From NCBI GenBank assembly GCA_903879715.1, contig CAIRMR010000096.1:1-64000 (forward strand): 64,000 bases of DNA. Reading direction: 5' to 3'. Each line of letters begins with the position of its first letter. Within the stretch, counting starts at the first letter, position 1. Origin of the DNA: an uncultured Bacteroidales bacterium (GTDB taxonomy: Bacteria; Bacteroidota; Bacteroidia; Bacteroidales; UBA4417). Below are positions 1 through 64,000 of this stretch, one piece after another. The notes under the pieces were generated by a model. It had not been told where the DNA came from. It saw only the letters and a list, made by a program, of their open reading frames with translations, and searched no databases. A program made the translations under genes and the position numbers.

Positions 1-121
1 CAAGCTTCACAAAGCTCGTTTCCTGACAGTGCGTCGGGCGGTCTTCAACCTGAACGGCAAATTGGGTTGTAAGGTTCTTTCATCCTTATAGGTATTTGTT
101 TTAATAAACGCACGCCTCGTG

Positions 122-228
122 GCGCACCAGATTACGCAGATAAAACTGCTTTCGGCAGGATTAATTAAATGAAACCTGAACATAAAAATGAATATTATCT
201 GTGAAATCCGCGAAATCTGTGGCATATA
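122..228. repeat. Degenerate inverted repeat of the cacag/ccgcg type
   Basis: The left arm CCAGATTACGCAGATA (127-142) is a gapped match to the reverse complement of the right arm at 196-222 (TATCTGTG...CTGTGG). The vocabulary resembles the ACCAC(A/G)GAG elements near 10.7 kb and 30.9 kb. The rest of positions 1-417 holds no convincing gene; a 72-codon leftward frame over 7-225 is made largely of this repeat. Confidence 0.5.
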
Positions 229-314
229 TTAGTTTGTCAAAGCTTCAAATAAATTGATCAGGTATTAAAGTAATAATAACCGAATATTACGAGAATACCT
301 CTCTCATTTTAATC

Positions 315-329
315 TTCCCACAAAAGTAT
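315..329 (-). promoter_or_regulatory. Leftward -7-like box (TACTTTTG on the minus strand)
   Basis: CAAAAGTA at 321-328 is a perfect minus-strand TAnnTTTG. It lies just beyond the gldN terminator and points out of the window. The 15-nt context TTCCCACAAAAGTAT recurs exactly at 44227-44241. It may drive a gene left of the window; no target is visible. Confidence 0.4.
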
Positions 330-365
330 AAAAACAAAAGCAACTCTCCATGCCTGAAGAGTTGC
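327..365 (-). terminator. Intrinsic terminator of the porP-gldKLMN operon
   Basis: GCAACTCT (340-347) pairs perfectly with AGAGTTGC (358-365). Read on the minus strand, the stem is followed by a T-rich tail (TTTTGTTTTT). It lies about 50 nt beyond the gldN stop codon. Confidence 0.85.
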
Positions 366-417
366 CTGCTGTTTATCTTAAATTCTTTATAATATTATAG
401 AAAGAACTGATAACTTC

Positions 418-1272
418 CTAATATTCCCAGAGGTTCTGTTCGAAGTTGAAAAGGTCTTCCTTGATACGTTCTGATTCAAGTATAGCATCCATACCTGTGG
501 CGTACTCCGAAATCTTTCTATCGTATTGATTATCTACTTTATAAACATAGCTGCTAAACATACGTTTCCAGAAAAAATCATCATAAGTGAGCTTTGCCGC
601 GCCGTTAAACCGGTTAAACACTTCTGATTTAGCTAATATTGGACGGGCTTCAGGGAAATAAATCCAGAAAAGCGCTTTCTGTCCACGATACGTTCCATCT
701 TCGTTAAACACATCAATTATCGGGCAAATACCTATGACGCGCACTTCCAGCATCGAACGCTGCTTATCGAAAAACCAGTCTTCTTTAAGTCTGAGTTTCT
801 TAATATCAGTAGTATTTAATTTTTTAGTAATTACCGTATCGTAAAAATCGTAAGGAGGATAAGAGCGTTGTAATTGCATAGAATCAGCTTTCTCCACTTT
901 CGACATCAGTTCTTTGAATGACATTGGTGATATAAACTCGTCAGTTGGAGATGACGCATCATATGCTGTAAGGCTCCCTTCCTTAATAGCATCCATCATA
1001 ATAGTCATAAAGCTACGCCAGTTGTTGTGCGGAGTTTCAGGATAATACATGGGTTGGTTCATTTTTTCGCGCATATCAATAACCCGCCATATACGTTTTT
1101 CCCAAACATAATCAGCATTTCTGATCCAGGGATACGCAATAGGTTTCTTATCTATCTTCTCAGTTCTGTCAACAACACCATCGCGGGGAGGTGTGTTTAA
1201 TATTTGCTGCGCTTTGCTGCTAACAGCAATGAAGAGCAACAGTATGGCTATAATCAGGATATTCTTTTTCAT
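418..1272 (-). CDS. gldN: Type IX secretion/gliding protein GldN (PorN)
   Basis: Periplasmic T9SS component that, in known systems, works with the lipoprotein GldK to form the ring-like complex under the outer membrane. The 284-residue protein starts with a Sec signal peptide ending KAQ at about residue 22. The rest has the GldN family character: an 'NTPPRDGVVDR' start of the mature chain, then charged Tyr- and Trp-rich segments such as 'FWIYFPEARPI' and 'DDFFWKRMFSSYVYK'. It is the last gene of the operon, 19 bp after gldM, and a strong terminator follows. Assignment rests on sequence character plus operon position. Confidence 0.95.
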   Translation of the reverse strand: MKKNILIIAILLLFIAVSSKAQQILNTPPRDGVVDRTEKIDKKPIAYPWIRNADYVWEKRIWRVIDMREKMNQPMYYPETPHNNWRSFMTIMMDAIKEGSLTAYDASSPTDEFISPMSFKELMSKVEKADSMQLQRSYPPYDFYDTVITKKLNTTDIKKLRLKEDWFFDKQRSMLEVRVIGICPIIDVFNEDGTYRGQKALFWIYFPEARPILAKSEVFNRFNGAAKLTYDDFFWKRMFSSYVYKVDNQYDRKISEYATGMDAILESERIKEDLFNFEQNLWEY

Positions 1273-1291
1273 CAGTTTAAAAACTTATGAT

Positions 1292-2848
1292 TTATTGAAG
1301 TGTAAGTACAATAGAGTTCAATTTACGTGTTTTACCATCAGGACCTTTGGCAAAGATGTCTTCCAGAATTATTTTATCACCCCGGCGTGCTCCTTTTATA
1401 AATTCCTTCATCTGAGGTGTCAGACTATTATTATTACTGGTATAGTCCTGAATATCACCTTTACGATTGCCTGAAAATTTAAAAGTTGTAACCACAAAAT
1501 TCAGGTTAAACTCAAAGTCTGCTGGCATACGGGGAATAATGGCTCCTGATGCAATCACAAGATCCTTACTTACTGCACCGCCATTGGTATTGGCAATAAA
1601 GGCTTCAGGACTTGGAACATTCTTAACACGATATTCCACCGCGCCCATACTTTTCATGCGGTCACCAAGTTTAGCACTTACTGATACTGAAGCTTTACCA
1701 ACAGTAGCAGGCCTGACTACCCATTCACCGCCATTACGTGCAATAGAACCATTGGTAATGCTTGCATTGATCTGATCAGGGGATACACCACCGGCAGAAA
1801 TCATGACCGGGTTATCAACACCAATATAGAAAACATTCATTTTAGTTGCCGATACGGATAATGAAGGAGGAGCAACAATATAATCAAATGTTACCTTTGT
1901 TGCCACTATGGTACCATCAGGTTTCTTCATATTAACAATTCCTGGTATAGATTTTTGTCCAGGAGAGGTAGCCGGGAGTGATACTTTTATTACACCATCC
2001 TGGCTTGTTCTAAGTCCACCAATATTTGCTGTAAACTCCTGTTTGGAATCGCGGGCTGTAACAAATACTTCAGCTTCGTAATTTTCGCCCATAAATACAT
2101 ACTGGCTTTTAGGTACTACAGTAGCACCGACCTGGTCAATCTTAAAGTCGGTTGCGCCAATCTTACTTCTCAGGTGCGTAACAACATCCAGTTCAGCATT
2201 TTGTACTTCCGCAACCAGTTTATTTAAAATTGTAACATCAGCTGCCAGAATAGTGTGGTAAAAATTATGCATTTCCCAGTTTTGTTCCTTATGGTCGGCA
2301 TCATAAAAAGGTCCTTTAAGATCAAGACCTAATTTGATATTAGAACGATCAGCCGCATCTACCAGATTGATAAGATCCGCTTTGAATTTAGCAATTTTAT
2401 TCTTCATTTCGCCGGCTTTCCCTTTCGATCCATCGCTTGATCCACCGATAAAATATACGGTTGTTTCATCATATTTATCTTTGGAGCCCATGAGGTAAAG
2501 AGGTTTTACTTTTGCTGAATCCAGAGGGATTCTTTCGGACTTGGCAATTGCTTCATATTTCACATTATTGATATACGCTTTCATCTCGTCAGAAAGCTGG
2601 CGTGCCTGTTTAGCTTTTTCCCAATATGCACCAACTTTGTCAGGTTCATTTTGGAATTGTCGTTCGAAACTTTGATAAAAATCCGTTGTTTTGCTGTTGA
2701 AAGTCTTGTTGGTAGTTTCCATACTTTCGTTCACTACCAGAAAAGCATTCAGAATCTCAACAGACACATTGAGTGCCAGTAAGGCCGTTAGGACCAGGTA
2801 CATCATCCCGATCATTTTTTGCCTTGGCGTCTCCTTATATCCAGCCAT
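1292..2848 (-). CDS. gldM: Type IX secretion/gliding motor protein GldM (PorM)
   Basis: Inner-membrane protein that, with GldL, forms the proton-driven rotary motor of T9SS and spans the periplasm towards GldK/N. The 518 residues include one N-terminal transmembrane helix (about residues 12-33, after 'MAGYKETPRQKMIG'). A long periplasmic region follows, consistent with the four stacked domains known for GldM. The start 'MAGYKETPRQKMIGMMYLVLT' is typical of the family. The gene sits 51 bp after gldL and 19 bp before gldN. Confidence 0.96.
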   Translation of the reverse strand: MAGYKETPRQKMIGMMYLVLTALLALNVSVEILNAFLVVNESMETTNKTFNSKTTDFYQSFERQFQNEPDKVGAYWEKAKQARQLSDEMKAYINNVKYEAIAKSERIPLDSAKVKPLYLMGSKDKYDETTVYFIGGSSDGSKGKAGEMKNKIAKFKADLINLVDAADRSNIKLGLDLKGPFYDADHKEQNWEMHNFYHTILAADVTILNKLVAEVQNAELDVVTHLRSKIGATDFKIDQVGATVVPKSQYVFMGENYEAEVFVTARDSKQEFTANIGGLRTSQDGVIKVSLPATSPGQKSIPGIVNMKKPDGTIVATKVTFDYIVAPPSLSVSATKMNVFYIGVDNPVMISAGGVSPDQINASITNGSIARNGGEWVVRPATVGKASVSVSAKLGDRMKSMGAVEYRVKNVPSPEAFIANTNGGAVSKDLVIASGAIIPRMPADFEFNLNFVVTTFKFSGNRKGDIQDYTSNNNSLTPQMKEFIKGARRGDKIILEDIFAKGPDGKTRKLNSIVLTLQ

Positions 2849-2899
2849 ATTTAAGCGTTTTCAGTGTTGTGTTATTTAGTTAAATTGTTGGATAACAGG

Positions 2900-3946
2900 T
2901 TATTTAACAAGATTTACATTCATAGCAGTAAGCATATTACCGTAAACCTGGTTGAGAGCACTTACACGCTTGGTAAGCTGATCTATTTCCTGCTGATATT
3001 TGCTCATATTCGAAGAGGATTCATTCATACTGTTGAGGAATGAACCAACAGTAGACCTGAGCTGGTTGGTGGTTTCAATCTGCTCATTGGAACTCCTCAG
3101 CTGCACTTCATAAATAGTATTTAAAGCGGCCAGGTTACCCGAAATTTTCTGTAGCTGGTCATTGTAAGCTTTACTGTCGATTGCACTGAAGTTTAACATT
3201 TCGGCAGATTTACTTAATAATTCGGCAGAGATATTATATTTTTCAGATAATCTGTTTGCCGATTCAGTGGCTGAAGCCATACTATTGGAGAATGTTTCGG
3301 TAGCTGTCATTTCCTTTTTAATAGCCGACGATACTTCGGTATACACTGTTGCCAGATCACCTGCTGAAGCTGCGGCAGATTTTATACTTGTTGAAAAATC
3401 CCCAACAGATACGGCATCCTGTTGAAGAACATCGCTAACTCTTTTATAGGATGAGGATAATTCACCGGCTGATTTACCAGCGTCTTTTACATTTTTAACA
3501 AAATCCTCAGTAGCAACAGCCGTACTGGTAACATCTGACATTTTGCTTACATTCTCGCTCATTTTCCGCATTCCGTCGCCCAGGCTTTCAATAAGTTCCG
3601 GACCTATTTTTGCTTTGGAAAGCATATCATCAAGATCCTGTGTAACAGTTTTGCCTGATGCAGTCCTTTTGATAGAACCTGGGGTCCCTGGTTTGCCTTC
3701 GTGATACATTCCGGCTAATTCAGGATATACAAGGCTCCAATCGGGTTCAACATGCGGGTTTTCAAATGCCGAAAAGAAAAAGATAATTGCTTCGGTTGAT
3801 AAACCCAGCATAAGCATCTCATTTGCATATGGTAAGTGTATAATTTTGAATAGTGCTCCCATAATTACAACAGCAGCGCCTATACCATACAACTTTGCCA
3901 TAAAGTTTTTATACCCTTTACTACTTACGAAACTTGAAAAACTCAT
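2900..3946 (-). CDS. gldL: Type IX secretion/gliding motor protein GldL (PorL)
   Basis: Inner-membrane motor partner of GldM. I chose the internal ATG at 3946 (348 residues, starting 'MSFSSFVSSKGYKNFM'), because GldL proteins usually begin close to the 'KxxxNFMAKLYG' segment. A longer frame opens at 3976. Two transmembrane helices lie at about residues 20-60 ('GIGAAVVIMGALFKI' and 'STEAIIFFFSAFE'). The acidic residue in the second helix is the type of residue implicated in proton use. A long cytoplasmic Ser/Ala-rich coiled-coil tail follows. Confidence 0.95.
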   Translation of the reverse strand: MSFSSFVSSKGYKNFMAKLYGIGAAVVIMGALFKIIHLPYANEMLMLGLSTEAIIFFFSAFENPHVEPDWSLVYPELAGMYHEGKPGTPGSIKRTASGKTVTQDLDDMLSKAKIGPELIESLGDGMRKMSENVSKMSDVTSTAVATEDFVKNVKDAGKSAGELSSSYKRVSDVLQQDAVSVGDFSTSIKSAAASAGDLATVYTEVSSAIKKEMTATETFSNSMASATESANRLSEKYNISAELLSKSAEMLNFSAIDSKAYNDQLQKISGNLAALNTIYEVQLRSSNEQIETTNQLRSTVGSFLNSMNESSSNMSKYQQEIDQLTKRVSALNQVYGNMLTAMNVNLVK

Positions 3947-4021
3947 GATGAAATATATTGAAGTGATTAATGACATTTACTGAGTATTAATAAACTAACA
4001 CTCAAAAAGTAACATTTGATT

Positions 4022-5380
4022 TTAGTTATAAATCCTTGAAGCTCTGGCAGGATTATCGTCTTTCTGGCGTCCCATAAAGTCCTGAACACAGCGGAAGCCA
4101 ATATAACATTTGGACGAATCCTGGTATTCGTAAGCACGGGTCGATACCTGCAGGTAATAAGCTATATCTTTCCATGAACCTCCGCGTACAAGTTTACGTT
4201 TCATTAAAGGAGGATCATCGTCTTTAGCATTATACATATAAGTAGGGTTCATATCCCAGGTAAACTGGCTGGCTGATTCGTCGTATGCGTCGGCACACCA
4301 TTCGGATACATTCCCTGACATATCATAAAGGCCGAAATCATTAGCAGGATAATGTGCTACGATAATAGTACGTGCGCCACCATCATCAGCATAATTTCCA
4401 CGCAATGGTTTAAAGTTGGCCAGGAAACAACCTTTGTCGTTCCTTGTGTAAGGTCCACCCCATGGGTACGGACTCATTGTATTACCTCCGCGAGCAGCCC
4501 ATTCCCATTCAGCTTCAGTAGGAAGCCGGAATTCATTAGGAATTGCAGTTTTCTTTTGTTGCAGGAAGGATTCCAGTAATCGTGTACGCCAAACACAGAA
4601 TGCACTGGCTTGTTTCCAGCTTACTCCGATTACAGGATAGTTATCATAGGCCGGATGCCAGAAATAACGCTGTGCAACAGGGTCATTGTAACTGTATGCA
4701 TAATCGTGAAGCCATGAAAGTGTATCAGGATATACATTGATAACTTCCTTGCGTACATAAACCGAACGATCTTTCATCCCTTGCGGACGGTTTGCAAAGT
4801 TTGCATTTTTCGTATCCCCGGACTGTGAATAGTCTTTTTTGGATGCTGCAAGCAAATCTATATAGTAGTACTCGTAAAAGAGTTTACGTGTGTCTATTTC
4901 TTTTTTCCTGTAAAATCTTTCATTTTCAGGCAGGAACATAGGTTCCAACGCATCACGGTTTTCTTCGGTATCCCATTCCAGCTCAGCTTCCCAGTTGAGG
5001 TACGGAGGATCATAGACTTCACCTGTTTTTTTGTTTTCCGAAATCAGGAATTCATCGGGATTTATTTCACCAAGGATCCGGCGGGCAAGAGAATCTTTCA
5101 CCCAATAAACGAACTGACGGTATTCGTTATTGGTAATTTCAGTTTCGTCCATGTAAAATGCCGTTACCGTTATGGTACGTGGATTGTTCAGATGCGCGTA
5201 GGGCACATCCTGATCTCCCGTTCCCATTGTATAACTTCCCAGTGGCACATATGCCATTCCAAAGGGATCGGGCTGATAAAATTTTTCCCGGGATTGAACG
5301 CCTATAAGTTCACCATTTCCGCTATTACTGCAGCTGGCAAAAAGTATTGCAATCAGTGAAATGCAAAGCAGTTTTTTCAT
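4022..5380 (-). CDS. gldK: Type IX secretion/gliding lipoprotein GldK (PorK)
   Basis: Outer-membrane lipoprotein that forms the periplasmic T9SS ring with GldN. A lipoprotein signal ends in the lipobox 'LFASC' (Cys17). The body is an FGE-sulfatase (formylglycine-generating enzyme-like) fold, with 'VPLGSYTMGTGD' near the start, 'FRLPTEAEWEWAARGG' in the middle, and 'YDMSGNVSEWCADAY' and 'LVRGGSWKD' near the end. The 452-residue length fits GldK. The gene is 75 bp upstream of gldL and 225 bp downstream of porP. Confidence 0.96.
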   Translation of the reverse strand: MKKLLCISLIAILFASCSNSGNGELIGVQSREKFYQPDPFGMAYVPLGSYTMGTGDQDVPYAHLNNPRTITVTAFYMDETEITNNEYRQFVYWVKDSLARRILGEINPDEFLISENKKTGEVYDPPYLNWEAELEWDTEENRDALEPMFLPENERFYRKKEIDTRKLFYEYYYIDLLAASKKDYSQSGDTKNANFANRPQGMKDRSVYVRKEVINVYPDTLSWLHDYAYSYNDPVAQRYFWHPAYDNYPVIGVSWKQASAFCVWRTRLLESFLQQKKTAIPNEFRLPTEAEWEWAARGGNTMSPYPWGGPYTRNDKGCFLANFKPLRGNYADDGGARTIIVAHYPANDFGLYDMSGNVSEWCADAYDESASQFTWDMNPTYMYNAKDDDPPLMKRKLVRGGSWKDIAYYLQVSTRAYEYQDSSKCYIGFRCVQDFMGRQKDDNPARASRIYN

Positions 5381-5605
5381 TGCTGTGTTGTTTGTTTTGA
5401 GTCAACTTCTGCCATTAAATACGTAAATTCCAACATTACTTTTAGTTTTTCGATAGTAGAAAACCTGATCTTTCACCCATTGATTTAACTATATTACTAG
5501 CAATTGATGACATCATTTCAGTATGCAATTAACGACAAGTTGTATTCTTTATTATCCAAGTCCAAGAAATTTTAATACTGGACTATCTATTTATGTCTTT
5601 TTTTA

Positions 5606-6556
5606 CTAAAGGTAACGGGTATTTCTATATCCGGTACGTGTTTTTTCCCGTTCTAACTTAAATCTGTATCGAACCATAATCTCGTGACTACCCGTAGCAG
5701 CCACCTTACTTGTAGGAACATCATAAGCATAACCGATCTCAATATCCTTGTAAGCTACTCCTACCATCAGTGAAACAGCATCATTAATACGATAGCCTAA
5801 CCCTCCCCATACTTTATTATTGTACTTAGCCATAAGATTAAAGTCGGTTTGTATAATATTTCCATCCGATTTCAGAAAGACTGAAGGTGTAAATACATAT
5901 CCCTGGAAAGCAGGAAGCGTAATATCATAACCACCAGTAAAATAATAATGACGCACGTTTTGGTAAAGAATTATACCCGTGGAAGTTGTAGGCGATTTTT
6001 TAGTCTGAAAAACCTGGGTCGAAGAAAGTCCGATATAATAACGTGGTTTTTTCAGAAACAAGCCTACTGACATATCGCTGATCATAACACCATCTGAAGT
6101 AAGCCCTGAAAGAACCGGGTCGGTATCAACTCCATCAGTTGCAATAAATTTTTCCTTACTTATTGATTTATTATTAAAGTTAGCATTAACGCCTATTCCT
6201 AACTTGCCATTGCCTATGTTAAGATGATAGGCATAGCCTAATTTGAGCAGCATATTTTTAGTAAAAGCTTCTTTGTCCTGTGCTATTCCCACTCCTATTC
6301 CACCGCGCAGAAATTTAACCGGTGCTTCCGCGTTTAATAAAAAGGTTTCAGGCGAAACTTTATTACCCTGACCATCTTTGAACCCAACCCATTGTTCGCG
6401 GAAAATACCTGTTACCGTAACGCCATCACTTAAACCGTAAGAACCCGGATTTACAAATGCATGATTGAACATATTATGCGTAACCTGAGGATCCTGCTGC
6501 GCTCTAACTCCGACTGTAAACGCCAGTAACAGAAAAACAATAAAGACTAAACGCAT
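5606..6556 (-). CDS. porP: PorP/SprF-family type IX secretion outer-membrane protein
   Basis: Beta-barrel-type outer-membrane protein of the PorP/SprF family; in Porphyromonas gingivalis porP heads the porPKLMN operon and is needed for T9SS. I take the ATG at 6556 (316 residues), because it directly precedes a clean signal peptide ('MRLVFIVFLLLAFTVGVRAQ'). An upstream ATG at 6574 is possible. The mature start 'QDPQVTHNMFNHAFVNPG' and the alternating aromatic/polar strands ending in 'EIMVRYRF' are family hallmarks. The order porP-gldK-L-M-N matches P. gingivalis. Confidence 0.93.
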   Translation of the reverse strand: MRLVFIVFLLLAFTVGVRAQQDPQVTHNMFNHAFVNPGSYGLSDGVTVTGIFREQWVGFKDGQGNKVSPETFLLNAEAPVKFLRGGIGVGIAQDKEAFTKNMLLKLGYAYHLNIGNGKLGIGVNANFNNKSISKEKFIATDGVDTDPVLSGLTSDGVMISDMSVGLFLKKPRYYIGLSSTQVFQTKKSPTTSTGIILYQNVRHYYFTGGYDITLPAFQGYVFTPSVFLKSDGNIIQTDFNLMAKYNNKVWGGLGYRINDAVSLMVGVAYKDIEIGYAYDVPTSKVAATGSHEIMVRYRFKLEREKTRTGYRNTRYL

Positions 6557-6574
6557 AGATGGTCTTGAATGCAT

Positions 6575-6950
6575 AGGTATGTTGAAAAAACGTGCTAAAG
6601 TAATAAAAAAAAAGGTTTAGCCACCATTTAACCAAGAAATCATTCAATTTGTTTTTAACAAAAGAAAGTTATTTTAATGCTTAACGGAAATAACATAGTG
6701 CATCATTGTTTATTAGTGATAAATGAATCCAATTAAACACGTGTTTTGATCTGAAAATAATTTTCCGAAATTACAATTCCGATGGTTGTTCGAATTATTT
6801 GTCAAGGGAAATTGTGCTAAATGAGAGCTCATGGCTGGCTAAAAAACAATAGGATAAATTTATTTATAATAGTGTTGGTATCCCGAAATATCTGACGAAA
6901 TTTGCATGCTCATTAAAATAATAGAATTTTAAAGTTAAAATATTGATTTT
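6575..6950. other. AT-rich divergent intergenic region
   Basis: It separates the leftward T9SS operon from the rightward yitT gene and must carry both promoters. I see no ORF, clear hairpin or perfect TAnnTTTG box. The nearest match for porP is CTAAAGTA at 6595-6602, one mismatch on the minus strand. Confidence 0.6.
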
Positions 6951-7868
6951 ATGGACTTTCGGCCTGAGAAAATATTCTCAAAAAAATGGTTTATCAGCTA
7001 CAGCCTCATTGTTATTGGTTCAATAATACTGGCAGCTGGATTTGTTTTCTTCATTTCACCTTATAAAATCGTTCCCGGTGGAGTTTACGGTATTGCTATC
7101 GTAATTCATTATATGACTGAAGGAATGTTCTCGTGGGCACCTTCGGGGCTGCCAATCGGTTTAATGGGGCTTATAATGAATATTCCACTTACTATTATAG
7201 GTGTTAAAATATTAGGCCCAAGGTTTGGAGTTAAAACCGTTGTAGGATTTGTGCTCACTTCGGTATTTATGGATCTGATTACTTATATGTTTGGCGAAGC
7301 TCCGCTGGTTGCTGGAGATGCGCTGTTGTCGTCTATTTTCGGAGGAGTATTGGTAGGTTTAGGGCTTGGACTTATATTTAAGTCAAAAGCAACTTCTGGC
7401 GGATCGGATATTGTTGCGATGATACTTGCAAAATATACTAAAATGCCACTCGGACAACTGATGATTTATGTAGATTCGGGAATTGTACTAATTGGGCTGG
7501 TAGTTTTCGCTGATTGGAAAATACCTTTATACTCCTGGATTGTAATTTATGTTACCGGCAAAACCATTGATATTGTATTGCAGGGAATGAGTGTAGATAA
7601 AACGCTGTTTATTATTTCCGATAAATTTGTTGAAATCCGCGACCGTATTATCAATGACCTGCATCGGGGCGGAACGTATATTCCCGGGAAAGGCATGTAT
7701 AATGGCTCTGATAAAACTATAATCTTTACTGTTGTTAACCGTCGTGAGATGGCACTACTCCAGGAGTATATCCATGAAATTGACCCGACTGCCTTCCTTA
7801 CTGTACTCGAAGCCAATGAGATACTGGGGGAAGGGTTTAAATCGCTGAAAGAAAAGCTAGAGGATTAG
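6951..7868 (+). CDS. YitT family membrane protein (DUF2179 C-terminus), copy 1
   Basis: Integral membrane protein of the YitT/YpjC family, whose transport substrate is not established. About five or six transmembrane helices fill the first two thirds, beginning 'YSLIVIGSIILAAGFVFFISPYKIVPGG'. The Gly-rich motif 'KATSGGSDIVAMIL' is typical. The last ~90 residues form the cytoplasmic DUF2179 domain ('DKTLFIISDK', 'RGGTYIPGKGMY'). It is followed at once by a minisatellite and then by a close paralogue in the same orientation, so the pair looks like a tandem duplication. Confidence 0.9.
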   Translation: MDFRPEKIFSKKWFISYSLIVIGSIILAAGFVFFISPYKIVPGGVYGIAIVIHYMTEGMFSWAPSGLPIGLMGLIMNIPLTIIGVKILGPRFGVKTVVGFVLTSVFMDLITYMFGEAPLVAGDALLSSIFGGVLVGLGLGLIFKSKATSGGSDIVAMILAKYTKMPLGQLMIYVDSGIVLIGLVVFADWKIPLYSWIVIYVTGKTIDIVLQGMSVDKTLFIISDKFVEIRDRIINDLHRGGTYIPGKGMYNGSDKTIIFTVVNRREMALLQEYIHEIDPTAFLTVLEANEILGEGFKSLKEKLED

Positions 7869-7896
7869 GGGGTTGGAGTTGGGGGTTAGGGAATCA

Positions 7897-8044
7897 GTCA
7901 TTCAGTGGTCATTCAATGGTCATTCAGTTGTCATTCAATGGTCATTAAGTGGTCATTCAGTGGTCATTCAATAGTTGTTTTGGGGTTTGAGGTATGGGGT
8001 TTTGGGACTCAGTCATTCAGTTGTCATTCAATGGTCATTCAATT
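7897..8044. repeat. 11-bp minisatellite between the two yitT genes
   Basis: Unit GTCATTCAGTG or GTCATTCAATG. Seven contiguous copies cover 7897-7973 and three more cover 8012-8044. They differ mainly at bases 8-11 of the unit. The block is entirely intergenic. Confidence 0.95.
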
Positions 8045-8061
8045 GTTATTTTGGTAAATGG

Positions 8062-8128
8062 GTTGGGATCGCAGGATTTGGGACTTGGATTTTGGGACTT
8101 GGATTTTGAGATTTGAGATTTTAAATTT
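8062..8128. repeat. Degenerate TTGGGACTTGGA word repeat
   Basis: Words of the type GGATTTTGGGACTT recur two to three times and decay into GAGATTTGAGATTTT. The same vocabulary, or its complement, appears at 29580-29688 and 57734-57783. The block ends immediately before the second yitT reading frame. Confidence 0.8.
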
Positions 8129-8184
8129 AAATGGCAATCAAACTTCTAATTTTAAAAAAAATATCTTGTAATAAGCAAACACCT

Positions 8185-9090
8185 ATGGTTGATACTTCCT
8201 TTTTACTAAAAGAAAAACTTTTTTCGCTAAAATGGTTCAAATCCTATGCGCTGATTGCCGTAGGCACATTCCTGGTGGCAGTTGGATATGTACTTTTTAT
8301 AAGTCCTGATAAAATTGTTCCCGGAGGTATTTATGGTGTTGCCATTATGCTTCACCACCTGCTTGGGACACCTATCGGACTGACAGCACTTGCATTTAAT
8401 ATTCCGCTAACATTAATAGGAATTAAGATCCTGGGACCACGATTTGGTGCCAAAACTGTTGTGGCTTTTGTACTTACATCAGTATATGTTGACACATTAT
8501 CCTATTTTTATGGATCATCACCTTTGGTTCCGGGCGAAACTCTGGTTTCCTGTATTTTCGGTGGTTTATTCATAGGAATAGGAGTAGCCTTTACATTTAA
8601 AGCCAAAGCTACCAGTGGCGGTTCTGATGTGATAGCCATGATTTTGCAGAAATATACACGCATGCCACTGGGTCAACTGATGATGATGGTTGATTCCTCT
8701 ATTGTAGTGCTTAGTTTTTTTGCATTCGGAGACTGGCGCATCCCATTGTTCAGCTGGATTACCATTTTTGTAATCGGGAAAGTGGTTGATACCGCGATGC
8801 ATGGATTTTCGTATGATAAAACACTTTTTATTATTTCGGAGAAACATTCGGAAATCCGCGACAGTATAATCAGTGATTTAAAACGCGGCGGAACATTCCT
8901 GAATGGTGAAGGCATGTATAAACATGAAAGCAAGCAGATCATTTTCACGGTTGTTAGTCCGCGCGAATTGGTTATGCTTGAGGAATATGTGCATAGAATT
9001 GACCCTGAAGCATTTATAGCTGTACTGGATGCGTACGAAATACTTGGGAAAGGATTTAAATCATTAAGTGAAAAAGTGGAAGATAAATAA
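8185..9090 (+). CDS. YitT family membrane protein (DUF2179 C-terminus), copy 2
   Basis: Paralogue of the preceding gene, with the same helices and motifs ('FISPDKIVPGGIYGVAIM', 'KATSGGSDVIAMIL', 'FSYDKTLFIISEK', 'RGGTFLNGEGMY'). Function is unknown beyond membrane location. I prefer the ATG at 8185 (301 residues), which aligns with copy 1. A frame opening at 8131 would add 18 residues encoded by repeat-derived DNA with no counterpart in copy 1. Divergence between the copies is substantial, so the duplication is not recent. Confidence 0.9.
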   Translation: MVDTSFLLKEKLFSLKWFKSYALIAVGTFLVAVGYVLFISPDKIVPGGIYGVAIMLHHLLGTPIGLTALAFNIPLTLIGIKILGPRFGAKTVVAFVLTSVYVDTLSYFYGSSPLVPGETLVSCIFGGLFIGIGVAFTFKAKATSGGSDVIAMILQKYTRMPLGQLMMMVDSSIVVLSFFAFGDWRIPLFSWITIFVIGKVVDTAMHGFSYDKTLFIISEKHSEIRDSIISDLKRGGTFLNGEGMYKHESKQIIFTVVSPRELVMLEEYVHRIDPEAFIAVLDAYEILGKGFKSLSEKVEDK

Positions 9091-9120
9091 CAGAATATAC
9101 CGTCAATAAAACATAAATTG

Positions 9121-9158
9121 AAAATCCCGGACTGCTATTACAGCGATCCGGGATTTTT
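9121..9158. terminator. Bidirectional terminator between yitT and rseP
   Basis: AAAATCCCGGA (9121-9131) pairs with TCCGGGATTTTT (9147-9158), with A/T runs on both sides. It lies between two convergent genes. Confidence 0.85.
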
Positions 9159-9181
9159 AATATTATCTTTAATTTCTAACC

Positions 9182-10504
9182 TTACCTGAATAACTTCACG
9201 ATATCATTTCCATTTGCAAAGATCAGTAGTGCGAAAAGCAATACCATCCCTGTAATCTGGGCATATTCCATAAATTTATCGCTAGGTTTGCGGCCGGTTA
9301 TAATCTCATATAGCAGGAACATAACATGCCCGCCATCCAGCGCAGGGATTGGCAGAATATTCAAAACAGCAAGCATCAGGGATAAAAATGCAGTCAGGCT
9401 CCAGAAGGATTCCCAATCCCAAACAGATGGGAAAATACTGCCGATGGTGATAAATCCACCAACGGATTCGTAAGCTTTAACTTCGGGATTGAACAGAAGT
9501 TTCAGCGATTTGAGGTAATCGGCAGTTTTTTCGTATGCTTTTACCGTTCCTGCCGGGATTGCCTGCAAAATATTGTAGTGATATTCTTTAAATTTAAAAT
9601 AACCCGCAGGTGTTTTTGGCGCAACTCCAATTAATCCCCTATCCGAAACTTTAACGGCTAATGCAACAGTATCAGATCCACGCAAAACACTGACATTTGC
9701 TGTTTCACCTTTATGTTTTTGAACCACTGCTTTGAACTCATCAAAATACAAAGTAGTCTGGCCGTTAATCCCGATAATTTTATCGCCTACTTTCATACCT
9801 GCATTTTTAGCTCCCGATCCCGGGGCAAAATCAGCGGCTTCGAATGGTATACGAACACTAATAAAATCAGGCGACTTATGCTTTACAACCTGGGATATCA
9901 ATTCGCGAGGAATCACAACTTCAACCTTCTGGTTATCACGTTCAACCTGAATAGCCTGAACGTTTTCGAGTATGATTGTAGCAGGAATTCTAAAAAAATC
10001 TTCAACTGGTTTGTTATCGAGTGTAAGTATCTTATCACCATTCTGGAGGCCAAGTTTCTGACCAAGTGTGTCTACTGTTATTCCGTATTTTACTTCTGAG
10101 TTTGGAAGGTATTGTTCGCCCCACCAGGACAACATAACTACATAAATACCAATGGCTAATAATACGTTTACGGTTACACCGCCAAGCATAATAATCAGTC
10201 GTTGCCACGAAGGTTTTGCCCTGAATTCATATGGCTGAGCCGGAAGTTTCATGGCTTCCTTGTCCATGGATTCATCAATCATTCCGGAAATTTTCACATA
10301 ACCGCCAAGTGGAAGCCAGCCAATACCATATTCGGTATCCCCTTTCTTGAATTTAAACAAAGAAAACCAGGGATCGAAGAAAAGATAGAATTTTTCAACC
10401 CTTGTTTTAAAAATACGAGCGGCAAGAAAATGCCCGAACTCATGAAATATCACGAGAATCGATAAACTGAGAAGCAGCTGAACTACTTTTATTAAAATAA
10501 CCAT
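9182..10504 (-). CDS. rseP: RIP metalloprotease RseP (site-2 protease)
   Basis: Intramembrane zinc protease that cleaves transmembrane anti-sigma factors and signal-peptide remnants. The first helix carries the zinc site H21-E-F-G-H25. The second conserved motif 'NILPIPALDGGH' lies at about residues 382-393. Two PDZ-like domains are visible between them ('GLQNGDKILTLDNKPVEDF' and 'MKVGDKIIGINGQ'). The length (440) is normal for RseP. It is downstream of dxr in the same direction, a common bacterial neighbourhood, although an inverted-repeat element sits between them. Confidence 0.96.
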   Translation of the reverse strand: MVILIKVVQLLLSLSILVIFHEFGHFLAARIFKTRVEKFYLFFDPWFSLFKFKKGDTEYGIGWLPLGGYVKISGMIDESMDKEAMKLPAQPYEFRAKPSWQRLIIMLGGVTVNVLLAIGIYVVMLSWWGEQYLPNSEVKYGITVDTLGQKLGLQNGDKILTLDNKPVEDFFRIPATIILENVQAIQVERDNQKVEVVIPRELISQVVKHKSPDFISVRIPFEAADFAPGSGAKNAGMKVGDKIIGINGQTTLYFDEFKAVVQKHKGETANVSVLRGSDTVALAVKVSDRGLIGVAPKTPAGYFKFKEYHYNILQAIPAGTVKAYEKTADYLKSLKLLFNPEVKAYESVGGFITIGSIFPSVWDWESFWSLTAFLSLMLAVLNILPIPALDGGHVMFLLYEIITGRKPSDKFMEYAQITGMVLLFALLIFANGNDIVKLFR

Positions 10505-10556
10505 ATAAGGTGTGATCTTAAGATTTTATGAATATTATTCCGTTTGAAACGGAGTG

Positions 10557-10564
10557 CAAATTTA
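10557..10564 (-). promoter_or_regulatory. -7 box for rseP
   Basis: CAAATTTA is a perfect minus-strand TAnnTTTG, 53 nt upstream of the rseP start. It suggests rseP has its own promoter despite following dxr. No convincing -33 TTTG is seen. Confidence 0.5.
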
Positions 10565-10656
10565 CTGCTTTTTCCTACATGTATTTCAAAGGGAGAAAAT
10601 TCGATGTTCCGGCTTTGATGAAGTACTGAAATCAAATAAATGTGAATAACTGTTTT

Positions 10657-10855
10657 TAACCACGGAGGCACGGATTACACAGATGTACACAAAGTTGATT
10701 TTTTAGTATTTATTTGTATGAGAATTACTCTTTGTTATCTAAATAAATTCTTCAGACCGCACATATGACTGATAAAAAGATTGTCTGATAGATTTGTGTG
10801 AGGATTTTAAAATTCCTCCGTGCTTCTTAGTGCTCTCTGTGCCTCCGTGGTTTAA
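10657..10855. repeat. MITE-like element with ACCACGGAGGCAC terminal inverted repeats
   Basis: ACCACGGAGGCACGG (10659-10673) is matched in inverted orientation by CTGTGCCTCCGTGGT (10837-10851), 14 of 15 positions. The interior is about 160 bp, AT-rich, without an ORF. The element fills most of the 384-bp dxr-rseP gap. A relative lies at 30879-31042. Such motifs are, to my knowledge, widespread in Bacteroidota and other bacteria; mobility is inference. Confidence 0.8.
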
Positions 10856-10888
10856 CTTTTTACCTGGGAATTAATAATTATACAGAGA

Positions 10889-12052
10889 TCATTTTCTGAA
10901 ACTGCCAATAAGTTCTGTTGCAACTTCCCTGGATTCAGTGTCGGTTGCTTCATAATCACTTAACGAAGGGTTATTGATAATACTGACTTTCGACATGCAC
11001 TGTTCAATAAGCTCCGGGATTTGCAGGAATGTAATTTCTTCGCGCAGAAAAGCGTGAACAGCAACTTCGTCGGCGGCATTCATAATGCACGACATGTTTC
11101 CGCCCACACGAATTGCCTCATAAGCAAGGTTCAGGCAGCGAAAATTTTCTTTATCGGGTTTCTCAAAAGTAAACTGCAGGCACTGGTCGAAACTGAATTT
11201 CGGAAATTGTGACGCAACCCGATGTGGATAAGTAAGCGCGTATTGTATAGGCAAACGCATATCAGGCATTCCCATCTGAGCCTTAATTGAGCCATCAGCA
11301 AACTGCACCATGGAGTGAATGATACTCTGCGGATGAACCACAACTTCAATCTGCGGTATATCCATGTTAAACAGCCATTTGGCTTCAATCACTTCGAGGC
11401 CTTTGTTCATTAGAGTTGCCGAATCGATAGTGACTTTGCAACCCATATTCCAGTTCGGGTGTTTTAGTGCCTGGTCTTTGGTAACCCGGAGAAGCTGGTC
11501 ACGTGTCATGCCACGGAAAGGACCACCGGAAGCGGTTAAAATAATTTTTTCGACAGGATTATGAAACTCACCTGCAAGGCATTGAAATATGGCTGAGTGT
11601 TCTGAATCGACAGGGTAAATATTAACGCCTTTTTCAAGAGCCAGTTTTGTAACCATTTCTCCCGCAACAACGAGGGTTTCCTTATTGGCAAGCGCAATTG
11701 GTTTTCCGGCTTCGATAGCCCGCAGCGTAGGTTTCAGTCCGCTCCAGCCTACCAGGGCAACCAACACCATATCTACGCTCTCCATTTCAACAATCTGTTC
11801 CATGGAAGCCGCGCCTGAATACACCTTGATATCATACGGATCCAAAGCTTCGAAAACACGCTGATACATACTTTCGTTGGAAATTACAACGGCATTAGGC
11901 ATAAATTCCAGTGCCTGCCTGATCAACAACTGGGAGTTTGAATGAGCGGTCAGCACTTCCACATCCAGTTTATCAGGATGTTGCCTGATTACTTCGAGTG
12001 CCTGTGTCCCGATTGAACCTGTTGATCCAAGTATGGCAATGCGTCGTTTCAA
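10889..12052 (-). CDS. dxr: 1-deoxy-D-xylulose-5-phosphate reductoisomerase
   Basis: Second enzyme of the MEP isoprenoid pathway; it converts DXP to MEP with NADPH and a divalent metal. The NADPH motif 'GSTGSIGTQALEV' starts at residue 9. 'ANKETLVVAGE', 'PVDSEHSAIFQCL' and 'LTASGGPFRG' carry the metal and substrate contacts. 'IIHSMVQFADGS' and 'DMRLPIQYALTYP' are also family signatures. The 387-residue length is normal and no feature is missing. It lies between the M23 peptidase gene and rseP on the same strand. Confidence 0.97.
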   Translation of the reverse strand: MKRRIAILGSTGSIGTQALEVIRQHPDKLDVEVLTAHSNSQLLIRQALEFMPNAVVISNESMYQRVFEALDPYDIKVYSGAASMEQIVEMESVDMVLVALVGWSGLKPTLRAIEAGKPIALANKETLVVAGEMVTKLALEKGVNIYPVDSEHSAIFQCLAGEFHNPVEKIILTASGGPFRGMTRDQLLRVTKDQALKHPNWNMGCKVTIDSATLMNKGLEVIEAKWLFNMDIPQIEVVVHPQSIIHSMVQFADGSIKAQMGMPDMRLPIQYALTYPHRVASQFPKFSFDQCLQFTFEKPDKENFRCLNLAYEAIRVGGNMSCIMNAADEVAVHAFLREEITFLQIPELIEQCMSKVSIINNPSLSDYEATDTESREVATELIGSFRK

Positions 12053-12174
12053 AAGCGGTAAGGTGTTTGTTCTGTGATTGTTATAGGTAGAAAGTTAAAA
12101 TCGGCTTCGCTTCCACTCAGCCTGACAAATAGTATTGTGTTAATGATGAAGTAGAAAGATGCAATTTGGTTCGA

Positions 12175-13065
12175 CTAAAAAACTATGTAATCTTTCGGAT
12201 TTACAGGAATTCCGTTAATCCATAATTCCAGGTGCAAATGAGGACCAGTCGACAATTCGCCTGTTTCGCCAATAATGGCGACGGTTTCGCCTGCATGTAC
12301 TATATTTCCTTCTTTTTTCAATAACACTGAATTGTGTTTATAGATAGAAATCACATTCCCTGGATGTTGAATTGCAATTACATACCCGGTTTCAACAGTC
12401 CAGCCCGAAAAAATGACAGTACCATCCTGAACGGATTTTATTACTTCGTCGCGGGCGGCCACCACATCAACACCAAAATGCTTGCGTAACGGATCAAATT
12501 CACTTGTAATAATTCCTTTAACGGGTGAAAAAAAAGTGATATTCCGCATGGTAGATCCTTTTCCAGCCGATTTACCTGACTTTAAAAGGGTATATTTATT
12601 CGCGTTATCGTATTCGGTTCTGAGCAGTGAATCCTCCGGCGAATGTTTATCCTTAATATTGCCATAACTTCTCGTTTTGGCTGTATCAGCCGTAGCCATC
12701 TCACGCTCATTAGGAATATCGCCACCGAGAACTTTTTTCAGACCTTCGAGGTATTTCTCCTGTGTACGCATGGCAAACGCCACTGAATCGGAACGAAGCT
12801 GCAACTCGTAAATACGTCGCTGTAGGGTGACATCGGTATAGCCTGGGATATATTCTTTCAAAGGAGTAAACGCAATAATATAAGTTGTGATAAAGACCAG
12901 GATAATCGACATCAGGCCAATAGCAACAAATACATTCAGCCGCGAAAGTTTGAAAGAAATACGCTCTTCGAGTGTTTCTTCATTTAAAAGTACCAGCCTG
13001 TATTTATCGCGGATACGCCTCAATAAATACTTCCAGATTTTTGTTCTTTCCGATTTTATATCCAT
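12175..13065 (-). CDS. Membrane-anchored LytM-type M23 metallopeptidase
   Basis: Probable cell-wall endopeptidase, or an amidase activator if inactive. A cytoplasmic N-terminus of about 45 residues is followed by one transmembrane helix ('VFVAIGLMSIILVFITTYIIAF'). A short coiled region comes next, then a C-terminal LytM domain from about residue 180. The zinc ligands look complete: 'HFGVDVVA' and 'GPHLHLELW' (His276 and His278). The C-terminus 'NPKDYIVF' is typical of Bacteroidetes homologues. The gene is divergent from sprE, with a good -7 box at 13098. Confidence 0.92.
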   Translation of the reverse strand: MDIKSERTKIWKYLLRRIRDKYRLVLLNEETLEERISFKLSRLNVFVAIGLMSIILVFITTYIIAFTPLKEYIPGYTDVTLQRRIYELQLRSDSVAFAMRTQEKYLEGLKKVLGGDIPNEREMATADTAKTRSYGNIKDKHSPEDSLLRTEYDNANKYTLLKSGKSAGKGSTMRNITFFSPVKGIITSEFDPLRKHFGVDVVAARDEVIKSVQDGTVIFSGWTVETGYVIAIQHPGNVISIYKHNSVLLKKEGNIVHAGETVAIIGETGELSTGPHLHLELWINGIPVNPKDYIVF

Positions 13066-13097
13066 AGTTTTTTAAACCGCACAACAGTATTAATTTG

Positions 13098-13105
13098 CAA
13101 ACCTA
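13098..13105 (-). promoter_or_regulatory. -7 box for the M23 peptidase gene
   Basis: CAAACCTA is TAGGTTTG on the minus strand, a perfect TAnnTTTG 33 nt upstream of the start codon. Confidence 0.55.
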
Positions 13106-13393
13106 CCTAAAATAAAAAAATTCAGCACGAAAACTGTAAATATAATTTCATAAAAGTACTTAAAATTTGAGTCTAATAGCTGTAATACTGCCCTTTAAAA
13201 TAATTTGAAAATAATGAATAAGGCAAAAATTGTTTCTGAACTGAAAAATTATTTTAACAAGGATACTTTTTCAATCTAATTTCCGACGGTTACACAACCG
13301 TCATAAAAGGCCGTTAACAGGATGTAAAAAAGGTACTTTTCGAATTAAATGTTGTAAATGCAACCTTTTATGAGGAAATTGGGAAAAATGAAA

Positions 13394-13401
13394 TATTTTT
13401 G
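13394..13401 (+). promoter_or_regulatory. -7 box for sprE/porW
   Basis: TATTTTTG is a perfect TAnnTTTG about 65 nt upstream of the TTG start. No clear -33 TTTG is seen at the usual distance. Confidence 0.5.
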
Positions 13402-13465
13402 CACTCTTTGAGTTAGTATTGTAGCTTCGCAAATACAAACAGGTAACTAAAAACATATCACCCCT

Positions 13466-16189
13466 TTGAAATTAAAATTAAGTATCCGTTTTATTTTTTT
13501 ACCGTTACTTATTGCAGGTATTGCATTATTGTATTCATGTTCCACTAAAAAAAATACATTTACCCGAAGGGTATATCATAATTTATCAACGCATTACAAT
13601 GTTTACTGGAACGGGAATGAGAGTTTTAAGGCGGGTAAATCTGATCTGGCAGAAAGCGTTGCTGACAATTATAATTTCATTCTGCCTGTTTACAATTTCG
13701 GCACAGTTACAGAATCCCGCAAAATCGGTTCCGCTATGGACCGGGCAATCGATAAAGCGGGGATAGCAATCCCGCAACATTCCCTGTTTTTCAAAAATGT
13801 GGAACACAACCGATGGATTGATGATTGTTATCTGCTGATCGGCAAGGCACAATTCTACAAACAGGACTACTCTAACTCGCGCCGTACCATGGAGTACCTG
13901 GTAAAACAATACGCAGGTACTACCACTGAACTCGAAGCGTCGTTGTGGTATATCCGTACTTACCTTCAGCAAAAACGGTACGATGATGTGGCTTCACAGA
14001 TTGAACAGTTTGAAACACGATTGGCCAAGCAAAAGCCCCCATATAAAATACGTCGTGAAATCCCCTTGCTTTATGCCGATTATTACCTGGTTTCGGGAAA
14101 CCTGGCTGCGGCAAAAACAAACCTGAAACAAGGATTAACGCTTACTTCAGATTCAAAACTTAAAGCCAGGATCAACTTTATTCTCGGTCAGATTGCGCAA
14201 AAAGAGAAGAATTTCGCTGAAGCCACTGATTATTATACCCAGGTTATTAAAAGTTCAGCCCCTTTCGAAATGGTTTTTAATGCCCGCATTAACCTGGCTA
14301 AATCCTTCGATATTAATACCGGCGATAAAGCTGGTCTGGAAAAACAACTCAGGCGAATGTTGAAAGACTCTAAAAATACAGAGTATTTCGACCAGGTATA
14401 CTATGCGTTATCCGAACTCGCAATCCTTGACCATAACGATTCGCTTGTGATGCACTACCTGAAGCTTTCGGTTGCCACAAGCACAAAGAATAATTATCAA
14501 AAGTCATCCTCATCGTTGCAATTGGCGGATATGTTTTTCGCGAAGCAAAATTATGAAATGGCTGCCGCCTATTATGATACCACTTTGCAAACCCTCCCGC
14601 TTGAACATCCGGATTTTACAGCTATCAGCTCGAAAACTCTAACCCTTACCGAATTAGTTAAGAACCTGAGAGTTGTTCAATATGAGGATAGTTTACAGAA
14701 ACTTGCCCGTATGCCTGATGCTGAACTGGCAGTGATAATTCAAAAAATAATTGATAAGGCTGCGAAAGAAGAAGAAGCAAAGAAGGAACTGGAGGAACAA
14801 CAGCTAAATGAAACAAATATTTTAAGCAATGTTCCGAATATTCGTAACGAAAACATTTCAAGCATAGGATCTGGTGGTTGGTATTTCTATAACACTTCGG
14901 CGATAAGTTTCGGATATTCCGAGTTCCTGCGCAAATGGGGCCGCCGGAAACTGGAGGACAACTGGAGGCTTTCCAATAAACGCGCAGTTGCCCAATATGA
15001 TGATGTAAGTTCTGACCAAACCAAGTCCGGTGATTCATTAACATCATCTAAGAAATCTGACACGCTTAAAGCTTCGACCGATCCTAAAAAACCACAAACC
15101 TATATTGCCCGCCTACCTAAAACTCCTGAAGCATTAGCAGAATCCAACAAAGAGATTGCTTCGGCTTTGCTCAACCTGGGTTATATTTATAAGGATGGGT
15201 TGAATGATGTACCGCATTCAGTTAAATCGTTTGAAGAACTCACTACCCGTTTCCCTGATTTGAAAGATATAAACCGTATTTATTATCAGTTGTACCTTAT
15301 CGGGAAGCAAATACCTGATGACGCTTTGGCGAAAAAATACAGTGATATTATTCTGAATCAATATGGAGAGACTGATTATGCACAATTGATAAGGGATCCG
15401 GAATACAACAAAGATGTACTTGCCCGTAAAAACCGTGCATCCTCGCTATATGAAGAAACATACCAGGCTTTTAAACGCGGGCAATATCGTATGGTTTTAC
15501 TCTACAGCAACCAGGCAATAGCTGAATATAAAGATAAAGACCTTATTCCCCGTTTTGAATACCTGCGGGCTCTTTCGCTCGGAAAAACCGTGAGTATTGA
15601 TACTATGGCTGTTGCTTTGAACAAGCTGGTGTTAGCTGAACCAAATCATCCCATTATACCTTTGGCAAAAGAAATTATTCAAAAATACGATAAAAACCAA
15701 CCTGCCATTTCCAAATCTAATTCCACTAACACCGAAGCCAGTGTTGCCGATTCATCAAACAAAGCAGTTGCTTCAGGTAACGATCTTTTTATTCAAAGCG
15801 GAGATACCTTAGTACCTGATATATACAAACTTAACCTCAGTCAGACCCATTTTTATATCATGATGGTGGATGGGAACAAGGTGAATGTAAATGCTACGAA
15901 AACAAGGATATCCGATTTCATTTCGAAGAACTTCAGCGCGGCCAACCTTTCGGTAAACGCAATTGTACTGGATGGCGGCTGGCAGATGATCTCAATCAGC
16001 AGTTTCCGCAACAGCCAGGCAGCTATGGATTTTTATAAGGCTATTGGCCAGAATGAGTATGTAATATCTTCACTCAGGCAAGGCGAATACAAGCAAATGA
16101 TTATCTCGATAGATAACTACCCGATTTTCTACAGGGAGAAAAAATATAACGGTTACTTGAATTTTTTCAGGAAAAACTACCTGAAATAG
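13466..16189 (+). CDS. sprE: TPR-containing lipoprotein, SprE/PorW-like T9SS component
   Basis: Probable outer-membrane-associated lipoprotein required for T9SS; in P. gingivalis PorW links the PorKN ring to the translocon. Translation begins with TTG, which places a lipoprotein signal with lipobox 'LLYSC' (Cys25) at the N-terminus. Just after it comes 'TFTRRVYHNLSTHYNVYWNGNESFK', a region typical of SprE. Repeated TPR-like helices fill residues 60-420. A Glu/Lys-rich linker and the block 'GWYFYNTSAISFGYSEFLRKWG' follow, then more TPRs. The 907-residue length fits the family. I assign SprE/PorW from N-terminal character and architecture. Confidence 0.85.
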   Translation: MKLKLSIRFIFLPLLIAGIALLYSCSTKKNTFTRRVYHNLSTHYNVYWNGNESFKAGKSDLAESVADNYNFILPVYNFGTVTESRKIGSAMDRAIDKAGIAIPQHSLFFKNVEHNRWIDDCYLLIGKAQFYKQDYSNSRRTMEYLVKQYAGTTTELEASLWYIRTYLQQKRYDDVASQIEQFETRLAKQKPPYKIRREIPLLYADYYLVSGNLAAAKTNLKQGLTLTSDSKLKARINFILGQIAQKEKNFAEATDYYTQVIKSSAPFEMVFNARINLAKSFDINTGDKAGLEKQLRRMLKDSKNTEYFDQVYYALSELAILDHNDSLVMHYLKLSVATSTKNNYQKSSSSLQLADMFFAKQNYEMAAAYYDTTLQTLPLEHPDFTAISSKTLTLTELVKNLRVVQYEDSLQKLARMPDAELAVIIQKIIDKAAKEEEAKKELEEQQLNETNILSNVPNIRNENISSIGSGGWYFYNTSAISFGYSEFLRKWGRRKLEDNWRLSNKRAVAQYDDVSSDQTKSGDSLTSSKKSDTLKASTDPKKPQTYIARLPKTPEALAESNKEIASALLNLGYIYKDGLNDVPHSVKSFEELTTRFPDLKDINRIYYQLYLIGKQIPDDALAKKYSDIILNQYGETDYAQLIRDPEYNKDVLARKNRASSLYEETYQAFKRGQYRMVLLYSNQAIAEYKDKDLIPRFEYLRALSLGKTVSIDTMAVALNKLVLAEPNHPIIPLAKEIIQKYDKNQPAISKSNSTNTEASVADSSNKAVASGNDLFIQSGDTLVPDIYKLNLSQTHFYIMMVDGNKVNVNATKTRISDFISKNFSAANLSVNAIVLDGGWQMISISSFRNSQAAMDFYKAIGQNEYVISSLRQGEYKQMIISIDNYPIFYREKKYNGYLNFFRKNYLK

Positions 16190-16375
16190 CAAAAGCTGAT
16201 TGCTTCAACGAATACATATCGCTGGATAAAACCCTTTCCAACAAGCTTACGCAATTAATTTATAACACTATTTTTTTTACACTTATTAATCTGATTTTCA
16301 GCGCCAAAAGCAATACTTAAACCAGAAACTGTTTTCGGATAAACAATATATCATCAAAAGCTTAATTGCAGGTCA

Positions 16376-17182
16376 TCAATAATTACATGTCACTTTAACT
16401 TCCTTCAAAAATTCCCTGACAAGGATTTTTTGCTGAACTGAGAATGGAATTATCTTATTAAGTAGCAATAAGAAATGATTGATTCCTCCAGGGATGATCA
16501 TAAACTTATGTTTTAACATCCCGTCAATTCCTTTCCTTGCAACAAAGTCGGCGCTTTGCTCGGTAATACGTCCAACCTTTCCATGCGAATTGATTCGTGT
16601 GTTGGTTGTCGGATTTGTGCGCACTCCATTCGGACACAAAACTGAGATGTTCACTCCTGTGCCTTTCAATTCGCAACGCAGTGCTTTGCTGAAATAAAGC
16701 ACAAATACTTTGCTTGCTGAGTACAGACTTTTGTATGGAATGGGGAAAAATCCGGCCAGGCTGCCTACATTGAGAATAAATGAATCAGAATGAGTTTTTA
16801 ATACCGGAAGAAATAACCGCGTAAGCATGACAAGTGCCCTGATGTTCACCAGAATCCGGTCATCTATATACTTAAAATCTGATTTTTCGAAAACCGAAGC
16901 CCCTGCAACTCCCGCATCGTTTATTAAAATATTAATATCCAATCCTTTACTTTGAGTCCAGGTATAAACTTCTTTTGGCGCGTCAAGTTTTGACAGGTCA
17001 GTTTCAAAATAAACTGTCTTTACCTTGTGTTTTTCTGCAATTTCGTTTGCAACCTGGCTTAATCCTTCATCTGGCAACGAAACAAGGATAAGATTCATTC
17101 CCAGGCTTCCGCAATACCAGGCTATAGCTTTACCAATGCCTGAACTCGCGCCGGTAATAAGTGTATAGGTTGGATTTGCCAT
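16376..17182 (-). CDS. Short-chain dehydrogenase/reductase (SDR)
   Basis: NAD(P)-dependent oxidoreductase of the classical SDR family; substrate unknown. The cofactor motif TGASSGIG is at residues 10-17. 'NDAGVAG' corresponds to the NNAG motif. The catalytic Ser lies in 'LNVGSLAG' and the YxxxK pair in 'YSASK'. The C-terminal hydrophobic stretch ('INHFLLLLNKIIPF') suggests membrane association, as in DltE/YqjQ-like SDRs. It is the last gene of a compact leftward operon and starts 3 nt after the epimerase stop. Confidence 0.92.
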   Translation of the reverse strand: MANPTYTLITGASSGIGKAIAWYCGSLGMNLILVSLPDEGLSQVANEIAEKHKVKTVYFETDLSKLDAPKEVYTWTQSKGLDINILINDAGVAGASVFEKSDFKYIDDRILVNIRALVMLTRLFLPVLKTHSDSFILNVGSLAGFFPIPYKSLYSASKVFVLYFSKALRCELKGTGVNISVLCPNGVRTNPTTNTRINSHGKVGRITEQSADFVARKGIDGMLKHKFMIIPGGINHFLLLLNKIIPFSVQQKILVREFLKEVKVTCNY

Positions 17183-17185
17183 GGC

Positions 17186-18172
17186 TCATTTCAGATTTTT
17201 CAGCCAATCAATGGTTAAAGCTGCGCCGGTTTTAAAATCAACAGGTTTATAACCAAGTTCTTTTTCTGCCTTAGCACTGGACACTTCGGTGTTGCGCTGG
17301 AGTTTGCGTACTATCCCCGGAACTATAAAAGGCTGTAATCCGGAAATTTTGGCAAAAAAAAGCACAATACCTGAAACCATTACTAATAAAGAAAGAGGCA
17401 GGTGTACCAGGAAATATTTCTTCCCGGTTAATCTGACTAATTCCCCGAATAAAGTATTGTATGAAATATTCTCTCCTCCAAGCACATATCGTTCACCCGG
17501 CTTTCCTTTTTCCATAGCAAGGATATGACCGCTTACAACATCCTCGACAAATGCATAATTCCCTATGTTATTTCCATCGCCGGGTATTACATGCCATTTG
17601 CCCTGTATATAGCTTTTTATCATTCGCGTAGTACCGTTGCTATCCCCCAGAACACCCGGGCCATAAACTCGGGTCGGATTTACCATCACGATTTCAGCGC
17701 CATTTTCCGCAAGAGTCTTCAATACTTCTTCAAGGATTGCTTTTGAAGATTCATAATCATTAAAATATTTCAGCGGACGCGGCGTAAATTCATCAACGCA
17801 TGAACCAGGACGAGAGTTGCCCAGAACTCCAGCAGTAGAAGTACAGACGATTTTTTTTACACCTGAAAGCATTCCTGCCCGGATTACATTTACCGTGCCT
17901 TCAATATTCTGGCGATAAACTGTTGAACTATCTCTATCCCAAACTTTTGCAAAAGCGGCAGTATGATAAATCTGGATACATCCTTCAATTGCAGGAATAA
18001 GGCTGGTATAATTAAGAATATCTCCTTTGAATAATTTGATGTTCGAATGATGTATTATTGACACCTTTCTTTCATCCCGATACAAAGCATGAACCATATG
18101 CCCATCGTTGGCAAGCCGTAACGCAAGTCGACTTCCTATAAAACCGGTAGCTCCACTGACAAAAATTTTCAT
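17186..18172 (-). CDS. NAD-dependent epimerase/dehydratase family protein
   Basis: Extended SDR acting on a nucleotide sugar, dihydroflavonol-like or sterol-like substrate; the substrate cannot be read from the sequence. The Rossmann motif GATGFIG is at residues 7-13. The active-site pair is 'YESSK' and 'VNPTRVYGPG' follows it. 'VHLPLSLLVMVSGIVLFFAK' near residue 260 is hydrophobic and suggests membrane association, as in 3-beta-hydroxysteroid-dehydrogenase-like members. One nucleotide separates it from the upstream CPBP gene, so co-transcription is near certain. Confidence 0.9.
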   Translation of the reverse strand: MKIFVSGATGFIGSRLALRLANDGHMVHALYRDERKVSIIHHSNIKLFKGDILNYTSLIPAIEGCIQIYHTAAFAKVWDRDSSTVYRQNIEGTVNVIRAGMLSGVKKIVCTSTAGVLGNSRPGSCVDEFTPRPLKYFNDYESSKAILEEVLKTLAENGAEIVMVNPTRVYGPGVLGDSNGTTRMIKSYIQGKWHVIPGDGNNIGNYAFVEDVVSGHILAMEKGKPGERYVLGGENISYNTLFGELVRLTGKKYFLVHLPLSLLVMVSGIVLFFAKISGLQPFIVPGIVRKLQRNTEVSSAKAEKELGYKPVDFKTGAALTIDWLKNLK

Positions 18173-18173
18173 T

Positions 18174-18884
18174 TCAGGTTAATTTTTTGATAAACATTTG
18201 AGGATGGGCACGTAGTGAAAGCCATTCATTCGATAATGCCATAACTATATGTGTAACAACAGCTATCCATATACTGCCGGTTCTGAAAGTTAGATAACAA
18301 AGTATTATCCCGAGCGGTATTGCCCCGATAGTTTCTTTGTTGCCTTTAGGCACATGAACAAGCGCGTAAATTGCTACATTTAAAGCAGCTGCAGGCCATA
18401 ATCCCAACAAACGTACAGAAGCAAAAAACAGGAACCCCCTGAAAAGGAATTCATAGGATAAAAGATATGCTATCCAGCTTAACGCACTAATAATTATCAA
18501 CTTAACTGACCATACTTCCTTCCTGTTCTGGGGATAAACCGAAAGATTTTCAGGTGTTCCTGAATTAAAATAATTCATTGTAACAATAGCTACTGAAAGA
18601 ATAATTGTCCAGAAATAGGTTTCCGGAACAGGAGCAATAAGGCCAAAATCCGTTAGATTCTTCGTGCCCGAAAATGCAACGATCAAAAGTGGAATAATCC
18701 CGAATATAAAAACACCCAGAAAGCGCTGAAACATTACATACCGGGTTTCTCCTTTCGCCGACTTCAACATTTTTTGTATAAAAGTTGAATCAGGCAAATA
18801 GTAGTAAAATATAAATCCCAGTGAGGCAACTATGATTGCCGACGTAAAACAGAATAATTCAGCATAAGCCGGTAGTGGGTTCAT
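18174..18884 (-). CDS. CPBP family intramembrane metalloprotease
   Basis: Multi-pass membrane protein of the CAAX-protease/bacteriocin-processing (Abi/CPBP) family. I take the internal ATG at 18884 (236 residues); the frame extends upstream to 18959, but those 25 residues look unlike a signal or helix. About six helices are visible. The conserved motifs are 'YEFLFRGFLFF' (motif 1; the usual double Glu is Tyr-Glu here) and 'ALVHVPKGNKE' (motif 2 His). The last His-containing helix is 'IAVVTHIVMALSNEW'. Specific substrate unknown. Confidence 0.85.
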   Translation of the reverse strand: MNPLPAYAELFCFTSAIIVASLGFIFYYYLPDSTFIQKMLKSAKGETRYVMFQRFLGVFIFGIIPLLIVAFSGTKNLTDFGLIAPVPETYFWTIILSVAIVTMNYFNSGTPENLSVYPQNRKEVWSVKLIIISALSWIAYLLSYEFLFRGFLFFASVRLLGLWPAAALNVAIYALVHVPKGNKETIGAIPLGIILCYLTFRTGSIWIAVVTHIVMALSNEWLSLRAHPQMFIKKLT

Positions 18885-19059
18885 ATCTAAAACAGAACAG
18901 AATAAGTGAAAGTTGAATTTAGAATTAAAGTTACGACAGTTTCGGTCAAACCATATCACTATTTGAATGTTTTTTACCGAAAATCTATAAACTGCTTATA
19001 TTTAAAAAGGCTTTAAGTAACTTTTTGAACGGAAATAGCTCATAATTCAATTAAAGCAC

Positions 19060-19067
19060 TATTTTTG
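19060..19067 (+). promoter_or_regulatory. -7 box for the bactofilin operon
   Basis: TATTTTTG, a perfect TAnnTTTG 28 nt upstream of the bactofilin start. Confidence 0.5.
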
Positions 19068-19094
19068 TTTCCGGTAATCTAAACTTGAATAAAC

Positions 19095-19484
19095 ATGTCG
19101 AAAATTATGGCAACAGAAACGCCTTCAGTAAATATTATTGGTAACGGGACCGATATAAATGGTAATATTAAATCGAACGGCGATCTTCGCATTGATGGAT
19201 TTATTAAAGGAACGATACAGGCCACCGGAAAAGTTGTGGTTGGATCAACAGGAAGGGTTGAAGGTGAAATCAGTTGCCAGAATGCGGATATTTCGGGTGA
19301 TGTAAAAGCACATATAAAGGTTACGGAACTTCTGAGCCTCAAAGCCAATGCTGTTGTAAGCGGCGATATTCTTACCAACAAACTGGCTATTGAGCCTGGA
19401 GCCGTATTTACAGGAGCATGTAAAATGGGAAACCATGAAAGTATAAATGGAAAATCAGAACAACCAACCGAAACAAAAGCCTGA
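19095..19484 (+). CDS. Bactofilin (polymer-forming cytoskeletal protein)
   Basis: Small beta-helical protein that polymerises without nucleotide and typically scaffolds envelope or cell-shape enzymes. The 129 residues consist mostly of a right-handed beta-helix with regular Gly/hydrophobic rungs ('GNGTDINGNIKSNGDLRIDG' through 'LAIEPGAVFTGACKMG'), flanked by short disordered tails. Alternative start ATGs at codons 1 and 5 make little difference. The end overlaps the next gene by 38 bp, which implies translational coupling. Confidence 0.93.
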   Translation: MSKIMATETPSVNIIGNGTDINGNIKSNGDLRIDGFIKGTIQATGKVVVGSTGRVEGEISCQNADISGDVKAHIKVTELLSLKANAVVSGDILTNKLAIEPGAVFTGACKMGNHESINGKSEQPTETKA

Positions 19485-19695
19485 TCACGAAAAACGGCCG
19501 CCGCTCGAAAGCTATGCCCGTTATTCCAGCCTGGCTTTTCAAATGTTCGCGATTATTGGGATAGGTATTTTCGGTGGCTTTAAACTCGACGAATGGCTAA
19601 AAATAGGGTTTCCTGTTTTTACCGTGTTGTTCTCTATACTTTCTGTGGCTGCAGCAATTTACACTGCAATTAAAGACCTGATAAAGAAACGGTAA
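19447..19695 (+). CDS. AtpZ/AtpI family protein
   Basis: Small membrane protein normally encoded just upstream of F1Fo ATP synthase genes; AtpZ/AtpI proteins are linked to Mg2+/Ca2+ handling or c-ring assembly. The 82 residues have a basic, Pro-rich cytoplasmic start, 'SYARYSSLAFQMFAIIGIGIFGGFKLDEW' as first helix plus the conserved Gly and Asp-Glu, and a second helix ending 'IYTAIKDLIKK'. It overlaps the bactofilin gene. No ATP synthase gene follows within this window. Confidence 0.88.
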   Translation: MENQNNQPKQKPDHEKRPPLESYARYSSLAFQMFAIIGIGIFGGFKLDEWLKIGFPVFTVLFSILSVAAAIYTAIKDLIKKR

Positions 19696-19779
19696 CCCAA
19701 TCCCTGGATCAAATTTTTCAATGAAAAATCCAATTCTGATTTAAACCATGACTTCTTAATAATCATTACCCCATTACAT

Positions 19780-20169
19780 ATGAAGGAATTAGTGAACCGG
19801 TTTATCCGGAATCTTATTTATTTTACAGCTATTTTAGGCGTTTCATCGCTTGCTGTTTCTTATTTCACTCCCGCATTTATTACAAAATTCTGGCCATTTT
19901 TGTTGCTGCTGTTTGCCGGGATCACCCTCACTTTAGTTTCGCTATTGATAAACGCGAGTGAGAAAAAATTCAGCAGGTTTACAAATACATTTATGATCGC
20001 CAGTGTGTTAAAAATCCTTATCCTGTTAATTATTATTGGCGGGTACTCATTCCGGTTCAGGGATGATGCTATACGGTTCTCTGTCACTTTATTAGTATTT
20101 TATATTCTGTATCTCTTATTCGAAATTTTCTGGCTGATGAAACTTCAGAATTCGGATAAAAAAGAATAA
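19780..20169 (+). CDS. Small four-helix membrane protein of unknown function
   Basis: 129 residues with four predicted transmembrane helices and basic loops; it ends 'LQNSDKKE'. I do not recognise a named domain. In Bacteroidetes a protein of this size and topology often lies between atpZ and atpB, so it is probably an AtpI-like companion; that is inference from position. It is 84 bp after the AtpZ-like gene. Confidence 0.7.
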   Translation: MKELVNRFIRNLIYFTAILGVSSLAVSYFTPAFITKFWPFLLLLFAGITLTLVSLLINASEKKFSRFTNTFMIASVLKILILLIIIGGYSFRFRDDAIRFSVTLLVFYILYLLFEIFWLMKLQNSDKKE

Positions 20170-20250
20170 CCGCTTATAGATACCATACCCATTTTAATCT
20201 TCTTACTTTTCTTGCAACCAAAATAACTAATTCAGATTTATTATCCCACC

Positions 20251-20901
20251 ATGATTCCCCGTGTCAAAATCTGTTGCATCAGCAGTATCGAAGAAGCCCG
20301 GATTGCCATTGAAGCCGGGGCATCAGCCATTGGATTGGTTGGACAAATGCCAAGCGGGCCGGGAGTTATCAGTGATGAATTAATCTTCCAAATCGCTAAA
20401 ACTGTCCCCCCTCCTATCGGAACCTTCCTGTTAACGAGTGAAACTTCGGTTAAAGAAATTATAAAACATCACCAACGCACGCTAACCAATACCATTCAAC
20501 TTGTTGATGCGCTTACAACCGGAACCTATAGTGAACTTCAAAATGCTCTTCCAGGCATAAAACTGGTACAGGTTATCCATGTACTTGACGAACGATCAGT
20601 TGACGAAGCCATTGAAATTTCAGAACACGTACATGCCATCTTACTCGACAGCGGAAATCCGAATTTACAAGTCAAGGAACTTGGAGGAACCGGTCGCATT
20701 CACAATTGGAAGCTTAGCCGTAAAATCAGGGATAGTATTTCGATTCCGGTATTCCTGGCCGGGGGGCTGAAAGCAGAAAATATCAGGCAGGCACTTGAGG
20801 AAGTTCAGCCATTTGGAATTGATTTATGCAGTGGGGTGAGAACAAACGGAAAACTGGACAGGGGAAAACTTGATAGGTTTATGCTTGAGGTATTGAAATA
20901 G
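20251..20901 (+). CDS. trpF: Phosphoribosylanthranilate isomerase (TrpF) family protein
   Basis: TIM-barrel enzyme of the TrpF family (PRA to CdRP in tryptophan synthesis). The N-terminus 'RVKICCISSIEEA' has the catalytic Cys of the KICG motif, with Cys in place of the usual Gly after it. 'HAILLDSG' carries the general-acid Asp. 'VFLAGGLKAENI' and 'GIDLCSGVRTNGKLD' bind phosphate. The 216-residue length is right. No other trp genes are nearby, so this could be a stand-alone paralogue rather than the operon copy. Confidence 0.82.
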   Translation: MIPRVKICCISSIEEARIAIEAGASAIGLVGQMPSGPGVISDELIFQIAKTVPPPIGTFLLTSETSVKEIIKHHQRTLTNTIQLVDALTTGTYSELQNALPGIKLVQVIHVLDERSVDEAIEISEHVHAILLDSGNPNLQVKELGGTGRIHNWKLSRKIRDSISIPVFLAGGLKAENIRQALEEVQPFGIDLCSGVRTNGKLDRGKLDRFMLEVLK

Positions 20902-20966
20902 TTATTCGTTATTCGTTAATCGTTAATCGTCCTTACCCCTTACTCCTTACACCTTACTCCTTATTT
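20901..20966. repeat. Degenerate GTTATTCGTTAATCG / CCTTACTCCTTAC word repeat
   Basis: Two successive short-word runs: three CGTTA(A/T)T-type words, then CCTTAC(C/T)CCTTACTCC-type words. They lie directly after the trpF-like stop codon. Confidence 0.8.
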
Positions 20967-21097
20967 AATCATTCAAAAGTGCCGCCAGAATTAATTTTGT
21001 TTAATTTATTTTTCTTATTCTTAAACACTTTAAACTATCCGGTGTTTAATGTTGTATCAATTCAATATTGTACTTTTACAGTTTAAAATCAGTATTC

Positions 21098-21511
21098 ATG
21101 ATTTATATTACCCGCCGCGAACGTTTTAATGCGGCACACAGGCTTTTCAAGCCGGAATACAGCGATGAACAGAACCTTCAGGTATTTGGCAAATGCTCAA
21201 ACCCAAACTGGCATGGGCACAATTATACACTGTTTGTGACAGTAAAAGGCGATGTAAATCCGGCTACCGGTTTCCTTGTAAACCTCAAAGACCTCAGCGC
21301 AATAATTGATCAGCGTGTGATTGAAAAACTTGACCACCGTAATATCAACCTGGAAGTTGATTTTATGTACGGGAAATTAGCTTCAACCGAAAACCTGGCA
21401 ATCGGTATATGGAATGAATTATCTGAACCAATTGCGGCAATGGGAGCAGCACTACACAGCATCAAACTTTACGAAACCGAAAACAACTTTGTTGAATACC
21501 TCGGCAGTTAA
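21098..21511 (+). CDS. 6-pyruvoyl-tetrahydropterin synthase / QueD family protein
   Basis: Acts on 7,8-dihydroneopterin triphosphate, the product of the adjacent folE enzyme. I use the ATG at 21098 (137 residues, 'MIYITRRERFNAAHRLF'); the longer frame begins with TTG at 21068, inside promoter-like DNA. Zinc histidines are 'AAHR' and 'HGH'. The catalytic Cys is in 'FGKCSNPNWHGHNY', spacing Cx5HGH. In the PTPS superfamily that spacing marks PTPS-II (pyruvoyl-tetrahydropterin) rather than QueD, which uses Cx3HGH. 'DHRNINLEV' and 'TENLAIGIW' complete the family signature. Confidence 0.9.
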   Translation: MIYITRRERFNAAHRLFKPEYSDEQNLQVFGKCSNPNWHGHNYTLFVTVKGDVNPATGFLVNLKDLSAIIDQRVIEKLDHRNINLEVDFMYGKLASTENLAIGIWNELSEPIAAMGAALHSIKLYETENNFVEYLGS

Positions 21512-21603
21512 AAAAAGGAATTCTTTATAATTCCGGGAAATTCCCTTGGAGCCTTTTAACCATTTTCCATTAACAATTAAATTTTTCTCAATACAAACAT
21601 ACC

Positions 21604-22263
21604 ATGAGCAGCGATATAGTAAAACCCATGTTGATTGAAAATAACATGGATGATTACGAACTGAAAGACGGATACGAAAAGCGCGATATCTATAATATGA
21701 CCACAATTAAGGATCTTGCATTTCATTATCGTGAGATCCTGAGGCTAATTGGCGAGAATCCTTCACGCGAAGGCCTTGAAAAAACGCCTGAACGTGTTGC
21801 CAAAGCCATGCAGTTCCTTACTCACGGCTATGACCTTGATCCGGAGGAAATTTTGCGTTCGGCCATGTTCAACGAAGATTACAAGCAAATGGTAATCGTG
21901 AAAGACATTGAGTTGTATTCGATGTGCGAACACCATATGATCCCGTTTTTCGGTAAAGCACATGTAGCCTATATTCCTAACGGACGAATTGTTGGACTGA
22001 GTAAAATTCCACGTGTGGTTGATGCTTTTGCGCGACGCCTTCAGGTCCAGGAACGCCTTACAACACAGATAAAGGACGCAATCAACAATACCATGAAACC
22101 TTTAGGTGTGGCTGTTGTAATTGAAGCACAGCATATGTGTATGAGTATGCGTGGCATCCAGAAACAGAATTCAGTTACAACAACTTCTGATTTTACAGGA
22201 GCATTTTTAGTAGATAAAACCAGGGCAGAGTTTATACATTTAATCGGATCAAGGTTACACTAA
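21604..22263 (+). CDS. folE: GTP cyclohydrolase I
   Basis: Converts GTP to 7,8-dihydroneopterin triphosphate, entry to folate, queuosine and biopterin. The 219 residues have a variable 35-residue N-terminal arm and then the conserved core. '[18 protein letters not shown]' starts it. '[21 protein letters not shown]' carries the zinc Cys and His, and '[27 protein letters not shown]' follows. '[12 protein letters not shown]' has the second zinc Cys. It lies 92 bp after the PTPS-family gene, which would use its product. Confidence 0.97.
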
Positions 22264-22393
22264 TAGTTTTATGAGATCCTATTAGAAAATATGCAAGATT
22301 ATTAACTTATAGGCAATGACTATGACTTTTTGTTTCTGAAAGCTCAAAAATGTTAAAACAAGCTAATTCAAAAATCATTTCACAAAGAATGTT

Positions 22394-22401
22394 TAATTTT
22401 G
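22394..22401 (+). promoter_or_regulatory. -7 box for the Bax inhibitor-1 gene
   Basis: TAATTTTG, a perfect TAnnTTTG 28 nt upstream of the start codon. Confidence 0.5.
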
Positions 22402-22429
22402 CTTTCTCAAACTAAAAAATTCTATCAAA

Positions 22430-23152
22430 ATGTTTAATCAGAATCAATACAATACATTCACTGACGTACAGGTTCAGGATGAAAGCACAGTTCGTTCATT
22501 TATGGCGGGAGTATTTACATGGATGTTTATCGCTTTGGCAATTACCGCCGGAATTTCCTATTACGTTTCAATAACGCCTGAAATCATGCAGCTTATGGTT
22601 ACAGAAACAGGTCTTTCGATTTTCGGATGGGTTGTGATGCTGGCGCCAATCGGGTTTGTGCTGCTTATGTCATTCAGGTTTCAGAAACTAAGTGCCATGT
22701 CGCTTACCTTACTGTTTGTTGTTTATTCAGTGCTTGTAGGATTAAGCCTGAGTTTTATATTCCTTGTGTACACTATGGGTTCCATTGCCACTACATTCGT
22801 GGTAACGTCACTTACATTCGGGGTAATGGCTGTTGCCGGATATACTACCAAAACTGACCTCACGAAATTTGGAAGTATCCTGATGATGGGGCTTGTAGGA
22901 ATTATTATTGCAACAGTGGTGAATTTCTTCCTTAAAAGTGATTCCATGCAATACGTGATCAGTTTTATTGGTGTACTTGTATTTACCGGACTCACTGCTT
23001 ATGATGTGCAGAAACTCAAGAAAATTGGGAATGAAATGACAGCCGGTGAGGAATCCACACGCAAATATACCATTATGGGTGCATTGTCACTTTACCTTGA
23101 CTTTATCAACCTGTTTCTCTTTCTGTTACGATTTCTTGGCCGCAGGAATTAA
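22430..23152 (+). CDS. Bax inhibitor-1/YccA family membrane protein
   Basis: Seven-helix inner-membrane protein of the BI-1/TMBIM family; bacterial members act as pH-gated Ca2+ leak channels (BsYetJ) or FtsH modulators (YccA). Helices fill residues 24-236. The family segment 'FTGLTAYDVQKLKKIG' near residue 185 contains the conserved Asp, and 'GALSLYLDFINLFLFLLRFLG' is the usual C-terminal helix. Length 240 is normal. It stands alone, with its own promoter and a strong terminator. Confidence 0.95.
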   Translation: MFNQNQYNTFTDVQVQDESTVRSFMAGVFTWMFIALAITAGISYYVSITPEIMQLMVTETGLSIFGWVVMLAPIGFVLLMSFRFQKLSAMSLTLLFVVYSVLVGLSLSFIFLVYTMGSIATTFVVTSLTFGVMAVAGYTTKTDLTKFGSILMMGLVGIIIATVVNFFLKSDSMQYVISFIGVLVFTGLTAYDVQKLKKIGNEMTAGEESTRKYTIMGALSLYLDFINLFLFLLRFLGRRN

Positions 23153-23172
23153 TACCGAACAAAGCACTTATT

Positions 23173-23200
23173 AAGGCCGGCTAATCCGGCCTTTTTATTT
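23173..23200 (+). terminator. Intrinsic terminator after the Bax inhibitor-1 gene
   Basis: AAGGCCGG (23173-23180) pairs perfectly with CCGGCCTT (23186-23193) and is followed by TTTATTT. Confidence 0.85.
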
Positions 23201-23239
23201 GAACAGCCAGCCTGATATGGTGTTTAATTACAGAATGAT

Positions 23240-23247
23240 TACTTTTG
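23240..23247 (+). promoter_or_regulatory. -7 box for fabD
   Basis: TACTTTTG, a perfect TAnnTTTG 25 nt upstream of the fabD start codon. Confidence 0.55.
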
Positions 23248-23272
23248 CAACTCAAATCAGAAACAAAGATAT

Positions 23273-24145
23273 ATGAAAGCATATGTATTTCCCGGACAGG
23301 GAGCGCAATTTGTAGGAATGGGCAAGGATCTGTATGACAACCATGCCACGGCGAAAGAAATGTTTGAGAAAGCCAATAAAATTCTTGGTTTCCGCATTAC
23401 AGACCTTATGTTTGCTGGTACCGATGAAGACCTTCGACAGACCCGTGTTACCCAGCCTGCTATTTTCCTGCATTCAGTAATCCTGGCTGCTACTTTGCCC
23501 GATTTTAAACCAGATATGGTTGCAGGACATTCGCTTGGCGAATTTTCGGCACTGGTTACCAGTAAGGCTTTGTCCTTCGAAGATGGCTTGCGCCTGGTAT
23601 ACGCCCGAGCCATGGCTATGCAAAAAGCCTGCGAAGCAGAACCCAGCACCATGGCTGCCATTCTTGGATTGGACGACGCAAAAACGGAAGAAGTTTTAGC
23701 CGGAATCGATGAAATAGTCGTACCTGCTAATTATAACAGTCCGGGACAATTGGTTATTTCGGGTTCGATTAAAGGAATTGAAATTGCATGCGAAGCATTG
23801 AAAGCTGCCGGTGCCAAACGCGCTCTGCCGTTAAAAGTTGGTGGTGCTTTTCACTCACCACTTATGGAACCTGCCCGTATCGAACTGGCTGCCGCTATCG
23901 AAGCAACAACATTCAGTACGCCGGTTTGCCCTGTGTATCAGAATGTAGATGCAAAACCCTATATTAATCCTTCTGAAATTAAAACCAACCTGGTTGCCCA
24001 ACTAACATCTCCTGTTCGCTGGACTCAGATTGTTCAGAACATGGTTGCCGATGGAGCAACTACTTTCGTTGAAGTTGGTCCGGGCACAGTATTGCAGGGA
24101 TTGGTTAAAAAAATTGCTCCTGAAGTAGAAGCAATGGGAGTTTAG
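23273..24145 (+). CDS. fabD: Malonyl-CoA:ACP transacylase
   Basis: Loads malonate onto acyl carrier protein for fatty-acid synthesis. The 290 residues begin with the 'FPGQGAQFVGMG' oxyanion segment. The catalytic Ser is in 'VAGHSLGEFSALV' (about residue 87), followed by the substrate Arg in 'YARAMAMQKA'. The catalytic His is in 'GGAFHSPLMEPAR' and 'FVEVGPGTVLQGLVKKI' ends the domain. Length is normal and no neighbour fatty-acid gene is present. A perfect terminator follows. Confidence 0.97.
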   Translation: MKAYVFPGQGAQFVGMGKDLYDNHATAKEMFEKANKILGFRITDLMFAGTDEDLRQTRVTQPAIFLHSVILAATLPDFKPDMVAGHSLGEFSALVTSKALSFEDGLRLVYARAMAMQKACEAEPSTMAAILGLDDAKTEEVLAGIDEIVVPANYNSPGQLVISGSIKGIEIACEALKAAGAKRALPLKVGGAFHSPLMEPARIELAAAIEATTFSTPVCPVYQNVDAKPYINPSEIKTNLVAQLTSPVRWTQIVQNMVADGATTFVEVGPGTVLQGLVKKIAPEVEAMGV

Positions 24146-24164
24146 AGAAATTTTCGAACGCACG

Positions 24165-24203
24165 AATACCCTGTTTCTGCAAAAAGACAGGGTATTTTTT
24201 TTT
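24165..24203 (+). terminator. Intrinsic terminator of fabD
   Basis: AATACCCTGT (24165-24174) pairs perfectly over 10 bp with ACAGGGTATT (24187-24196), followed by a run of T. Confidence 0.9.
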
Positions 24204-24252
24204 AAACCTTCTTCCCGTTTATACGTTATTAATCTTTCAAATCATTAGTATT

Positions 24253-24960
24253 ATGACTCTTCCGGAAATCATGCAGCAACTGCAGCAATTGGGGAATGAA
24301 AGCACGAAAAGCGTTCTGGTTAAACACGGTGCCCGTGAACCTTTTTTCGGAGTTAAAATAGAAGATCTGAAGAAAATAGTAAAAAAAGCGAAGACAGATT
24401 ATCCTCTTTCGCTGGAACTATTTAATACTGGCAATTCGGATGCTATGTACCTGGCCGGGTTAATAGCAGATCCGGCTAAAATGTCACGGGAAGATCTGAA
24501 CGATTGGGTGGAAACAGCCTATTGGTATATGCTTAGTGAATTCACAGTTGCATGGGTTGCTTCCGAAAGTCCTTTTGGTACGGAACTTGCTTTGCAATGG
24601 ATCGAATCTGATAAGGAAAACATTGCGTCTGCAGGCTGGGCCACGTTGGCAAGCATTGCAGCATGTAAAAATGACGAAGAAATTGATGCCATACTTTATA
24701 GGAATTTACTTAAAAGGATCTCAAGTACAATACATTCTGAGAAAAACCGTGTTCGCTCCGCCATGAATAATTTTGTAATTTCTGTTGGCGGATATTGCAA
24801 ACCATTATCAGAAGACGCAACAAGTATAGCGTCACAGATAGGAAAAGTAAAAGTAGATATGGGAGGCACTGCATGTAAGGTTCCCTTGGCTACTGATTAT
24901 ATTCAAAAGATGCGTGCCAGGAATAAATCCTGGAAAAAGAGAAAATCAGCCAGATGTTAA
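24253..24960 (+). CDS. DNA alkylation repair protein (AlkD/ALK superfamily)
   Basis: All-helical HEAT-like repeat protein of the family that includes the DNA glycosylase AlkD, which removes alkylated purines. The start 'LQQLGNESTKSVLVKHGAREPFFGVKIEDLKKI' is family-typical, and 'WYMLSEFTVAWVASES' and 'EKNRVRSAMNNFVISVGGYC' belong to the later repeats. It ends in a basic tail (RARNKSWKKRKSARC). The subgroup resembles the smaller bacterial proteins whose glycosylase activity has not been shown, so activity is uncertain. It is 107 bp downstream of fabD, beyond its terminator. Confidence 0.88.
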   Translation: MTLPEIMQQLQQLGNESTKSVLVKHGAREPFFGVKIEDLKKIVKKAKTDYPLSLELFNTGNSDAMYLAGLIADPAKMSREDLNDWVETAYWYMLSEFTVAWVASESPFGTELALQWIESDKENIASAGWATLASIAACKNDEEIDAILYRNLLKRISSTIHSEKNRVRSAMNNFVISVGGYCKPLSEDATSIASQIGKVKVDMGGTACKVPLATDYIQKMRARNKSWKKRKSARC

Positions 24961-24985
24961 CGTGCCTGATGATACTTGATTAGTG

Positions 24986-25975
24986 CTAATCTTTCGATAG
25001 TACCAATTCTATGGCAGTCAATTCATCCGAGCTAAACTTAGTGTTGCCCAATGCGCCCAAATTATTTTCGAGCTGCGGAACCGAACTGGCACCGATTAAT
25101 ACAGAAGTAACCCGTTTATCTTTCAATAACCATGTAATGGCCATTTGCGACAGACTTTGTCCTCGGGTATTCGCAATTTCGTTTAACTTTTTAATTTGAG
25201 GCAACATCAGTATTACACGATCTTCATTTAAAAAAATGTGTTTTGCAGCCCGTGAATCAGAAGGAATTCCGTTAAGGTAGCGATCAGTAAGCAAGCCCTG
25301 GGCCAGTGGCGAAAAAGTAATACAACCCATTCCATCCTGCTCAAGTACATCCATTAATCCATCTTCGGCCCAACGGTTAAACATGCTGTACGAAGGCTGG
25401 TGAATCAGGCAGGGAGTTCCCATCTGTTTAAGAATTTCCGCTGCTTTGTGAGTAAGTTCGGCCGGGTAGTTGGAAATACCGACATACAAAGCTTTGCCTT
25501 GTTTCACAATTAAATCGAGCGCTGCCATGGTTTCTTCGAGTGGCGTATCCGGATCGGGACGATGGCTGTAAAAAATATCCACATAATCCAGTTTCATGCG
25601 CTTCAGGCTCTGATCGAGGCTCGAAACCAGGTATTTCTTCGATCCCCATTCGCCATAAGGTCCATCCCACATCAGGTACCCAGCTTTGGTTGAAATAATC
25701 ATCTCATCGCGGTATGGACGAAGATCATTTTGCATCATTCTGCCGAAATTTTCTTCCGCGGAACCGGGAGGAGGACCGTAATTATTGGCAAGATCAAAAT
25801 GCGTAATTCCACAATCAAAAGCTTTCAATACAATCTGCCGGGAAACCTCGAAGCGGTCCACATGCCCGAAATTATGCCATAACCCAAGAGAAATCTCAGG
25901 TAGTTTGATTCCACTTTTCCCGCAACGACGGTATTTCATTTGCTCGTAACGTGTTGATTGTGCGAGAAATTCCAT
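24986..25975 (-). CDS. Aldo/keto reductase, YghZ (L-glyceraldehyde-3-phosphate reductase)-like
   Basis: NADPH-dependent aldehyde reductase. The protein tracks Escherichia coli YghZ closely: 'YRRCGKSGIKLPEISLGLWHNFG' at the start, 'FDLANNYGPPPGSAEENFGR' with the catalytic Asp and Tyr, 'ISTKAGYLMWDGPYG' with the Lys, and 'DIFYSHRPDPDTPLEET' with the His. 'TPLAQGLLTDRYLNGIP' follows. YghZ detoxifies methylglyoxal and reduces L-glyceraldehyde 3-phosphate. I keep the first ATG because YghZ homologues have the same ~12 residues ('ERY.QM') before the core. It faces the repair gene convergently with a 25-bp gap. Confidence 0.94.
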   Translation of the reverse strand: MEFLAQSTRYEQMKYRRCGKSGIKLPEISLGLWHNFGHVDRFEVSRQIVLKAFDCGITHFDLANNYGPPPGSAEENFGRMMQNDLRPYRDEMIISTKAGYLMWDGPYGEWGSKKYLVSSLDQSLKRMKLDYVDIFYSHRPDPDTPLEETMAALDLIVKQGKALYVGISNYPAELTHKAAEILKQMGTPCLIHQPSYSMFNRWAEDGLMDVLEQDGMGCITFSPLAQGLLTDRYLNGIPSDSRAAKHIFLNEDRVILMLPQIKKLNEIANTRGQSLSQMAITWLLKDKRVTSVLIGASSVPQLENNLGALGNTKFSSDELTAIELVLSKD

Positions 25976-26071
25976 GATTGTCGGACTTTAAAAATAGCTT
26001 TAAATATTAATTGTTGTTCCCCTAACTTCAGTTCGGCACTACTTATAAAATTTTGTGAATTGCGGCTAGTT

Positions 26072-26650
26072 TTAAAATTTACGAACCAATCCATCTTTAA
26101 GTTCATAAACCACATTACTCTCCGGGCATATAGCTTTTCCGTCCTTGTCAAATTTCAGTTTGTGACCATATTCGCTCATCCATCCGGTTTGCCGGGCAGG
26201 ATTCCCGACAACTAAAGCATACGATGGAACAGTCCTGATAACGACAGCTCCGGCGCCAATAAAGCAAAACTCGCCTAATTCGATACCACATACAATGGTA
26301 GCATTTGCGCCAATAGTAGCACCTTTTCTGACGAATGTACGCGCATATTCATTCTTCCGGTTAACGGCACTGCGTGGATTTATCACATTGGTAAAAACCA
26401 TAGAAGGACCTAGAAACACATCATCTTCGCAAACAACACCGGTATAAATAGAAACGTTATTCTGAATTTTTACGTTCTTACCTAAAACAACATCGGGCGA
26501 AACAACTACATTTTGACCGATATTGCAGCCTTCGCCGATGATACAACCCGGCATTATGTGCGAAAAATGCCATATCCTGGTGCCGTTCCCAATAGTACAT
26601 CCCTCGTCGATAACCGCAGAGGAATGAGCAAAATATCCTTTTTCGATCAT
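26072..26650 (-). CDS. Hexapeptide-repeat N-acetyltransferase, WbpD/WlbB-like
   Basis: Left-handed beta-helix acyltransferase. Successive hexapeptide rungs run from 'GCTIGNGTRIWHFSHIMPGCIIGEGCNIGQ' to 'IVCGIELGEFCFIGAGAVV'. 'SMVFTNVINPRSAVNRKNEYARTFVRKGATIGANATI' is characteristic of the enzymes that N-acetylate a 3-amino group on UDP-sugars (WbpD, WlbB) or dTDP-sugars (FdtC, QdtC). The 192-residue length fits. The aminotransferase that would supply the amino sugar lies directly upstream, so the pair probably installs a 3-acetamido group on a surface sugar. The exact sugar is inference. Confidence 0.88.
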   Translation of the reverse strand: MIEKGYFAHSSAVIDEGCTIGNGTRIWHFSHIMPGCIIGEGCNIGQNVVVSPDVVLGKNVKIQNNVSIYTGVVCEDDVFLGPSMVFTNVINPRSAVNRKNEYARTFVRKGATIGANATIVCGIELGEFCFIGAGAVVIRTVPSYALVVGNPARQTGWMSEYGHKLKFDKDGKAICPESNVVYELKDGLVRKF

Positions 26651-26810
26651 AATTAATTTATTTTTCTTGTAGATTTCCCTGGCGTTTCACTTAATTTTTC
26701 ATGCACTTAATTTCTTATAAATTTTCCTGATATCGAAAGACAACTTACAATATACGCCATTGATAACATTCCAATTTATAAACCTTAATTTCTTCATTCC
26801 CATCCCTGTA

Positions 26811-26845
26811 AAACGCTGACAGGTCTTACAGACGCTTTCAGGTTT
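26811..26845. repeat. REP-like 35-nt palindrome, copy 1
   Basis: It begins AAACGCTGACAGGTCT and ends CAGACGCTTTCAGGTTT. CTGACAG and GTCT pair with AGAC and CTTTCAG, with one mismatch in this copy. Two further copies lie at 57799-57829 and 57879-57913. It is intergenic, directly downstream of the aminotransferase stop... on its coding strand, and before the acetyltransferase gene. Confidence 0.85.
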
Positions 26846-26854
26846 ACTATTTGC

Positions 26855-27994
26855 CTATTTCCTTGCAATTTCCAAATACTCCAACAAAGAAGAAGTAATA
26901 TAATTCAGCTGTTCTTCGTCCATCTCAGTATGCATTGGCAATGAGACTACTGTAGAACACAATTTTTCTGTAACAGGAAAATCACCGGGCTGGTAACGTG
27001 GATCCAGATAGGCCTTCTGCAGATGGATTGGCACCGGGTAATAAATCATAGCCGGTATATCTTTTGTAGCCATGAACTCAGGCAGTTTATTACGATCAAC
27101 TCCATTAACAAGTAAGGTATATTGGTGGAAAACATGGGTTGACCGGCTGAAACGAGCTGGAATAGTTAATTCAGGCTGATCTTTAAATGCTTTATCGTAA
27201 GCTGCTGCAACCTGCTGACGGGCTTCGGCATACTCATCAAGATGCTTTAGCTTTACATTAAGCACAGCAGCTTGTATGCTATCCAAACGACTGTTAACAC
27301 CAATATCATCATGATAATAACGTACAGTCATTCCATGATTAACTATTGAACGGAGCTTAGTAGCAAGCTGATCATCATTGGTAAAGATAGCACCGCCATC
27401 GCCATAACACCCAAGGTTCTTTGAAGGGAAAAATGACGTACAGCCAACGTGTCCGATAGTTCCTGATTTTTTCCATTCACCTGCAGCATTCTGGTAATCA
27501 GAACCTATAGACTGGCAAGCGTCTTCAATCACAAACAAATTATGTTTTTTCGCTATCTCCATGATGGCATCCATATCGGCAGTCTGACCGAAAAGATGAA
27601 CAGGAACTATAGCTTTTGTACGTGGTGTGATGGCATTTAAAATAGCTTCGGGGCTGATATTAAATGTATCAGGCTCAACATCCACAAGCACAGGAGTAAG
27701 TCCAAGTACAGCAACTACTTCGGCGGTTGCTATAAATGTAAAGGAAGGTGCAATTACTTCGTCACCAGGCTTTAAACCTAACGCCATCATACTTATCTGC
27801 AGTGCATCCGTGCCATTGGCACATGGAATTACATGTTTTACACCAAGGTATTTTTCGAGTGCCGTCTGGAACTCCTTTACAGCCGGACCATTGATAAACG
27901 AAGTGGTGTTGATTACATCACTTATTGATTTGTCAATCTCAGGTTTAATCTTTTCGTATTGCGACTTAAGGTCGACCATGGATATTTTCCGCAT
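26855..27994 (-). CDS. DegT/DnrJ/EryC1/StrS-family sugar aminotransferase (WbpE-like)
   Basis: PLP-dependent aminotransferase that converts a keto-sugar nucleotide to an amino sugar. 'ANGTDALQISMMAL' binds the PLP phosphate, 'FVIEDACQSIGSDY' carries the PLP Asp and Gln, and the internal-aldimine Lys is in 'TSFFPSKNLGCYGDGGAI'. 'HGMTVRYYHDDIGVNSRLDSIQAAVL' is the sugar-binding region. With the acetyltransferase just downstream this matches the WbpE-WbpD or WlbC-WlbB step. The dehydrogenase (WbpB/WlbA) that normally precedes them is not in the window. Length 379 is normal. Confidence 0.93.
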   Translation of the reverse strand: MRKISMVDLKSQYEKIKPEIDKSISDVINTTSFINGPAVKEFQTALEKYLGVKHVIPCANGTDALQISMMALGLKPGDEVIAPSFTFIATAEVVAVLGLTPVLVDVEPDTFNISPEAILNAITPRTKAIVPVHLFGQTADMDAIMEIAKKHNLFVIEDACQSIGSDYQNAAGEWKKSGTIGHVGCTSFFPSKNLGCYGDGGAIFTNDDQLATKLRSIVNHGMTVRYYHDDIGVNSRLDSIQAAVLNVKLKHLDEYAEARQQVAAAYDKAFKDQPELTIPARFSRSTHVFHQYTLLVNGVDRNKLPEFMATKDIPAMIYYPVPIHLQKAYLDPRYQPGDFPVTEKLCSTVVSLPMHTEMDEEQLNYITSSLLEYLEIARK

Positions 27995-28029
27995 TATCTG
28001 AAATAGTTACAATTGTTAATACTATTTTG

Positions 28030-28037
28030 CAAAGATA
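28030..28037 (-). promoter_or_regulatory. -7 box for the sugar aminotransferase
   Basis: CAAAGATA is a perfect minus-strand TAnnTTTG, 36 nt upstream of the start codon at 27994. Confidence 0.5.
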
Positions 28038-28149
28038 TTTATTGTAAGCATGTATTCAAGATTTGAATCGATTAATTGCAAAAAAAAAGATAAGAAATTT
28101 CAGCTTTGAGAAATAAATCCGAAACCAACCGACCGCTTCGTTGGATTTG

Positions 28150-28157
28150 TATCTTTG
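28150..28157 (+). promoter_or_regulatory. -7 box for waaA
   Basis: TATCTTTG, followed by C, is the commonest form of the Bacteroidetes -7 box. It lies 129 nt upstream of the waaA ATG, so the mRNA would have a leader of about 120 nt. Confidence 0.5.
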
Positions 28158-28286
28158 CATTTGGAATCAAGGATATAACACTATAGTTTTTTTTGATGTC
28201 AGTATCTTGGTCAGGATGTTTCTGATTTCGAAAAATAAAAACTATTTGTGATTCTATTTAACAGATTAACAACCGATTACTGAGTC

Positions 28287-29555
28287 ATGCAGCAAATTTA
28301 TTCCTTTCTGATTGTATGCTACGGCCTTTCCATCCGCGTTGCTTCTGTTTTTAATAAAAAAGCAGCCTTATGGATTAAAGGCAGGCAACAATACTGGACC
28401 ATTCTCGATAAAAAAGTTGCTGTGGCTCCTTTCAGTTTACCCGGCAGAAAACTTGCCTGGTTTCATTGTGCTTCACTTGGAGAATTCGAACAGGGCCGCC
28501 CGATAATCGAGACTTTCAAACAACAGCATCCTGAATATCTTATTCTGCTTACCTTTTACAGTCCTTCGGGTTACGAAGTACGGAAGACGTATTCCGGCGC
28601 TGACCTTGTGCTTTACCTTCCACTTGACACAAAATCTAATGTTAAGCGGTTTGTCGAAACCATTAAACCGGACATCGTTTTCTATATAAAATACGAGTTT
28701 TGGTTTAATTTCCTGAGTTATCTCCAATCGAAAAAAATACCCACTTTCCTGGTTTCGGCTGTTTTCAGGCCTGATCAGCATTTTTTCAAAGGGTATGCTG
28801 AATGGCCCAGGAAAATCCTTCAGGGATTTACAACGATTTTCGTTCAGAATGAAGACTCTAAGGAGCTTTTACAATTCATTGGAATTGAAAATGCTGAAGT
28901 TAGTGGTGATACTCGTTTCGACCGGGTTGTAGCTGTGGCGGCAAAACCTAAAACAATTGATATTGCAAAGGCATTTTCATTAAATCATAAGGTTTTAGTT
29001 GCCGGTAGCACATGGCCTGCCGATGAGGACCTTATTTTTAAACTGATTTATCAGAACAAGCATAAAATGCGCTTTATAATTGCTCCGCACGAAATAAGTG
29101 CTGATCATATCAGTTCGCTGATGCAGAGGGCGGGAAAAACGGCTGTGCAATTTTCGAAAACAAATATTGAAAAAGTCAAAAATGCTGAGATTTTAGTTGT
29201 AGATTCAATTGGTATGCTTTCCCAATTGTATCAGTATGGAACACTTGCATACATCGGTGGCGGTTTTGGTGTAGGAATACACAATATCCTGGAAGCTTCT
29301 GCATTCGGGTTGCCTGTATTTATGGGTCCAAACTATCATAAATTTAATGAAGCAAAGGAATTAGCTGAACTTGGAGGCGCTTTTGAAGTAACCAAACCCG
29401 ACGAATTGATTAAAAAAGTCAATATACTTCTCAATAATAAAGCAGAACTATCTCATGCCATATCAGTTAACAAAACCTATGTTACAAACGGATGTGGTGC
29501 AACAGAAATCGTGCTGAAACGAGTGAATGAGGTGATTTCACCTAAAAATAAATAA
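28287..29555 (+). CDS. waaA: 3-deoxy-D-manno-octulosonic acid (Kdo) transferase
   Basis: Inner-membrane-associated GT30 glycosyltransferase that adds Kdo to lipid IVA. The 422 residues start with a hydrophobic anchor ('IYSFLIVCYGLSIRVASVF'). The catalytic Glu lies in 'FHCASLGEFEQGRPIIE' (about residue 66). 'YEFWFNFLSYL' and 'FVQNEDSKELLQFIG' follow. 'AGSTWPADEDLIF' and 'YIGGGFGVGIHNILEASAFGLPVFMGPNYHKFNEA' form the CMP-Kdo site. Whether one or two Kdo residues are added cannot be told. Confidence 0.96.
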   Translation: MQQIYSFLIVCYGLSIRVASVFNKKAALWIKGRQQYWTILDKKVAVAPFSLPGRKLAWFHCASLGEFEQGRPIIETFKQQHPEYLILLTFYSPSGYEVRKTYSGADLVLYLPLDTKSNVKRFVETIKPDIVFYIKYEFWFNFLSYLQSKKIPTFLVSAVFRPDQHFFKGYAEWPRKILQGFTTIFVQNEDSKELLQFIGIENAEVSGDTRFDRVVAVAAKPKTIDIAKAFSLNHKVLVAGSTWPADEDLIFKLIYQNKHKMRFIIAPHEISADHISSLMQRAGKTAVQFSKTNIEKVKNAEILVVDSIGMLSQLYQYGTLAYIGGGFGVGIHNILEASAFGLPVFMGPNYHKFNEAKELAELGGAFEVTKPDELIKKVNILLNNKAELSHAISVNKTYVTNGCGATEIVLKRVNEVISPKNK

Positions 29556-29579
29556 TGCCGCCTTTTTTAAGGCACAAGC

Positions 29580-29688
29580 CCCAAATTTCAAATCCCAAAT
29601 TCCAATATCTAAGACCCAAAATTCCTGGGAACAAGGATATCTGTCCCTTGGGATTTAAGACTTGGAATTTGACTTTTGGAATTTTGTC
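29580..29688. repeat. Inverted array of CCCAAATTCC / TTGGAATTTG words
   Basis: A left half of CCAAATTTCAAATCCCAAATTCC-type words faces a right half of GGGATTTAAGACTTGGAATTTG-type words, so the spacer can fold back imperfectly. It lies between convergent waaA and mqnC and may help terminate both. Confidence 0.8.
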
Positions 29689-29721
29689 AGGATGAATCCA
29701 TTATCCCTAAAGCAAAATTGA

Positions 29722-30816
29722 TTAGGGAAACAACAAAGGTTGAAACTGTTGATTACGAAGTTGAGGTTCAAATCCGGCTTCCTTTATTGCGTGTTGAATT
29801 CCGGTTTCGTCAAAAGTATAATTTGCGCCTGCAACACTTACAACATTTTCTTCAATCATTATAGAGCCAAAATCATTGGCGCCTCCGTGCAGGCAGAGCT
29901 GGGCTGTATCCTTACCAACAGTGAGCCAGGAAGCTTGTATATTCGGGATGTTCGGCAGCATTAACCTGCTGATTGCAATTGTTCGGATGTAATCTTCAGC
30001 TGTAACTGAATTTGTAATACCATGCAGTTTTTTGAGCGAAGTCCCTTCGTCCTGAAAAGGCCATGGAATAAACGATATAAACCCGGTTGCACCTTCCGGT
30101 TTTTCATCCTGAACATTTCGCATATAAATCATGTGTTGGATTCGTTCTTCCATCGTTTCGATGTGACCAAACATCATAGTAGCAGAAGTAGAGAGACCCA
30201 GCTTGTGAGCTTCCCGCATAACATTGAGCCATTCCTCTACTGTGCATTTATTGCGTGAAATTTTACCCCGAACCCTGTCGGAAAGGATTTCGGCACCGGC
30301 ACCAGGCAAACTATCAAGTCCTGCTGCAATAAGCTGTACAAGGGTTTCGCGGAAACTGATACCTTCGAGCTGCGAAATATGCACAACTTCAGGCGGTCCA
30401 AGCGCATGAAGTTTAAGTTTTGGATACAGGCCTTTTAACTGACGGAACAAACCTGTGTAGAAATCGAGGCCAAGTTTCGGGTGCATGCCACCCTGGAAAA
30501 GAAGCTGTTCACCACCACGGGCAAAAAGTTCGTCAATCTTTTCCTTGTACTGCTCTATCGTAGTGATGTATGCTTCCTTGTGATTGGCTCCCCTGTAAAA
30601 ATTGCAGAACTGGCATCCTGACACACAAACATTGGTGTAATTCACATTACGGTCGATAAGCCAGGTAACCTTTTTATCAGGATGAAGCCTGTTGCGCACC
30701 TGGTTGGCGGCAAACATCAGCTCTGATGTTGAAGCTTTAAGATATAATGTAAGTCCTTCATCCAGTGTAAGATGAGTACCTTGTATTGCTTTCTGAAGTA
30801 GTTCTAGATATGCCAT
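29722..30816 (-). CDS. mqnC: Cyclic dehypoxanthinyl futalosine synthase (MqnC)
   Basis: Radical SAM enzyme of the futalosine route to menaquinone; it cyclises dehypoxanthine futalosine. The [4Fe-4S] cysteines are in 'CVSGCQFC' (Cys64, 68 and 71 with this start). 'ELFARGGEQLLFQGGMHPKLG', 'LGPPEVVHISQLEGIS' and 'PGAGAEILSDRVR' are characteristic. I choose the ATG at 30816 because an upstream ATG at 30834 falls inside a perfect -7 box (30832-30839). This gives 364 residues and a start 'MAYLELLQKA'. Other mqn genes are not in the window. Confidence 0.94.
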   Translation of the reverse strand: MAYLELLQKAIQGTHLTLDEGLTLYLKASTSELMFAANQVRNRLHPDKKVTWLIDRNVNYTNVCVSGCQFCNFYRGANHKEAYITTIEQYKEKIDELFARGGEQLLFQGGMHPKLGLDFYTGLFRQLKGLYPKLKLHALGPPEVVHISQLEGISFRETLVQLIAAGLDSLPGAGAEILSDRVRGKISRNKCTVEEWLNVMREAHKLGLSTSATMMFGHIETMEERIQHMIYMRNVQDEKPEGATGFISFIPWPFQDEGTSLKKLHGITNSVTAEDYIRTIAISRLMLPNIPNIQASWLTVGKDTAQLCLHGGANDFGSIMIEENVVSVAGANYTFDETGIQHAIKEAGFEPQLRNQQFQPLLFP

Positions 30817-30831
30817 AATGTGATATTGTGG

Positions 30832-30839
30832 CAAAAGTA
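30832..30839 (-). promoter_or_regulatory. -7 box for mqnC
   Basis: CAAAAGTA is a perfect minus-strand TAnnTTTG, 15 nt upstream of the preferred mqnC start. It decides the start choice. Confidence 0.6.
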
Positions 30840-30878
30840 GACATTTTAGAATTTAATATCAGAAGAAAAGAAGTAAAA

Positions 30879-31042
30879 ACCACAGAGGCACAGAGGGCAC
30901 AGAGGAACACTGAGGGAAAGTAAAAATCAATGAATTGATAAATTAAGTCAAAGACAATATTAAACCACTAAGTCACTAAGTGCATTAAGAAACACTAAGA
31001 AAAAATCTCCGTGAACCTCTGTGTAATCCGTGTCTCCGTGGT
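30879..31042. repeat. ACCACAGAG/CTCCGTGGT inverted-repeat element
   Basis: The left end ACCACAGAGGCACAG (30879-30893) matches the inverted right end CCGTGTCTCCGTGGT (31028-31042) at 12 of 15 positions. The left arm continues as CACAGAG-type words (GGGCACAGAGG). The middle has ACCACTAAGTCACTAAGTG-type words. It is a relative of the element at 10657-10855 and fills the spacer between mqnC and the next leftward gene. Confidence 0.8.
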
Positions 31043-31049
31043 AAATAAA

Positions 31050-31568
31050 TTATTCCTCAATCTCTTTTTTCTCTTTAAAAACATCATAATCCAGCACTTT
31101 CAATTTCCATCCATCTTCCATTTTGCAGCGTTTATTCCGTAACAGGTAAGATGTAGTTCCAAGCACGATGAAGGATCCGGTAACTATTGGTATTGTATTA
31201 TCAACCAAGGGCGTGTCACCATTAATTGCCCTGTTAAATACACTTCCTGCCGCATAAACTCCGCCGGCCAGGTACATCATTCGCCAGGCACCATTTAAGA
31301 AGGGCCGGATGATGTTTACTTCTTTGACTTTTTCCAATTGATATGTAAAATTTTTATTTATGGTCAGCACGGAATCGTCTATATAGGTAAGCTCACCGCT
31401 TACAGCAAATTCAGGCTCCCCGGTCCGGATAATAATCTTGTCGCCGGAGTGATAAAGGAATCGTTTTGTTTTACCCGGTTTCTGCAGCAACAATACTTTC
31501 TGCGCATCCACGGTATGACAAATTAAAACTAATAATCCTGTCAACAATAAGATTAAACGTGCTTTCAT
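31050..31568 (-). CDS. Secreted protein of unknown function
   Basis: 172 residues with a Sec signal peptide ending 'TVDAQ' (about residue 23). The mature part reads 'KPGKTKRFLYHSGDKIIIRTGE' and then 'SGELTYIDDSVLTINKNFTYQLEKVKEV', a small beta-rich segment. Two hydrophobic stretches follow ('AWRMMYLAGGVYAAGSVF' and 'IVTGSFIVLGTTSYLL'). Similar small proteins are common in Bacteroidetes, but I know no function. The tail is Lys/Glu-rich. Confidence 0.75.
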   Translation of the reverse strand: MKARLILLLTGLLVLICHTVDAQKVLLLQKPGKTKRFLYHSGDKIIIRTGEPEFAVSGELTYIDDSVLTINKNFTYQLEKVKEVNIIRPFLNGAWRMMYLAGGVYAAGSVFNRAINGDTPLVDNTIPIVTGSFIVLGTTSYLLRNKRCKMEDGWKLKVLDYDVFKEKKEIEE

Positions 31569-31718
31569 AACTAAATTTATTGGTACCGTTAAAATTAAAC
31601 AAATTAGTTTAAACTTAGACGGTTAAAAAGTCAAAAAACTATAAACTTAACATATACCTCCGCCCTGTTAAGGGATTGATATTTTTACGACATTTGTACA
31701 CAAATCAGGAATCCCGGT

Positions 31719-32885
31719 ATGAAGGCCAAATTTAATTTTATTCTAATTTTACTTGCAATATGGCTTTTCCAGGGATGTAAAAGTATTACAGGAGATAAGA
31801 TAAAAGTTCATGGAAACTTCACCAATTTGCCTGAAACCTGGCTGTATATTTACCAGGTTCTGCCGGAAAGTCAACCCTTGATCGATTCGGTAAGTACTGA
31901 TGCGTCAGGCAATTTCAGCATAACCTTCCCTGTTAAAAATGCCGGTTTTTACTTATTGAAACGAAACGCGGATAATGAAATCACTTTGATTATTTCGCCT
32001 GGTGAAAATATCTTGCTTACAGGAAACGGTAATTCACTCCGAAACACGTATACGGTTGAAGGGTCAAAAGACTCGAAGTTGTATTCCGAATACAACCAGT
32101 TCACTGCCACTAACCTTACTAAAGTAGATTCATTATCCCGGATTTTTGCTGAAAGCCAGTCAAACCCTGATTTTATTCATATCAAGAAACAACTGGATTC
32201 CACATATCTCGGAATTTTCAACAATCAGAAAGAAAAGGTTGTATCCTTTGTGAATAACCATCCGAATTCACTCACATCATTGCTTGTAATTTCCAGTAAT
32301 TTCGGTCCAAACCCGCTTTTATCCGAGCAATCTTATCCCGAATTATTTTTGAAACTTGACAGCGCATTGTTTCAAGCTTATCCTGAAAACAGCCTTGTAA
32401 ATACATTTCATTTGCGCGTGCTTGATTTTAAAGTTGAAATGGCTGATGCCAGAGAACATGACAAAATCCTGAAAGCGGGAATGCCGGCTCCTGAGATTTC
32501 ACTGCCCAACGCAGCCGGGAAAGAGATTAAACTTTCATCCACGCATGGAAAACTTACCCTGGTTTACTTCTGGAGTAGCTGGAATGCGCTTTGCAGGCAA
32601 ACCAATATGAATCTCGCCAGTATTTATACAACATATCATGACCGTGGTTTTGAGATTTACGCAGTGTCAATTGATTCAGATACTGATCTTTGGAAGAAAT
32701 CGTATATGCTCGACAAAGCTTACTGGGTACAGGTAAATGATCCCAAAGGTCTTGAATCCGGCTATTGCAGAACATACGCTGTTAAGGCAATTCCAATGCT
32801 GATCCTTGTTGGAAAAGATGGAAATATAATTGCGCGTGACCCGGTATTTGGAGATTTGTCAGGTTTGATTAAGAAGAACCTTTAA
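31719..32885 (+). CDS. Thioredoxin-fold lipoprotein (DUF4369 plus TlpA-like) lacking a CxxC motif
   Basis: Envelope protein with a lipobox-like 'FQGCKS' (Cys20), an N-terminal DUF4369-type domain ('KVHGNFTNLPETWLYIYQV...PLIDSVSTDASGNFSI') and a C-terminal TlpA/AhpC-like thioredoxin domain from about residue 240. The active site reads 'YFWSSWNALCRQTNMNL': the first Cys of WCxxC is Asn, so only the second Cys remains. The cis-Pro is present in 'VKAIPMLILVGKDG'. The classic disulfide exchange is therefore unlikely; it may be a one-cysteine or non-redox variant. Length 388 is normal. Confidence 0.87.
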   Translation: MKAKFNFILILLAIWLFQGCKSITGDKIKVHGNFTNLPETWLYIYQVLPESQPLIDSVSTDASGNFSITFPVKNAGFYLLKRNADNEITLIISPGENILLTGNGNSLRNTYTVEGSKDSKLYSEYNQFTATNLTKVDSLSRIFAESQSNPDFIHIKKQLDSTYLGIFNNQKEKVVSFVNNHPNSLTSLLVISSNFGPNPLLSEQSYPELFLKLDSALFQAYPENSLVNTFHLRVLDFKVEMADAREHDKILKAGMPAPEISLPNAAGKEIKLSSTHGKLTLVYFWSSWNALCRQTNMNLASIYTTYHDRGFEIYAVSIDSDTDLWKKSYMLDKAYWVQVNDPKGLESGYCRTYAVKAIPMLILVGKDGNIIARDPVFGDLSGLIKKNL

Positions 32886-32886
32886 T

Positions 32887-32948
32887 GTCGGATTGCGGAT
32901 TGTGGATTGTGGATTTCCACGCTCCTTACTTATAACTTATAACTCAAA
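32887..32948. repeat. Degenerate GGATTGTGGATTGTGGATT / CTTATAACTTATAACT word repeat
   Basis: GGATTGCGGATTGTGGATTG is followed by ACTTATAACTTATAACTC. Both are short-word tandem runs, and they occupy the whole 75-bp spacer before the lpxH-like gene. Confidence 0.8.
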
Positions 32949-32960
32949 TTTCATTCTCAA

Positions 32961-33728
32961 ATGCAGCCCACTAAAACAAACATATACTTTGCAAGCGATT
33001 TTCACCTTGGCATTCCCGACAGGATTAGCAGCCTGGTACGCGAAAAACGACTTATCCGGTGGCTTGATATGGTTCAAAAAGATGCCGAAGCCATCTACCT
33101 GATGGGCGACCTTTTCGACTTCTGGTTCGAATACAAAACCGTAGTGCCTAAAGGATATACCCGATTATTCAGCAAGCTTGCCGAGATTACCGAAAAGGGC
33201 ATCCCTGTACATTTTTTCAAAGGGAACCATGATTTCTGGGCATTCAATTACCTGAATGAGGAATCGGGAGTTACTATCCATGACGACTTCATTAATATTG
33301 AATTAAAAGGAAAGAAGTTTTTTCTCGCTCATGGCGATGGACTTGGTCCCGGTGATCATGGCTATAAATTTCTTAAAAAAATATTCCTTTCGAAATTCAA
33401 CCAATTCCTGTTCCGCTGGCTTCACCCTGATATAGGGACAAAAATGGGACTTTACTTTTCACGTGGTAGCCGTATCTCGAATATGATCAAACAGGATAAA
33501 GATGAAAACTTTTTCCTGCATGACCAGGAATTCCTCCTGGTATTTTCACGCGAAATGGCAGCTAAAAATCCTGATACCGATTACTTTGTTTTTGGACACC
33601 GTCACGTTCCTACAAATATTAAAGTCTCCGATAAAGCCAGCTGTATAATCCTGGGGGATTGGGTAAAACATTTCTCTTACGGAAAATTCGATGGTGATAC
33701 TTTTGAGATAAAGTATTTTGAAGAATAA
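32961..33728 (+). CDS. lpxH: UDP-2,3-diacylglucosamine diphosphatase (LpxH-like)
   Basis: Calcineurin-like phosphoesterase that hydrolyses UDP-2,3-diacylglucosamine to lipid X in lipid A synthesis. Metal motifs are complete: 'FASDFHLG', 'MGDLFDFWFEY', 'FKGNHDFW', 'LAHGDGLGPGDHGYK' and 'FGHRHVP'. The 'GDLFDFWFEYK' and 'HGDGLGPGDHGY' forms are those of Bacteroidetes LpxH-type proteins. Length 255 fits. No other lpx gene is adjacent, but waaA lies a few kilobases upstream. Confidence 0.9.
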   Translation: MQPTKTNIYFASDFHLGIPDRISSLVREKRLIRWLDMVQKDAEAIYLMGDLFDFWFEYKTVVPKGYTRLFSKLAEITEKGIPVHFFKGNHDFWAFNYLNEESGVTIHDDFINIELKGKKFFLAHGDGLGPGDHGYKFLKKIFLSKFNQFLFRWLHPDIGTKMGLYFSRGSRISNMIKQDKDENFFLHDQEFLLVFSREMAAKNPDTDYFVFGHRHVPTNIKVSDKASCIILGDWVKHFSYGKFDGDTFEIKYFEE

Positions 33729-33958
33729 GAAACTTACACATAAAACATTAATGCTCAATTAGTGCATGCAAATAAGAAATCTGATTGAAAAGCACATAAC
33801 AACTAATAAAAAACAATAAAGTTAGGAACATACTATACTTTTTCATTTTGAGTTATGTGTTTAGTGTTATTCGTTCATTTTGTTAAAAACCGATAAGTCA
33901 TTAAAAAGTCCTGCCTAACTATCAAGATCGCTCACATAACAATTATAAAATCTAACAA

Positions 33959-35329
33959 ATGGAAAATTTAAAAGCATACATCCAGTCCAATTCCCAACGC
34001 TATCTCGATGAATTATTCGGTTTAATACGTATACCATCAATCAGTTCCGAAAGCGTCCATAAGGAGGATATGGTTAAAACAGCCCAATATGTCGTTGACT
34101 CACTTTTAAAAGCAGGTGCCGATAAAGCTAAAATTATGCCTACTACAGGTCATCCGGTTGTTTATGCCGAGAAGATCATCGATCCTTCAAATCCCACCAT
34201 CCTGGTTTATGGCCATTATGATGTTATGCCGGTTGATCCGCTCGAACTCTGGACTTCGCCCCCATTTGAGCCGGAAGTACGTGATGGAAAAATATTTGCC
34301 CGTGGCGCTGTGGATGATAAAGGACAGCTTTTTATGCAGGTAAAAGCTTTTGAATACCTGGTTCTGACCAATCAGCTAGAGTTCAATGTAAAATGGATGA
34401 TTGAAGGTGAGGAAGAAATGGGTTCGCCAGCCTTAGGGAAATGGCTCCCCGGCCAGAAGGAGCTTTTAAAAGCCGACCTGATCCTGGTATCCGATACCAG
34501 CATGATAGGCTTACATATACCAAGTATTACAGTAGGATTACGTGGTCTTGCCTATATGGAAGTGGAAGTTGCCGGCCCCGACAAAGACCTGCATTCGGGT
34601 ATTTATGGCGGTGCTGTAGCAAATCCGGCAACAATTCTTGCAAAAATGATTGCTTCGTTGCATGATGAAAATAACCACATTACCATTCCCGGGTTTTACG
34701 AAGATGTATTGGAACTTTCAGCCGAAGAACGCGCGGATATGGCCCGCGCGCCTTTTAACCTGGAAGAATACAAGAAAAAACTTGATGTAAAATCGACACA
34801 TTGCGAAAAAGGATATACCGTTAACGAATGTACCGGCATACGACCTGCATTGGATGTAAACGGAATGTGGAGCGGTTATACCGGTGAAGGATCTAAAACG
34901 GTTCTTCCGGCCAAAGCTTTTGCTAAAATCAGCATGCGCCTGGTTCCGCACCAGGACCCGCATAAGATTGCAGAACTTTTTACCCGTTATTTCGAGTCTA
35001 TTGCTCCGGATAGTGTTAAAGTTACGGTTAAAGAACACCATGGCGGATATCCTTATGTGGCTCCAACCAACACGGCTGCTTACCGCGCAGCGAGTAGAGC
35101 TTACGAAACCACTTTCGGAATAAAACCGGTTCCTACCCGAAGCGGTGGAAGCATCCCGATTATCTCAACGTTTGAGCAGGTTTTGGGCGTTAAATCAATC
35201 CTGATGGGTTTTGGCCTGGATACAGATGCCGCCCATTCGCCAAACGAAAACTACCACCTCGAATGTTTTTACAAAGGAATTGAAACGATAACCTGGTTTT
35301 ATAAATACTATGCGGATGAGCTGAAATAA
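33959..35329 (+). CDS. M20 family dipeptidase
   Basis: Cytoplasmic zinc peptidase of the M20 (carnosinase/CNDP-like) group that hydrolyses dipeptides or acylated amino acids. Metal and catalytic motifs: 'VYGHYDVMPVDP', 'ARGAVDDKGQ', 'IEGEEEMGSP' (catalytic Glu pair), 'VSDTSMIG', and the late His in 'DTDAAHSPNENYHLE'. The lid domain contains 'GPDKDLHSGIYGGAVANP'. Length 456 is typical. No signal peptide. A strong terminator follows. Confidence 0.95.
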   Translation: MENLKAYIQSNSQRYLDELFGLIRIPSISSESVHKEDMVKTAQYVVDSLLKAGADKAKIMPTTGHPVVYAEKIIDPSNPTILVYGHYDVMPVDPLELWTSPPFEPEVRDGKIFARGAVDDKGQLFMQVKAFEYLVLTNQLEFNVKWMIEGEEEMGSPALGKWLPGQKELLKADLILVSDTSMIGLHIPSITVGLRGLAYMEVEVAGPDKDLHSGIYGGAVANPATILAKMIASLHDENNHITIPGFYEDVLELSAEERADMARAPFNLEEYKKKLDVKSTHCEKGYTVNECTGIRPALDVNGMWSGYTGEGSKTVLPAKAFAKISMRLVPHQDPHKIAELFTRYFESIAPDSVKVTVKEHHGGYPYVAPTNTAAYRAASRAYETTFGIKPVPTRSGGSIPIISTFEQVLGVKSILMGFGLDTDAAHSPNENYHLECFYKGIETITWFYKYYADELK

Positions 35330-35351
35330 AAGTCATTAAATATTAAAACTA

Positions 35352-35392
35352 AAAAAACACCCATTCAGCAAAATCTGATTGGGTGTTTTTTT
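35352..35392. terminator. Bidirectional terminator after the M20 gene
   Basis: CACCCATTCAG pairs with CTGATTGGGTG with one mismatch, flanked by A and T runs of seven. It serves both convergent genes. Confidence 0.88.
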
Positions 35393-35441
35393 AGCAATTG
35401 GGTATATATTTGAAACAGGAAGAATAGGAATAGGTATTTAA

Positions 35442-35936
35442 TTATTCATCTTCTTCCAAATCACTCTGATGCTCGATAATATACCGTTTGACAGCCTCAT
35501 TTCTGAACTCTGAATGCCTGATCTGCCCGCCGGTTCTGCCTATATACACCATTATTCCCGAGCTTATCAGCGAAAACGCTAATGTTAAAATGATCAGGAG
35601 GCGGATGGCCTTATCCTTTTTCCAGATACTGTATAATGAACTGGCAGCCAATAACCCTGCAGTAACCATAAGGTACATGCCCACTGTAGCAATGTTTTCG
35701 TGCCTGCTGATAAGGCTTTTAGCTATATCAGGAAATCCTCTCATTAATTCTTCGGCCGGGTTACCTGTCATATAAGCTACAATGGCTATTAAGGCCGCGA
35801 AAACAATGGTTCCCAGTCCACTGATTGTAACGCCCTGGTTTTTAAAAATCACTCCGGCAGCCAGTAAAGTTGTACCGATAATCGTCCCAACAATTGGAAA
35901 ATGATTGATCACCAAATGAATATAAGCCCAGTTCAT
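35442..35936 (-). CDS. Four-helix membrane protein, DUF2231-like
   Basis: Inner-membrane protein with four helices. The first, 'MNWAYIHLVINHFPIVGTIIGTTLL', contains the His residues in the 'IHLxxNHFPI' pattern of DUF2231 proteins, which suggests metal or haem contact. I start at 35936 (164 residues) because this removes ten residues before the first helix that look untranslated; a frame opens at 35966. 'GRTGGQIRHSE' and a Glu/Asp-rich tail end the protein. Function unknown. Confidence 0.8.
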   Translation of the reverse strand: MNWAYIHLVINHFPIVGTIIGTTLLAAGVIFKNQGVTISGLGTIVFAALIAIVAYMTGNPAEELMRGFPDIAKSLISRHENIATVGMYLMVTAGLLAASSLYSIWKKDKAIRLLIILTLAFSLISSGIMVYIGRTGGQIRHSEFRNEAVKRYIIEHQSDLEEDE

Positions 35937-36005
35937 AAAATTTATTTTTGAAAAAATGACTATCATTAAAACCAGAAACCGATTTCCTTATTTTATATTC
36001 AGTAA

Positions 36006-36013
36006 CAAATATA
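36006..36013 (-). promoter_or_regulatory. -7 box for the DUF2231-like gene
   Basis: CAAATATA is a perfect minus-strand TAnnTTTG, about 70 nt upstream of the preferred start. Confidence 0.4.
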
Positions 36014-36062
36014 AGTGATTTTTATATTAGACAGAGAGCGACTTGAAGTCGCGTCCTGACTA

Positions 36063-36098
36063 ATAAAAAACGGCTGCAGAATCTCTCCTGCAACCGTT
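36063..36098 (-). terminator. Intrinsic terminator of the DUF6600-like gene
   Basis: AACGGCTGCAG (36069-36079) pairs with CTGCAACCGTT (36088-36098), with one mismatch. The minus-strand tail is TTTTTTATT. It lies about 20 nt beyond the stop codon. Confidence 0.85.
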
Positions 36099-36119
36099 CT
36101 TCTTGTTTTCCTAATTCAA

Positions 36120-37589
36120 TTATCTCCTGTTTGGACTAACTGATGATCTGTTTTCGGAATTATTATCGGATTTCCGGCTTTCCTTTACAGTTTGTTTAAC
36201 TTCCTCTTTAGTCGTTTGCTTTCTATCTGTATTTTCAGTGCGTGAGTTTGACGAAGGTGATGCGTCCTGAGTTCTTTGTTCACGGGTTGGCTGAGCTACA
36301 GGAGTTTGCCTTTGTTGCGATTCGCGCGACGAATTGCTGTTTACATTTTCGCGGGCCGGAGCACTTGTTCGGGTCTGAGGGTTTTCCTGACTTTGAACTC
36401 TGTTGACGTTTCCAATCGGGCGATTCCCTTCTGTTACAGTAACATTATTTTTGCGATCAGGAGTTTCTCTTTGTGTTTCCATCGATGGACGAGTTGAATT
36501 CCTTTCGGGAGAAGCCTGGGATGAATTTCGTTTATCATTTCTGGTTTCCTTGTTTACCGGGCTGTTGCGCTGTTCAGGCTGAGTAGTAGTGCGCTGAGTT
36601 TCCTTAGAGTTCCTAACATCCTCATTTATTCTTGAGTTTGGAGCCTGTGTTGAAGTGCGTGGTTCTACTCTTGTTTCCCTGTTTGAATTATCATTACGTT
36701 GATATGGTTTCTGAGCATTCGTGCGGGTTTCAGTCCTGTTTTCACGGGTACGGTTTGCTCCGGGATCGTTAGTACGGGCATTGGTTTGTTCAATCTTTCG
36801 GCCTGTCCTGGCTTGTTCAACATTGCGGAATTCCGTTGGGCGAACATCCTTGCGATTGGCATCAACTGTCGGACGATAAACATTCAACCTGTTATTGTGA
36901 ACACTTGTTCTTTCAGGTCTTTGGCTTTCGGTTACCTCCATTCTCCGGACTTTACTTCTGCTGTATCTTTCAACATCATTAACGCGAGGTCCGTTATACC
37001 ATGTGTTGTGATTATTGTGATTGTTACCATCAACATAGACATTAGTAATGTGAGTGATGCGGTTTACATGTATCGGACGGTCGTAGATATAGTGGTTCCA
37101 GTTGTTTGAGCAGAATTGGTTTTGTGGTACAAAGGTCCACCATGGATCGGGAGCATACCAGTTGGATTGTACATAAACATTTGGTCCCATCGGAGCCCAG
37201 CCCCAGTAGTTATCATATGAACCCCAGCTAACCCAGGCGGGAGCCCATTCGTAACCGGGAATCCAGGTCCAGCCTAAATAATTATCAAAATCCCAGCGGC
37301 CATAGTGGAAGGTTGCCCAGCCCCAGTCGTAACCGGAAGCCCAGGTCCAGCCGTAGTCGGTATAAACCCAGTTACCATTTGAAGAGTATGGCCTGAAAGA
37401 TTCAGGGTTATCAAAATATGGGCGCCATACATATCCGTTGTCGGGTGAATAAATCCAATCTCCGTAAGGAGAAAGTTGATCGTAAAAAGTCTGTATCGAT
37501 ATGGTTATCTGTGAATTTCTGTATCTGTGTGCCTCAGCACTGAATACTATAACCATCGAAAGGAACAGGAATAAGGATATCTTTTTCAT
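36120..37589 (-). CDS. Secreted Trp/Tyr-rich protein (DUF6600-like) with a long low-complexity tail
   Basis: 489 residues. A signal peptide (about 1-20, ending 'SAEA') is followed by an aromatic domain of ~150 residues. That domain repeats W-x-W, 'YDWGWATFHYGRW' and 'YEWAPAWVSWG' patterns, as in DUF6600/WxxGxW-type proteins. From about residue 215 the chain becomes an Asn/Arg/Thr/Gln/Ser-rich, probably disordered region of ~270 residues with loose 'RNxxxETR' repeats. Strongly basic tail. Function unknown; a surface or polymer-binding role is a guess. It has its own terminator. Confidence 0.85.
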   Translation of the reverse strand: MKKISLFLFLSMVIVFSAEAHRYRNSQITISIQTFYDQLSPYGDWIYSPDNGYVWRPYFDNPESFRPYSSNGNWVYTDYGWTWASGYDWGWATFHYGRWDFDNYLGWTWIPGYEWAPAWVSWGSYDNYWGWAPMGPNVYVQSNWYAPDPWWTFVPQNQFCSNNWNHYIYDRPIHVNRITHITNVYVDGNNHNNHNTWYNGPRVNDVERYSRSKVRRMEVTESQRPERTSVHNNRLNVYRPTVDANRKDVRPTEFRNVEQARTGRKIEQTNARTNDPGANRTRENRTETRTNAQKPYQRNDNSNRETRVEPRTSTQAPNSRINEDVRNSKETQRTTTQPEQRNSPVNKETRNDKRNSSQASPERNSTRPSMETQRETPDRKNNVTVTEGNRPIGNVNRVQSQENPQTRTSAPARENVNSNSSRESQQRQTPVAQPTREQRTQDASPSSNSRTENTDRKQTTKEEVKQTVKESRKSDNNSENRSSVSPNRR

Positions 37590-37764
37590 GGCGGTAGAGA
37601 TTTGTAGCGTTATTTAAAAACCCTTTTATTAACAGTGGTTTCAGACAGTCTGTTATAAAGTGTGATGCAAAGCCCGTGCCATAATCGCAACTATAGAAGT
37701 AATTTATCCCGCAAGATGAAAAGATTGGATTTGAAAAAAGCTAAGCTAGCTGGTAATCAGCCAA

Positions 37765-37800
37765 ATAAAAAAACCGGAAGTTGAAAAATACTTCCGGTTT
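37765..37800 (-). terminator. Intrinsic terminator of dsbD
   Basis: AAACCGGAAGT (37771-37781) pairs perfectly with ACTTCCGGTTT (37790-37800). The minus-strand tail is a run of T. Confidence 0.9.
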
Positions 37801-37822
37801 CCAATAAATTTTAATGCAAATT

Positions 37823-39898
37823 TTATTTTAAATCCTTCTTTTTATTAAAGGCAGCTACTCCATCATCAAGGAATTTAACATAGGAAGCTATATCCAGGTC
37901 GTAAGCATGAGGCGTAACCAGGGAATTGCCGTCTCCATCCAGAATCACATAAAACGGCTGGGCATTCTGCCCAAACTTATCAATCTGGATTTCGGCATTT
38001 TTCTTTCCCAGCAACTTCACTTCACGACCAGCTTTGTTAGTGTACCATTCATCTTTAGGCATTTCAATCACTTTGTCATCGACATAAAGAGCAGCGATTA
38101 CAAAATTCTCACGCAATCGTTTCAATACCTGCGGATCGCTCCAAACGCGGTTTTCCATTTCACGGCAGTTGGTGCAGCCGTGGCCGGTAAAGTCAACAAA
38201 TACAGGCTTATTGAGAACTTTTGACGCTTTCAGAGCTTCGTCGTAATCGAAATATCCTTTCAGTCCATGCGGCAATTTTAATGCCGTATTCAGGTATTTG
38301 GGAGTTTCGGCAATATTTCCTTTGCTTTCAGTACCTCCGCTCCCACTGTTATCGCGTACGATAGCTGTTACATCAAAATCCTGGGTTTCCATCGGAGGCA
38401 GCCATCCTGAGATTCCTTTTAAAGGCGCGCCCCACAAACCAGGGATCAGGTAGATCACAAACGTGAATGTTGCTATAATAAGCATTAATCGCGGAAACGA
38501 TCTCACTACAGGATAATCGCTGTCGTGCGGGAACTTGATTTTCCCCAAGAGGTAAAAACCCATCATAGTGAAAATTACGATCCAGAAACCAAGGTAAATT
38601 TCGCGATCGAGGATTCCCCAATGGTAGGTTTGGTCAGGAATGTTAAGAAATTTAAGCGCAAATGCAAGTTCAATAAATCCTAATACAACCTTTACTGTAT
38701 TGAGCCAGCCGCCTGATTTAGGCAGCTTATTGAGCCATTGTGGAAACAAGGCAAACAAAGTAAATGGAATTGCGAAAGCCAGTGAAAATCCAAGCATCCC
38801 GATAATCGGCTTAAGTATTTGTCCACCGACTGATTCAACAAGAATGGTTCCTACAATTGGGCCGGTACAGCTAAATGAAACAAGCACCAGTGTAAAAGCC
38901 ATAAACACCGTGCCGATTGTGCCACCTTTATCCTCGGCCGAAACAGATTTGTTAACCAGCCAGTTCGGCATCGTGATTTCGAAATAGCCAAAGAACGAGG
39001 CTCCGAAAATCACAAATATGAGGAAGAAGAGTACATTTGGAATCCAGTGGGTACTGATCCAGTTACTGAATTCAGCTCCGAATAAAACGGCTACAAGGGT
39101 TCCGAAAAGTGTATAAATTGCGATGATGGAAAATCCATAAATGGATGCCTGAATCTTTCCGTTGGAACCCGATTTCATAAAGTATGAAACCGTCATTGGA
39201 ATCATAGGGAAGACACAGGGTGTAAGAATTGCAATTAATCCTGCGCCAAAGGCAAGGATGAAAAACAGCCATAAAGGGGTTTTGCCGTCATCAATAGGCT
39301 TGGAATTATCTACTGCTGCGGTAGTTGCTGTTGAATCAGCCTGTGCAGTTACCACTGAATCAGATGTTTTCACCTGAGCAGTATCAGACTTATTTGCCGT
39401 AACCTGTGCAATTAACGTTTTTGATCCTGCAAGATCGAAACTAAAAACCTTTGTATCTGAAATGCAGCTTTTATTGTCACAAGCCTGATAATCAATTTCC
39501 CCGGTAATTTTCACCGGCTGGTTGCTCAGAATTTTAACTTTTTGTACGAAAACAGCCTGCATCGCAAAATAGCTGACTTTCATTTCGAACATTTCATCGT
39601 ATTCCTCTAATGGTTTTGACTCAGCAACCTTTCCTAACAATAGAAAGCCTTTGTTTTTATCAAATTTAAAAACAGTGGGTAGCGGTCCATCAGGGGGCAG
39701 CTTCTGCGAATATAAATGCCAGGTAGCATCTATTTTAGTTATGAATTGCAATTCAGCAATAGTATCATTGATCCTGTTAGCTTTAAACGACCACTTTACA
39801 GGTTCCTGCAATTGCGAAAACGCTGAAACACCAAACAGAAGATTAAGTATAAAAGTCAGCATCAGTGCTTTGCCAACGCGAAAGTTTTTTTTATTCAT
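37823..39898 (-). CDS. dsbD: Thiol:disulfide interchange protein DsbD
   Basis: Carries electrons from cytoplasmic thioredoxin across the inner membrane to periplasmic thiols. I start at 39898 (691 residues), where a signal peptide begins ('MNKKNFRVGKALMLTFILNL'); a frame opens at 39976. An N-terminal DsbD-alpha-like domain has 'YQACDNKSCI'. Eight or nine helices follow from about residue 205, with the redox Cys in 'LTPCVFPMIPMTVSYFM' and 'SFSCTGPIVGTIL'. The C-terminal thioredoxin domain has the active site 'GHGCTNCREME'. All three cysteine pairs are present. Confidence 0.95.
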   Translation of the reverse strand: MNKKNFRVGKALMLTFILNLLFGVSAFSQLQEPVKWSFKANRINDTIAELQFITKIDATWHLYSQKLPPDGPLPTVFKFDKNKGFLLLGKVAESKPLEEYDEMFEMKVSYFAMQAVFVQKVKILSNQPVKITGEIDYQACDNKSCISDTKVFSFDLAGSKTLIAQVTANKSDTAQVKTSDSVVTAQADSTATTAAVDNSKPIDDGKTPLWLFFILAFGAGLIAILTPCVFPMIPMTVSYFMKSGSNGKIQASIYGFSIIAIYTLFGTLVAVLFGAEFSNWISTHWIPNVLFFLIFVIFGASFFGYFEITMPNWLVNKSVSAEDKGGTIGTVFMAFTLVLVSFSCTGPIVGTILVESVGGQILKPIIGMLGFSLAFAIPFTLFALFPQWLNKLPKSGGWLNTVKVVLGFIELAFALKFLNIPDQTYHWGILDREIYLGFWIVIFTMMGFYLLGKIKFPHDSDYPVVRSFPRLMLIIATFTFVIYLIPGLWGAPLKGISGWLPPMETQDFDVTAIVRDNSGSGGTESKGNIAETPKYLNTALKLPHGLKGYFDYDEALKASKVLNKPVFVDFTGHGCTNCREMENRVWSDPQVLKRLRENFVIAALYVDDKVIEMPKDEWYTNKAGREVKLLGKKNAEIQIDKFGQNAQPFYVILDGDGNSLVTPHAYDLDIASYVKFLDDGVAAFNKKKDLK

Positions 39899-39948
39899 TG
39901 AAATGATAGGATTAGGAAGATCAAAGTAATGCCTTTTTAGGCACAAGG

Positions 39949-39956
39949 CAAAATTA
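39949..39956 (-). promoter_or_regulatory. -7 box for dsbD
   Basis: CAAAATTA is a perfect minus-strand TAnnTTTG, 50 nt upstream of the preferred start. It lies inside the region that the longer frame would translate, which supports the shorter protein. Confidence 0.45.
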
Positions 39957-40061
39957 TTAATAATTGAACAAGGCACTACAGCTTTGTAATAGAATTAATT
40001 AAGAAAACAATTGAAATTGAACAATTGTTTTATTGACAAATACACGAATTAATACATTTGA

Positions 40062-41447
40062 TTATCCAAAGAGCATGCAACATCCTGAAGATGGCTCGGC
40101 TTCAGCAATGTCGTCAGCAGAAATGAGAATATATGCACTTTTAGTTTTAGAAGTAATGCGATAACGATTATCAATTCTTTTTCCAATAACCCAGACAATA
40201 TCATTTCCTGAAATGAGTAACCAGGTTTTCTCTTTTTCGGCAAGGGAGAACTTCTGGTCGATAAAAAAATCACTCAACTTTTTCCTGCCTTTCAAACCAA
40301 GAGGAATAAACCAGTCTCCTTTTTCCCATTTTCGAAGTTGAAGCGGAAATATAAGTTTATCCAGGTCAATGCATGCAATGGATGACTTACCCATCGGAAG
40401 ATCAATAACCACATCGGTTTCATAGGCACACAGGCTTATCGGTTTTTCCAACTCTGTAATTCCTTTATTTAAAGGATAGATTTCACTTTGAGCCGGCTCT
40501 GATGCTAATTCAGTTAATGGCTGGATAATAAAGTTCTCGCGATCACGCAAAAGGCGGTGAGTAGGCGAATAGAAAACTTTCCCGGAGAATGTATCGAGAG
40601 AGTGTACAATTTCTTTTACCACTGAAAATGTAAACCCAAAAGGCTTGAGCAATTCGAACAGGTAAGTATCATGAGGCTCGTATTCGTAAACCCAGTCAAT
40701 CGAAATAAGGATTCCTTCGGCGGTATGCTGAACAAGGTCGGCGGTTATTCCGGCTATATGATTGTGGTAAATGGATTCAACTTCACGGAGATGGCTGATG
40801 CTTTCGTTGAGCTTGTAACTGAATTGGGGATTAATTTTATACAGTTCCGAAAGTACATCCAGTCGGAGTTTGTTACGAAGGTATTTTCGGCTTTTATTGG
40901 AACTGTCATCGTGCCAGGCAAGATTCATATCCAGCGCAAACGACATGATTTTTTCACGGGTGGTGAACATCAGGGGCCGGATGATTTTTCCTTGTTTTGG
41001 CATAATACCGTGCATTCCGCTGATACCGGTGCCCCGCAAAAGATTGATAAAAAAAGTTTCGGCCTGATCGTCCAGATGGTGAGCCGTTGCTACATAACTA
41101 TATCCATTTTCATTAACGATTTCATCGAACCATGCATAGCGAAGGTCACGCGCAGCCATCTGAATCGAAACTTTGTGATCGGCAGCGTATTGTTTAGTAG
41201 TAAAAATTTTGCTGTAGAATGGAACGTCCATCTTACCAGCCAGATTCTTCACAAATGCTTCATCACCATCGGATTCCACTCCTCGTAATCCAAAATTAAC
41301 ATGCGCGATACCGAAATTATACCCGGCATCCTTAAACAGTTGCACCATGACAATTGAATCCACTCCCCCACTCACAGCAAGCAAAACACGATCTGACTGA
41401 TCGAATAATCCTGAAAATTTAATATACGCTTTGAAAGCCTGTAACAT
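40062..41447 (-). CDS. tilS: tRNA(Ile)-lysidine synthetase
   Basis: Essential enzyme that converts C34 of the CAU-anticodon tRNA-Ile to lysidine with ATP. The PP-loop SGGVDS is at residues 26-31. 'YVATAHHLDDQAETFFINLLRGTGISG' and 'IRPLMFTTREKI' complete the N-terminal domain. The C-terminal TilS domain includes 'RKWEKGDWFIPLGLKGRKKLSDFFIDQK', which is diagnostic. Length 461 is normal. A perfect -7 box lies only five nucleotides before the ATG, so the transcript may be leaderless. Confidence 0.96.
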   Translation of the reverse strand: MLQAFKAYIKFSGLFDQSDRVLLAVSGGVDSIVMVQLFKDAGYNFGIAHVNFGLRGVESDGDEAFVKNLAGKMDVPFYSKIFTTKQYAADHKVSIQMAARDLRYAWFDEIVNENGYSYVATAHHLDDQAETFFINLLRGTGISGMHGIMPKQGKIIRPLMFTTREKIMSFALDMNLAWHDDSSNKSRKYLRNKLRLDVLSELYKINPQFSYKLNESISHLREVESIYHNHIAGITADLVQHTAEGILISIDWVYEYEPHDTYLFELLKPFGFTFSVVKEIVHSLDTFSGKVFYSPTHRLLRDRENFIIQPLTELASEPAQSEIYPLNKGITELEKPISLCAYETDVVIDLPMGKSSIACIDLDKLIFPLQLRKWEKGDWFIPLGLKGRKKLSDFFIDQKFSLAEKEKTWLLISGNDIVWVIGKRIDNRYRITSKTKSAYILISADDIAEAEPSSGCCMLFG

Positions 41448-41452
41448 ATGTA

Positions 41453-41460
41453 CAAATGTA
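41453..41460 (-). promoter_or_regulatory. -7 box immediately before tilS
   Basis: CAAATGTA is TACATTTG on the minus strand, a perfect TAnnTTTG that ends five nucleotides before the tilS ATG. Confidence 0.5.
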
Positions 41461-41527
41461 CATTATTTTTTAGATCACAAGCTGCTTATGAAATTTAGAA
41501 ACTCTCTAAATAGAACAAGGGTTACGA

Positions 41528-41689
41528 CTAGGAATGTCCCCCAATAATAATCCTCATAATTTTAAGATTAAGCACAAAAAAGCGAACAATCTGCCAGGGG
41601 AAAAATTTGCGCCAGAAACGCGTATTCCCGGTTGGAACAGGAGGGTATGCTTCGTCTTTATATCCTTTAACTATATTTTTCTTTATCAT
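41528..41689 (-). CDS. 53-residue basic protein beside the SQR-like gene
   Basis: A short reading frame that a 60-codon cut-off misses. It begins 'MIKKNIVKGYKDEAYPPVP', has an aromatic/basic centre 'TRFWRKFFPWQIVRFFVLN', and ends 'RIIIGGHS'. The composition is protein-like (ordered aromatic, Pro and Gly placement, amphipathic C-terminal half), and it starts with ATG 55 nt after the SQR-like stop on the same strand. I infer a real small gene, possibly a membrane-peripheral partner of the flavoprotein. No named family is recognised. Confidence 0.65.
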   Translation of the reverse strand: MIKKNIVKGYKDEAYPPVPTGNTRFWRKFFPWQIVRFFVLNLKIMRIIIGGHS

Positions 41690-41744
41690 TTTCAGGAGGA
41701 ATTAGGCTGTTAGACTGTTAGTGAAATAAAATTACATTTTGAGC

Positions 41745-43202
41745 TTATTCAGGTATCAACCACCAGAATGGCAAGGCTTTAGCCTTATAAATAAACATAA
41801 AATGCAAAACAAGTTTAATCCAATGTCCAGCCAGCCCGGGTTCGCCCATGGTATAGCTTAGATCACGGCCCCATTGAGGAAATTTTTCATAATCAGGCAC
41901 AACAGGAAAGACGGTCATGGTAGCAGCCATGCCATCGCGTAAGCCATAACCTGACGAAATGATACAAGCGGCACCCATTTTACCCATCGAAGCTTTATGC
42001 TTCATCTCTTTGCTGCCTGTTTTAATACGTTCAGCAACATTCAATGCAACAACTTTTCCCATAATCCCTGATGGCATACCTGTGCGGGGCGGTGTCGGGA
42101 AAATTGCCAGCCCGTTTTTATTAGTCATAGGTTTCGAAATGGCATGTGGAGGCGCAAACGCTATTCCGGCCGCAAAAATATTATCATACTTAGGATTTTG
42201 ATAAACTGATGGCCAATCGGCAACTGACCAGTCTTCAAATTCTTTTGGTTTATAATCAGCATCTACTTTCATAAAACCACTGGGTGCGAACAGATCAGAT
42301 GTGATTTCGGCACCATCTTTGGCAAATGCCTTAATTCCCACTCCGGCAAATGCGGGAATAAGCATGGCAAAATCGAAATCCTGCACATGTATTTCGCCAT
42401 CAAGTGTCTGGTAATGCGCCTTTCCCTGTTCAAGTTTTGTAATTCCCGCGCGCTTGATCCATTTAATACCATATTCGGAGAGAATGGATTCTGAAAAAAT
42501 CCGGGTTGAAGTCACATAACCGCCTTTTTTGATAAAAGCGCCACCCATCCCGAAATCACCTACTTCGTATTCGTTGGTGATCCACGTGATCTCAGCCATA
42601 TCGTTGAGTTTCCGCTTGTTTATTTCAAAAGCCACATTCAAGGCATATTCAAAAGCCGCTCCCTGGCAAGTAGCAGTAGGATGCCCGGTACCAATCAGGA
42701 ATCGTTGTTTTTCGCCTTTCGCCATTTTATCGAGGGATAGCTGTAGCTTTTCCCATGCATGCCCTGCATGTAAGTATGTGCAAACTGATTCGCTGTAACC
42801 TTCAGGGCCCAGACCTTCGGTTGCTCCAAAATTAAGTTTGGGACCGGTAGCATTTATCAGGAAATCATATTCTATTTTATCCGTTTGCCCAAGTTTATAG
42901 TGGCCAGTGTACTCAATAGCAACATAGGGTCTTGAAATATCTGTATCGCCTTCGGGAAACAAAGCAGTAGCTTTCGCTTGTTTATAGTCAATACCTAGTT
43001 TTTTATAAACAGGCGCTAATTCGAAAGTGACATTCTTTGCGGTCATCTGGCCTATACCTACCCATATATTGGAAGGAATCCACTGGTATTTTGTGTTAGG
43101 ACTTATAACGATTACCTCATGTTTACGCCCTAGTTTACGTTTTACAATCTGCGCAGCAGTGTGTCCGGCAATACCGGCACCAAGAATTACAACCTTTGAC
43201 AT
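41745..43202 (-). CDS. Sulfide:quinone oxidoreductase-like FAD-dependent protein
   Basis: Membrane-associated flavoprotein of the SQR/NDH-2 superfamily. I start at 43202 (485 residues), directly before the FAD motif 'VVILGAGIAGHTAA'; a frame opens at 43235. 'YDFLINATGPKLNFG' and 'DNIFAAGIAF' are the usual second FAD regions. Cysteines at 'ESVCTYL', 'TATCQGAAFEYA' and 'MGAACIISSGYGL' are placed like the three SQR redox cysteines. A C-terminal amphipathic stretch ('HWIKLVLHFMFIYKAKALPFWWLIPE') should bind the membrane. Sulfide as substrate is likely but unproven. Confidence 0.88.
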   Translation of the reverse strand: MSKVVILGAGIAGHTAAQIVKRKLGRKHEVIVISPNTKYQWIPSNIWVGIGQMTAKNVTFELAPVYKKLGIDYKQAKATALFPEGDTDISRPYVAIEYTGHYKLGQTDKIEYDFLINATGPKLNFGATEGLGPEGYSESVCTYLHAGHAWEKLQLSLDKMAKGEKQRFLIGTGHPTATCQGAAFEYALNVAFEINKRKLNDMAEITWITNEYEVGDFGMGGAFIKKGGYVTSTRIFSESILSEYGIKWIKRAGITKLEQGKAHYQTLDGEIHVQDFDFAMLIPAFAGVGIKAFAKDGAEITSDLFAPSGFMKVDADYKPKEFEDWSVADWPSVYQNPKYDNIFAAGIAFAPPHAISKPMTNKNGLAIFPTPPRTGMPSGIMGKVVALNVAERIKTGSKEMKHKASMGKMGAACIISSGYGLRDGMAATMTVFPVVPDYEKFPQWGRDLSYTMGEPGLAGHWIKLVLHFMFIYKAKALPFWWLIPE

Positions 43203-43347
43203 AATTAACTGATTAAAAACAGATAAAGATATCAATAAATTAAATATAAATAAGCAAGATAAAAAAATAAGATTTTCTGCAAATCAATATTTCTGCCCGC
43301 CAGAAATCATTTTACTATAAAAGAAGAAACAAGGCACAAAGAAAAGG

Positions 43348-43962
43348 TCAAAACTTCATGCGCTTGATTTTCTTTTCATAATAATTTTTTCCTTCTTCAG
43401 TACAGATGCCACGGATAAATGTATCAAACATCACATCAAAAAGTACAGAGAATGAAATGCCTTCGTTTGGAAAAAAGTCAGGGTTGTGAATATCGATAAG
43501 CCGGCTCATGTATATCCGGGCAACAAGTTCAGTACTCAGATCATGACGGTACATACCCTGTTGCATTCCTATTTCGAAATTTGATTTGATTTTGGCGTTT
43601 ACAAAACTGATACGCTTTTCGACAAATTTCTGCCGCACTTCAGGAAATCTGGATCGTAAATCAAAAGTTATACTCGGCAAAATATAGTCAAACTTGTCGT
43701 TTATCTCTTTGCTTACAACCAATAGGTCATCAATCGAGTTAGTCCCCTCAAAATCAAATTCCGAGAAAATATTTTCCAGATTCTGCTGCTCAAAATTCAA
43801 AATTTCCTCCACCAACCCGGCTTCTGAGCCAAAAGTATTCACCAGAGTAGCTATTGGCAGGTTCAGTTCTTTGGCAAGATTCTGAAATGTAAATTCATTC
43901 GATTTATAGCCGGAAAGTAATTTCCGTACATCTTCAACCAGAGGAAAGTTGGAATCGCGCAT
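43348..43962 (-). CDS. TetR/AcrR-like transcriptional regulator
   Basis: 204-residue protein with a helix-turn-helix at about residues 22-50 ('FTFQNLAKELNLPIATLVNTFGSEAGLVEEIL'), followed by an all-helical ligand/dimer domain, as in TetR proteins. The N-terminal helix is more diverged than usual ('VEDVRKLLSGYKSNEFT'). Its nearest neighbour is the leftward SQR-like gene 113 bp downstream, which it might control. The ligand is unknown. Confidence 0.8.
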   Translation of the reverse strand: MRDSNFPLVEDVRKLLSGYKSNEFTFQNLAKELNLPIATLVNTFGSEAGLVEEILNFEQQNLENIFSEFDFEGTNSIDDLLVVSKEINDKFDYILPSITFDLRSRFPEVRQKFVEKRISFVNAKIKSNFEIGMQQGMYRHDLSTELVARIYMSRLIDIHNPDFFPNEGISFSVLFDVMFDTFIRGICTEEGKNYYEKKIKRMKF

Positions 43963-44226
43963 AATTTATAATTGAGTACTGAGCCTGACTTAAGAATAGG
44001 AGTGACAAACTTTTTTGAAATGGGCCAAAATGATTTAAAAGGGTAATAAGTCACTAATTAGTTAAAGGAACAAAGAAACTGCTTCCACAACCCTGGTATT
44101 TATTCTTAATCAGTTTTGGGGAAAGAAGTATAAACTTACATTCAGCTGCAAATTGGTAAGGCAAAGAATAAAGTTTTAAAATCTATCAGCACCATTCCAG
44201 GAAATAATCAGTATGCTCTTTTTTGA

Positions 44227-44241
44227 TTCCCACAAAAGTAT
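44227..44241 (-). promoter_or_regulatory. Leftward -7 box, second copy of a 15-nt context
   Basis: CAAAAGTA (44233-44240) lies within TTCCCACAAAAGTAT, identical to 315-329. Confidence 0.4.
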
Positions 44242-44579
44242 GAAAATATTACTTCCATTCGACTGTATGTAAAATCTTAAGCAATATTCTGATATTCATT
44301 TATATATACTGGCTTTTCTTTGACAATATTTATTTAGAAAAATTATTGTTTCATTGCCGGCAAGCGCAATCTTTAAGTTAAAATGTTGAAGTAATAACAG
44401 AACCAGAAACAAGGACCTTCGGAAATAGGTTTCAGAGAACAATCAATAGTAAAATTCGAATAAGAAGTTTTGCCGTAAATGAAATTAAGCTGTCTGAAAT
44501 CAACTTCAATAAATGGAGTATATCTTATTAGCTTATTTTGTAATTTAAAGAATTAACAGCGACTGTTGACTAATAACAT

Positions 44580-44587
44580 TACCTTTG
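44580..44587 (+). promoter_or_regulatory. -7 box for pfkA
   Basis: TACCTTTG, a perfect TAnnTTTG 45 nt upstream of the preferred start. Confidence 0.5.
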
Positions 44588-44632
44588 TAAATACATAATG
44601 AATTCAAAAAGATGACTCTTTCGACCCGTGGA

Positions 44633-45652
44633 ATGAAGATAGGAATACTGACAGCCGGAGGCGATTGCCCTGGTATAAATGCAGCTATACGTGGCGTCGG
44701 TAAAACTGCGATTGCGGAATATGGAATGAAAGTGATTGGCATTTCTTCCGGATTCCGGGGGCTGATTGAGAAGGAATATATCGAACTGGAAGAAACACAG
44801 CTTTCGGGTATGCTTACGCTGGGAGGCACTATATTGGGTACATCACGCGACAAACCATTTAAAAATGATCCTATTACCGGCGTTAATATGTCGAAGATCA
44901 TCAAAAAAAATTATAAGGAAATCGGACTTGACGCGCTTGTAGTAATTGGAGGAAACGGCACGCAGAAAACGGCCGCCAAACTTGCGGCTGAAGGCATGAA
45001 CATCATTGGGCTGCCAAAAACCATTGATAATGATGTGTATGGAACAGATATAACTTTCGGGTTCGATACTGCCGTTAGCATAGCAACTGAAGCTATCGAC
45101 CGTTTGCACTCAACTGCCAATTCTCACAAACGCATTATGGTTATCGAATTAATGGGACATAACGCAGGTTGGCTGTCACTATATTCGGGTGTTGCCGGTG
45201 GTGGTGATGTAATCCTGATTCCGGAAATTCCTTACGACATTGATATTGTAGCCCGTTATCTCGAAAAACGTGCAAAAAACAAGAAACCCTATTCTATCGT
45301 AGTGGTGGCTGAAGGTATACAGAAACCGAAAGGAGTGACAGCAGCTGCTTTTATTTCGCAATCGATCAAGGAAAAAACCGGGCTCGAAACCCGTGAAACC
45401 ATTCTTGGATATGTTCAGCGCGGGGGTTCGCCTACCCCAATGGATCGGATACTGGCAACCCGTTATGGCGCACACGCTGTTGAACTCATTGCCGAAGGCA
45501 AATTCGGAGTTATGGTTTGTAAAGATGGCGAAACTATAACCTCAATTCCCCTTGAGCAGGTAGGCGGGAAAACAAAACTTGTTCCTCCGGATCACTCTAT
45601 TGTTAAGAAATCCAGGAAAATGGGGATATGTTTTGGAGACAGGAAGGTTTAA
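44633..45652 (+). CDS. pfkA: 6-phosphofructokinase
   Basis: Phosphorylates fructose 6-phosphate. I start at 44633 (339 residues), where the conserved beta strand 'MKIGILTAGGDCPGINAAIRG' begins; an ATG at 44612 would add seven residues. The donor site reads 'VVIGGNGTQKTA' and then 'GLPKTIDNDVYGTD'. Relative to E. coli PfkA, Gly104 is kept (ATP-type), Gly124 is Lys (as in pyrophosphate-type enzymes), and Asp103 is Asn. The F6P sites 'IELMGHNAGWLSLY' and 'VQRGGSPTPMDRILATRYG' are intact. The phosphate donor is therefore not certain. Confidence 0.94.
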   Translation: MKIGILTAGGDCPGINAAIRGVGKTAIAEYGMKVIGISSGFRGLIEKEYIELEETQLSGMLTLGGTILGTSRDKPFKNDPITGVNMSKIIKKNYKEIGLDALVVIGGNGTQKTAAKLAAEGMNIIGLPKTIDNDVYGTDITFGFDTAVSIATEAIDRLHSTANSHKRIMVIELMGHNAGWLSLYSGVAGGGDVILIPEIPYDIDIVARYLEKRAKNKKPYSIVVVAEGIQKPKGVTAAAFISQSIKEKTGLETRETILGYVQRGGSPTPMDRILATRYGAHAVELIAEGKFGVMVCKDGETITSIPLEQVGGKTKLVPPDHSIVKKSRKMGICFGDRKV

Positions 45653-45668
45653 GTGCTAAAATGTCTGC

Positions 45669-45811
45669 GGCGTTCAAAAGCTCAAAGGCCGGTGGCGTTC
45701 AAAAGTTCAAAGGCCTGCGGCGTTCAAGGGTTTAAGTGACTTCGGCGTTCAAAAGTTCAAAGGCCTGCGGCGTTCAAGGGTTCAAAGGCCTGCGGCGTTC
45801 AAGAATTCTGA
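45669..45811. repeat. 25-bp tandem repeat with GGCGTTCAA core
   Basis: GGCGTTCAA recurs at 45669, 45694, 45719, 45744, 45769 and 45794, an exact 25-bp period. Between cores the unit reads AAGTTCAAAGGCCTGC or similar, itself built of TTCAAAG words. It is directly downstream of pfkA. There are no unique spacers, so it is not a CRISPR array. Confidence 0.95.
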
Positions 45812-45872
45812 TATTTCATGTTTTTGTCGTAATAAGGATCGAAGTGTGGGTTAAAGTTTTTCAATTAACAAT

Positions 45873-45940
45873 GCCCTATTCCCCTATTTCCCTATTCCCT
45901 ATTCCCTATTTTCTATTTTCTATTTTCCTATATTCCTTCC
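45873..45940. repeat. Pyrimidine-rich CCCTATT word repeat
   Basis: About nine CCCTATT / TTCTATT words in a row, in the same 354-bp spacer as the 25-bp repeat. Confidence 0.85.
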
Positions 45941-45979
45941 CTAGCTTCCATATTTCTTCCGCAAAGTAGATTATATGTT

Positions 45980-45987
45980 TACTTTTG
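45980..45987 (+). promoter_or_regulatory. -7 box for the M14 peptidase gene
   Basis: TACTTTTG, a perfect TAnnTTTG ending 19 nt before the start codon. The leader would be very short. Confidence 0.55.
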
Positions 45988-46006
45988 CGCCCAAATAATT
46001 TTCAGA

Positions 46007-47785
46007 ATGAAATTGATTCTCTCTCTTTTAAGTTTCTTACTGATGGTGCAACTTTCAGCCCAGGATACTGCATTTCAGACCTATTACGAAAAATCACAAT
46101 ACCTGGGTACTCCCCGGTATGCCGAAACAATTGAGTTTTGCAAAAAAATAGATAAAGCATCGCCAAAATTAAAATATACAACATTTGGTAAAAGTCCCCA
46201 GGGACGGGACCTGCCATTACTGATTGCAGACAAGAATGGCAATTTCACGCCTGATGCGGTTCGCAAAAGCGGGAATGCGGTTTTGCTTATTGAAGCATGC
46301 ATTCATGCAGGTGAAAGTGATGGGAAAGATGCCGGACTTCTGCTGCTGCGCGACATAGCTGTTTATAAAAAAAATATGCCGCTCCTGGATCATGTTACAA
46401 TACTTTTCATTCCCATCTTAAATACCGACGGGCACGAACGTTTTGGTCCATATAACCGGATCAACCAGAACGGACCTGAAGAAATGGGCTGGCGGACCAC
46501 CGCACAAAACCTAAACCTGAACCGCGATTTCCTGAAAGCCGATGCGCCCGAAATGCAGGCCTGGCTTAGATTATACAATGCCTGGTTACCTGAGTTCTTT
46601 GTGGATTGCCATGTTACCGACGGAGCTGATTTTCAATATACTATGACCTATGCGCTCGAAACAAAGGGCAATATGGAAAAGAATCTTTCGGCCTGGACGG
46701 CTGATGTTTGCGAGCCTTATCTGGTAAGCGAAATGAAAAAATCAGGATACCCTGTTTTCCCTTATGTACAGTTCCGTAACTGGCACGATCCACGCAGCGG
46801 ATTAACTATAGGGGTTGCTCCACCTATGCTTTCACAAGGTTACACCGCGGTTCAAAACCGACCAGGATTACTTATAGAAACACATATGCTTAAGCCTTAT
46901 AAAGCAAGAGTTACAAGCACATATAACATGCTTGAGCACACTTTGGAACTGCTCAATAAGGAATTCACAACGCTTCAAACACTCATCTTAAAAGCGGATG
47001 AATATTCATCCGGCGAAGTTTTCCGCAAAGAACCCTTTCCTGTTAATTTCGCCGAGTTAAACACTGATAGTACGAAAGTAGAATTCCTGGGATTTGAATA
47101 TACTATTGATACCAGTGATTTAACTGGCGGATTATGGTTTAAATATAATAACCGGAAACCTACCGTATGGCAGCTAACCATGTTCCCGAATTGCATAGCT
47201 GATAAATTTGTAAGCCTCCCGGAAGCATACCTTATCCCGCCGCAATGCAGTTCAATTATTGACGGTTTGCGGTTTCATGGTGTAAAAATGACAAAACTGA
47301 ATCATGAAGTTACATGCACTGTCAAATCAAGCCGGTTTACCAATATACACTGGCAACAAAGACCATACGAAGGCCATCATAAACTCACTTACGAACTTAT
47401 TGACACTATTGAGAAGCAAACATTCCCTGCCGGAACAATGATAGTAGATATGAACCAGCGCACGGCAAGAGTTATTGCGCATTTACTGGAGCCTGCGTCG
47501 CCTGATTCCTATGCAGCATGGGGCTTTTTCGATAGTTACATGGAACAAAAGGAATATTCCGAATCGTATGTCATGGAAACAATGGCCCGCGAAATGATTC
47601 AGAAAAATCCTGCATTAAAGACAGAGTTTGATCAGAAAAAAGCTTCAGATAAAGCATTTGCTTCAGATCCTGATGCTATGCTGAACTGGTTTTACAGTAA
47701 ATCGGCATATTGGGATAACCAGTTGAATTTATATCCTGTTGGCAGAATAGTTAAGCGAAGTGAAGTAGAAAAGATCAAGCTCTGA
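46007..47785 (+). CDS. Secreted M14-family zinc carboxypeptidase-like protein
   Basis: 592-residue exported metallopeptidase. The signal peptide is 'MKLILSLLSFLLMVQLSAQ'. The M14 zinc motif HxxE is in 'EACIHAGESDGKDAG'. 'ILNTDGHERFGPYNRINQNGP' and 'NLNRDFLKADAPEMQAW' are typical substrate-site strands, and the third zinc His is in 'FVDCHVTDGADFQY'. The catalytic Glu is probably in 'LLIETHML'. The C-terminal 250 residues are an accessory region. Substrate unknown; no T9SS sorting domain is visible. Confidence 0.9.
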   Translation: MKLILSLLSFLLMVQLSAQDTAFQTYYEKSQYLGTPRYAETIEFCKKIDKASPKLKYTTFGKSPQGRDLPLLIADKNGNFTPDAVRKSGNAVLLIEACIHAGESDGKDAGLLLLRDIAVYKKNMPLLDHVTILFIPILNTDGHERFGPYNRINQNGPEEMGWRTTAQNLNLNRDFLKADAPEMQAWLRLYNAWLPEFFVDCHVTDGADFQYTMTYALETKGNMEKNLSAWTADVCEPYLVSEMKKSGYPVFPYVQFRNWHDPRSGLTIGVAPPMLSQGYTAVQNRPGLLIETHMLKPYKARVTSTYNMLEHTLELLNKEFTTLQTLILKADEYSSGEVFRKEPFPVNFAELNTDSTKVEFLGFEYTIDTSDLTGGLWFKYNNRKPTVWQLTMFPNCIADKFVSLPEAYLIPPQCSSIIDGLRFHGVKMTKLNHEVTCTVKSSRFTNIHWQQRPYEGHHKLTYELIDTIEKQTFPAGTMIVDMNQRTARVIAHLLEPASPDSYAAWGFFDSYMEQKEYSESYVMETMAREMIQKNPALKTEFDQKKASDKAFASDPDAMLNWFYSKSAYWDNQLNLYPVGRIVKRSEVEKIKL

Positions 47786-47849
47786 TCAGGTAAATCGTTG
47801 ATTAAAAACAGAAGGAAATCGGCAAGGATTCATAACCCTTTTTGTTTAA

Positions 47850-48344
47850 CTATTTATTCTCCAAACCGGCAAATAATCCTGGCATAGTGTCGCCCATTTC
47901 CAGTTTTAACAGGATTTCCTTACGCCATAACCCTCCACCATATCCGGTGAGTTTCCCATTGCTGCCAATAACACGGTGGCAGGGAACGATTATATTGATT
48001 TTGTTTTTCCCGTTGGCGTTTCCTACAGCACGGATATTGGTTTCGCTGCCGGTCATCCGGGCAAGTTCAAGATAGCTGATGGTTTTTCCGAAAGGGATAA
48101 GCTGTAGTTTTTCCCATACTTTCAGCTGAAAATCAGTTCCATGGGGATCAAGTTTCAAATCGAAAGATTTTCTCACACCGGAAAAATACTCCCGCAACTG
48201 TTTTACACATTCCCTCAAACATTCCGGCAAAGGTGTTTCCTCACTTTCCGAATCCAGGAAAATTACAGAACGAATGCCATCTTCACTTCCTGAAATCTCT
48301 ATAATTCCAACCGGGGATTGTATGCGTGCTGATGCTAAGTCCAT
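47850..48344 (-). CDS. ogt: Methylated-DNA--protein-cysteine methyltransferase
   Basis: Suicide repair protein that removes O6-alkyl groups from guanine. The acceptor Cys lies in 'NIIVPCHRVIGSNGKLTGYGGGLWRKEILLKLE'. The recognition helix 'ELARMTGSETNIRAVGNANGKN' precedes it with the Arg finger. 'FQLKVWEKLQLIPFGKTISY' is also diagnostic. At 164 residues it is the short Ogt form with no Ada domain. Confidence 0.96.
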   Translation of the reverse strand: MDLASARIQSPVGIIEISGSEDGIRSVIFLDSESEETPLPECLRECVKQLREYFSGVRKSFDLKLDPHGTDFQLKVWEKLQLIPFGKTISYLELARMTGSETNIRAVGNANGKNKINIIVPCHRVIGSNGKLTGYGGGLWRKEILLKLEMGDTMPGLFAGLENK

Positions 48345-48388
48345 TCCTAATATTCATTATTATTCAATTGGAAATTTCTTCCTTGCAC

Positions 48389-49543
48389 TTAGTTAAAGGT
48401 GATATAAATATCCAGTATTTCGGGTCTGTTGCCAGTACGAACCGGTGGCCCCCAGCCTCCATAACCACTTGACACATAGAAGTGTGAATTCACTTTCTTT
48501 TTGAAACCCCAGCTCACCTCATACATAGCTGTTGTAATATAATTGAAAGGCCACAATTGACCATGATGAGTATGTCCGGATAGCTGAAAATCAACTCCGG
48601 CATCCGCAACCTGCTGCAGGTTAAACGGCTGGTGGTCCATCATAATCACAGGTAGTAAAAGGTCAACTCCTTCAAGCACTTCTTCGATGCTTTTACGTTC
48701 TTTTTTGCTGAATCGTTTCGAATCGCGGTCGTTGCGGCCGGCAAGGTAAAAACTATTACTGATCAGTATCGAAGTATCCCTCAGCATCTTTATGCCATGA
48801 TCCTGGAGGTATTTCACAGCTGCTTCGGCACCACCAATATATTCATGATTACCGGTAATGGCAAAAACACCCAGCGGAGCTCTGAGTTTCACTAAGGATC
48901 GTCCCAGGTCGTTGTGAATAACTGGTGCCAGGTCCTCATCTACAATATCACCGGCAAGCAATATTACATCAGCATGCCGGTCGTTTAACATTTGTACAAG
49001 TTTGGCTGTACGCCTCGGGCCAACCAGGGTTCCCATATGAATATCCGAAGCAGCTGCAATATGAAGGGTTTTCATTTGGCCTGCTTTTTTATTAATTTGG
49101 ATATCAATTCTTTTAATACGAGGATTCAATGCATTGATATGACCAGCCAGAACAACAATTCCGGCAATACCGGTTATAACCAGAAACAAGTATTTTTTAA
49201 CCTGAACATAGTTATCTGCCAGTATGGCTGGTTGAGGGAAGAAATAAAGTATCAGCCTTATCAGATCGATTACCAGTACTGCCATCAGGAGATAAATCAT
49301 AAATGCCAGCCAGAACGAACCCACAAAAGAAAAGAAACTGCTGACAGGTGAAATCCAAACGCGCTCCAGAAAACGGCCAATTACGTATGAAGCACTTAAA
49401 AACAGAAATATCCAGGGATACCAGCTTTTAATACTTGTTCCCTGAGGTAACGCCTGCATACCCCGGCTGAAGATGTAATAGTTTACAAGGCTATAAATCA
49501 GCAATACAATGCTGAAAAAGATAAGAAATTGATATGACTTCAT
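48389..49543 (-). CDS. Membrane-anchored metallophosphoesterase (YkuE/YaeI-like)
   Basis: Four transmembrane helices occupy residues 1-135, and a calcineurin-like phosphoesterase domain follows. Metal motifs are 'AAASDIHMGTLVG', 'LLAGDIVDED', 'ITGNHEYIGG', 'PVIMMDHQPFNLQ' and 'LSGHTHHGQLWPF'. Similar proteins (YaeI, YkuE) act on phospholipid-type or unknown phosphoesters. Length 384 is normal for the Bacteroidetes type. It is transcribed toward ogt with a 44-bp gap and may be co-transcribed. Confidence 0.92.
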   Translation of the reverse strand: MKSYQFLIFFSIVLLIYSLVNYYIFSRGMQALPQGTSIKSWYPWIFLFLSASYVIGRFLERVWISPVSSFFSFVGSFWLAFMIYLLMAVLVIDLIRLILYFFPQPAILADNYVQVKKYLFLVITGIAGIVVLAGHINALNPRIKRIDIQINKKAGQMKTLHIAAASDIHMGTLVGPRRTAKLVQMLNDRHADVILLAGDIVDEDLAPVIHNDLGRSLVKLRAPLGVFAITGNHEYIGGAEAAVKYLQDHGIKMLRDTSILISNSFYLAGRNDRDSKRFSKKERKSIEEVLEGVDLLLPVIMMDHQPFNLQQVADAGVDFQLSGHTHHGQLWPFNYITTAMYEVSWGFKKKVNSHFYVSSGYGGWGPPVRTGNRPEILDIYITFN

Positions 49544-49930
49544 GGTTAAACAGGTAGTGTGTTTATGTCAATAAGTATTCAGGAATCTAAGGTTTCAAAA
49601 CCTGATTTTTCAGTATGCACGGTGCCACATAAAACAGGAACCTTGTATACATAGCTTTAATCTCAAAACAGTCGGACAAAATTGTTTCCGAAATTTTATT
49701 TAACTATACCTTTTTATAAAAGCTGGAATGTATAGCAAATTAACGTTAAAAATTACTAATAATAGATAACTACAGACTCCTAAATTTGTTCAGTCCCCTT
49801 TTATTGCTTTGGAATTTGTAAATTTGCAGCTTAAAAACAAAACAGATTGCTTTGAATATGTCATAACGTATTGTCATACAATATCCTTTATAGACTTTCG
49901 AAGATTCATGGATTTCATTTTAATTGTACG
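49544..49930. other. 387-bp divergent intergenic region
   Basis: It contains two perfect rightward -7 boxes, both reading TAAATTTG (49781-49788 and 49819-49826), upstream of the T9SS cargo gene. There is also a small AGGTT/AACCT hairpin (49590-49603) with a T-run and no gene to terminate. No ORF of note. Confidence 0.5.
49819..49826 (+). promoter_or_regulatory. -7 box for the T9SS cargo gene
   Basis: TAAATTTG, followed by C. An identical box is at 49781-49788. The leader would be about 100 nt. Confidence 0.45.
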
Positions 49931-51109
49931 ATGAGAAAATTTTCTATTGCGATCTTATTTATCCTGGCAAGCACGATGGTAGTAAAAGCCCAGCAGGTAA
50001 TTTATCACCAGACATTTGAAGATACTGCCAACCTGTTTCAGAACTACGTTCTTGCTAATTTTGACAAAGCTGACCCGATAGGCACTGAGTGGGACACACT
50101 ACGAAACGTTCCCTGGTTTGTAAGTACAGCAGGAACCGTGGGTAATCATGCCGCAATAGCTACCTCGAATTATCTGGGTGATACGGCAGCCAATGACTGG
50201 TTTGTAACCCCTGCTATCAGAATAGGGAAGGAATCCACATTATCCTGGAGCAGCTTATCAATAACAAGTGAAAAAACAGACGCTTACCAGGTTTACATTT
50301 CAACTACGGAGCAATCTGTTGCCGGTTGCCTCTTCAACGGGGCTGCGGGATCATACACTTCTGATAATTCAACGATGCCAATTCTCAATACATTAGATCT
50401 GTCAAAAGCAGGATATGCGGATCAGACAATTTTTATCGGATTCAGGTTAAATACACTATCAGGAGGTGATAAAATTGCGATTGACGATATCAATGTAACC
50501 GAGAATTCAACTCAATTTGTAAGTCTGACATTTATTGTTAACATGTCCGAATATATTGCAGACACCCTTTTTAATCCTGCTACGGATACGGTCGACGTAG
50601 CAGGAACTTTCAACAATTTTGACGGCAAAAAAAATATTCTTTCCATGGTACCGGGATCAGATTCTGCAATCTATTCAACTACAATAGCTGGATTTCTGGA
50701 TGGTGACCAACTTGAATTTAAATTTCGCATAAACAGCTCATGGAATGACACTGCCGTTGAATTTCCGTATGGACAACCAAACAGGAACTGGACAGTTGTA
50801 CATGATCAGTACATATACAGCTGCTTTTATAATGACCTGGCTGTTTCGTTCGGCATAGCCGAAAACAAACTGATGGATCTGGTAACTGTATACCCAAATC
50901 CTGCCAAAAGTATAGTTTGGGTTGGGATTCCTAAAAGTATAAAAAAAGTAAGCCTGGTAAATCTTACGGGACAAAAAGTCCTTACCCGAGAATCACTGAC
51001 GGGAAATATTGTGAATCTCGACATGAGCGGAGTCTCAAAAGGCACCTATATACTGTTGTTCTATACTGATCAGGGGTTTACCGGAAGTAAAAAACTGATT
51101 AAAAACTAG
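49931..51109 (+). CDS. Secreted protein with T9SS type A sorting domain
   Basis: Probable T9SS cargo displayed on or released from the cell surface. I start at 49931 (392 residues), because the ATG precedes a clean signal peptide ('MRKFSIAILFILASTMVVKAQ'); the frame runs back to 49871. A choice-of-anchor-J-like beta domain covers about residues 22-195 ('IYHQTFEDT...NDWFVTPAI...KIAIDDINV'). A second beta domain follows ('VDVAGTFNNFDG', reminiscent of CBM-like folds). The last ~80 residues are the sorting domain ('VYPNPAKSIVWV', 'LVNLTGQKV', 'SKGTYILLFYTDQG'). Function unknown. Confidence 0.92.
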   Translation: MRKFSIAILFILASTMVVKAQQVIYHQTFEDTANLFQNYVLANFDKADPIGTEWDTLRNVPWFVSTAGTVGNHAAIATSNYLGDTAANDWFVTPAIRIGKESTLSWSSLSITSEKTDAYQVYISTTEQSVAGCLFNGAAGSYTSDNSTMPILNTLDLSKAGYADQTIFIGFRLNTLSGGDKIAIDDINVTENSTQFVSLTFIVNMSEYIADTLFNPATDTVDVAGTFNNFDGKKNILSMVPGSDSAIYSTTIAGFLDGDQLEFKFRINSSWNDTAVEFPYGQPNRNWTVVHDQYIYSCFYNDLAVSFGIAENKLMDLVTVYPNPAKSIVWVGIPKSIKKVSLVNLTGQKVLTRESLTGNIVNLDMSGVSKGTYILLFYTDQGFTGSKKLIKN

Positions 51110-51238
51110 TAACTAATACATTGATTCAGGAATAATATCAGGCAGAAATAAATATTCTTACCTGATCTTGCTGCTTTTTCATTCAGCTTGTATAACTTAT
51201 CTTCGCATCCAAATCTATCCTTTTAATTACATTATCTC

Positions 51239-53140
51239 ATGAGTGAACAAATAAAACATGAATGCGGTATTGCCTTCATCCGGTTATTAAAACCCCTGGA
51301 GTATTATTATACAAGGTATGGGACCACACTTTATGGAATTAACAAGTTGCATCTGCTCATGGAAAAGCAACACAACCGGGGCCAGGACGGAGCAGGCGTC
51401 GCTAGTATTAAACTCAACATTGAACCCGGAAGCAGGTACATCGACAGAGTAAGATCGAACGCGCCGGCACCTATAGATGATATTTTCAAGCAGATATACA
51501 AACCTTACCAGGATCTGCAGAATAAAACCCCGGAAAAATTAAATGATTCGGAATGGCTTAAGAAAAGTATCGCTTTTTACGGAGAAGTTTTTATAGGACA
51601 CCTCAGATACGGTACTTTCGGCAAAAATAAAATCGAAAACCTGCATCCCGTAGTTCGTTACAACAATTGGATGACACGAAACCTGGTTCTGGCCGGAAAC
51701 TTTAACATGACCAATGTTGATGAACTTTTTCAAAGGCTCGTCGGATTCGGGCAATATCCGGTAGAAACATCCGACACTGTTACCATACTTGAAAAAATAG
51801 GCCACTTCCTCGATGATGCCAATGAAGATCTGTATCGTAAGTTTAAAAAAGAAGGATTTACCAAGCAGCAAAGCACAGAACTGATCGCTAAAAATTTGGA
51901 TATTAAAGATTTGCTTTCGGAATCATCCGAGCATTGGGATGGCGGATACGCCATTGCCGGTATGTTCGGACATGGAGATGCATTTATTCTGCGCGATCCG
52001 AATGGGATACGGCCGGCCTACTGGTACAAGGACGATGAAATAGTAGTTGCAGCTTCAGAACGTCCGGTAATTCAGACTACGATGAATGTATTGTATGATG
52101 ATGTCCACGAGGTGAAACCAGGCCATGCACTTATTGTCCGCCGCGACGGTGACGTGGAAGAAGTTCAGATCAAAGAACCCGGGCCAAGACGTTCGTGTTC
52201 GTTCGAACGGATATATTTCAGCCGTGGCACCGATAAGGATATCTATAACGAACGCAAACAATTAGGTGCTGTACTGACAAAAAACATACTTTCAGAAGTT
52301 GGTCACGACCTGGAGAATACTGTTTTCAGTTATATTCCAAATACTGCCGGATCTGCCTTCTATGGTATGGTTGAAGAACTGAATAATGTCTGTGACCTGA
52401 TAAAGGCCGACAAAATACTTAAAGCCGGTGCAACTATCACAAGGGAAGAACTGCAGGAGATTTTTAAATTAAAACCGCGGGTTGAAAAAGTAGCTGTCAA
52501 GGATATTAAACTCCGCACTTTTATAACGCAGGATTCAAAGCGCAACGACCTGGTAGCTCACGTTTACGATGTTACTTACGGAACAGTTCGCAGGGGCACA
52601 GATAACCTGGTAGTACTGGATGACTCCATTGTACGTGGCACAACATTGAAACAAAGTATTATCCGGATACTGGACAGGCTGGGGCCAAAGAAGATTGTGG
52701 TAGCTTCGTCGGCACCGCAAATCCGTTACCCGGATTGCTACGGCATTGATATGGCTAAAATCACAGACTTTATCGCTTTTAACGCAACCATTGAGTTGTT
52801 GAAAGAAACGCATCAAAGTGATATTCTTAACGAAGTGTATCGGAAATGTAAGGCTCAGGAAAAACTACCCAAAGAGCAGGTGGTCAATTACGTGAAGGAT
52901 ATTTACGATTTGTTCACGCCACAGCAGATTTCAGCAAAAATAGCCCAATTGGTTACACCTGCCGGCTGCAAAGCCGAAATAGCTGTCGTGTATCAATCCA
53001 TCGAAAATCTGCACAAGGCTATTCCAAATCACACAGGCGACTGGTACTTTACAGGTAATTATCCAACTCCCGGCGGGAATAAAGTGGTGAATAAATCTTT
53101 TATAAATTTCATTGAAGGCAGGAACGAGAGAGCTTATTGA
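51239..53140 (+). CDS. purF: Long amidophosphoribosyltransferase (PurF) paralogue
   Basis: Ntn-hydrolase plus phosphoribosyltransferase. Cys9 in 'KHECGIAF' would be the glutaminase nucleophile after removal of eight residues. 'EKQHNRGQDGAGVAS' and 'FIGHLRYGTFGKN' are family motifs. The PRPP loop is 'VVLDDSIVRGTTLKQSI'. The protein is 633 residues, against about 450-510 for canonical PurF. It replaces the usual 'NRYVGRTFI' stretch with 'DIKLRTFITQDSKRNDLV' and has a C-terminal extension. Such long forms coexist with canonical PurF in Bacteroidetes, so the biosynthetic role is not assured. Confidence 0.85.
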   Translation: MSEQIKHECGIAFIRLLKPLEYYYTRYGTTLYGINKLHLLMEKQHNRGQDGAGVASIKLNIEPGSRYIDRVRSNAPAPIDDIFKQIYKPYQDLQNKTPEKLNDSEWLKKSIAFYGEVFIGHLRYGTFGKNKIENLHPVVRYNNWMTRNLVLAGNFNMTNVDELFQRLVGFGQYPVETSDTVTILEKIGHFLDDANEDLYRKFKKEGFTKQQSTELIAKNLDIKDLLSESSEHWDGGYAIAGMFGHGDAFILRDPNGIRPAYWYKDDEIVVAASERPVIQTTMNVLYDDVHEVKPGHALIVRRDGDVEEVQIKEPGPRRSCSFERIYFSRGTDKDIYNERKQLGAVLTKNILSEVGHDLENTVFSYIPNTAGSAFYGMVEELNNVCDLIKADKILKAGATITREELQEIFKLKPRVEKVAVKDIKLRTFITQDSKRNDLVAHVYDVTYGTVRRGTDNLVVLDDSIVRGTTLKQSIIRILDRLGPKKIVVASSAPQIRYPDCYGIDMAKITDFIAFNATIELLKETHQSDILNEVYRKCKAQEKLPKEQVVNYVKDIYDLFTPQQISAKIAQLVTPAGCKAEIAVVYQSIENLHKAIPNHTGDWYFTGNYPTPGGNKVVNKSFINFIEGRNERAY

Positions 53141-53172
53141 GATGACGGGAGATTGAGCAAACGAGATGAGTG

Positions 53173-53272
53173 AAGAGACGGAGAGACGGAGAGATGGAGA
53201 GACGGAGAGATGGAGAGACGGAGAGATAGAGAGACGGAGAGATGGAGAGACGGGGAGACGGGGATATGGAGA
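53173..53272. repeat. 8/16-bp GAGAGACG-GAGAGATG tandem repeat
   Basis: About twelve 8-bp words (GAGAGACG, GAGAGATG, GAGAGATA) follow the purF-like stop codon. On the minus strand it translates as a spurious Ser/Pro/Leu-rich frame. Confidence 0.9.
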
Positions 53273-53381
53273 GTGGGCGCATATGAGTCTGTAAGACTGT
53301 GAGATGAGTAACAAGGCGAGGTTCTTTGATTTTCGGCCTACACTTAAGATTTGATTTGATGTATCATAATTTTTGTAAATA

Positions 53382-54359
53382 ATGCTGTACACTGCCGAAG
53401 AGGTTTTTGAACTAATGAATGAGTATGGAAGCAGATTCCAGCCATTCCTGTTTGGAATTGATTTTGAAGTAAAGCAGGGATTTTTCATAGATCCAACTCT
53501 TGCCGGCAACTCAGGGATTTATTTCAGTATCAATGAAATTGGGAATACTATTGAATCCGAAATTGAAACTGAAACGGTAAACCTTGTAAAACATCCGGTT
53601 TTTGAAAGTCAGTATAATAAAGCATTCAAAATCGTATATCAGAACCTGGTTGAAGGGAACTCCTATCTTACAAATCTTACTTTTCCTACTGATATTGAAT
53701 TAAACCTATCTTTGCCTGAAATATTTGCCCGTAGTAAGGCGCGTTACCGTTTATTGTTTCGGGATGAGTTTGTAGTTTTTTCGCCCGAAATATTTGTTCA
53801 GATAGACAACGGTACCATACGCTCATTCCCAATGAAAGGAACTATTGATGCTTCTTTGGCTAATGCTAAAGATCAGATACTCTCCGATCCGAAAGAAACC
53901 GCGGAACACAACACAATTGTCGATCTGATCCGCAACGATCTGAGTATGGTTGCCACGGGTGTAAAGGTTGATCGCTTCAGGTATATTGAAAAAATTGTCA
54001 CCAACCAAAAGTCGCTACTGCAGGTAAGTTCTGAGATTTCAGGAATACTTCCCAAAAACTACCATGCCGACCTGGGAAATATATTCCGCAAACTCTTACC
54101 GGCTGGATCTATTTCCGGAGCACCCAAGAAAAAAACGCTTCAGATTATTCATGAAGCAGAAATGTATTCCCGCGGTTTTTATACAGGTGTTTTCGGGTAT
54201 TTTGACGGATCAAAACTCGACTCAGGAGTAATGATCCGCTTTATTAAAAAAGAAAATGAAAAACTAATATTCTGCAGCGGCGGTGGAATAACCGCAAACA
54301 GTAATCCGCAAACCGAATACAACGAATTAATCGATAAAGTTTATGTCCCTATTATTTGA
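53382..54359 (+). CDS. pabB: Aminodeoxychorismate synthase component I
   Basis: Makes 4-amino-4-deoxychorismate from chorismate for folate. 325 residues without the tryptophan-binding N-terminal domain, as in most Bacteroidetes. Motifs: 'GNSYLTNLTFPT', 'FSPEIFVQ', 'RSFPMKGTIDAS' (the Lys that forms the covalent intermediate in ADC synthases), 'EHNTIVDLIRNDLSMVA', 'KLLPAGSISGAPKKKT' and 'RGFYTGVFGYFDG'. The start codon of pabC lies inside its last codons (17-bp overlap). The glutaminase subunit PabA is not encoded here. Confidence 0.94.
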   Translation: MLYTAEEVFELMNEYGSRFQPFLFGIDFEVKQGFFIDPTLAGNSGIYFSINEIGNTIESEIETETVNLVKHPVFESQYNKAFKIVYQNLVEGNSYLTNLTFPTDIELNLSLPEIFARSKARYRLLFRDEFVVFSPEIFVQIDNGTIRSFPMKGTIDASLANAKDQILSDPKETAEHNTIVDLIRNDLSMVATGVKVDRFRYIEKIVTNQKSLLQVSSEISGILPKNYHADLGNIFRKLLPAGSISGAPKKKTLQIIHEAEMYSRGFYTGVFGYFDGSKLDSGVMIRFIKKENEKLIFCSGGGITANSNPQTEYNELIDKVYVPII

Positions 54360-54942
54360 AACCATCAGGTTGCAGGATGGTATCCTACAGAACATCGAAT
54401 ACCATAACATAAGGCTGAATCACAGCCGGAAATCACTTTATAAATCCCCCGATGAAATTGACCTGGAGCAAGTAATCCAAATACCATCCACATGCAGACA
54501 GGGACTTTACAAATGCAGGGTTACCTACAGCAAAGAAGTGAAAAGTATTGATTTTGAACCTTATCTGCCTCATGTAGTGAAATCACTCCGGCTGATTGAG
54601 GACAATACTATTTTATACAATTACAAATATACTAACCGCGGCAGCCTCAATAAACTGCTGACAAAACGCGAACGATTTGATGAAATAATTATAGTTAAAA
54701 AGGGCTATATTACAGATACCAGCTACTCGAATATTGTCTTTTTCGACGGAACAAAATGGCTCACGCCCTCAACTCCCCTATTGCATGGTACAATGCGGAG
54801 TTTTTTACTGGAAAACAATCTGATTTCGGAGATGCCGATTAAAGTTGCTGATCTGAAACAATTCCAAAAAGCCCGCTTAATCAATGCCATGAATCCATTT
54901 GAAGCCGGAAAGGATATTAAAATTGAGAAGATAGGCTACTGA
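54343..54942 (+). CDS. pabC: Aminotransferase class IV, probable aminodeoxychorismate lyase
   Basis: PLP enzyme that releases p-aminobenzoate from aminodeoxychorismate. At 199 residues it is shorter than E. coli PabC (about 270), but this size is usual in Bacteroidetes. 'FETIRLQDGILQNIEYHNIRLNHSR' is the class IV N-terminus. The PLP Lys is probably in 'YKYTNRGSLNKLL'. 'DTSYSNIVFFDGTKWLTPSTPLLHGTMRSFLL' is the diagnostic segment. It overlaps pabB by 17 bp, which indicates translational coupling. Confidence 0.9.
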   Translation: MSLLFETIRLQDGILQNIEYHNIRLNHSRKSLYKSPDEIDLEQVIQIPSTCRQGLYKCRVTYSKEVKSIDFEPYLPHVVKSLRLIEDNTILYNYKYTNRGSLNKLLTKRERFDEIIIVKKGYITDTSYSNIVFFDGTKWLTPSTPLLHGTMRSFLLENNLISEMPIKVADLKQFQKARLINAMNPFEAGKDIKIEKIGY

Positions 54943-54969
54943 TTTGGATGGTATTAAACTTTCAGAAAT

Positions 54970-55000
54970 AAAAAAAAACCGCCTTTTATAAAAGCAGTTT
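54970..55000 (-). terminator. Terminator of the greA-HIT operon
   Basis: AAACTGCTTTTATAAAAGGCGGTTT on the minus strand folds by its ends (54976-55000) and is followed by a run of T. It lies 23 nt beyond the HIT gene stop, between convergent genes. Confidence 0.75.
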
Positions 55001-55022
55001 CTCCATGATTAGATTTCAGAGA

Positions 55023-55418
55023 TTATTTTATTGCAGCTGCAATATCTTTAGCAAGTTGCTTCATTTCATCCGCAGGGAAAGTTAGTTTCGGGCGGCTGAA
55101 ATTAATATCGTCCATGGTATTCATCGGAACCAGGTGAATATGCGCATGAGGCACTTCAAGTCCTATAACTGCCACACCCACTTTAATACAAGGGACAAGC
55201 TGTTTAACCGCTTTGGCGACCTTCATCGCAAATAGCCAGAGATCCGTATACATCTCTTCGTCTATAGCGAAGAGATAATCAATTTCCTGTTTTGGAATAA
55301 CCAGCGTATGGCCTTTTGCCAAAGGGTTAATATCCAGGAAAGCGAAAAACCTTTCGTTCTCAGCGATTTTATATGATGGAATTTCGCCGGAAGCTATACG
55401 CGCAAATATTCCTGCCAT
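55023..55418 (-). CDS. HIT family nucleotide hydrolase
   Basis: Small histidine-triad protein that hydrolyses nucleoside phosphoramidates or AMP-lysine-type conjugates. The triad is 'VPHAHIHLVPM' near residue 100. 'IPSYKIAENERFFAFLDINPLAKGHTLVIPK' is the standard N-terminal core. Length 131 is normal. It starts 7 nt after greA, with which it is probably co-transcribed; greA-HIT adjacency is common in Bacteroidetes. Confidence 0.95.
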   Translation of the reverse strand: MAGIFARIASGEIPSYKIAENERFFAFLDINPLAKGHTLVIPKQEIDYLFAIDEEMYTDLWLFAMKVAKAVKQLVPCIKVGVAVIGLEVPHAHIHLVPMNTMDDINFSRPKLTFPADEMKQLAKDIAAAIK

Positions 55419-55425
55419 GTTTGTA

Positions 55426-55914
55426 TTATTTAGAAATGATTTCTACAATCTCAAAATTAATCGACCCGGATGGAATTACAATTTCAGCCTTGCTCCCTTT
55501 TGATTTTCCAAGAAGTCCTTTGGCAATGGGGGAAGAAACAGATAATTTGCCAACTTTCAGATTGGCTTCATTTTCGGGAACAAGCGTGTAGGTCATTTCA
55601 GTGTTATTGCTCAGGTTCCTGATTCTAACGGTGGACAATATCTGAACCTTAGAGGCATCCATTTTTGATTCATCGATCAAACGGGCGCTGCGAATCAGGT
55701 CCTGAAGCTTCGATATACGCATTTCGAGCATGCCCTGTGCATTCTTGGCTGCGTCGTATTCAGCATTCTCCGAAAGATCACCCTTGTCGCGGGCTTCGGC
55801 AATTTGCTGTGAAATAAGTGGACGCTCAATATGAACCAAATGTTCCAGTTCAACCTTCAGTTTCTCGAAACCGTCCTTCGTGTAGTATGTTACCTGTGTC
55901 ATATCGGTAGCCAT
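55426..55914 (-). CDS. greA: Transcription elongation factor GreA
   Basis: Rescues backtracked RNA polymerase by stimulating transcript cleavage. N-terminal antiparallel coiled coil (residues 8-80) with the tip acidic residues in 'ARDKGDLSENAEYDAAKNAQGMLE'. The C-terminal FKBP-like domain has 'VSSPIAKGLLGKSKGSKAEIVIPSG'. Length 162 is normal. A terminator-like hairpin lies in its leader at 55940-55960. Confidence 0.96.
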   Translation of the reverse strand: MATDMTQVTYYTKDGFEKLKVELEHLVHIERPLISQQIAEARDKGDLSENAEYDAAKNAQGMLEMRISKLQDLIRSARLIDESKMDASKVQILSTVRIRNLSNNTEMTYTLVPENEANLKVGKLSVSSPIAKGLLGKSKGSKAEIVIPSGSINFEIVEIISK

Positions 55915-55939
55915 TTGTTTTTAATAAATAAGAAGAAAA

Positions 55940-55960
55940 GACCCTTTGCTAAAAAGGGTC
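55940..55960 (-). terminator. Terminator-like hairpin in the greA leader
   Basis: GACCCTTT (55940-55947) pairs perfectly with AAAGGGTC (55953-55960). On the minus strand TTTTCTTCTT follows. It lies 25 nt upstream of the greA ATG and 209 nt beyond the upstream gene's stop. It could end that gene or attenuate greA. Confidence 0.65.
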
Positions 55961-56168
55961 CTTTCCTTAAATTTTTGCTTGTTTATGCAGAAATCTCTGC
56001 AATTTATAATCTGAAAACCAGGATTTTTCTCAAGTAAAGTAATTTCCTGACTACAAGTATTAGAATTTAAATGTGAGTATTATAGTTGTCAACCTTGAAA
56101 AAAGCATGTAAAGATAAAGATATTTTAATATCGTATACAAGTTATTTTCAGTTGGCAAAAAAATGTGA

Positions 56169-56648
56169 TCAGAAATATTTCCTGTTCAATAATTCGCTAT
56201 AAATGATTGCTTCGCGCAGATCAAATTTAGTAGAAAGGGCTTGTTCATTTGTTAAATGCGCTCTGACTTCCTGAGCTTTCCATTTGTTTCCAACATCAGT
56301 TCCGGAAGATTCAACAGATGGACTGGTTATAAATTTGTACCCTGAATGGTCATCATAGGTTTTATTTAATTCGGAAACGGTTCTATGAGTTGTTTGCTTT
56401 ACAGGCACAACCGGTTGGACTACCGGCTGAGGAACGGGTTTAGGTTCACCTGCAATTTCCCGTAAGATCTCTTCGAGTAAAGATTTCCCTCCGCCCTGGT
56501 TTCCAGGTATGGGGAGTGGTGAGGATGGCGAAGGTCCACTCGGTGGCAATCCCGATGACTGCTGCTTCTGTATGGCTTTTTGCCGGGCCGAATACAGTGA
56601 ATATGCCACCCAGGCAATTCCAATAAGAATGTAGATGAGGTTTTCCAT
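56169..56648 (-). CDS. Membrane-anchored protein of unknown function
   Basis: 159 residues. One N-terminal helix ('MENLIYILIGIAWVAYSLYSA') is followed by a Pro/Ser/Gly-rich linker with 'PPSGPSPSSPLPIPGNQGGGKSLLEEILREI'. A short folded C-terminus ends 'FDLREAIIYSELLNRKYF'. Small proteins of this layout with the 'LREAIIYSEILNRKY' ending are common in Bacteroidetes; no function is known to me. It is transcribed toward greA. Confidence 0.78.
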   Translation of the reverse strand: MENLIYILIGIAWVAYSLYSARQKAIQKQQSSGLPPSGPSPSSPLPIPGNQGGGKSLLEEILREIAGEPKPVPQPVVQPVVPVKQTTHRTVSELNKTYDDHSGYKFITSPSVESSGTDVGNKWKAQEVRAHLTNEQALSTKFDLREAIIYSELLNRKYF

Positions 56649-56850
56649 TTAAAAATCAGCATTGAATTATACCATGTAAAAGTACTAATTATATTGACAA
56701 AAAATAAATCTGTCCATTGCCTGTAGCAGAAAAATTTAAATGCAAATTATATTTTAAAATAAAGATTGGGAATCTGTTACTGTTTCGCGTTGTCTTTCCA
56801 TTAGAATACAATTATCAATATTTTCAAACAGTAAAAAAAGCTGACTAATT

Positions 56851-57150
56851 CTAACTGCATGTTTTTGGGGATTGTGCTTTACGTTTCTTAGGCATGTTGG
56901 ATTTCGAAGCTTTCTTTTTTGTTCGCTTCATCATCTTCTTAGCTTCTTTTGTCTGATGATCGTAATGTTGCTCACGTGCTTTCTCATATTCCGCATCCAA
57001 CTTTTTATCGGCTTCTTCTGTCTTTTTTTCAGCTACTGCACGTTTGTCTCTCTTCATTAGTCTGCAACCTGTGCCGGTAAAAGTGAATGTCATTAAAACG
57101 AGGATTGAGGCTAACAGGAATATGCGGCTATGCTTTAATTTTTGGCTCAT
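56851..57150 (-). CDS. Small Lys/Glu-rich lipoprotein-like protein
   Basis: 99 residues. A hydrophobic signal ends 'TGTGCRLMK' (Cys29 may be a lipobox). The remaining 70 residues are almost entirely charged ('EKKTEEADKKLDAEYEKAREQHYDHQTKEAKKMMKRTKKK'), probably helical or disordered. No domain recognised. Composition could also arise by chance, but the signal peptide supports a real gene. Confidence 0.65.
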   Translation of the reverse strand: MSQKLKHSRIFLLASILVLMTFTFTGTGCRLMKRDKRAVAEKKTEEADKKLDAEYEKAREQHYDHQTKEAKKMMKRTKKKASKSNMPKKRKAQSPKTCS

Positions 57151-57305
57151 TTGAAGTTATATTTTACTCAGGGCAAAGTAAAGATTAATTTTGTCATTTC
57201 TAAATGTTTGTAAACACTGAATTTTACAGGCAATTTTAAACGATCATTTGCGTTTTGAAATTGTTAAGCATTACTTTTACAACGGAAATACCTTACAATA
57301 AGTAT

Positions 57306-57716
57306 ATGATGCGAATCCTGGCAGTAATAATTCTTCTTTTGATTGCAGCTCCCGGATGCAACAAGGACAATCAACCAACGATTCCCTATGCTTATGTCAA
57401 TGTGCAATTGTACCCGAATACATTAGATTACATTCCGGTTGGCGGATATAAATACCTGAGCGAAGGCTACAGAGGCATTGTAATTTATCGCTTACTACCC
57501 GAAGAATTTGCGGTGTACGAACGCTGCTGTCCTTTTGATCCGGAGAAAACCGGGGCAAGAGTCAGCGTTGATGCATCGAATATAACATGTGTTGATTCGG
57601 TTTGTATGTCGAAATTCGTGCTTACTGACGGATCACCCTACGGTGGCCCTTCGCCATATTCGCTGATGCAATACAGGTGGAATTACGATGGGGAAGTTTT
57701 GTATATCTATAATTAA
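57306..57716 (+). CDS. Rieske-like fold lipoprotein lacking the iron ligands
   Basis: 136 residues from the ATG at 57306; the frame runs back to 57255 without signal-peptide character. The lipobox is 'LIAAPGC'. The body reads 'YERCCPFDPEKTGARVSVD' and 'CVDSVCMSKFVLTDGSPYGGPSPYSLMQYRW'. This matches the shape of a Rieske domain (CxH ... CxxHGSxF..DG...GP...PL..Y), but His residues are absent, so a [2Fe-2S] cluster is unlikely. The fold call is from pattern alone. Confidence 0.7.
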   Translation: MMRILAVIILLLIAAPGCNKDNQPTIPYAYVNVQLYPNTLDYIPVGGYKYLSEGYRGIVIYRLLPEEFAVYERCCPFDPEKTGARVSVDASNITCVDSVCMSKFVLTDGSPYGGPSPYSLMQYRWNYDGEVLYIYN

Positions 57717-57733
57717 GGGGGATTTCCCTTTTT

Positions 57734-57783
57734 CCAAAATCCCAAGCTTCAAGTCCCAAATTCCAGGTTTCAAAATCCAAATT
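57734..57783. repeat. CCCAAATTCC-type word repeat
   Basis: CCAAAATCCCAAGCTTC and AAGTCCCAAATTCCAGG words follow each other directly after the Rieske-like gene. They use the same vocabulary as 29580-29688 and the complement of 8062-8128. Confidence 0.75.
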
Positions 57784-57798
57784 ACGGAATCCGCATGT

Positions 57799-57829
57799 AA
57801 ACGCTCGTCTTTCAGACGCTGTCAGGTTT
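57799..57829. repeat. REP-like palindrome, copy 2 (shortened)
   Basis: AAACGCTCGTCTTTCAGACG, then CTGTCAGGTTT. It lacks the GACAG of the left stem present in the other copies. Confidence 0.8.
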
Positions 57830-57878
57830 TCTTTTTCCCCATTTTCTAATCTCTAATTACCCTATTCCTTTCCTGCCC

Positions 57879-57913
57879 AAACGCTGACAGGTCTTTCAGA
57901 CGCTGTCAGGTTT
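57879..57913. repeat. REP-like 35-nt palindrome, copy 3 (best formed)
   Basis: CTGACAG-GTCT-TTC-AGAC-G-CTGTCAG: 7 bp plus 4 bp of perfect stem with one unpaired G and a 3-nt loop. It differs from copy 1 at two positions. Confidence 0.88.
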
Positions 57914-57946
57914 CCTATTTCCCTTTTTTCTTTTTCCTATAATCAC

Positions 57947-57979
57947 AAAAAAGGCTATCATAAAAATGACAGCCTTTTT
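57947..57979 (-). terminator. Intrinsic terminator of ahcY
   Basis: AAAAAGGCT and TCA pair with TGA and AGCCTTTTT around a short A-rich loop. The minus-strand tail is T-rich. It lies 23 nt beyond the ahcY stop. Confidence 0.85.
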
Positions 57980-58001
57980 GACATTAACAGGAAACAGTAT
58001 T

Positions 58002-59423
58002 TTAGTAACGGTAATGATCCGCTTTGTAAGGTCCTTCGGCAGGTACCGATATATATTCAGCCTGCTCGGGAGTAAGCTTGGTAAGTTTCACACCAATATG
58101 TTCGAGGTGCAGGCGGGCAACTTCTTCATCCAGGTATTTCGGCAGGCGGTAAACACCAACTTCGTAGTTGTTTTTCCACAAATCGAGCTGAGCCAGCGTT
58201 TGGTTGGCAAATGAATTGCTCATTACAAATGAAGGATGACCGGTTGCGCAACCCAGGTTTACTAATCGGCCTTCAGCCAACATAAAAATTGCATGTCCGT
58301 CAGGGAAAACATATTTGTCAACCTGTGGTTTTATTTCAATTTTTTCAATACCTGGCATAACATTAAGTTTATCAACCTGGATTTCGTTATCGAAATGGCC
58401 AATATTACAAACAATAGCCTGATCTTTCATTTTCAGCATATGTTCAATGGTGATCACATCCCTGTTGCCGGTTGTGGTAACATAGATATTTCCTTCATCA
58501 AGGGCATCTTCAACCGGTTTAATTTCGAAACCTTCCATGGCAGCCTGTAAAGCACAGATCGGGTCAATTTCAGTAACGATAACACGGGCTCCGTAAGCAC
58601 GCATTGATTTGGCACTGCCTTTTCCAACATCACCATAACCGCAAACAACAACAACTTTACCGGCAAGCATTACATCGGTAGCACGTTTTATACCGTCAGC
58701 CAATGATTCGCGGCAACCGTAAAGGTTATCGAATTTGGATTTGGTAACTGAATCATTCACGTTGATAGCAGGAATCAACAGTTCGCCTTTTTCCATCATC
58801 TGGTACAAGCGGTGAACACCGGTTGTGGTTTCTTCCGAAACACCTTTCCATTCAGCAACTACGCCATGCCATTTTGTTGGATTTTCAACAAAAGTCTCAC
58901 GCAGAAGATTCATGATAACCTGCTCTTCAGCATTAGCGCCCACTTCTTCGAGCAATTTTGGATTTTTTTCGGCAGCAAATCCTTTGTGAATCAATAAAGT
59001 AGCATCGCCACCATCATCAACAATCAGGTTCGGGCCTTTTCCGCCTTCGAAAGCAAGTGCCTGGTTTGTACACCACCAGTATTCCTCGAGGCTTTCGCCT
59101 TTCCATGCAAATACAGGAATACCTGCAGCAGCAATAGCAGCAGCAGCATGATCCTGTGTGGAGAAAATATTGCAGCTTGCCCAACGTACTTCAGCGCCAA
59201 GTTCAGCTAATGTTTCAATTAATACAGCAGTTTGAATAGTCATATGCAAAGAGCCGGTAATCCTGGCACCTTTCAGTGGTTTTTCAGCAGCATATTTGTT
59301 ACGGATGCTCATCAGGCCGGGCATTTCTTTCTCGGCAATTTCGATTTCCTTACGGCCCCATTCGGCCAGCGAGATATCGCGAACTTTATAATTCATAGTT
59401 GTATTAGCAGTTTGATGTTCCAT
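58002..59423 (-). CDS. ahcY: Adenosylhomocysteinase
   Basis: Hydrolyses S-adenosylhomocysteine to adenosine and homocysteine, completing the methylation cycle. I start at 59423 (473 residues), which is normal; a frame opens at 59456 beyond a perfect -7 box. Substrate motifs: '[16 protein letters not shown]', '[16 protein letters not shown]', '[18 protein letters not shown]' and '[14 protein letters not shown]'. The NAD motif is '[22 protein letters not shown]'. The C-terminus '[10 protein letters not shown]' is the dimer-partner NAD-contact tail. It is complete. Confidence 0.98.
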
Positions 59424-59445
59424 TATAATATTATTTTTAGGGGTG

Positions 59446-59453
59446 CAAAGGTA
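59446..59453 (-). promoter_or_regulatory. -7 box for ahcY
   Basis: CAAAGGTA is a perfect minus-strand TAnnTTTG, 22 nt upstream of the preferred ATG. It supports the shorter start. Confidence 0.55.
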
Positions 59454-59640
59454 CAATTTATTTCTAAACTGACTTATATATAACTCAAAATGAAACAGAT
59501 TGTTCTTTAATTATGGTTTCATATTTCAATCACATCAGGTTTACCTTTTTATTGGCTCCCATTCTTGTCTTTTATTGCTTTTGGCAAAAAAATAAAGTTT
59601 CTGAATCTGGATGTTTTACACTCATTACCCAACATACCGT

Positions 59641-59810
59641 TGTTTATTGAGAGGGGAAATTAAGGCAGCTTAAATTATGCGAGTCTACTCATAATAGCAT
59701 CCCAATCGTTCAAAATCTGAGAAATTAATTTTACGTTGGCGGCTCAAATCATGTTAAAAACACTTAGTTTAACTTCTTTTCGGGTTTCATACAACCCGAA
59801 ATTTTGTTTT
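59641..59810 (+). ncRNA. Candidate structured leader RNA ending in a terminator, upstream of the TonB receptor
   Basis: Two small stems can form: AATTAAG with CTTAAATT (59658-59676) and ATGC-GAG with CTC...GCAT (59677-59700). They are enclosed by GGG/CCC (59653-59656 with 59701-59703). About 75 nt downstream is a perfect hairpin TTTCGGGTT/AACCCGAAA (59778-59801) followed by TTTTGTTTT. No rightward gene precedes it. It could be a riboswitch-like leader or a small RNA. No known riboswitch consensus is recognised; the folds are by eye. Confidence 0.4.
59778..59810 (+). terminator. Intrinsic terminator in the TonB-receptor leader
   Basis: TTTCGGGTT (59778-59786) pairs perfectly over 9 bp with AACCCGAAA (59793-59801), with TTTTGTTTT after it on the plus strand only. 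It is 183 nt before the start codon of the receptor gene. Confidence 0.8.
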
Positions 59811-59992
59811 ATAAAGTATTAGTAATGTGATATTTTCAGATAATCTGGATTCCTTAATCAGATTTTATTGAGATTATTTTTAAAACAACTGAATTTCAGT
59901 AGCTATTTAGTTTATTTTTGATTATTCTGCTGAAGATTAAATAAGCACTTCACTTTACTCAACATTTTAAACTTTACAAATTTAAAATCACT

Positions 59993-62647
59993 ATGAAAAA
60001 AACTCTAAAACTTTTCATTACAGCAATTTTAATTTTTTCAGGCAATTTGCTTTATTCCCAAAGTCACACAGTAAAGGGAATAGTAAAAAATGAAAAAGGT
60101 GAACCAATGGAATTTGCGTCAATCGCTATCAAAGGAACCAGCAGTGGTACCCTGAGCGATACTGAAGGGAAATTCACCCTTACAACCGAAATAAGCGCGC
60201 CAACGTTACTGATTTCTTCTGTTGGATACGAAACCAAAGAAGTTGTGGCAAAAAGTAATTTCGTTGAGGTTCAACTTAATTTATTGAATACCAGCCTTAG
60301 TGAATTTGTAGTTGTCGGCAGCCGGAATCCAAAGTTAAGTAAACTGGAAACACCGGTTCCTGTGGATGTTGTGAATATGATAAAATCGAGAGCTCTTACT
60401 CCGCAAAATTCAGCAAATGACATTTTAACCTACCTGATTCCATCTTTTAACTCCAATCGCCAATCCGCATCCGACGGAACCGAACACATTGATCCGGCAT
60501 CATTAAGAGGCCTTGGCCCTGACCAGGTTTTGGTTTTAATAAATGGTAAAAGAAGGCACACCACTTCATTAGTTAACTATCAGAATACTGTTGGAAACGG
60601 TTCGGTTGGAACCGACTTAAGCGCCATTCCTGCTTCAGCAATAAAACGTATCGAAGTTTTACGCGATGGTGCCGCCGCACAATATGGTTCGGATGCTATT
60701 GCCGGTGTTATTAACCTGATTTTAAATGATAATATTGGATTTCAGGCAGAAGCAACTTACGGATTAACTTCCCGTAACGATGGACAAACCACAAATTTGA
60801 ACCTGAATTACGGCGCCAAACTGGGTAAAAAAGGTGGCTTTATCAATCTGACAGCTGAATATAGTAACCGCCAGAAAACAAATCGTTCGCAAAACAATAA
60901 CCTGATTATTTTCGATCAATCAGAATATGACAATTATTTTACTTACGATTGGTGCGAAGATCCGGCTGCTGCCCGCCAGATTGATGACGATGCAATTGCG
61001 GCTGCTGGTCTTACCCGCGACGATTTTGACTTCCAGGTTGGAGATGCCAAAATTCAGAATATCCAGGGATTCTTAAATTCAACAATCCCGTTAAATAAAA
61101 ACGTTGAATTGTATTTTTCCGGTGGTTACAGCAAACGAAATGGCATCGGTTTTGGATTCAGGCGTTTGCCAAGTGAAACTTACAACGTTGTTTCCTCATT
61201 ATTTCCTTACGGATTTCAGCCCGAATTAAAATCCGACATTGCTGATGCTTCATTAATCTCAGGACTACGGTTTAACCTTTCCGACTGGAAATTTGATGTT
61301 AGCAATACCATCGGCAACAATAACTTCAAATACGAAGTTTCCAATACCAACAATGCTTCGATGGGTGCAAGCAGCCCGACCGTTTTCAACGCAGGAAGTC
61401 ACTCGTTTTTACAAAACACATTGAATGCGGATGCTTCCCGCTCGTTTGCAAGTGTTTTCAGCGGACTTAACGTAGCCTTCGGCGCTGAATACCGTTTAGA
61501 AAAATATCAGATCAAAGCAGGGGAAGAAGCTTCCTATAAGGATGGCGGTGCGCAATCATTCCCGGGATTCTCTCCATTGAATGCAGTGGACGAACAAAGA
61601 CACAGCATCGGCCTTTACACAGATGTTGAAGCTGATATTACAAAGAAATTTTTAGTGGGAATTGCAGCACGGTACGAAAATTATTCGGATTTTGGAAATA
61701 CCATAAACGGAAAACTTTCCTCCAGGTATAAAATAACTGATAACTTTTTTGTCCGTGGCTCATTAAGCACCGGTTTCAGGGCACCTTCGTTACAGCAAGC
61801 CTATTTCAATAATATTGCAACAGATGTTGTGGATGGTAAATTGTTAAATTCCGGTATTTTCAGAACCGACAGTGAACTTGCCAAACAACTGGGAATTCCT
61901 GATTTAAAAGAGGAAACATCAAACAACTACAGCCTTGGTTTTGTTTATACGCCTATCAAGAAGCTAAATATTACCATCGATGCTTACCAGATTAACATCA
62001 ACAACCGGATTATTTTAACCGGTAATTTAGGGAATGATGCTTACGGAGATCCTGTTCCTGAACTACAGGCTTTATTCGCGCAGTACGATGCGCAAACCGG
62101 ACGTTTCTTTACCAATGCCATCAATACAAAAACACAGGGTCTGGATTTAGTAATTGACTATACTTTTGCTTTAGCCGGCGGAAACCTGAATGCGTCGCTG
62201 TTGTACAATTACAACAAGAACACGGTTGATGATCAGTTAAATAATATTCCTGACGCATTTGTTGGCCAGGAGGATGTTTATTTCGGCCCACAGGAAAGAA
62301 GCCTGATTGAAACCAACACACCAAGAAGCAAAGGAACCCTGGCGTTGAATTACGATATTAAGAAATTCACCTTTTTGCTACGAAACACCTATTTTGGCGA
62401 AGTTACCCGGGATGGATTTCCATTTGGAGTAACTCAGAAACATGCCGGGAAAGTTGTTACCGATCTGAGTGTATCCTATAAAATAACACCAAAAGTCCTG
62501 TTTATTTTGGGTGCAAATAACCTGTTCGATGTTTTCCCTGATTTACAGGTTTATGAAAACAGTTATTTCGGCGTATTTAAATATGCCCCGGTACAAATGG
62601 GAACAACAGGCTCATACTTTTTTGGAAGGATAAGTTGCAATCTGTAA
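59993..62647 (+). CDS. TonB-dependent receptor with carboxypeptidase-like N-terminal domain
   Basis: Outer-membrane active transporter. Signal peptide 'MKKTLKLFITAILIFSGNLLYSQ'. A CarboxypepD_reg-like beta domain spans about 25-105 ('VKGIVKNEKGEPMEFASIAIKGTSSGTLSDTEGKF'). The plug follows with 'VLINGKRRHTT' and 'IKRIEVLRDGAAAQYGSDAIAGVINLIL'. A 22-strand-type barrel fills the rest. There is no SusD partner gene and the length (884) is shorter than typical SusC, so siderophore, cofactor or peptide uptake is as likely as glycan. It ends 'YFFGRISCNL'. A strong terminator follows. Confidence 0.94.
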   Translation: MKKTLKLFITAILIFSGNLLYSQSHTVKGIVKNEKGEPMEFASIAIKGTSSGTLSDTEGKFTLTTEISAPTLLISSVGYETKEVVAKSNFVEVQLNLLNTSLSEFVVVGSRNPKLSKLETPVPVDVVNMIKSRALTPQNSANDILTYLIPSFNSNRQSASDGTEHIDPASLRGLGPDQVLVLINGKRRHTTSLVNYQNTVGNGSVGTDLSAIPASAIKRIEVLRDGAAAQYGSDAIAGVINLILNDNIGFQAEATYGLTSRNDGQTTNLNLNYGAKLGKKGGFINLTAEYSNRQKTNRSQNNNLIIFDQSEYDNYFTYDWCEDPAAARQIDDDAIAAAGLTRDDFDFQVGDAKIQNIQGFLNSTIPLNKNVELYFSGGYSKRNGIGFGFRRLPSETYNVVSSLFPYGFQPELKSDIADASLISGLRFNLSDWKFDVSNTIGNNNFKYEVSNTNNASMGASSPTVFNAGSHSFLQNTLNADASRSFASVFSGLNVAFGAEYRLEKYQIKAGEEASYKDGGAQSFPGFSPLNAVDEQRHSIGLYTDVEADITKKFLVGIAARYENYSDFGNTINGKLSSRYKITDNFFVRGSLSTGFRAPSLQQAYFNNIATDVVDGKLLNSGIFRTDSELAKQLGIPDLKEETSNNYSLGFVYTPIKKLNITIDAYQININNRIILTGNLGNDAYGDPVPELQALFAQYDAQTGRFFTNAINTKTQGLDLVIDYTFALAGGNLNASLLYNYNKNTVDDQLNNIPDAFVGQEDVYFGPQERSLIETNTPRSKGTLALNYDIKKFTFLLRNTYFGEVTRDGFPFGVTQKHAGKVVTDLSVSYKITPKVLFILGANNLFDVFPDLQVYENSYFGVFKYAPVQMGTTGSYFFGRISCNL

Positions 62648-62672
62648 ATCACTTTTTTAAAGAGGCTTAAGT

Positions 62673-62710
62673 ACTTTGTCAAGGCGCAAATCCTTGACAA
62701 AGTTTTTTTT
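62673..62710 (+). terminator. Intrinsic terminator of the TonB-receptor gene
   Basis: ACTTTGTCAAGG (62673-62684) pairs perfectly over 12 bp with CCTTGACAAAGT (62692-62703), followed by a run of T. Confidence 0.93.
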
Positions 62711-62863
62711 AGTTTTCGGTTAATAGAATCGGTTTTGTAGGACAGAAGACCGAAGTAATGCTAACCTGATTTACAAATTACCCCATGGGGATAAGTGGAT
62801 TACTGGTAATTACCAAACAAAAGAACAAAAGAAAAGCACAAATTAGCTTTCAGGAGAGTTTTC

Positions 62864-62938
62864 GTTATCCGTTATCCGTCTTCCGACTTCCGACTTCCAA
62901 CTTTCAACTTCTGACTTCTGACAATCTGACAATCTGAA
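62864..62938. repeat. Degenerate GTTATCC / TTCCGACTTCC / TTCTGACTTCTGAC word repeat
   Basis: Three successive short-word runs merge into each other: GTTATCCGTTATCCG, then CTTCCGACTTCCGACTTCC, then CTGACAATCTGACAATCTG. They fill the spacer just before the permease gene. Confidence 0.85.
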
Positions 62939-62986
62939 TTGATTCACTAACAATAGAATACCTTATTCTAACACCGCCGCACTAAA

Positions 62987-64000
62987 GTGAAAAAAATCAC
63001 CTGGATTACTGCCACAGCCCTAGTGGTTTCAAATATGATTGGAACCGGAATTTTTACTTCCTTAGGCTACCAGGTTGCCAGTTTAACAAATACCTATACC
63101 ATAATTTTACTTTGGTCTATCGGCGGTGTTTTAGCTTTGTTCGGGGCGTTTTGTTATTCAGAATTAGGGAATTACTATAAAGAAACCGGTGGTGATTACA
63201 TATATTTATCACGTGGATTTCATCCTGTATTCGGATACCTGAGCAGCTGGGTTTCGCTGATAGTCGGCTTTTCAGCACCCGTTTCCCTGGCGGCTTTGGC
63301 TATGAGTAAATACCTGCAGATTTTCGGACTGGGATTAGGGAAGGGATTTGCGATAGGAGTTATTATTCTGATCGCTATTTCGCAATCATTCAGTTTAAGA
63401 ACGAGTAGTGATTTTCACAACCTGTTTACGCTGCTGAAAGTTGTATTTGTTTTAGCATTGATCGGCCTGGGTTTATACATTGCGCCTGATGCTGTGAATG
63501 CGCTAAATTTTAGTACAAGCTGGAAACATGAAGTGCAGATGCCCGAATTTGCCAGTTCACTTGTATTTGTTGCTTTTGCTTATACCGGTTGGAATTCGGC
63601 CTCCTATATTGTTGGTGAAATTAAAAATCCTAAAAAAAATCTCCCAAAATCGCTTATTATAGGAACCTTGTTTGTGACATTGGTTTATGTTTTTATCAAT
63701 TATGTTTTTCTGAAACATGCATCAATACTTTCGCTGGTTAACCAGGAAGATGTAGCTTCAATTGCATCAAAAGGTTTCCTGGGATTGAACGGCGCGAAAT
63801 GGGTAAGTTTCTTTATTGCATTACAATTAACGGCTACAATAAGCGGATATTTATGGATTGGCTCAAGGGTAAGTTTTGCCACTTCAAAGGAAAATAAGCT
63901 GTGGAGTTTTATGAATAAATCAAAAAATGATATTCCTTACCTGGCGCTTTGGATTCATGCTTTTATCGCAATCGTAATAATTTTGACAGGCGAATTTGAA
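62987..64000 (+). CDS. APC family amino acid permease (3' end outside window)
   Basis: 338 residues of an APC-superfamily transporter, open to the window end. Translation begins with GTG ('MKKITWITATALVVSNMIGTGIFTSLGYQV'), with the classic 'GTGIF' unwound segment of helix 1. 'FCYSELGNYYKETGGDYIYLSRGFHP' is the conserved helix 2-3 loop. 'FVAFAYTGWNSASYIVGEIKNPKKNLPKSLIIG' is the helix 6-7 consensus. About nine helices are present. Substrate unknown. A downstream ATG at codon 17 lies inside helix 1 and is unlikely. Confidence 0.93.
   Translation, partial: MKKITWITATALVVSNMIGTGIFTSLGYQVASLTNTYTIILLWSIGGVLALFGAFCYSELGNYYKETGGDYIYLSRGFHPVFGYLSSWVSLIVGFSAPVSLAALAMSKYLQIFGLGLGKGFAIGVIILIAISQSFSLRTSSDFHNLFTLLKVVFVLALIGLGLYIAPDAVNALNFSTSWKHEVQMPEFASSLVFVAFAYTGWNSASYIVGEIKNPKKNLPKSLIIGTLFVTLVYVFINYVFLKHASILSLVNQEDVASIASKGFLGLNGAKWVSFFIALQLTATISGYLWIGSRVSFATSKENKLWSFMNKSKNDIPYLALWIHAFIAIVIILTGEFE

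Follow-up and report, generated by a model that had tools for sequence, protein, structure and literature searches.

Sulfide:quinone oxidoreductases (SQRs) provide one of the points at which electrons from sulfide enter respiration and photosynthesis, and they are described in passages of the literature as monotopic flavoproteins. Among the six SQR classes, type IV (SqrD) has CT0117 of Chlorobaculum tepidum as a well characterized representative, and CT1087 is a type VI enzyme (passages of PMC4584964). An Ala just before the third Cys, at the position of Val331 in TrSqrF, is given in a passage of PMC9666304 as a peculiarity of type IV, and type VI is described there with a short C-terminus carrying one helix. 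For Thiocapsa roseopersicina, PMC9666304 also describes sqrD, a genetic system and a strain without SqrD, SqrF and FccAB. The passages taken from PMC4584964, PMC12285230, PMC9666304, PMC12403661, PMC3368242, PMC5061849 and PMC7952632 name no small SQR subunit. Nor was a small subunit of a bacterial SQR described in the titles and abstract openings of the open-licence PMC, among the matches listed.

Small subunits are familiar in other oxidoreductases. CydX of cytochrome bd is a short hydrophobic protein with a transmembrane helix, whose gene lies beside that of the large subunit and is easily missed. Flavocytochrome c sulfide dehydrogenase (FccAB) is a two-subunit sulfide oxidase in which the small subunit is a haem protein.

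The locus compared here with these systems lies in the window, that is, the whole stretch of 64,000 nucleotides analysed (contig CAIRMR010000096.1, uncultured Bacteroidales bacterium). The relevant features, all on the minus strand, are the following:

40062..41447, minus strand: tilS, with TilS domains; downstream neighbour of the small gene in close relatives only
41528..41689, minus strand: small-protein gene, 53 aa, proposed small subunit of the type IV SQR
41690..41744, minus strand: spacer of 55 nt from the SQR stop to the small-gene start
41745..43202, minus strand: SQR assigned to type IV (SqrD-like), 485 aa from the ATG at 43202, with Cys141, Cys179, Cys413 and Ala412
43348..43962, minus strand: presumed TetR-like gene, 204 aa, upstream of the SQR; also found in close relatives (68–99% identity)

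The small frame consists of an ATG-initiated run of 53 codons and a stop, with the translation MIKKNIVKGYKDEAYPPVPTGNTRFWRKFFPWQIVRFFVLNLKIMRIIIGGHS. Since the SQR frame has its stop at 41745–41747 on the same strand, the spacer is exactly 55 nt, and both the position of the gene and this distance were as the original prediction had given them. A simple consensus scan of the spacer found neither a terminator nor a sigma-70-like promoter on the minus strand. As many as 63 frames of at least 35 aa are present in the 9 kb around the small gene; because chance frames of similar length are so frequent in the region, the case for a gene rests on conservation. Matches were found in 22 of 60 related genomes, and they include another copy from the genome to which the window belongs. 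Selection was evaluated on 17 full-length copies (the window, the second own copy and 15 relatives at 83% identity or higher), hand-chosen for end-to-end alignment, with shorter or more remote copies left out. The frame was open and free of indels in all 17. Variable sites were found at 49 of 53 third codon positions, at 16 of 53 first and at 6 of 53 second positions, and the pooled pN/pS of 0.083 indicates purifying selection. Compared with locus L026, where the protein is identical, the window shows 12 synonymous and 0 non-synonymous changes. The small frame is therefore a real gene under strong purifying selection. The frequency of similar frames nearby is what could favour a chance open frame without coding function, but the codon-position pattern, the low pN/pS, the absence of stops and indels in the 17 copies and the existence of homologues in other phyla leave this explanation with a negligible probability, and it was ruled out on conservation. 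The checks proposed with the original prediction, namely a homologue search, a look for frame-disrupting indels in close relatives and a Ka/Ks-type comparison, thus all came out in favour of a real gene.

The second copy in the window's genome forms a pair of its own (L164, on G000:C211), with an SQR at 2993–4447 and a small gene at 4504–4662 that encode proteins 88% and 98% identical to those of the window. No tilS match was found within its 10-kb locus.

The window SQR matched the A. ferrooxidans SQR with a phmmer E of 9e-33, and the model of the SQR from locus L027 superimposed on 3t2y with a Z of 40.3 and an rmsd of 2.0 over 399 residues, which corresponds to the two-dinucleotide-binding flavoprotein fold. 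Cys141, Cys179 and Cys413 align with the three Cys of the A. ferrooxidans enzyme, and the three catalytic cysteines were invariant in 40 out of 40 SQRs paired with a small gene. The residue before the third Cys, Ala412 in the window, was Ala in 35 of these 40, the five others having Val (L141, L144, L147 and L156, remote second copies of Chlorobiaceae) or Ile (L139). The protein encoded at 112431–113885 of genome G165, which we take to be, very probably, CT0117 of C. tepidum (map position estimated from gene numbers), shares 66% identity with the window SQR. On the same kind of estimate, the weaker SQR relatives at 1.02 and 0.83 Mb of G165 presumably correspond to CT1087 and CT0876. The window SQR thus resembles the known type IV enzyme in overall sequence, in its three catalytic cysteines and in having the Ala typical of type IV. 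It differs in that the published passages describe SQRs as monotopic flavoproteins and name no small subunit, whereas a small gene lies here behind SQRs of the class. This includes the CT0117-like gene itself, behind which the small protein reads MGNYKFKAYYDEAYPPVPDKATLFWRKFIPWQLFRFFILNIKMIRIVVGGHS.

A tree built from 52 SQRs places the 39 that have a small gene and the 13 that lack one on opposite sides of a single branch with a support of 100/99, although the tree has long branches, that of L212 above all. The probable CT0117 (L195) was placed within the paired group and the probable CT1087 (L212) outside, the identity of G165 being our assumption. From the catalytic Cys, Ala412 and this grouping, the window SQR is assigned to type IV (SqrD class). 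Type VI (SqrF; CT1087 and T. roseopersicina SqrF) belongs to the same enzyme superfamily, but the probable CT1087 locus gave no small-protein match at E ≤ 1, and the other SQR types examined were also without a small gene. A label of selenoprotein type III SQR (NCBIfam NF049943) was rejected for the window SQR, with 47.6 bits against a cut-off of 525.

A divergent SQR subgroup (L141–L147, L156 and L162), for which five measured rows gave 38–44% identity with the SQR of the window, was found on the paired side of the tree. Its hosts are Chlorobiaceae-like genomes, as second copies, and one other family, and it has its own short small protein with other ends. Since this subgroup also carries a small gene, the pairing may reach slightly beyond the Ala-defined type IV.

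The small proteins share a core close to Q..[RK]F..[LI][NS].[KR], from which few copies depart, L022 for example, while their C-termini vary by subgroup (GGHS in that of the window; RKH, GGHGGTR, HHEKTA and others elsewhere). Six examples had a net charge of +5 to +10 and a helix hydrophobic moment of 0.28–0.39. Judged from these values, the helix suits the membrane surface better than a transmembrane placement, although two examples reached a 19-residue Kyte-Doolittle mean of 2.06. CydX is likewise a short protein encoded beside the large subunit of a membrane oxidoreductase; it is transmembrane, whereas the helix here has conserved charges and looks interfacial. With FccAB the likeness is in the flavin subunit, which shares the SQR fold (1fcd, Z 28.7), and the difference in the small subunit, as the haem-binding CxxCH motif was absent from the family, whose alignments have no conserved cysteine at all. 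No family of Pfam, NCBIfam or PHROGs was matched by the window small protein at E ≤ 1. Eight further copies, one of them given without its first residues, matched nothing in Pfam and gave one chance-level match in NCBIfam (E 0.15). Among PDB sequences at E ≤ 5 nothing relevant was found, the neuraminidase and carbonic anhydrase matches at E 1.8–4.4 being judged as chance.

The association with the SQR was examined within the phylum in a set of 395 genomes, among which Chlorobiaceae-like ones are numerous, and which yielded 120 small-protein and 121 SQR matches. Of the 120 small-protein matches, 106 closely follow an SQR in the same orientation, at a distance of −3 to 257 nt with a median of 45 (from match to match, the SQR stop included). 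The other 14 comprised 5 strong matches, each about 210 nt or less from a contig end, and 9 weak ones (E ≥ 3e-4), not near any SQR; in G256, a strong match near a contig end is still beside a C-terminal piece of SQR. Conversely, 106 of the 121 SQR matches carried the small gene, and the 15 without it were 12 remote paralogues (38% identity or lower) and 3 SQRs at contig ends. The latter are pieces in G319 and G256 and an intact SQR in G216, where the 330 nt of contig behind it hold no small gene; the small gene of G216 is on another contig, about 90 nt from its end, and the locus was read as split.

Two further sets, overlapping in part, gave the same picture. In the related genomes, a complete or partial SQR precedes the small gene on the same strand at 21 of 24 places; the remaining three (L009, L011 and L013) are at contig ends. 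In the named genomes, 80 of the 127 loci found were examined, and in 77 of these 80 the small gene lies downstream of an SQR, or of what remains of one, in the same orientation, the spacers measuring 6–725 nt (median 53); the three without (L034, L035 and L041) are each at a contig end. The longest spacers, 721 and 725 nt in L048 and L054, each hold a frame of 137–140 aa (4341–4754 and 4407–4829, respectively), presumably of the four-helix-bundle type found as a 23S-rRNA intervening sequence. As controls, a widened small-protein profile was run on 14 SQR loci, namely the 12 remote paralogues, the type I SQR of a Methylocella plasmid and the probable CT1087, and gave no match at E ≤ 1; one of them, L230, ends before any downstream gene and is uninformative.

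In the sets searched, the small gene is found behind type IV SQR and otherwise only at contig ends or as weak matches. The synteny check suggested for the prediction therefore held, with an SQR upstream wherever the contig allows and few qualifications, and homologues, synteny and purifying selection agree in strongly supporting a gene tied to the SQR. In some loci (L025 4579–4941, L080 4715–4966 and L089 4245–4944) the SQR has large internal or N-terminal deletions beside an intact small gene, the first residues of the L080 SQR running directly into the third-cysteine region; these are either decayed copies or assembly faults. In L140 (3099–3620), there is a stop in the SQR and the end of the small protein is altered, and both genes look broken, as if lost together.

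The original prediction had also placed the gene between the SQR and tilS. This is correct in the window, where tilS begins at 41447 on the same strand, and in close relatives, but beyond them the SQR is the constant neighbour. As tilS adjoins in close relatives only, membership of the small gene in a tilS unit was rejected, and tilS is probably not part of the system. For the 204-aa product of 43348–43962, which we take to be a TetR-like regulator, no match was obtained in Pfam or NCBIfam at E ≤ 1.

Outside Bacteroidota, the pairing was found in three plasmid records and in a metagenome bin (L053) labelled Aminicenantes, which may be misassigned. A tblastn search with the window SQR in 72,556 plasmids gave 36 records, only three of which, from Thiodictyon, Sulfurovum and Marivivens (gamma-, epsilon- and alphaproteobacteria), reached 54–58% identity, the next best being at 32%. 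Each of these three SQRs has a "hypothetical protein" of 52–53 aa directly downstream with the same core motif, and the reciprocal plasmid search with the Sulfurovum small protein returned exactly the same three records at E ≤ 1. No small-gene match better than the chance-level E of 0.52 in L238 was obtained at seven plasmid loci whose SQR-like genes have 25–32% identity; among these, the assignment to type I SQR was verified for L210 alone.

We infer that the small protein is produced together with the type IV SQR and binds it, and that it acts at the membrane or quinone side, where it would be needed for SQR activity. In the proposed arrangement, its basic amphipathic helix (about residues 31–52) would be located in the membrane interface, next to the one amphipathic helix at the C-terminus of the SQR and roughly at the position that the second C-terminal helix occupies in type I SQRs. 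There it would help to anchor the SQR and shape the quinone entrance, and type IV SQR would consist of two parts instead of one monotopic protein.

The comparison with type I enzymes bears on this arrangement. The solved structures closest to the window SQR are of type I (A. ferrooxidans 3KPK/3T31 and A. aeolicus 3HYV), but the A. ferrooxidans SQR has an extra C-terminal segment in cis, EPFYEKVLFKMMGITRLK. By alignment, the type IV SQR ends where the A. ferrooxidans and Methylocella type I enzymes continue into a further C-terminal segment, and the type IV models have one C-terminal helix, at residues 457–474. The small helix was compared with the second helix of type I using a type I profile of four sequences, and an equally good score was reached in 1190 of 5000 shuffles of the columns. 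Since the similarity is no better than in shuffles, homology to the type I helix is not claimed, and an origin of the small gene as a split-off type I helix is not supported by the sequences. In addition, the SQR-like controls L200 and L231 have neither the extra C-terminal segment in cis nor a small gene; the lack of the helix alone therefore need not imply a partner. Among the loci viewed, the two genes were not noticed in a naturally fused form.

Structure models were obtained by folding the SQR and the small protein as read-through fusions with linkers of 36 codons (model 1, L027) and 3 codons (model 2, L042). These fusions are artificial, and they were judged by pLDDT and by the end points of the structural alignments only. 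Confidence was good for the SQR, the mean pLDDT being 83.0 for model 1 and 84.3 for model 2, and moderate for the small helix, with blocks of 55–80 in model 1 and of 59–72, with a tip at 46, in model 2. Against the Aquifex SQR (3hyv_A), the rmsd was 1.8 and 1.9 over 410 and 411 residues, and in each model the aligned region ran on to the final residue of the small protein (574 of model 1 to chain residue 417, and 541 of model 2 to 416). The alignment with A. ferrooxidans 3t2z_A entered the small helix, up to residue 563 in model 1 and 533 in model 2, but nine of the ten A. ferrooxidans rows per model stopped before it, at residues 481–492. Rows for human SQR reached the helix in model 1 (two of four) and not in model 2. 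For soluble CoA-disulfide reductases and similar enzymes (3cgb, 6pfz, 4eqr and 1xhc), too, the alignment ended within the small protein in each model, which makes this end point unspecific. The models are thus compatible with the small helix standing in place of the second type I helix, which they do not establish, and these rows slightly lowered our confidence in the mechanism and in its boldest form. The membrane-surface or quinone-side partner of the original prediction is still plausible, since the amphipathic helix is basic and the fusion models, which are compatible with it, lend weak support.

With all of this considered, the evidence leans somewhat towards the small protein being an accessory subunit of type IV SQR at the membrane/quinone face, with the helix placed as proposed. 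The boldest reading goes further, with type IV SQRs as obligate two-subunit enzymes in which the membrane helix closing the quinone pocket is contributed in trans by a universal subunit of about 38–55 residues. This we regard as possible and rather doubtful, and equally tentative is its extension to the type IV SQR holders among green and purple sulfur bacteria, Sulfurimonas and many Bacteroidota.

The gene pairing would be the same if the small protein were an assembly or maturation factor, acting in FAD insertion, membrane targeting or folding and absent from the finished enzyme. A small basic amphipathic protein could conceivably bring a monotopic enzyme to the membrane; no known maturation-factor domain was matched, which does not separate this explanation from the subunit model, and we hold it to be unlikely, though worth keeping in view. 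Its basic, membrane-active character could also fit a membrane-bound regulator or linker that couples the SQR to a sulfur-handling or respiratory complex, or a sulfide sensor that tunes it, and the hosts, which are of quite different metabolism, could use different partners. However, of the neighbours, tilS and the TetR-like gene were examined and both accompany the pair in close relatives only, and the lack of a conserved cysteine leaves no obvious residue for redox or sulfide sensing, which makes such a role distinctly unlikely.

Plain co-transcription of two genes that both help in sulfidic habitats but do not depend on each other, physically or functionally, would account for the common strand and the mostly short spacers. 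It is a poor explanation for a pairing that persists in Bacteroidota, Campylobacterota, Alpha- and Gammaproteobacteria, and in which, within the sets searched, a gene without its partner occurred only at a contig end, as a remnant or as a weak match; we consider it very improbable.

The accessory-subunit reading would have several consequences. The gene may encode a small second subunit, so far without a name, of an enzyme hitherto treated as a single protein. If so, expression and kinetic studies of type IV SQR performed with the large gene alone would be incomplete for one of the six SQR classes. The view of SQR as a monotopic protein acting by itself would then have to be revised for type IV, and genomes could be screened for this class with the small gene as a marker. 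Active SQRs in general are reported, in a passage of PMC9666304, to be difficult to express in foreign hosts, and leaving out the small subunit might bear on this difficulty.

A different small gene was observed among the seven plasmid loci with more distant SQR-like genes. A DUF2892 gene is close to the SQR-like gene in five of them (L210, L237, L238, L241 and L242), upstream or downstream of it and on both sides in L210, and its product is possibly another small membrane partner of plasmid SQR-like proteins.
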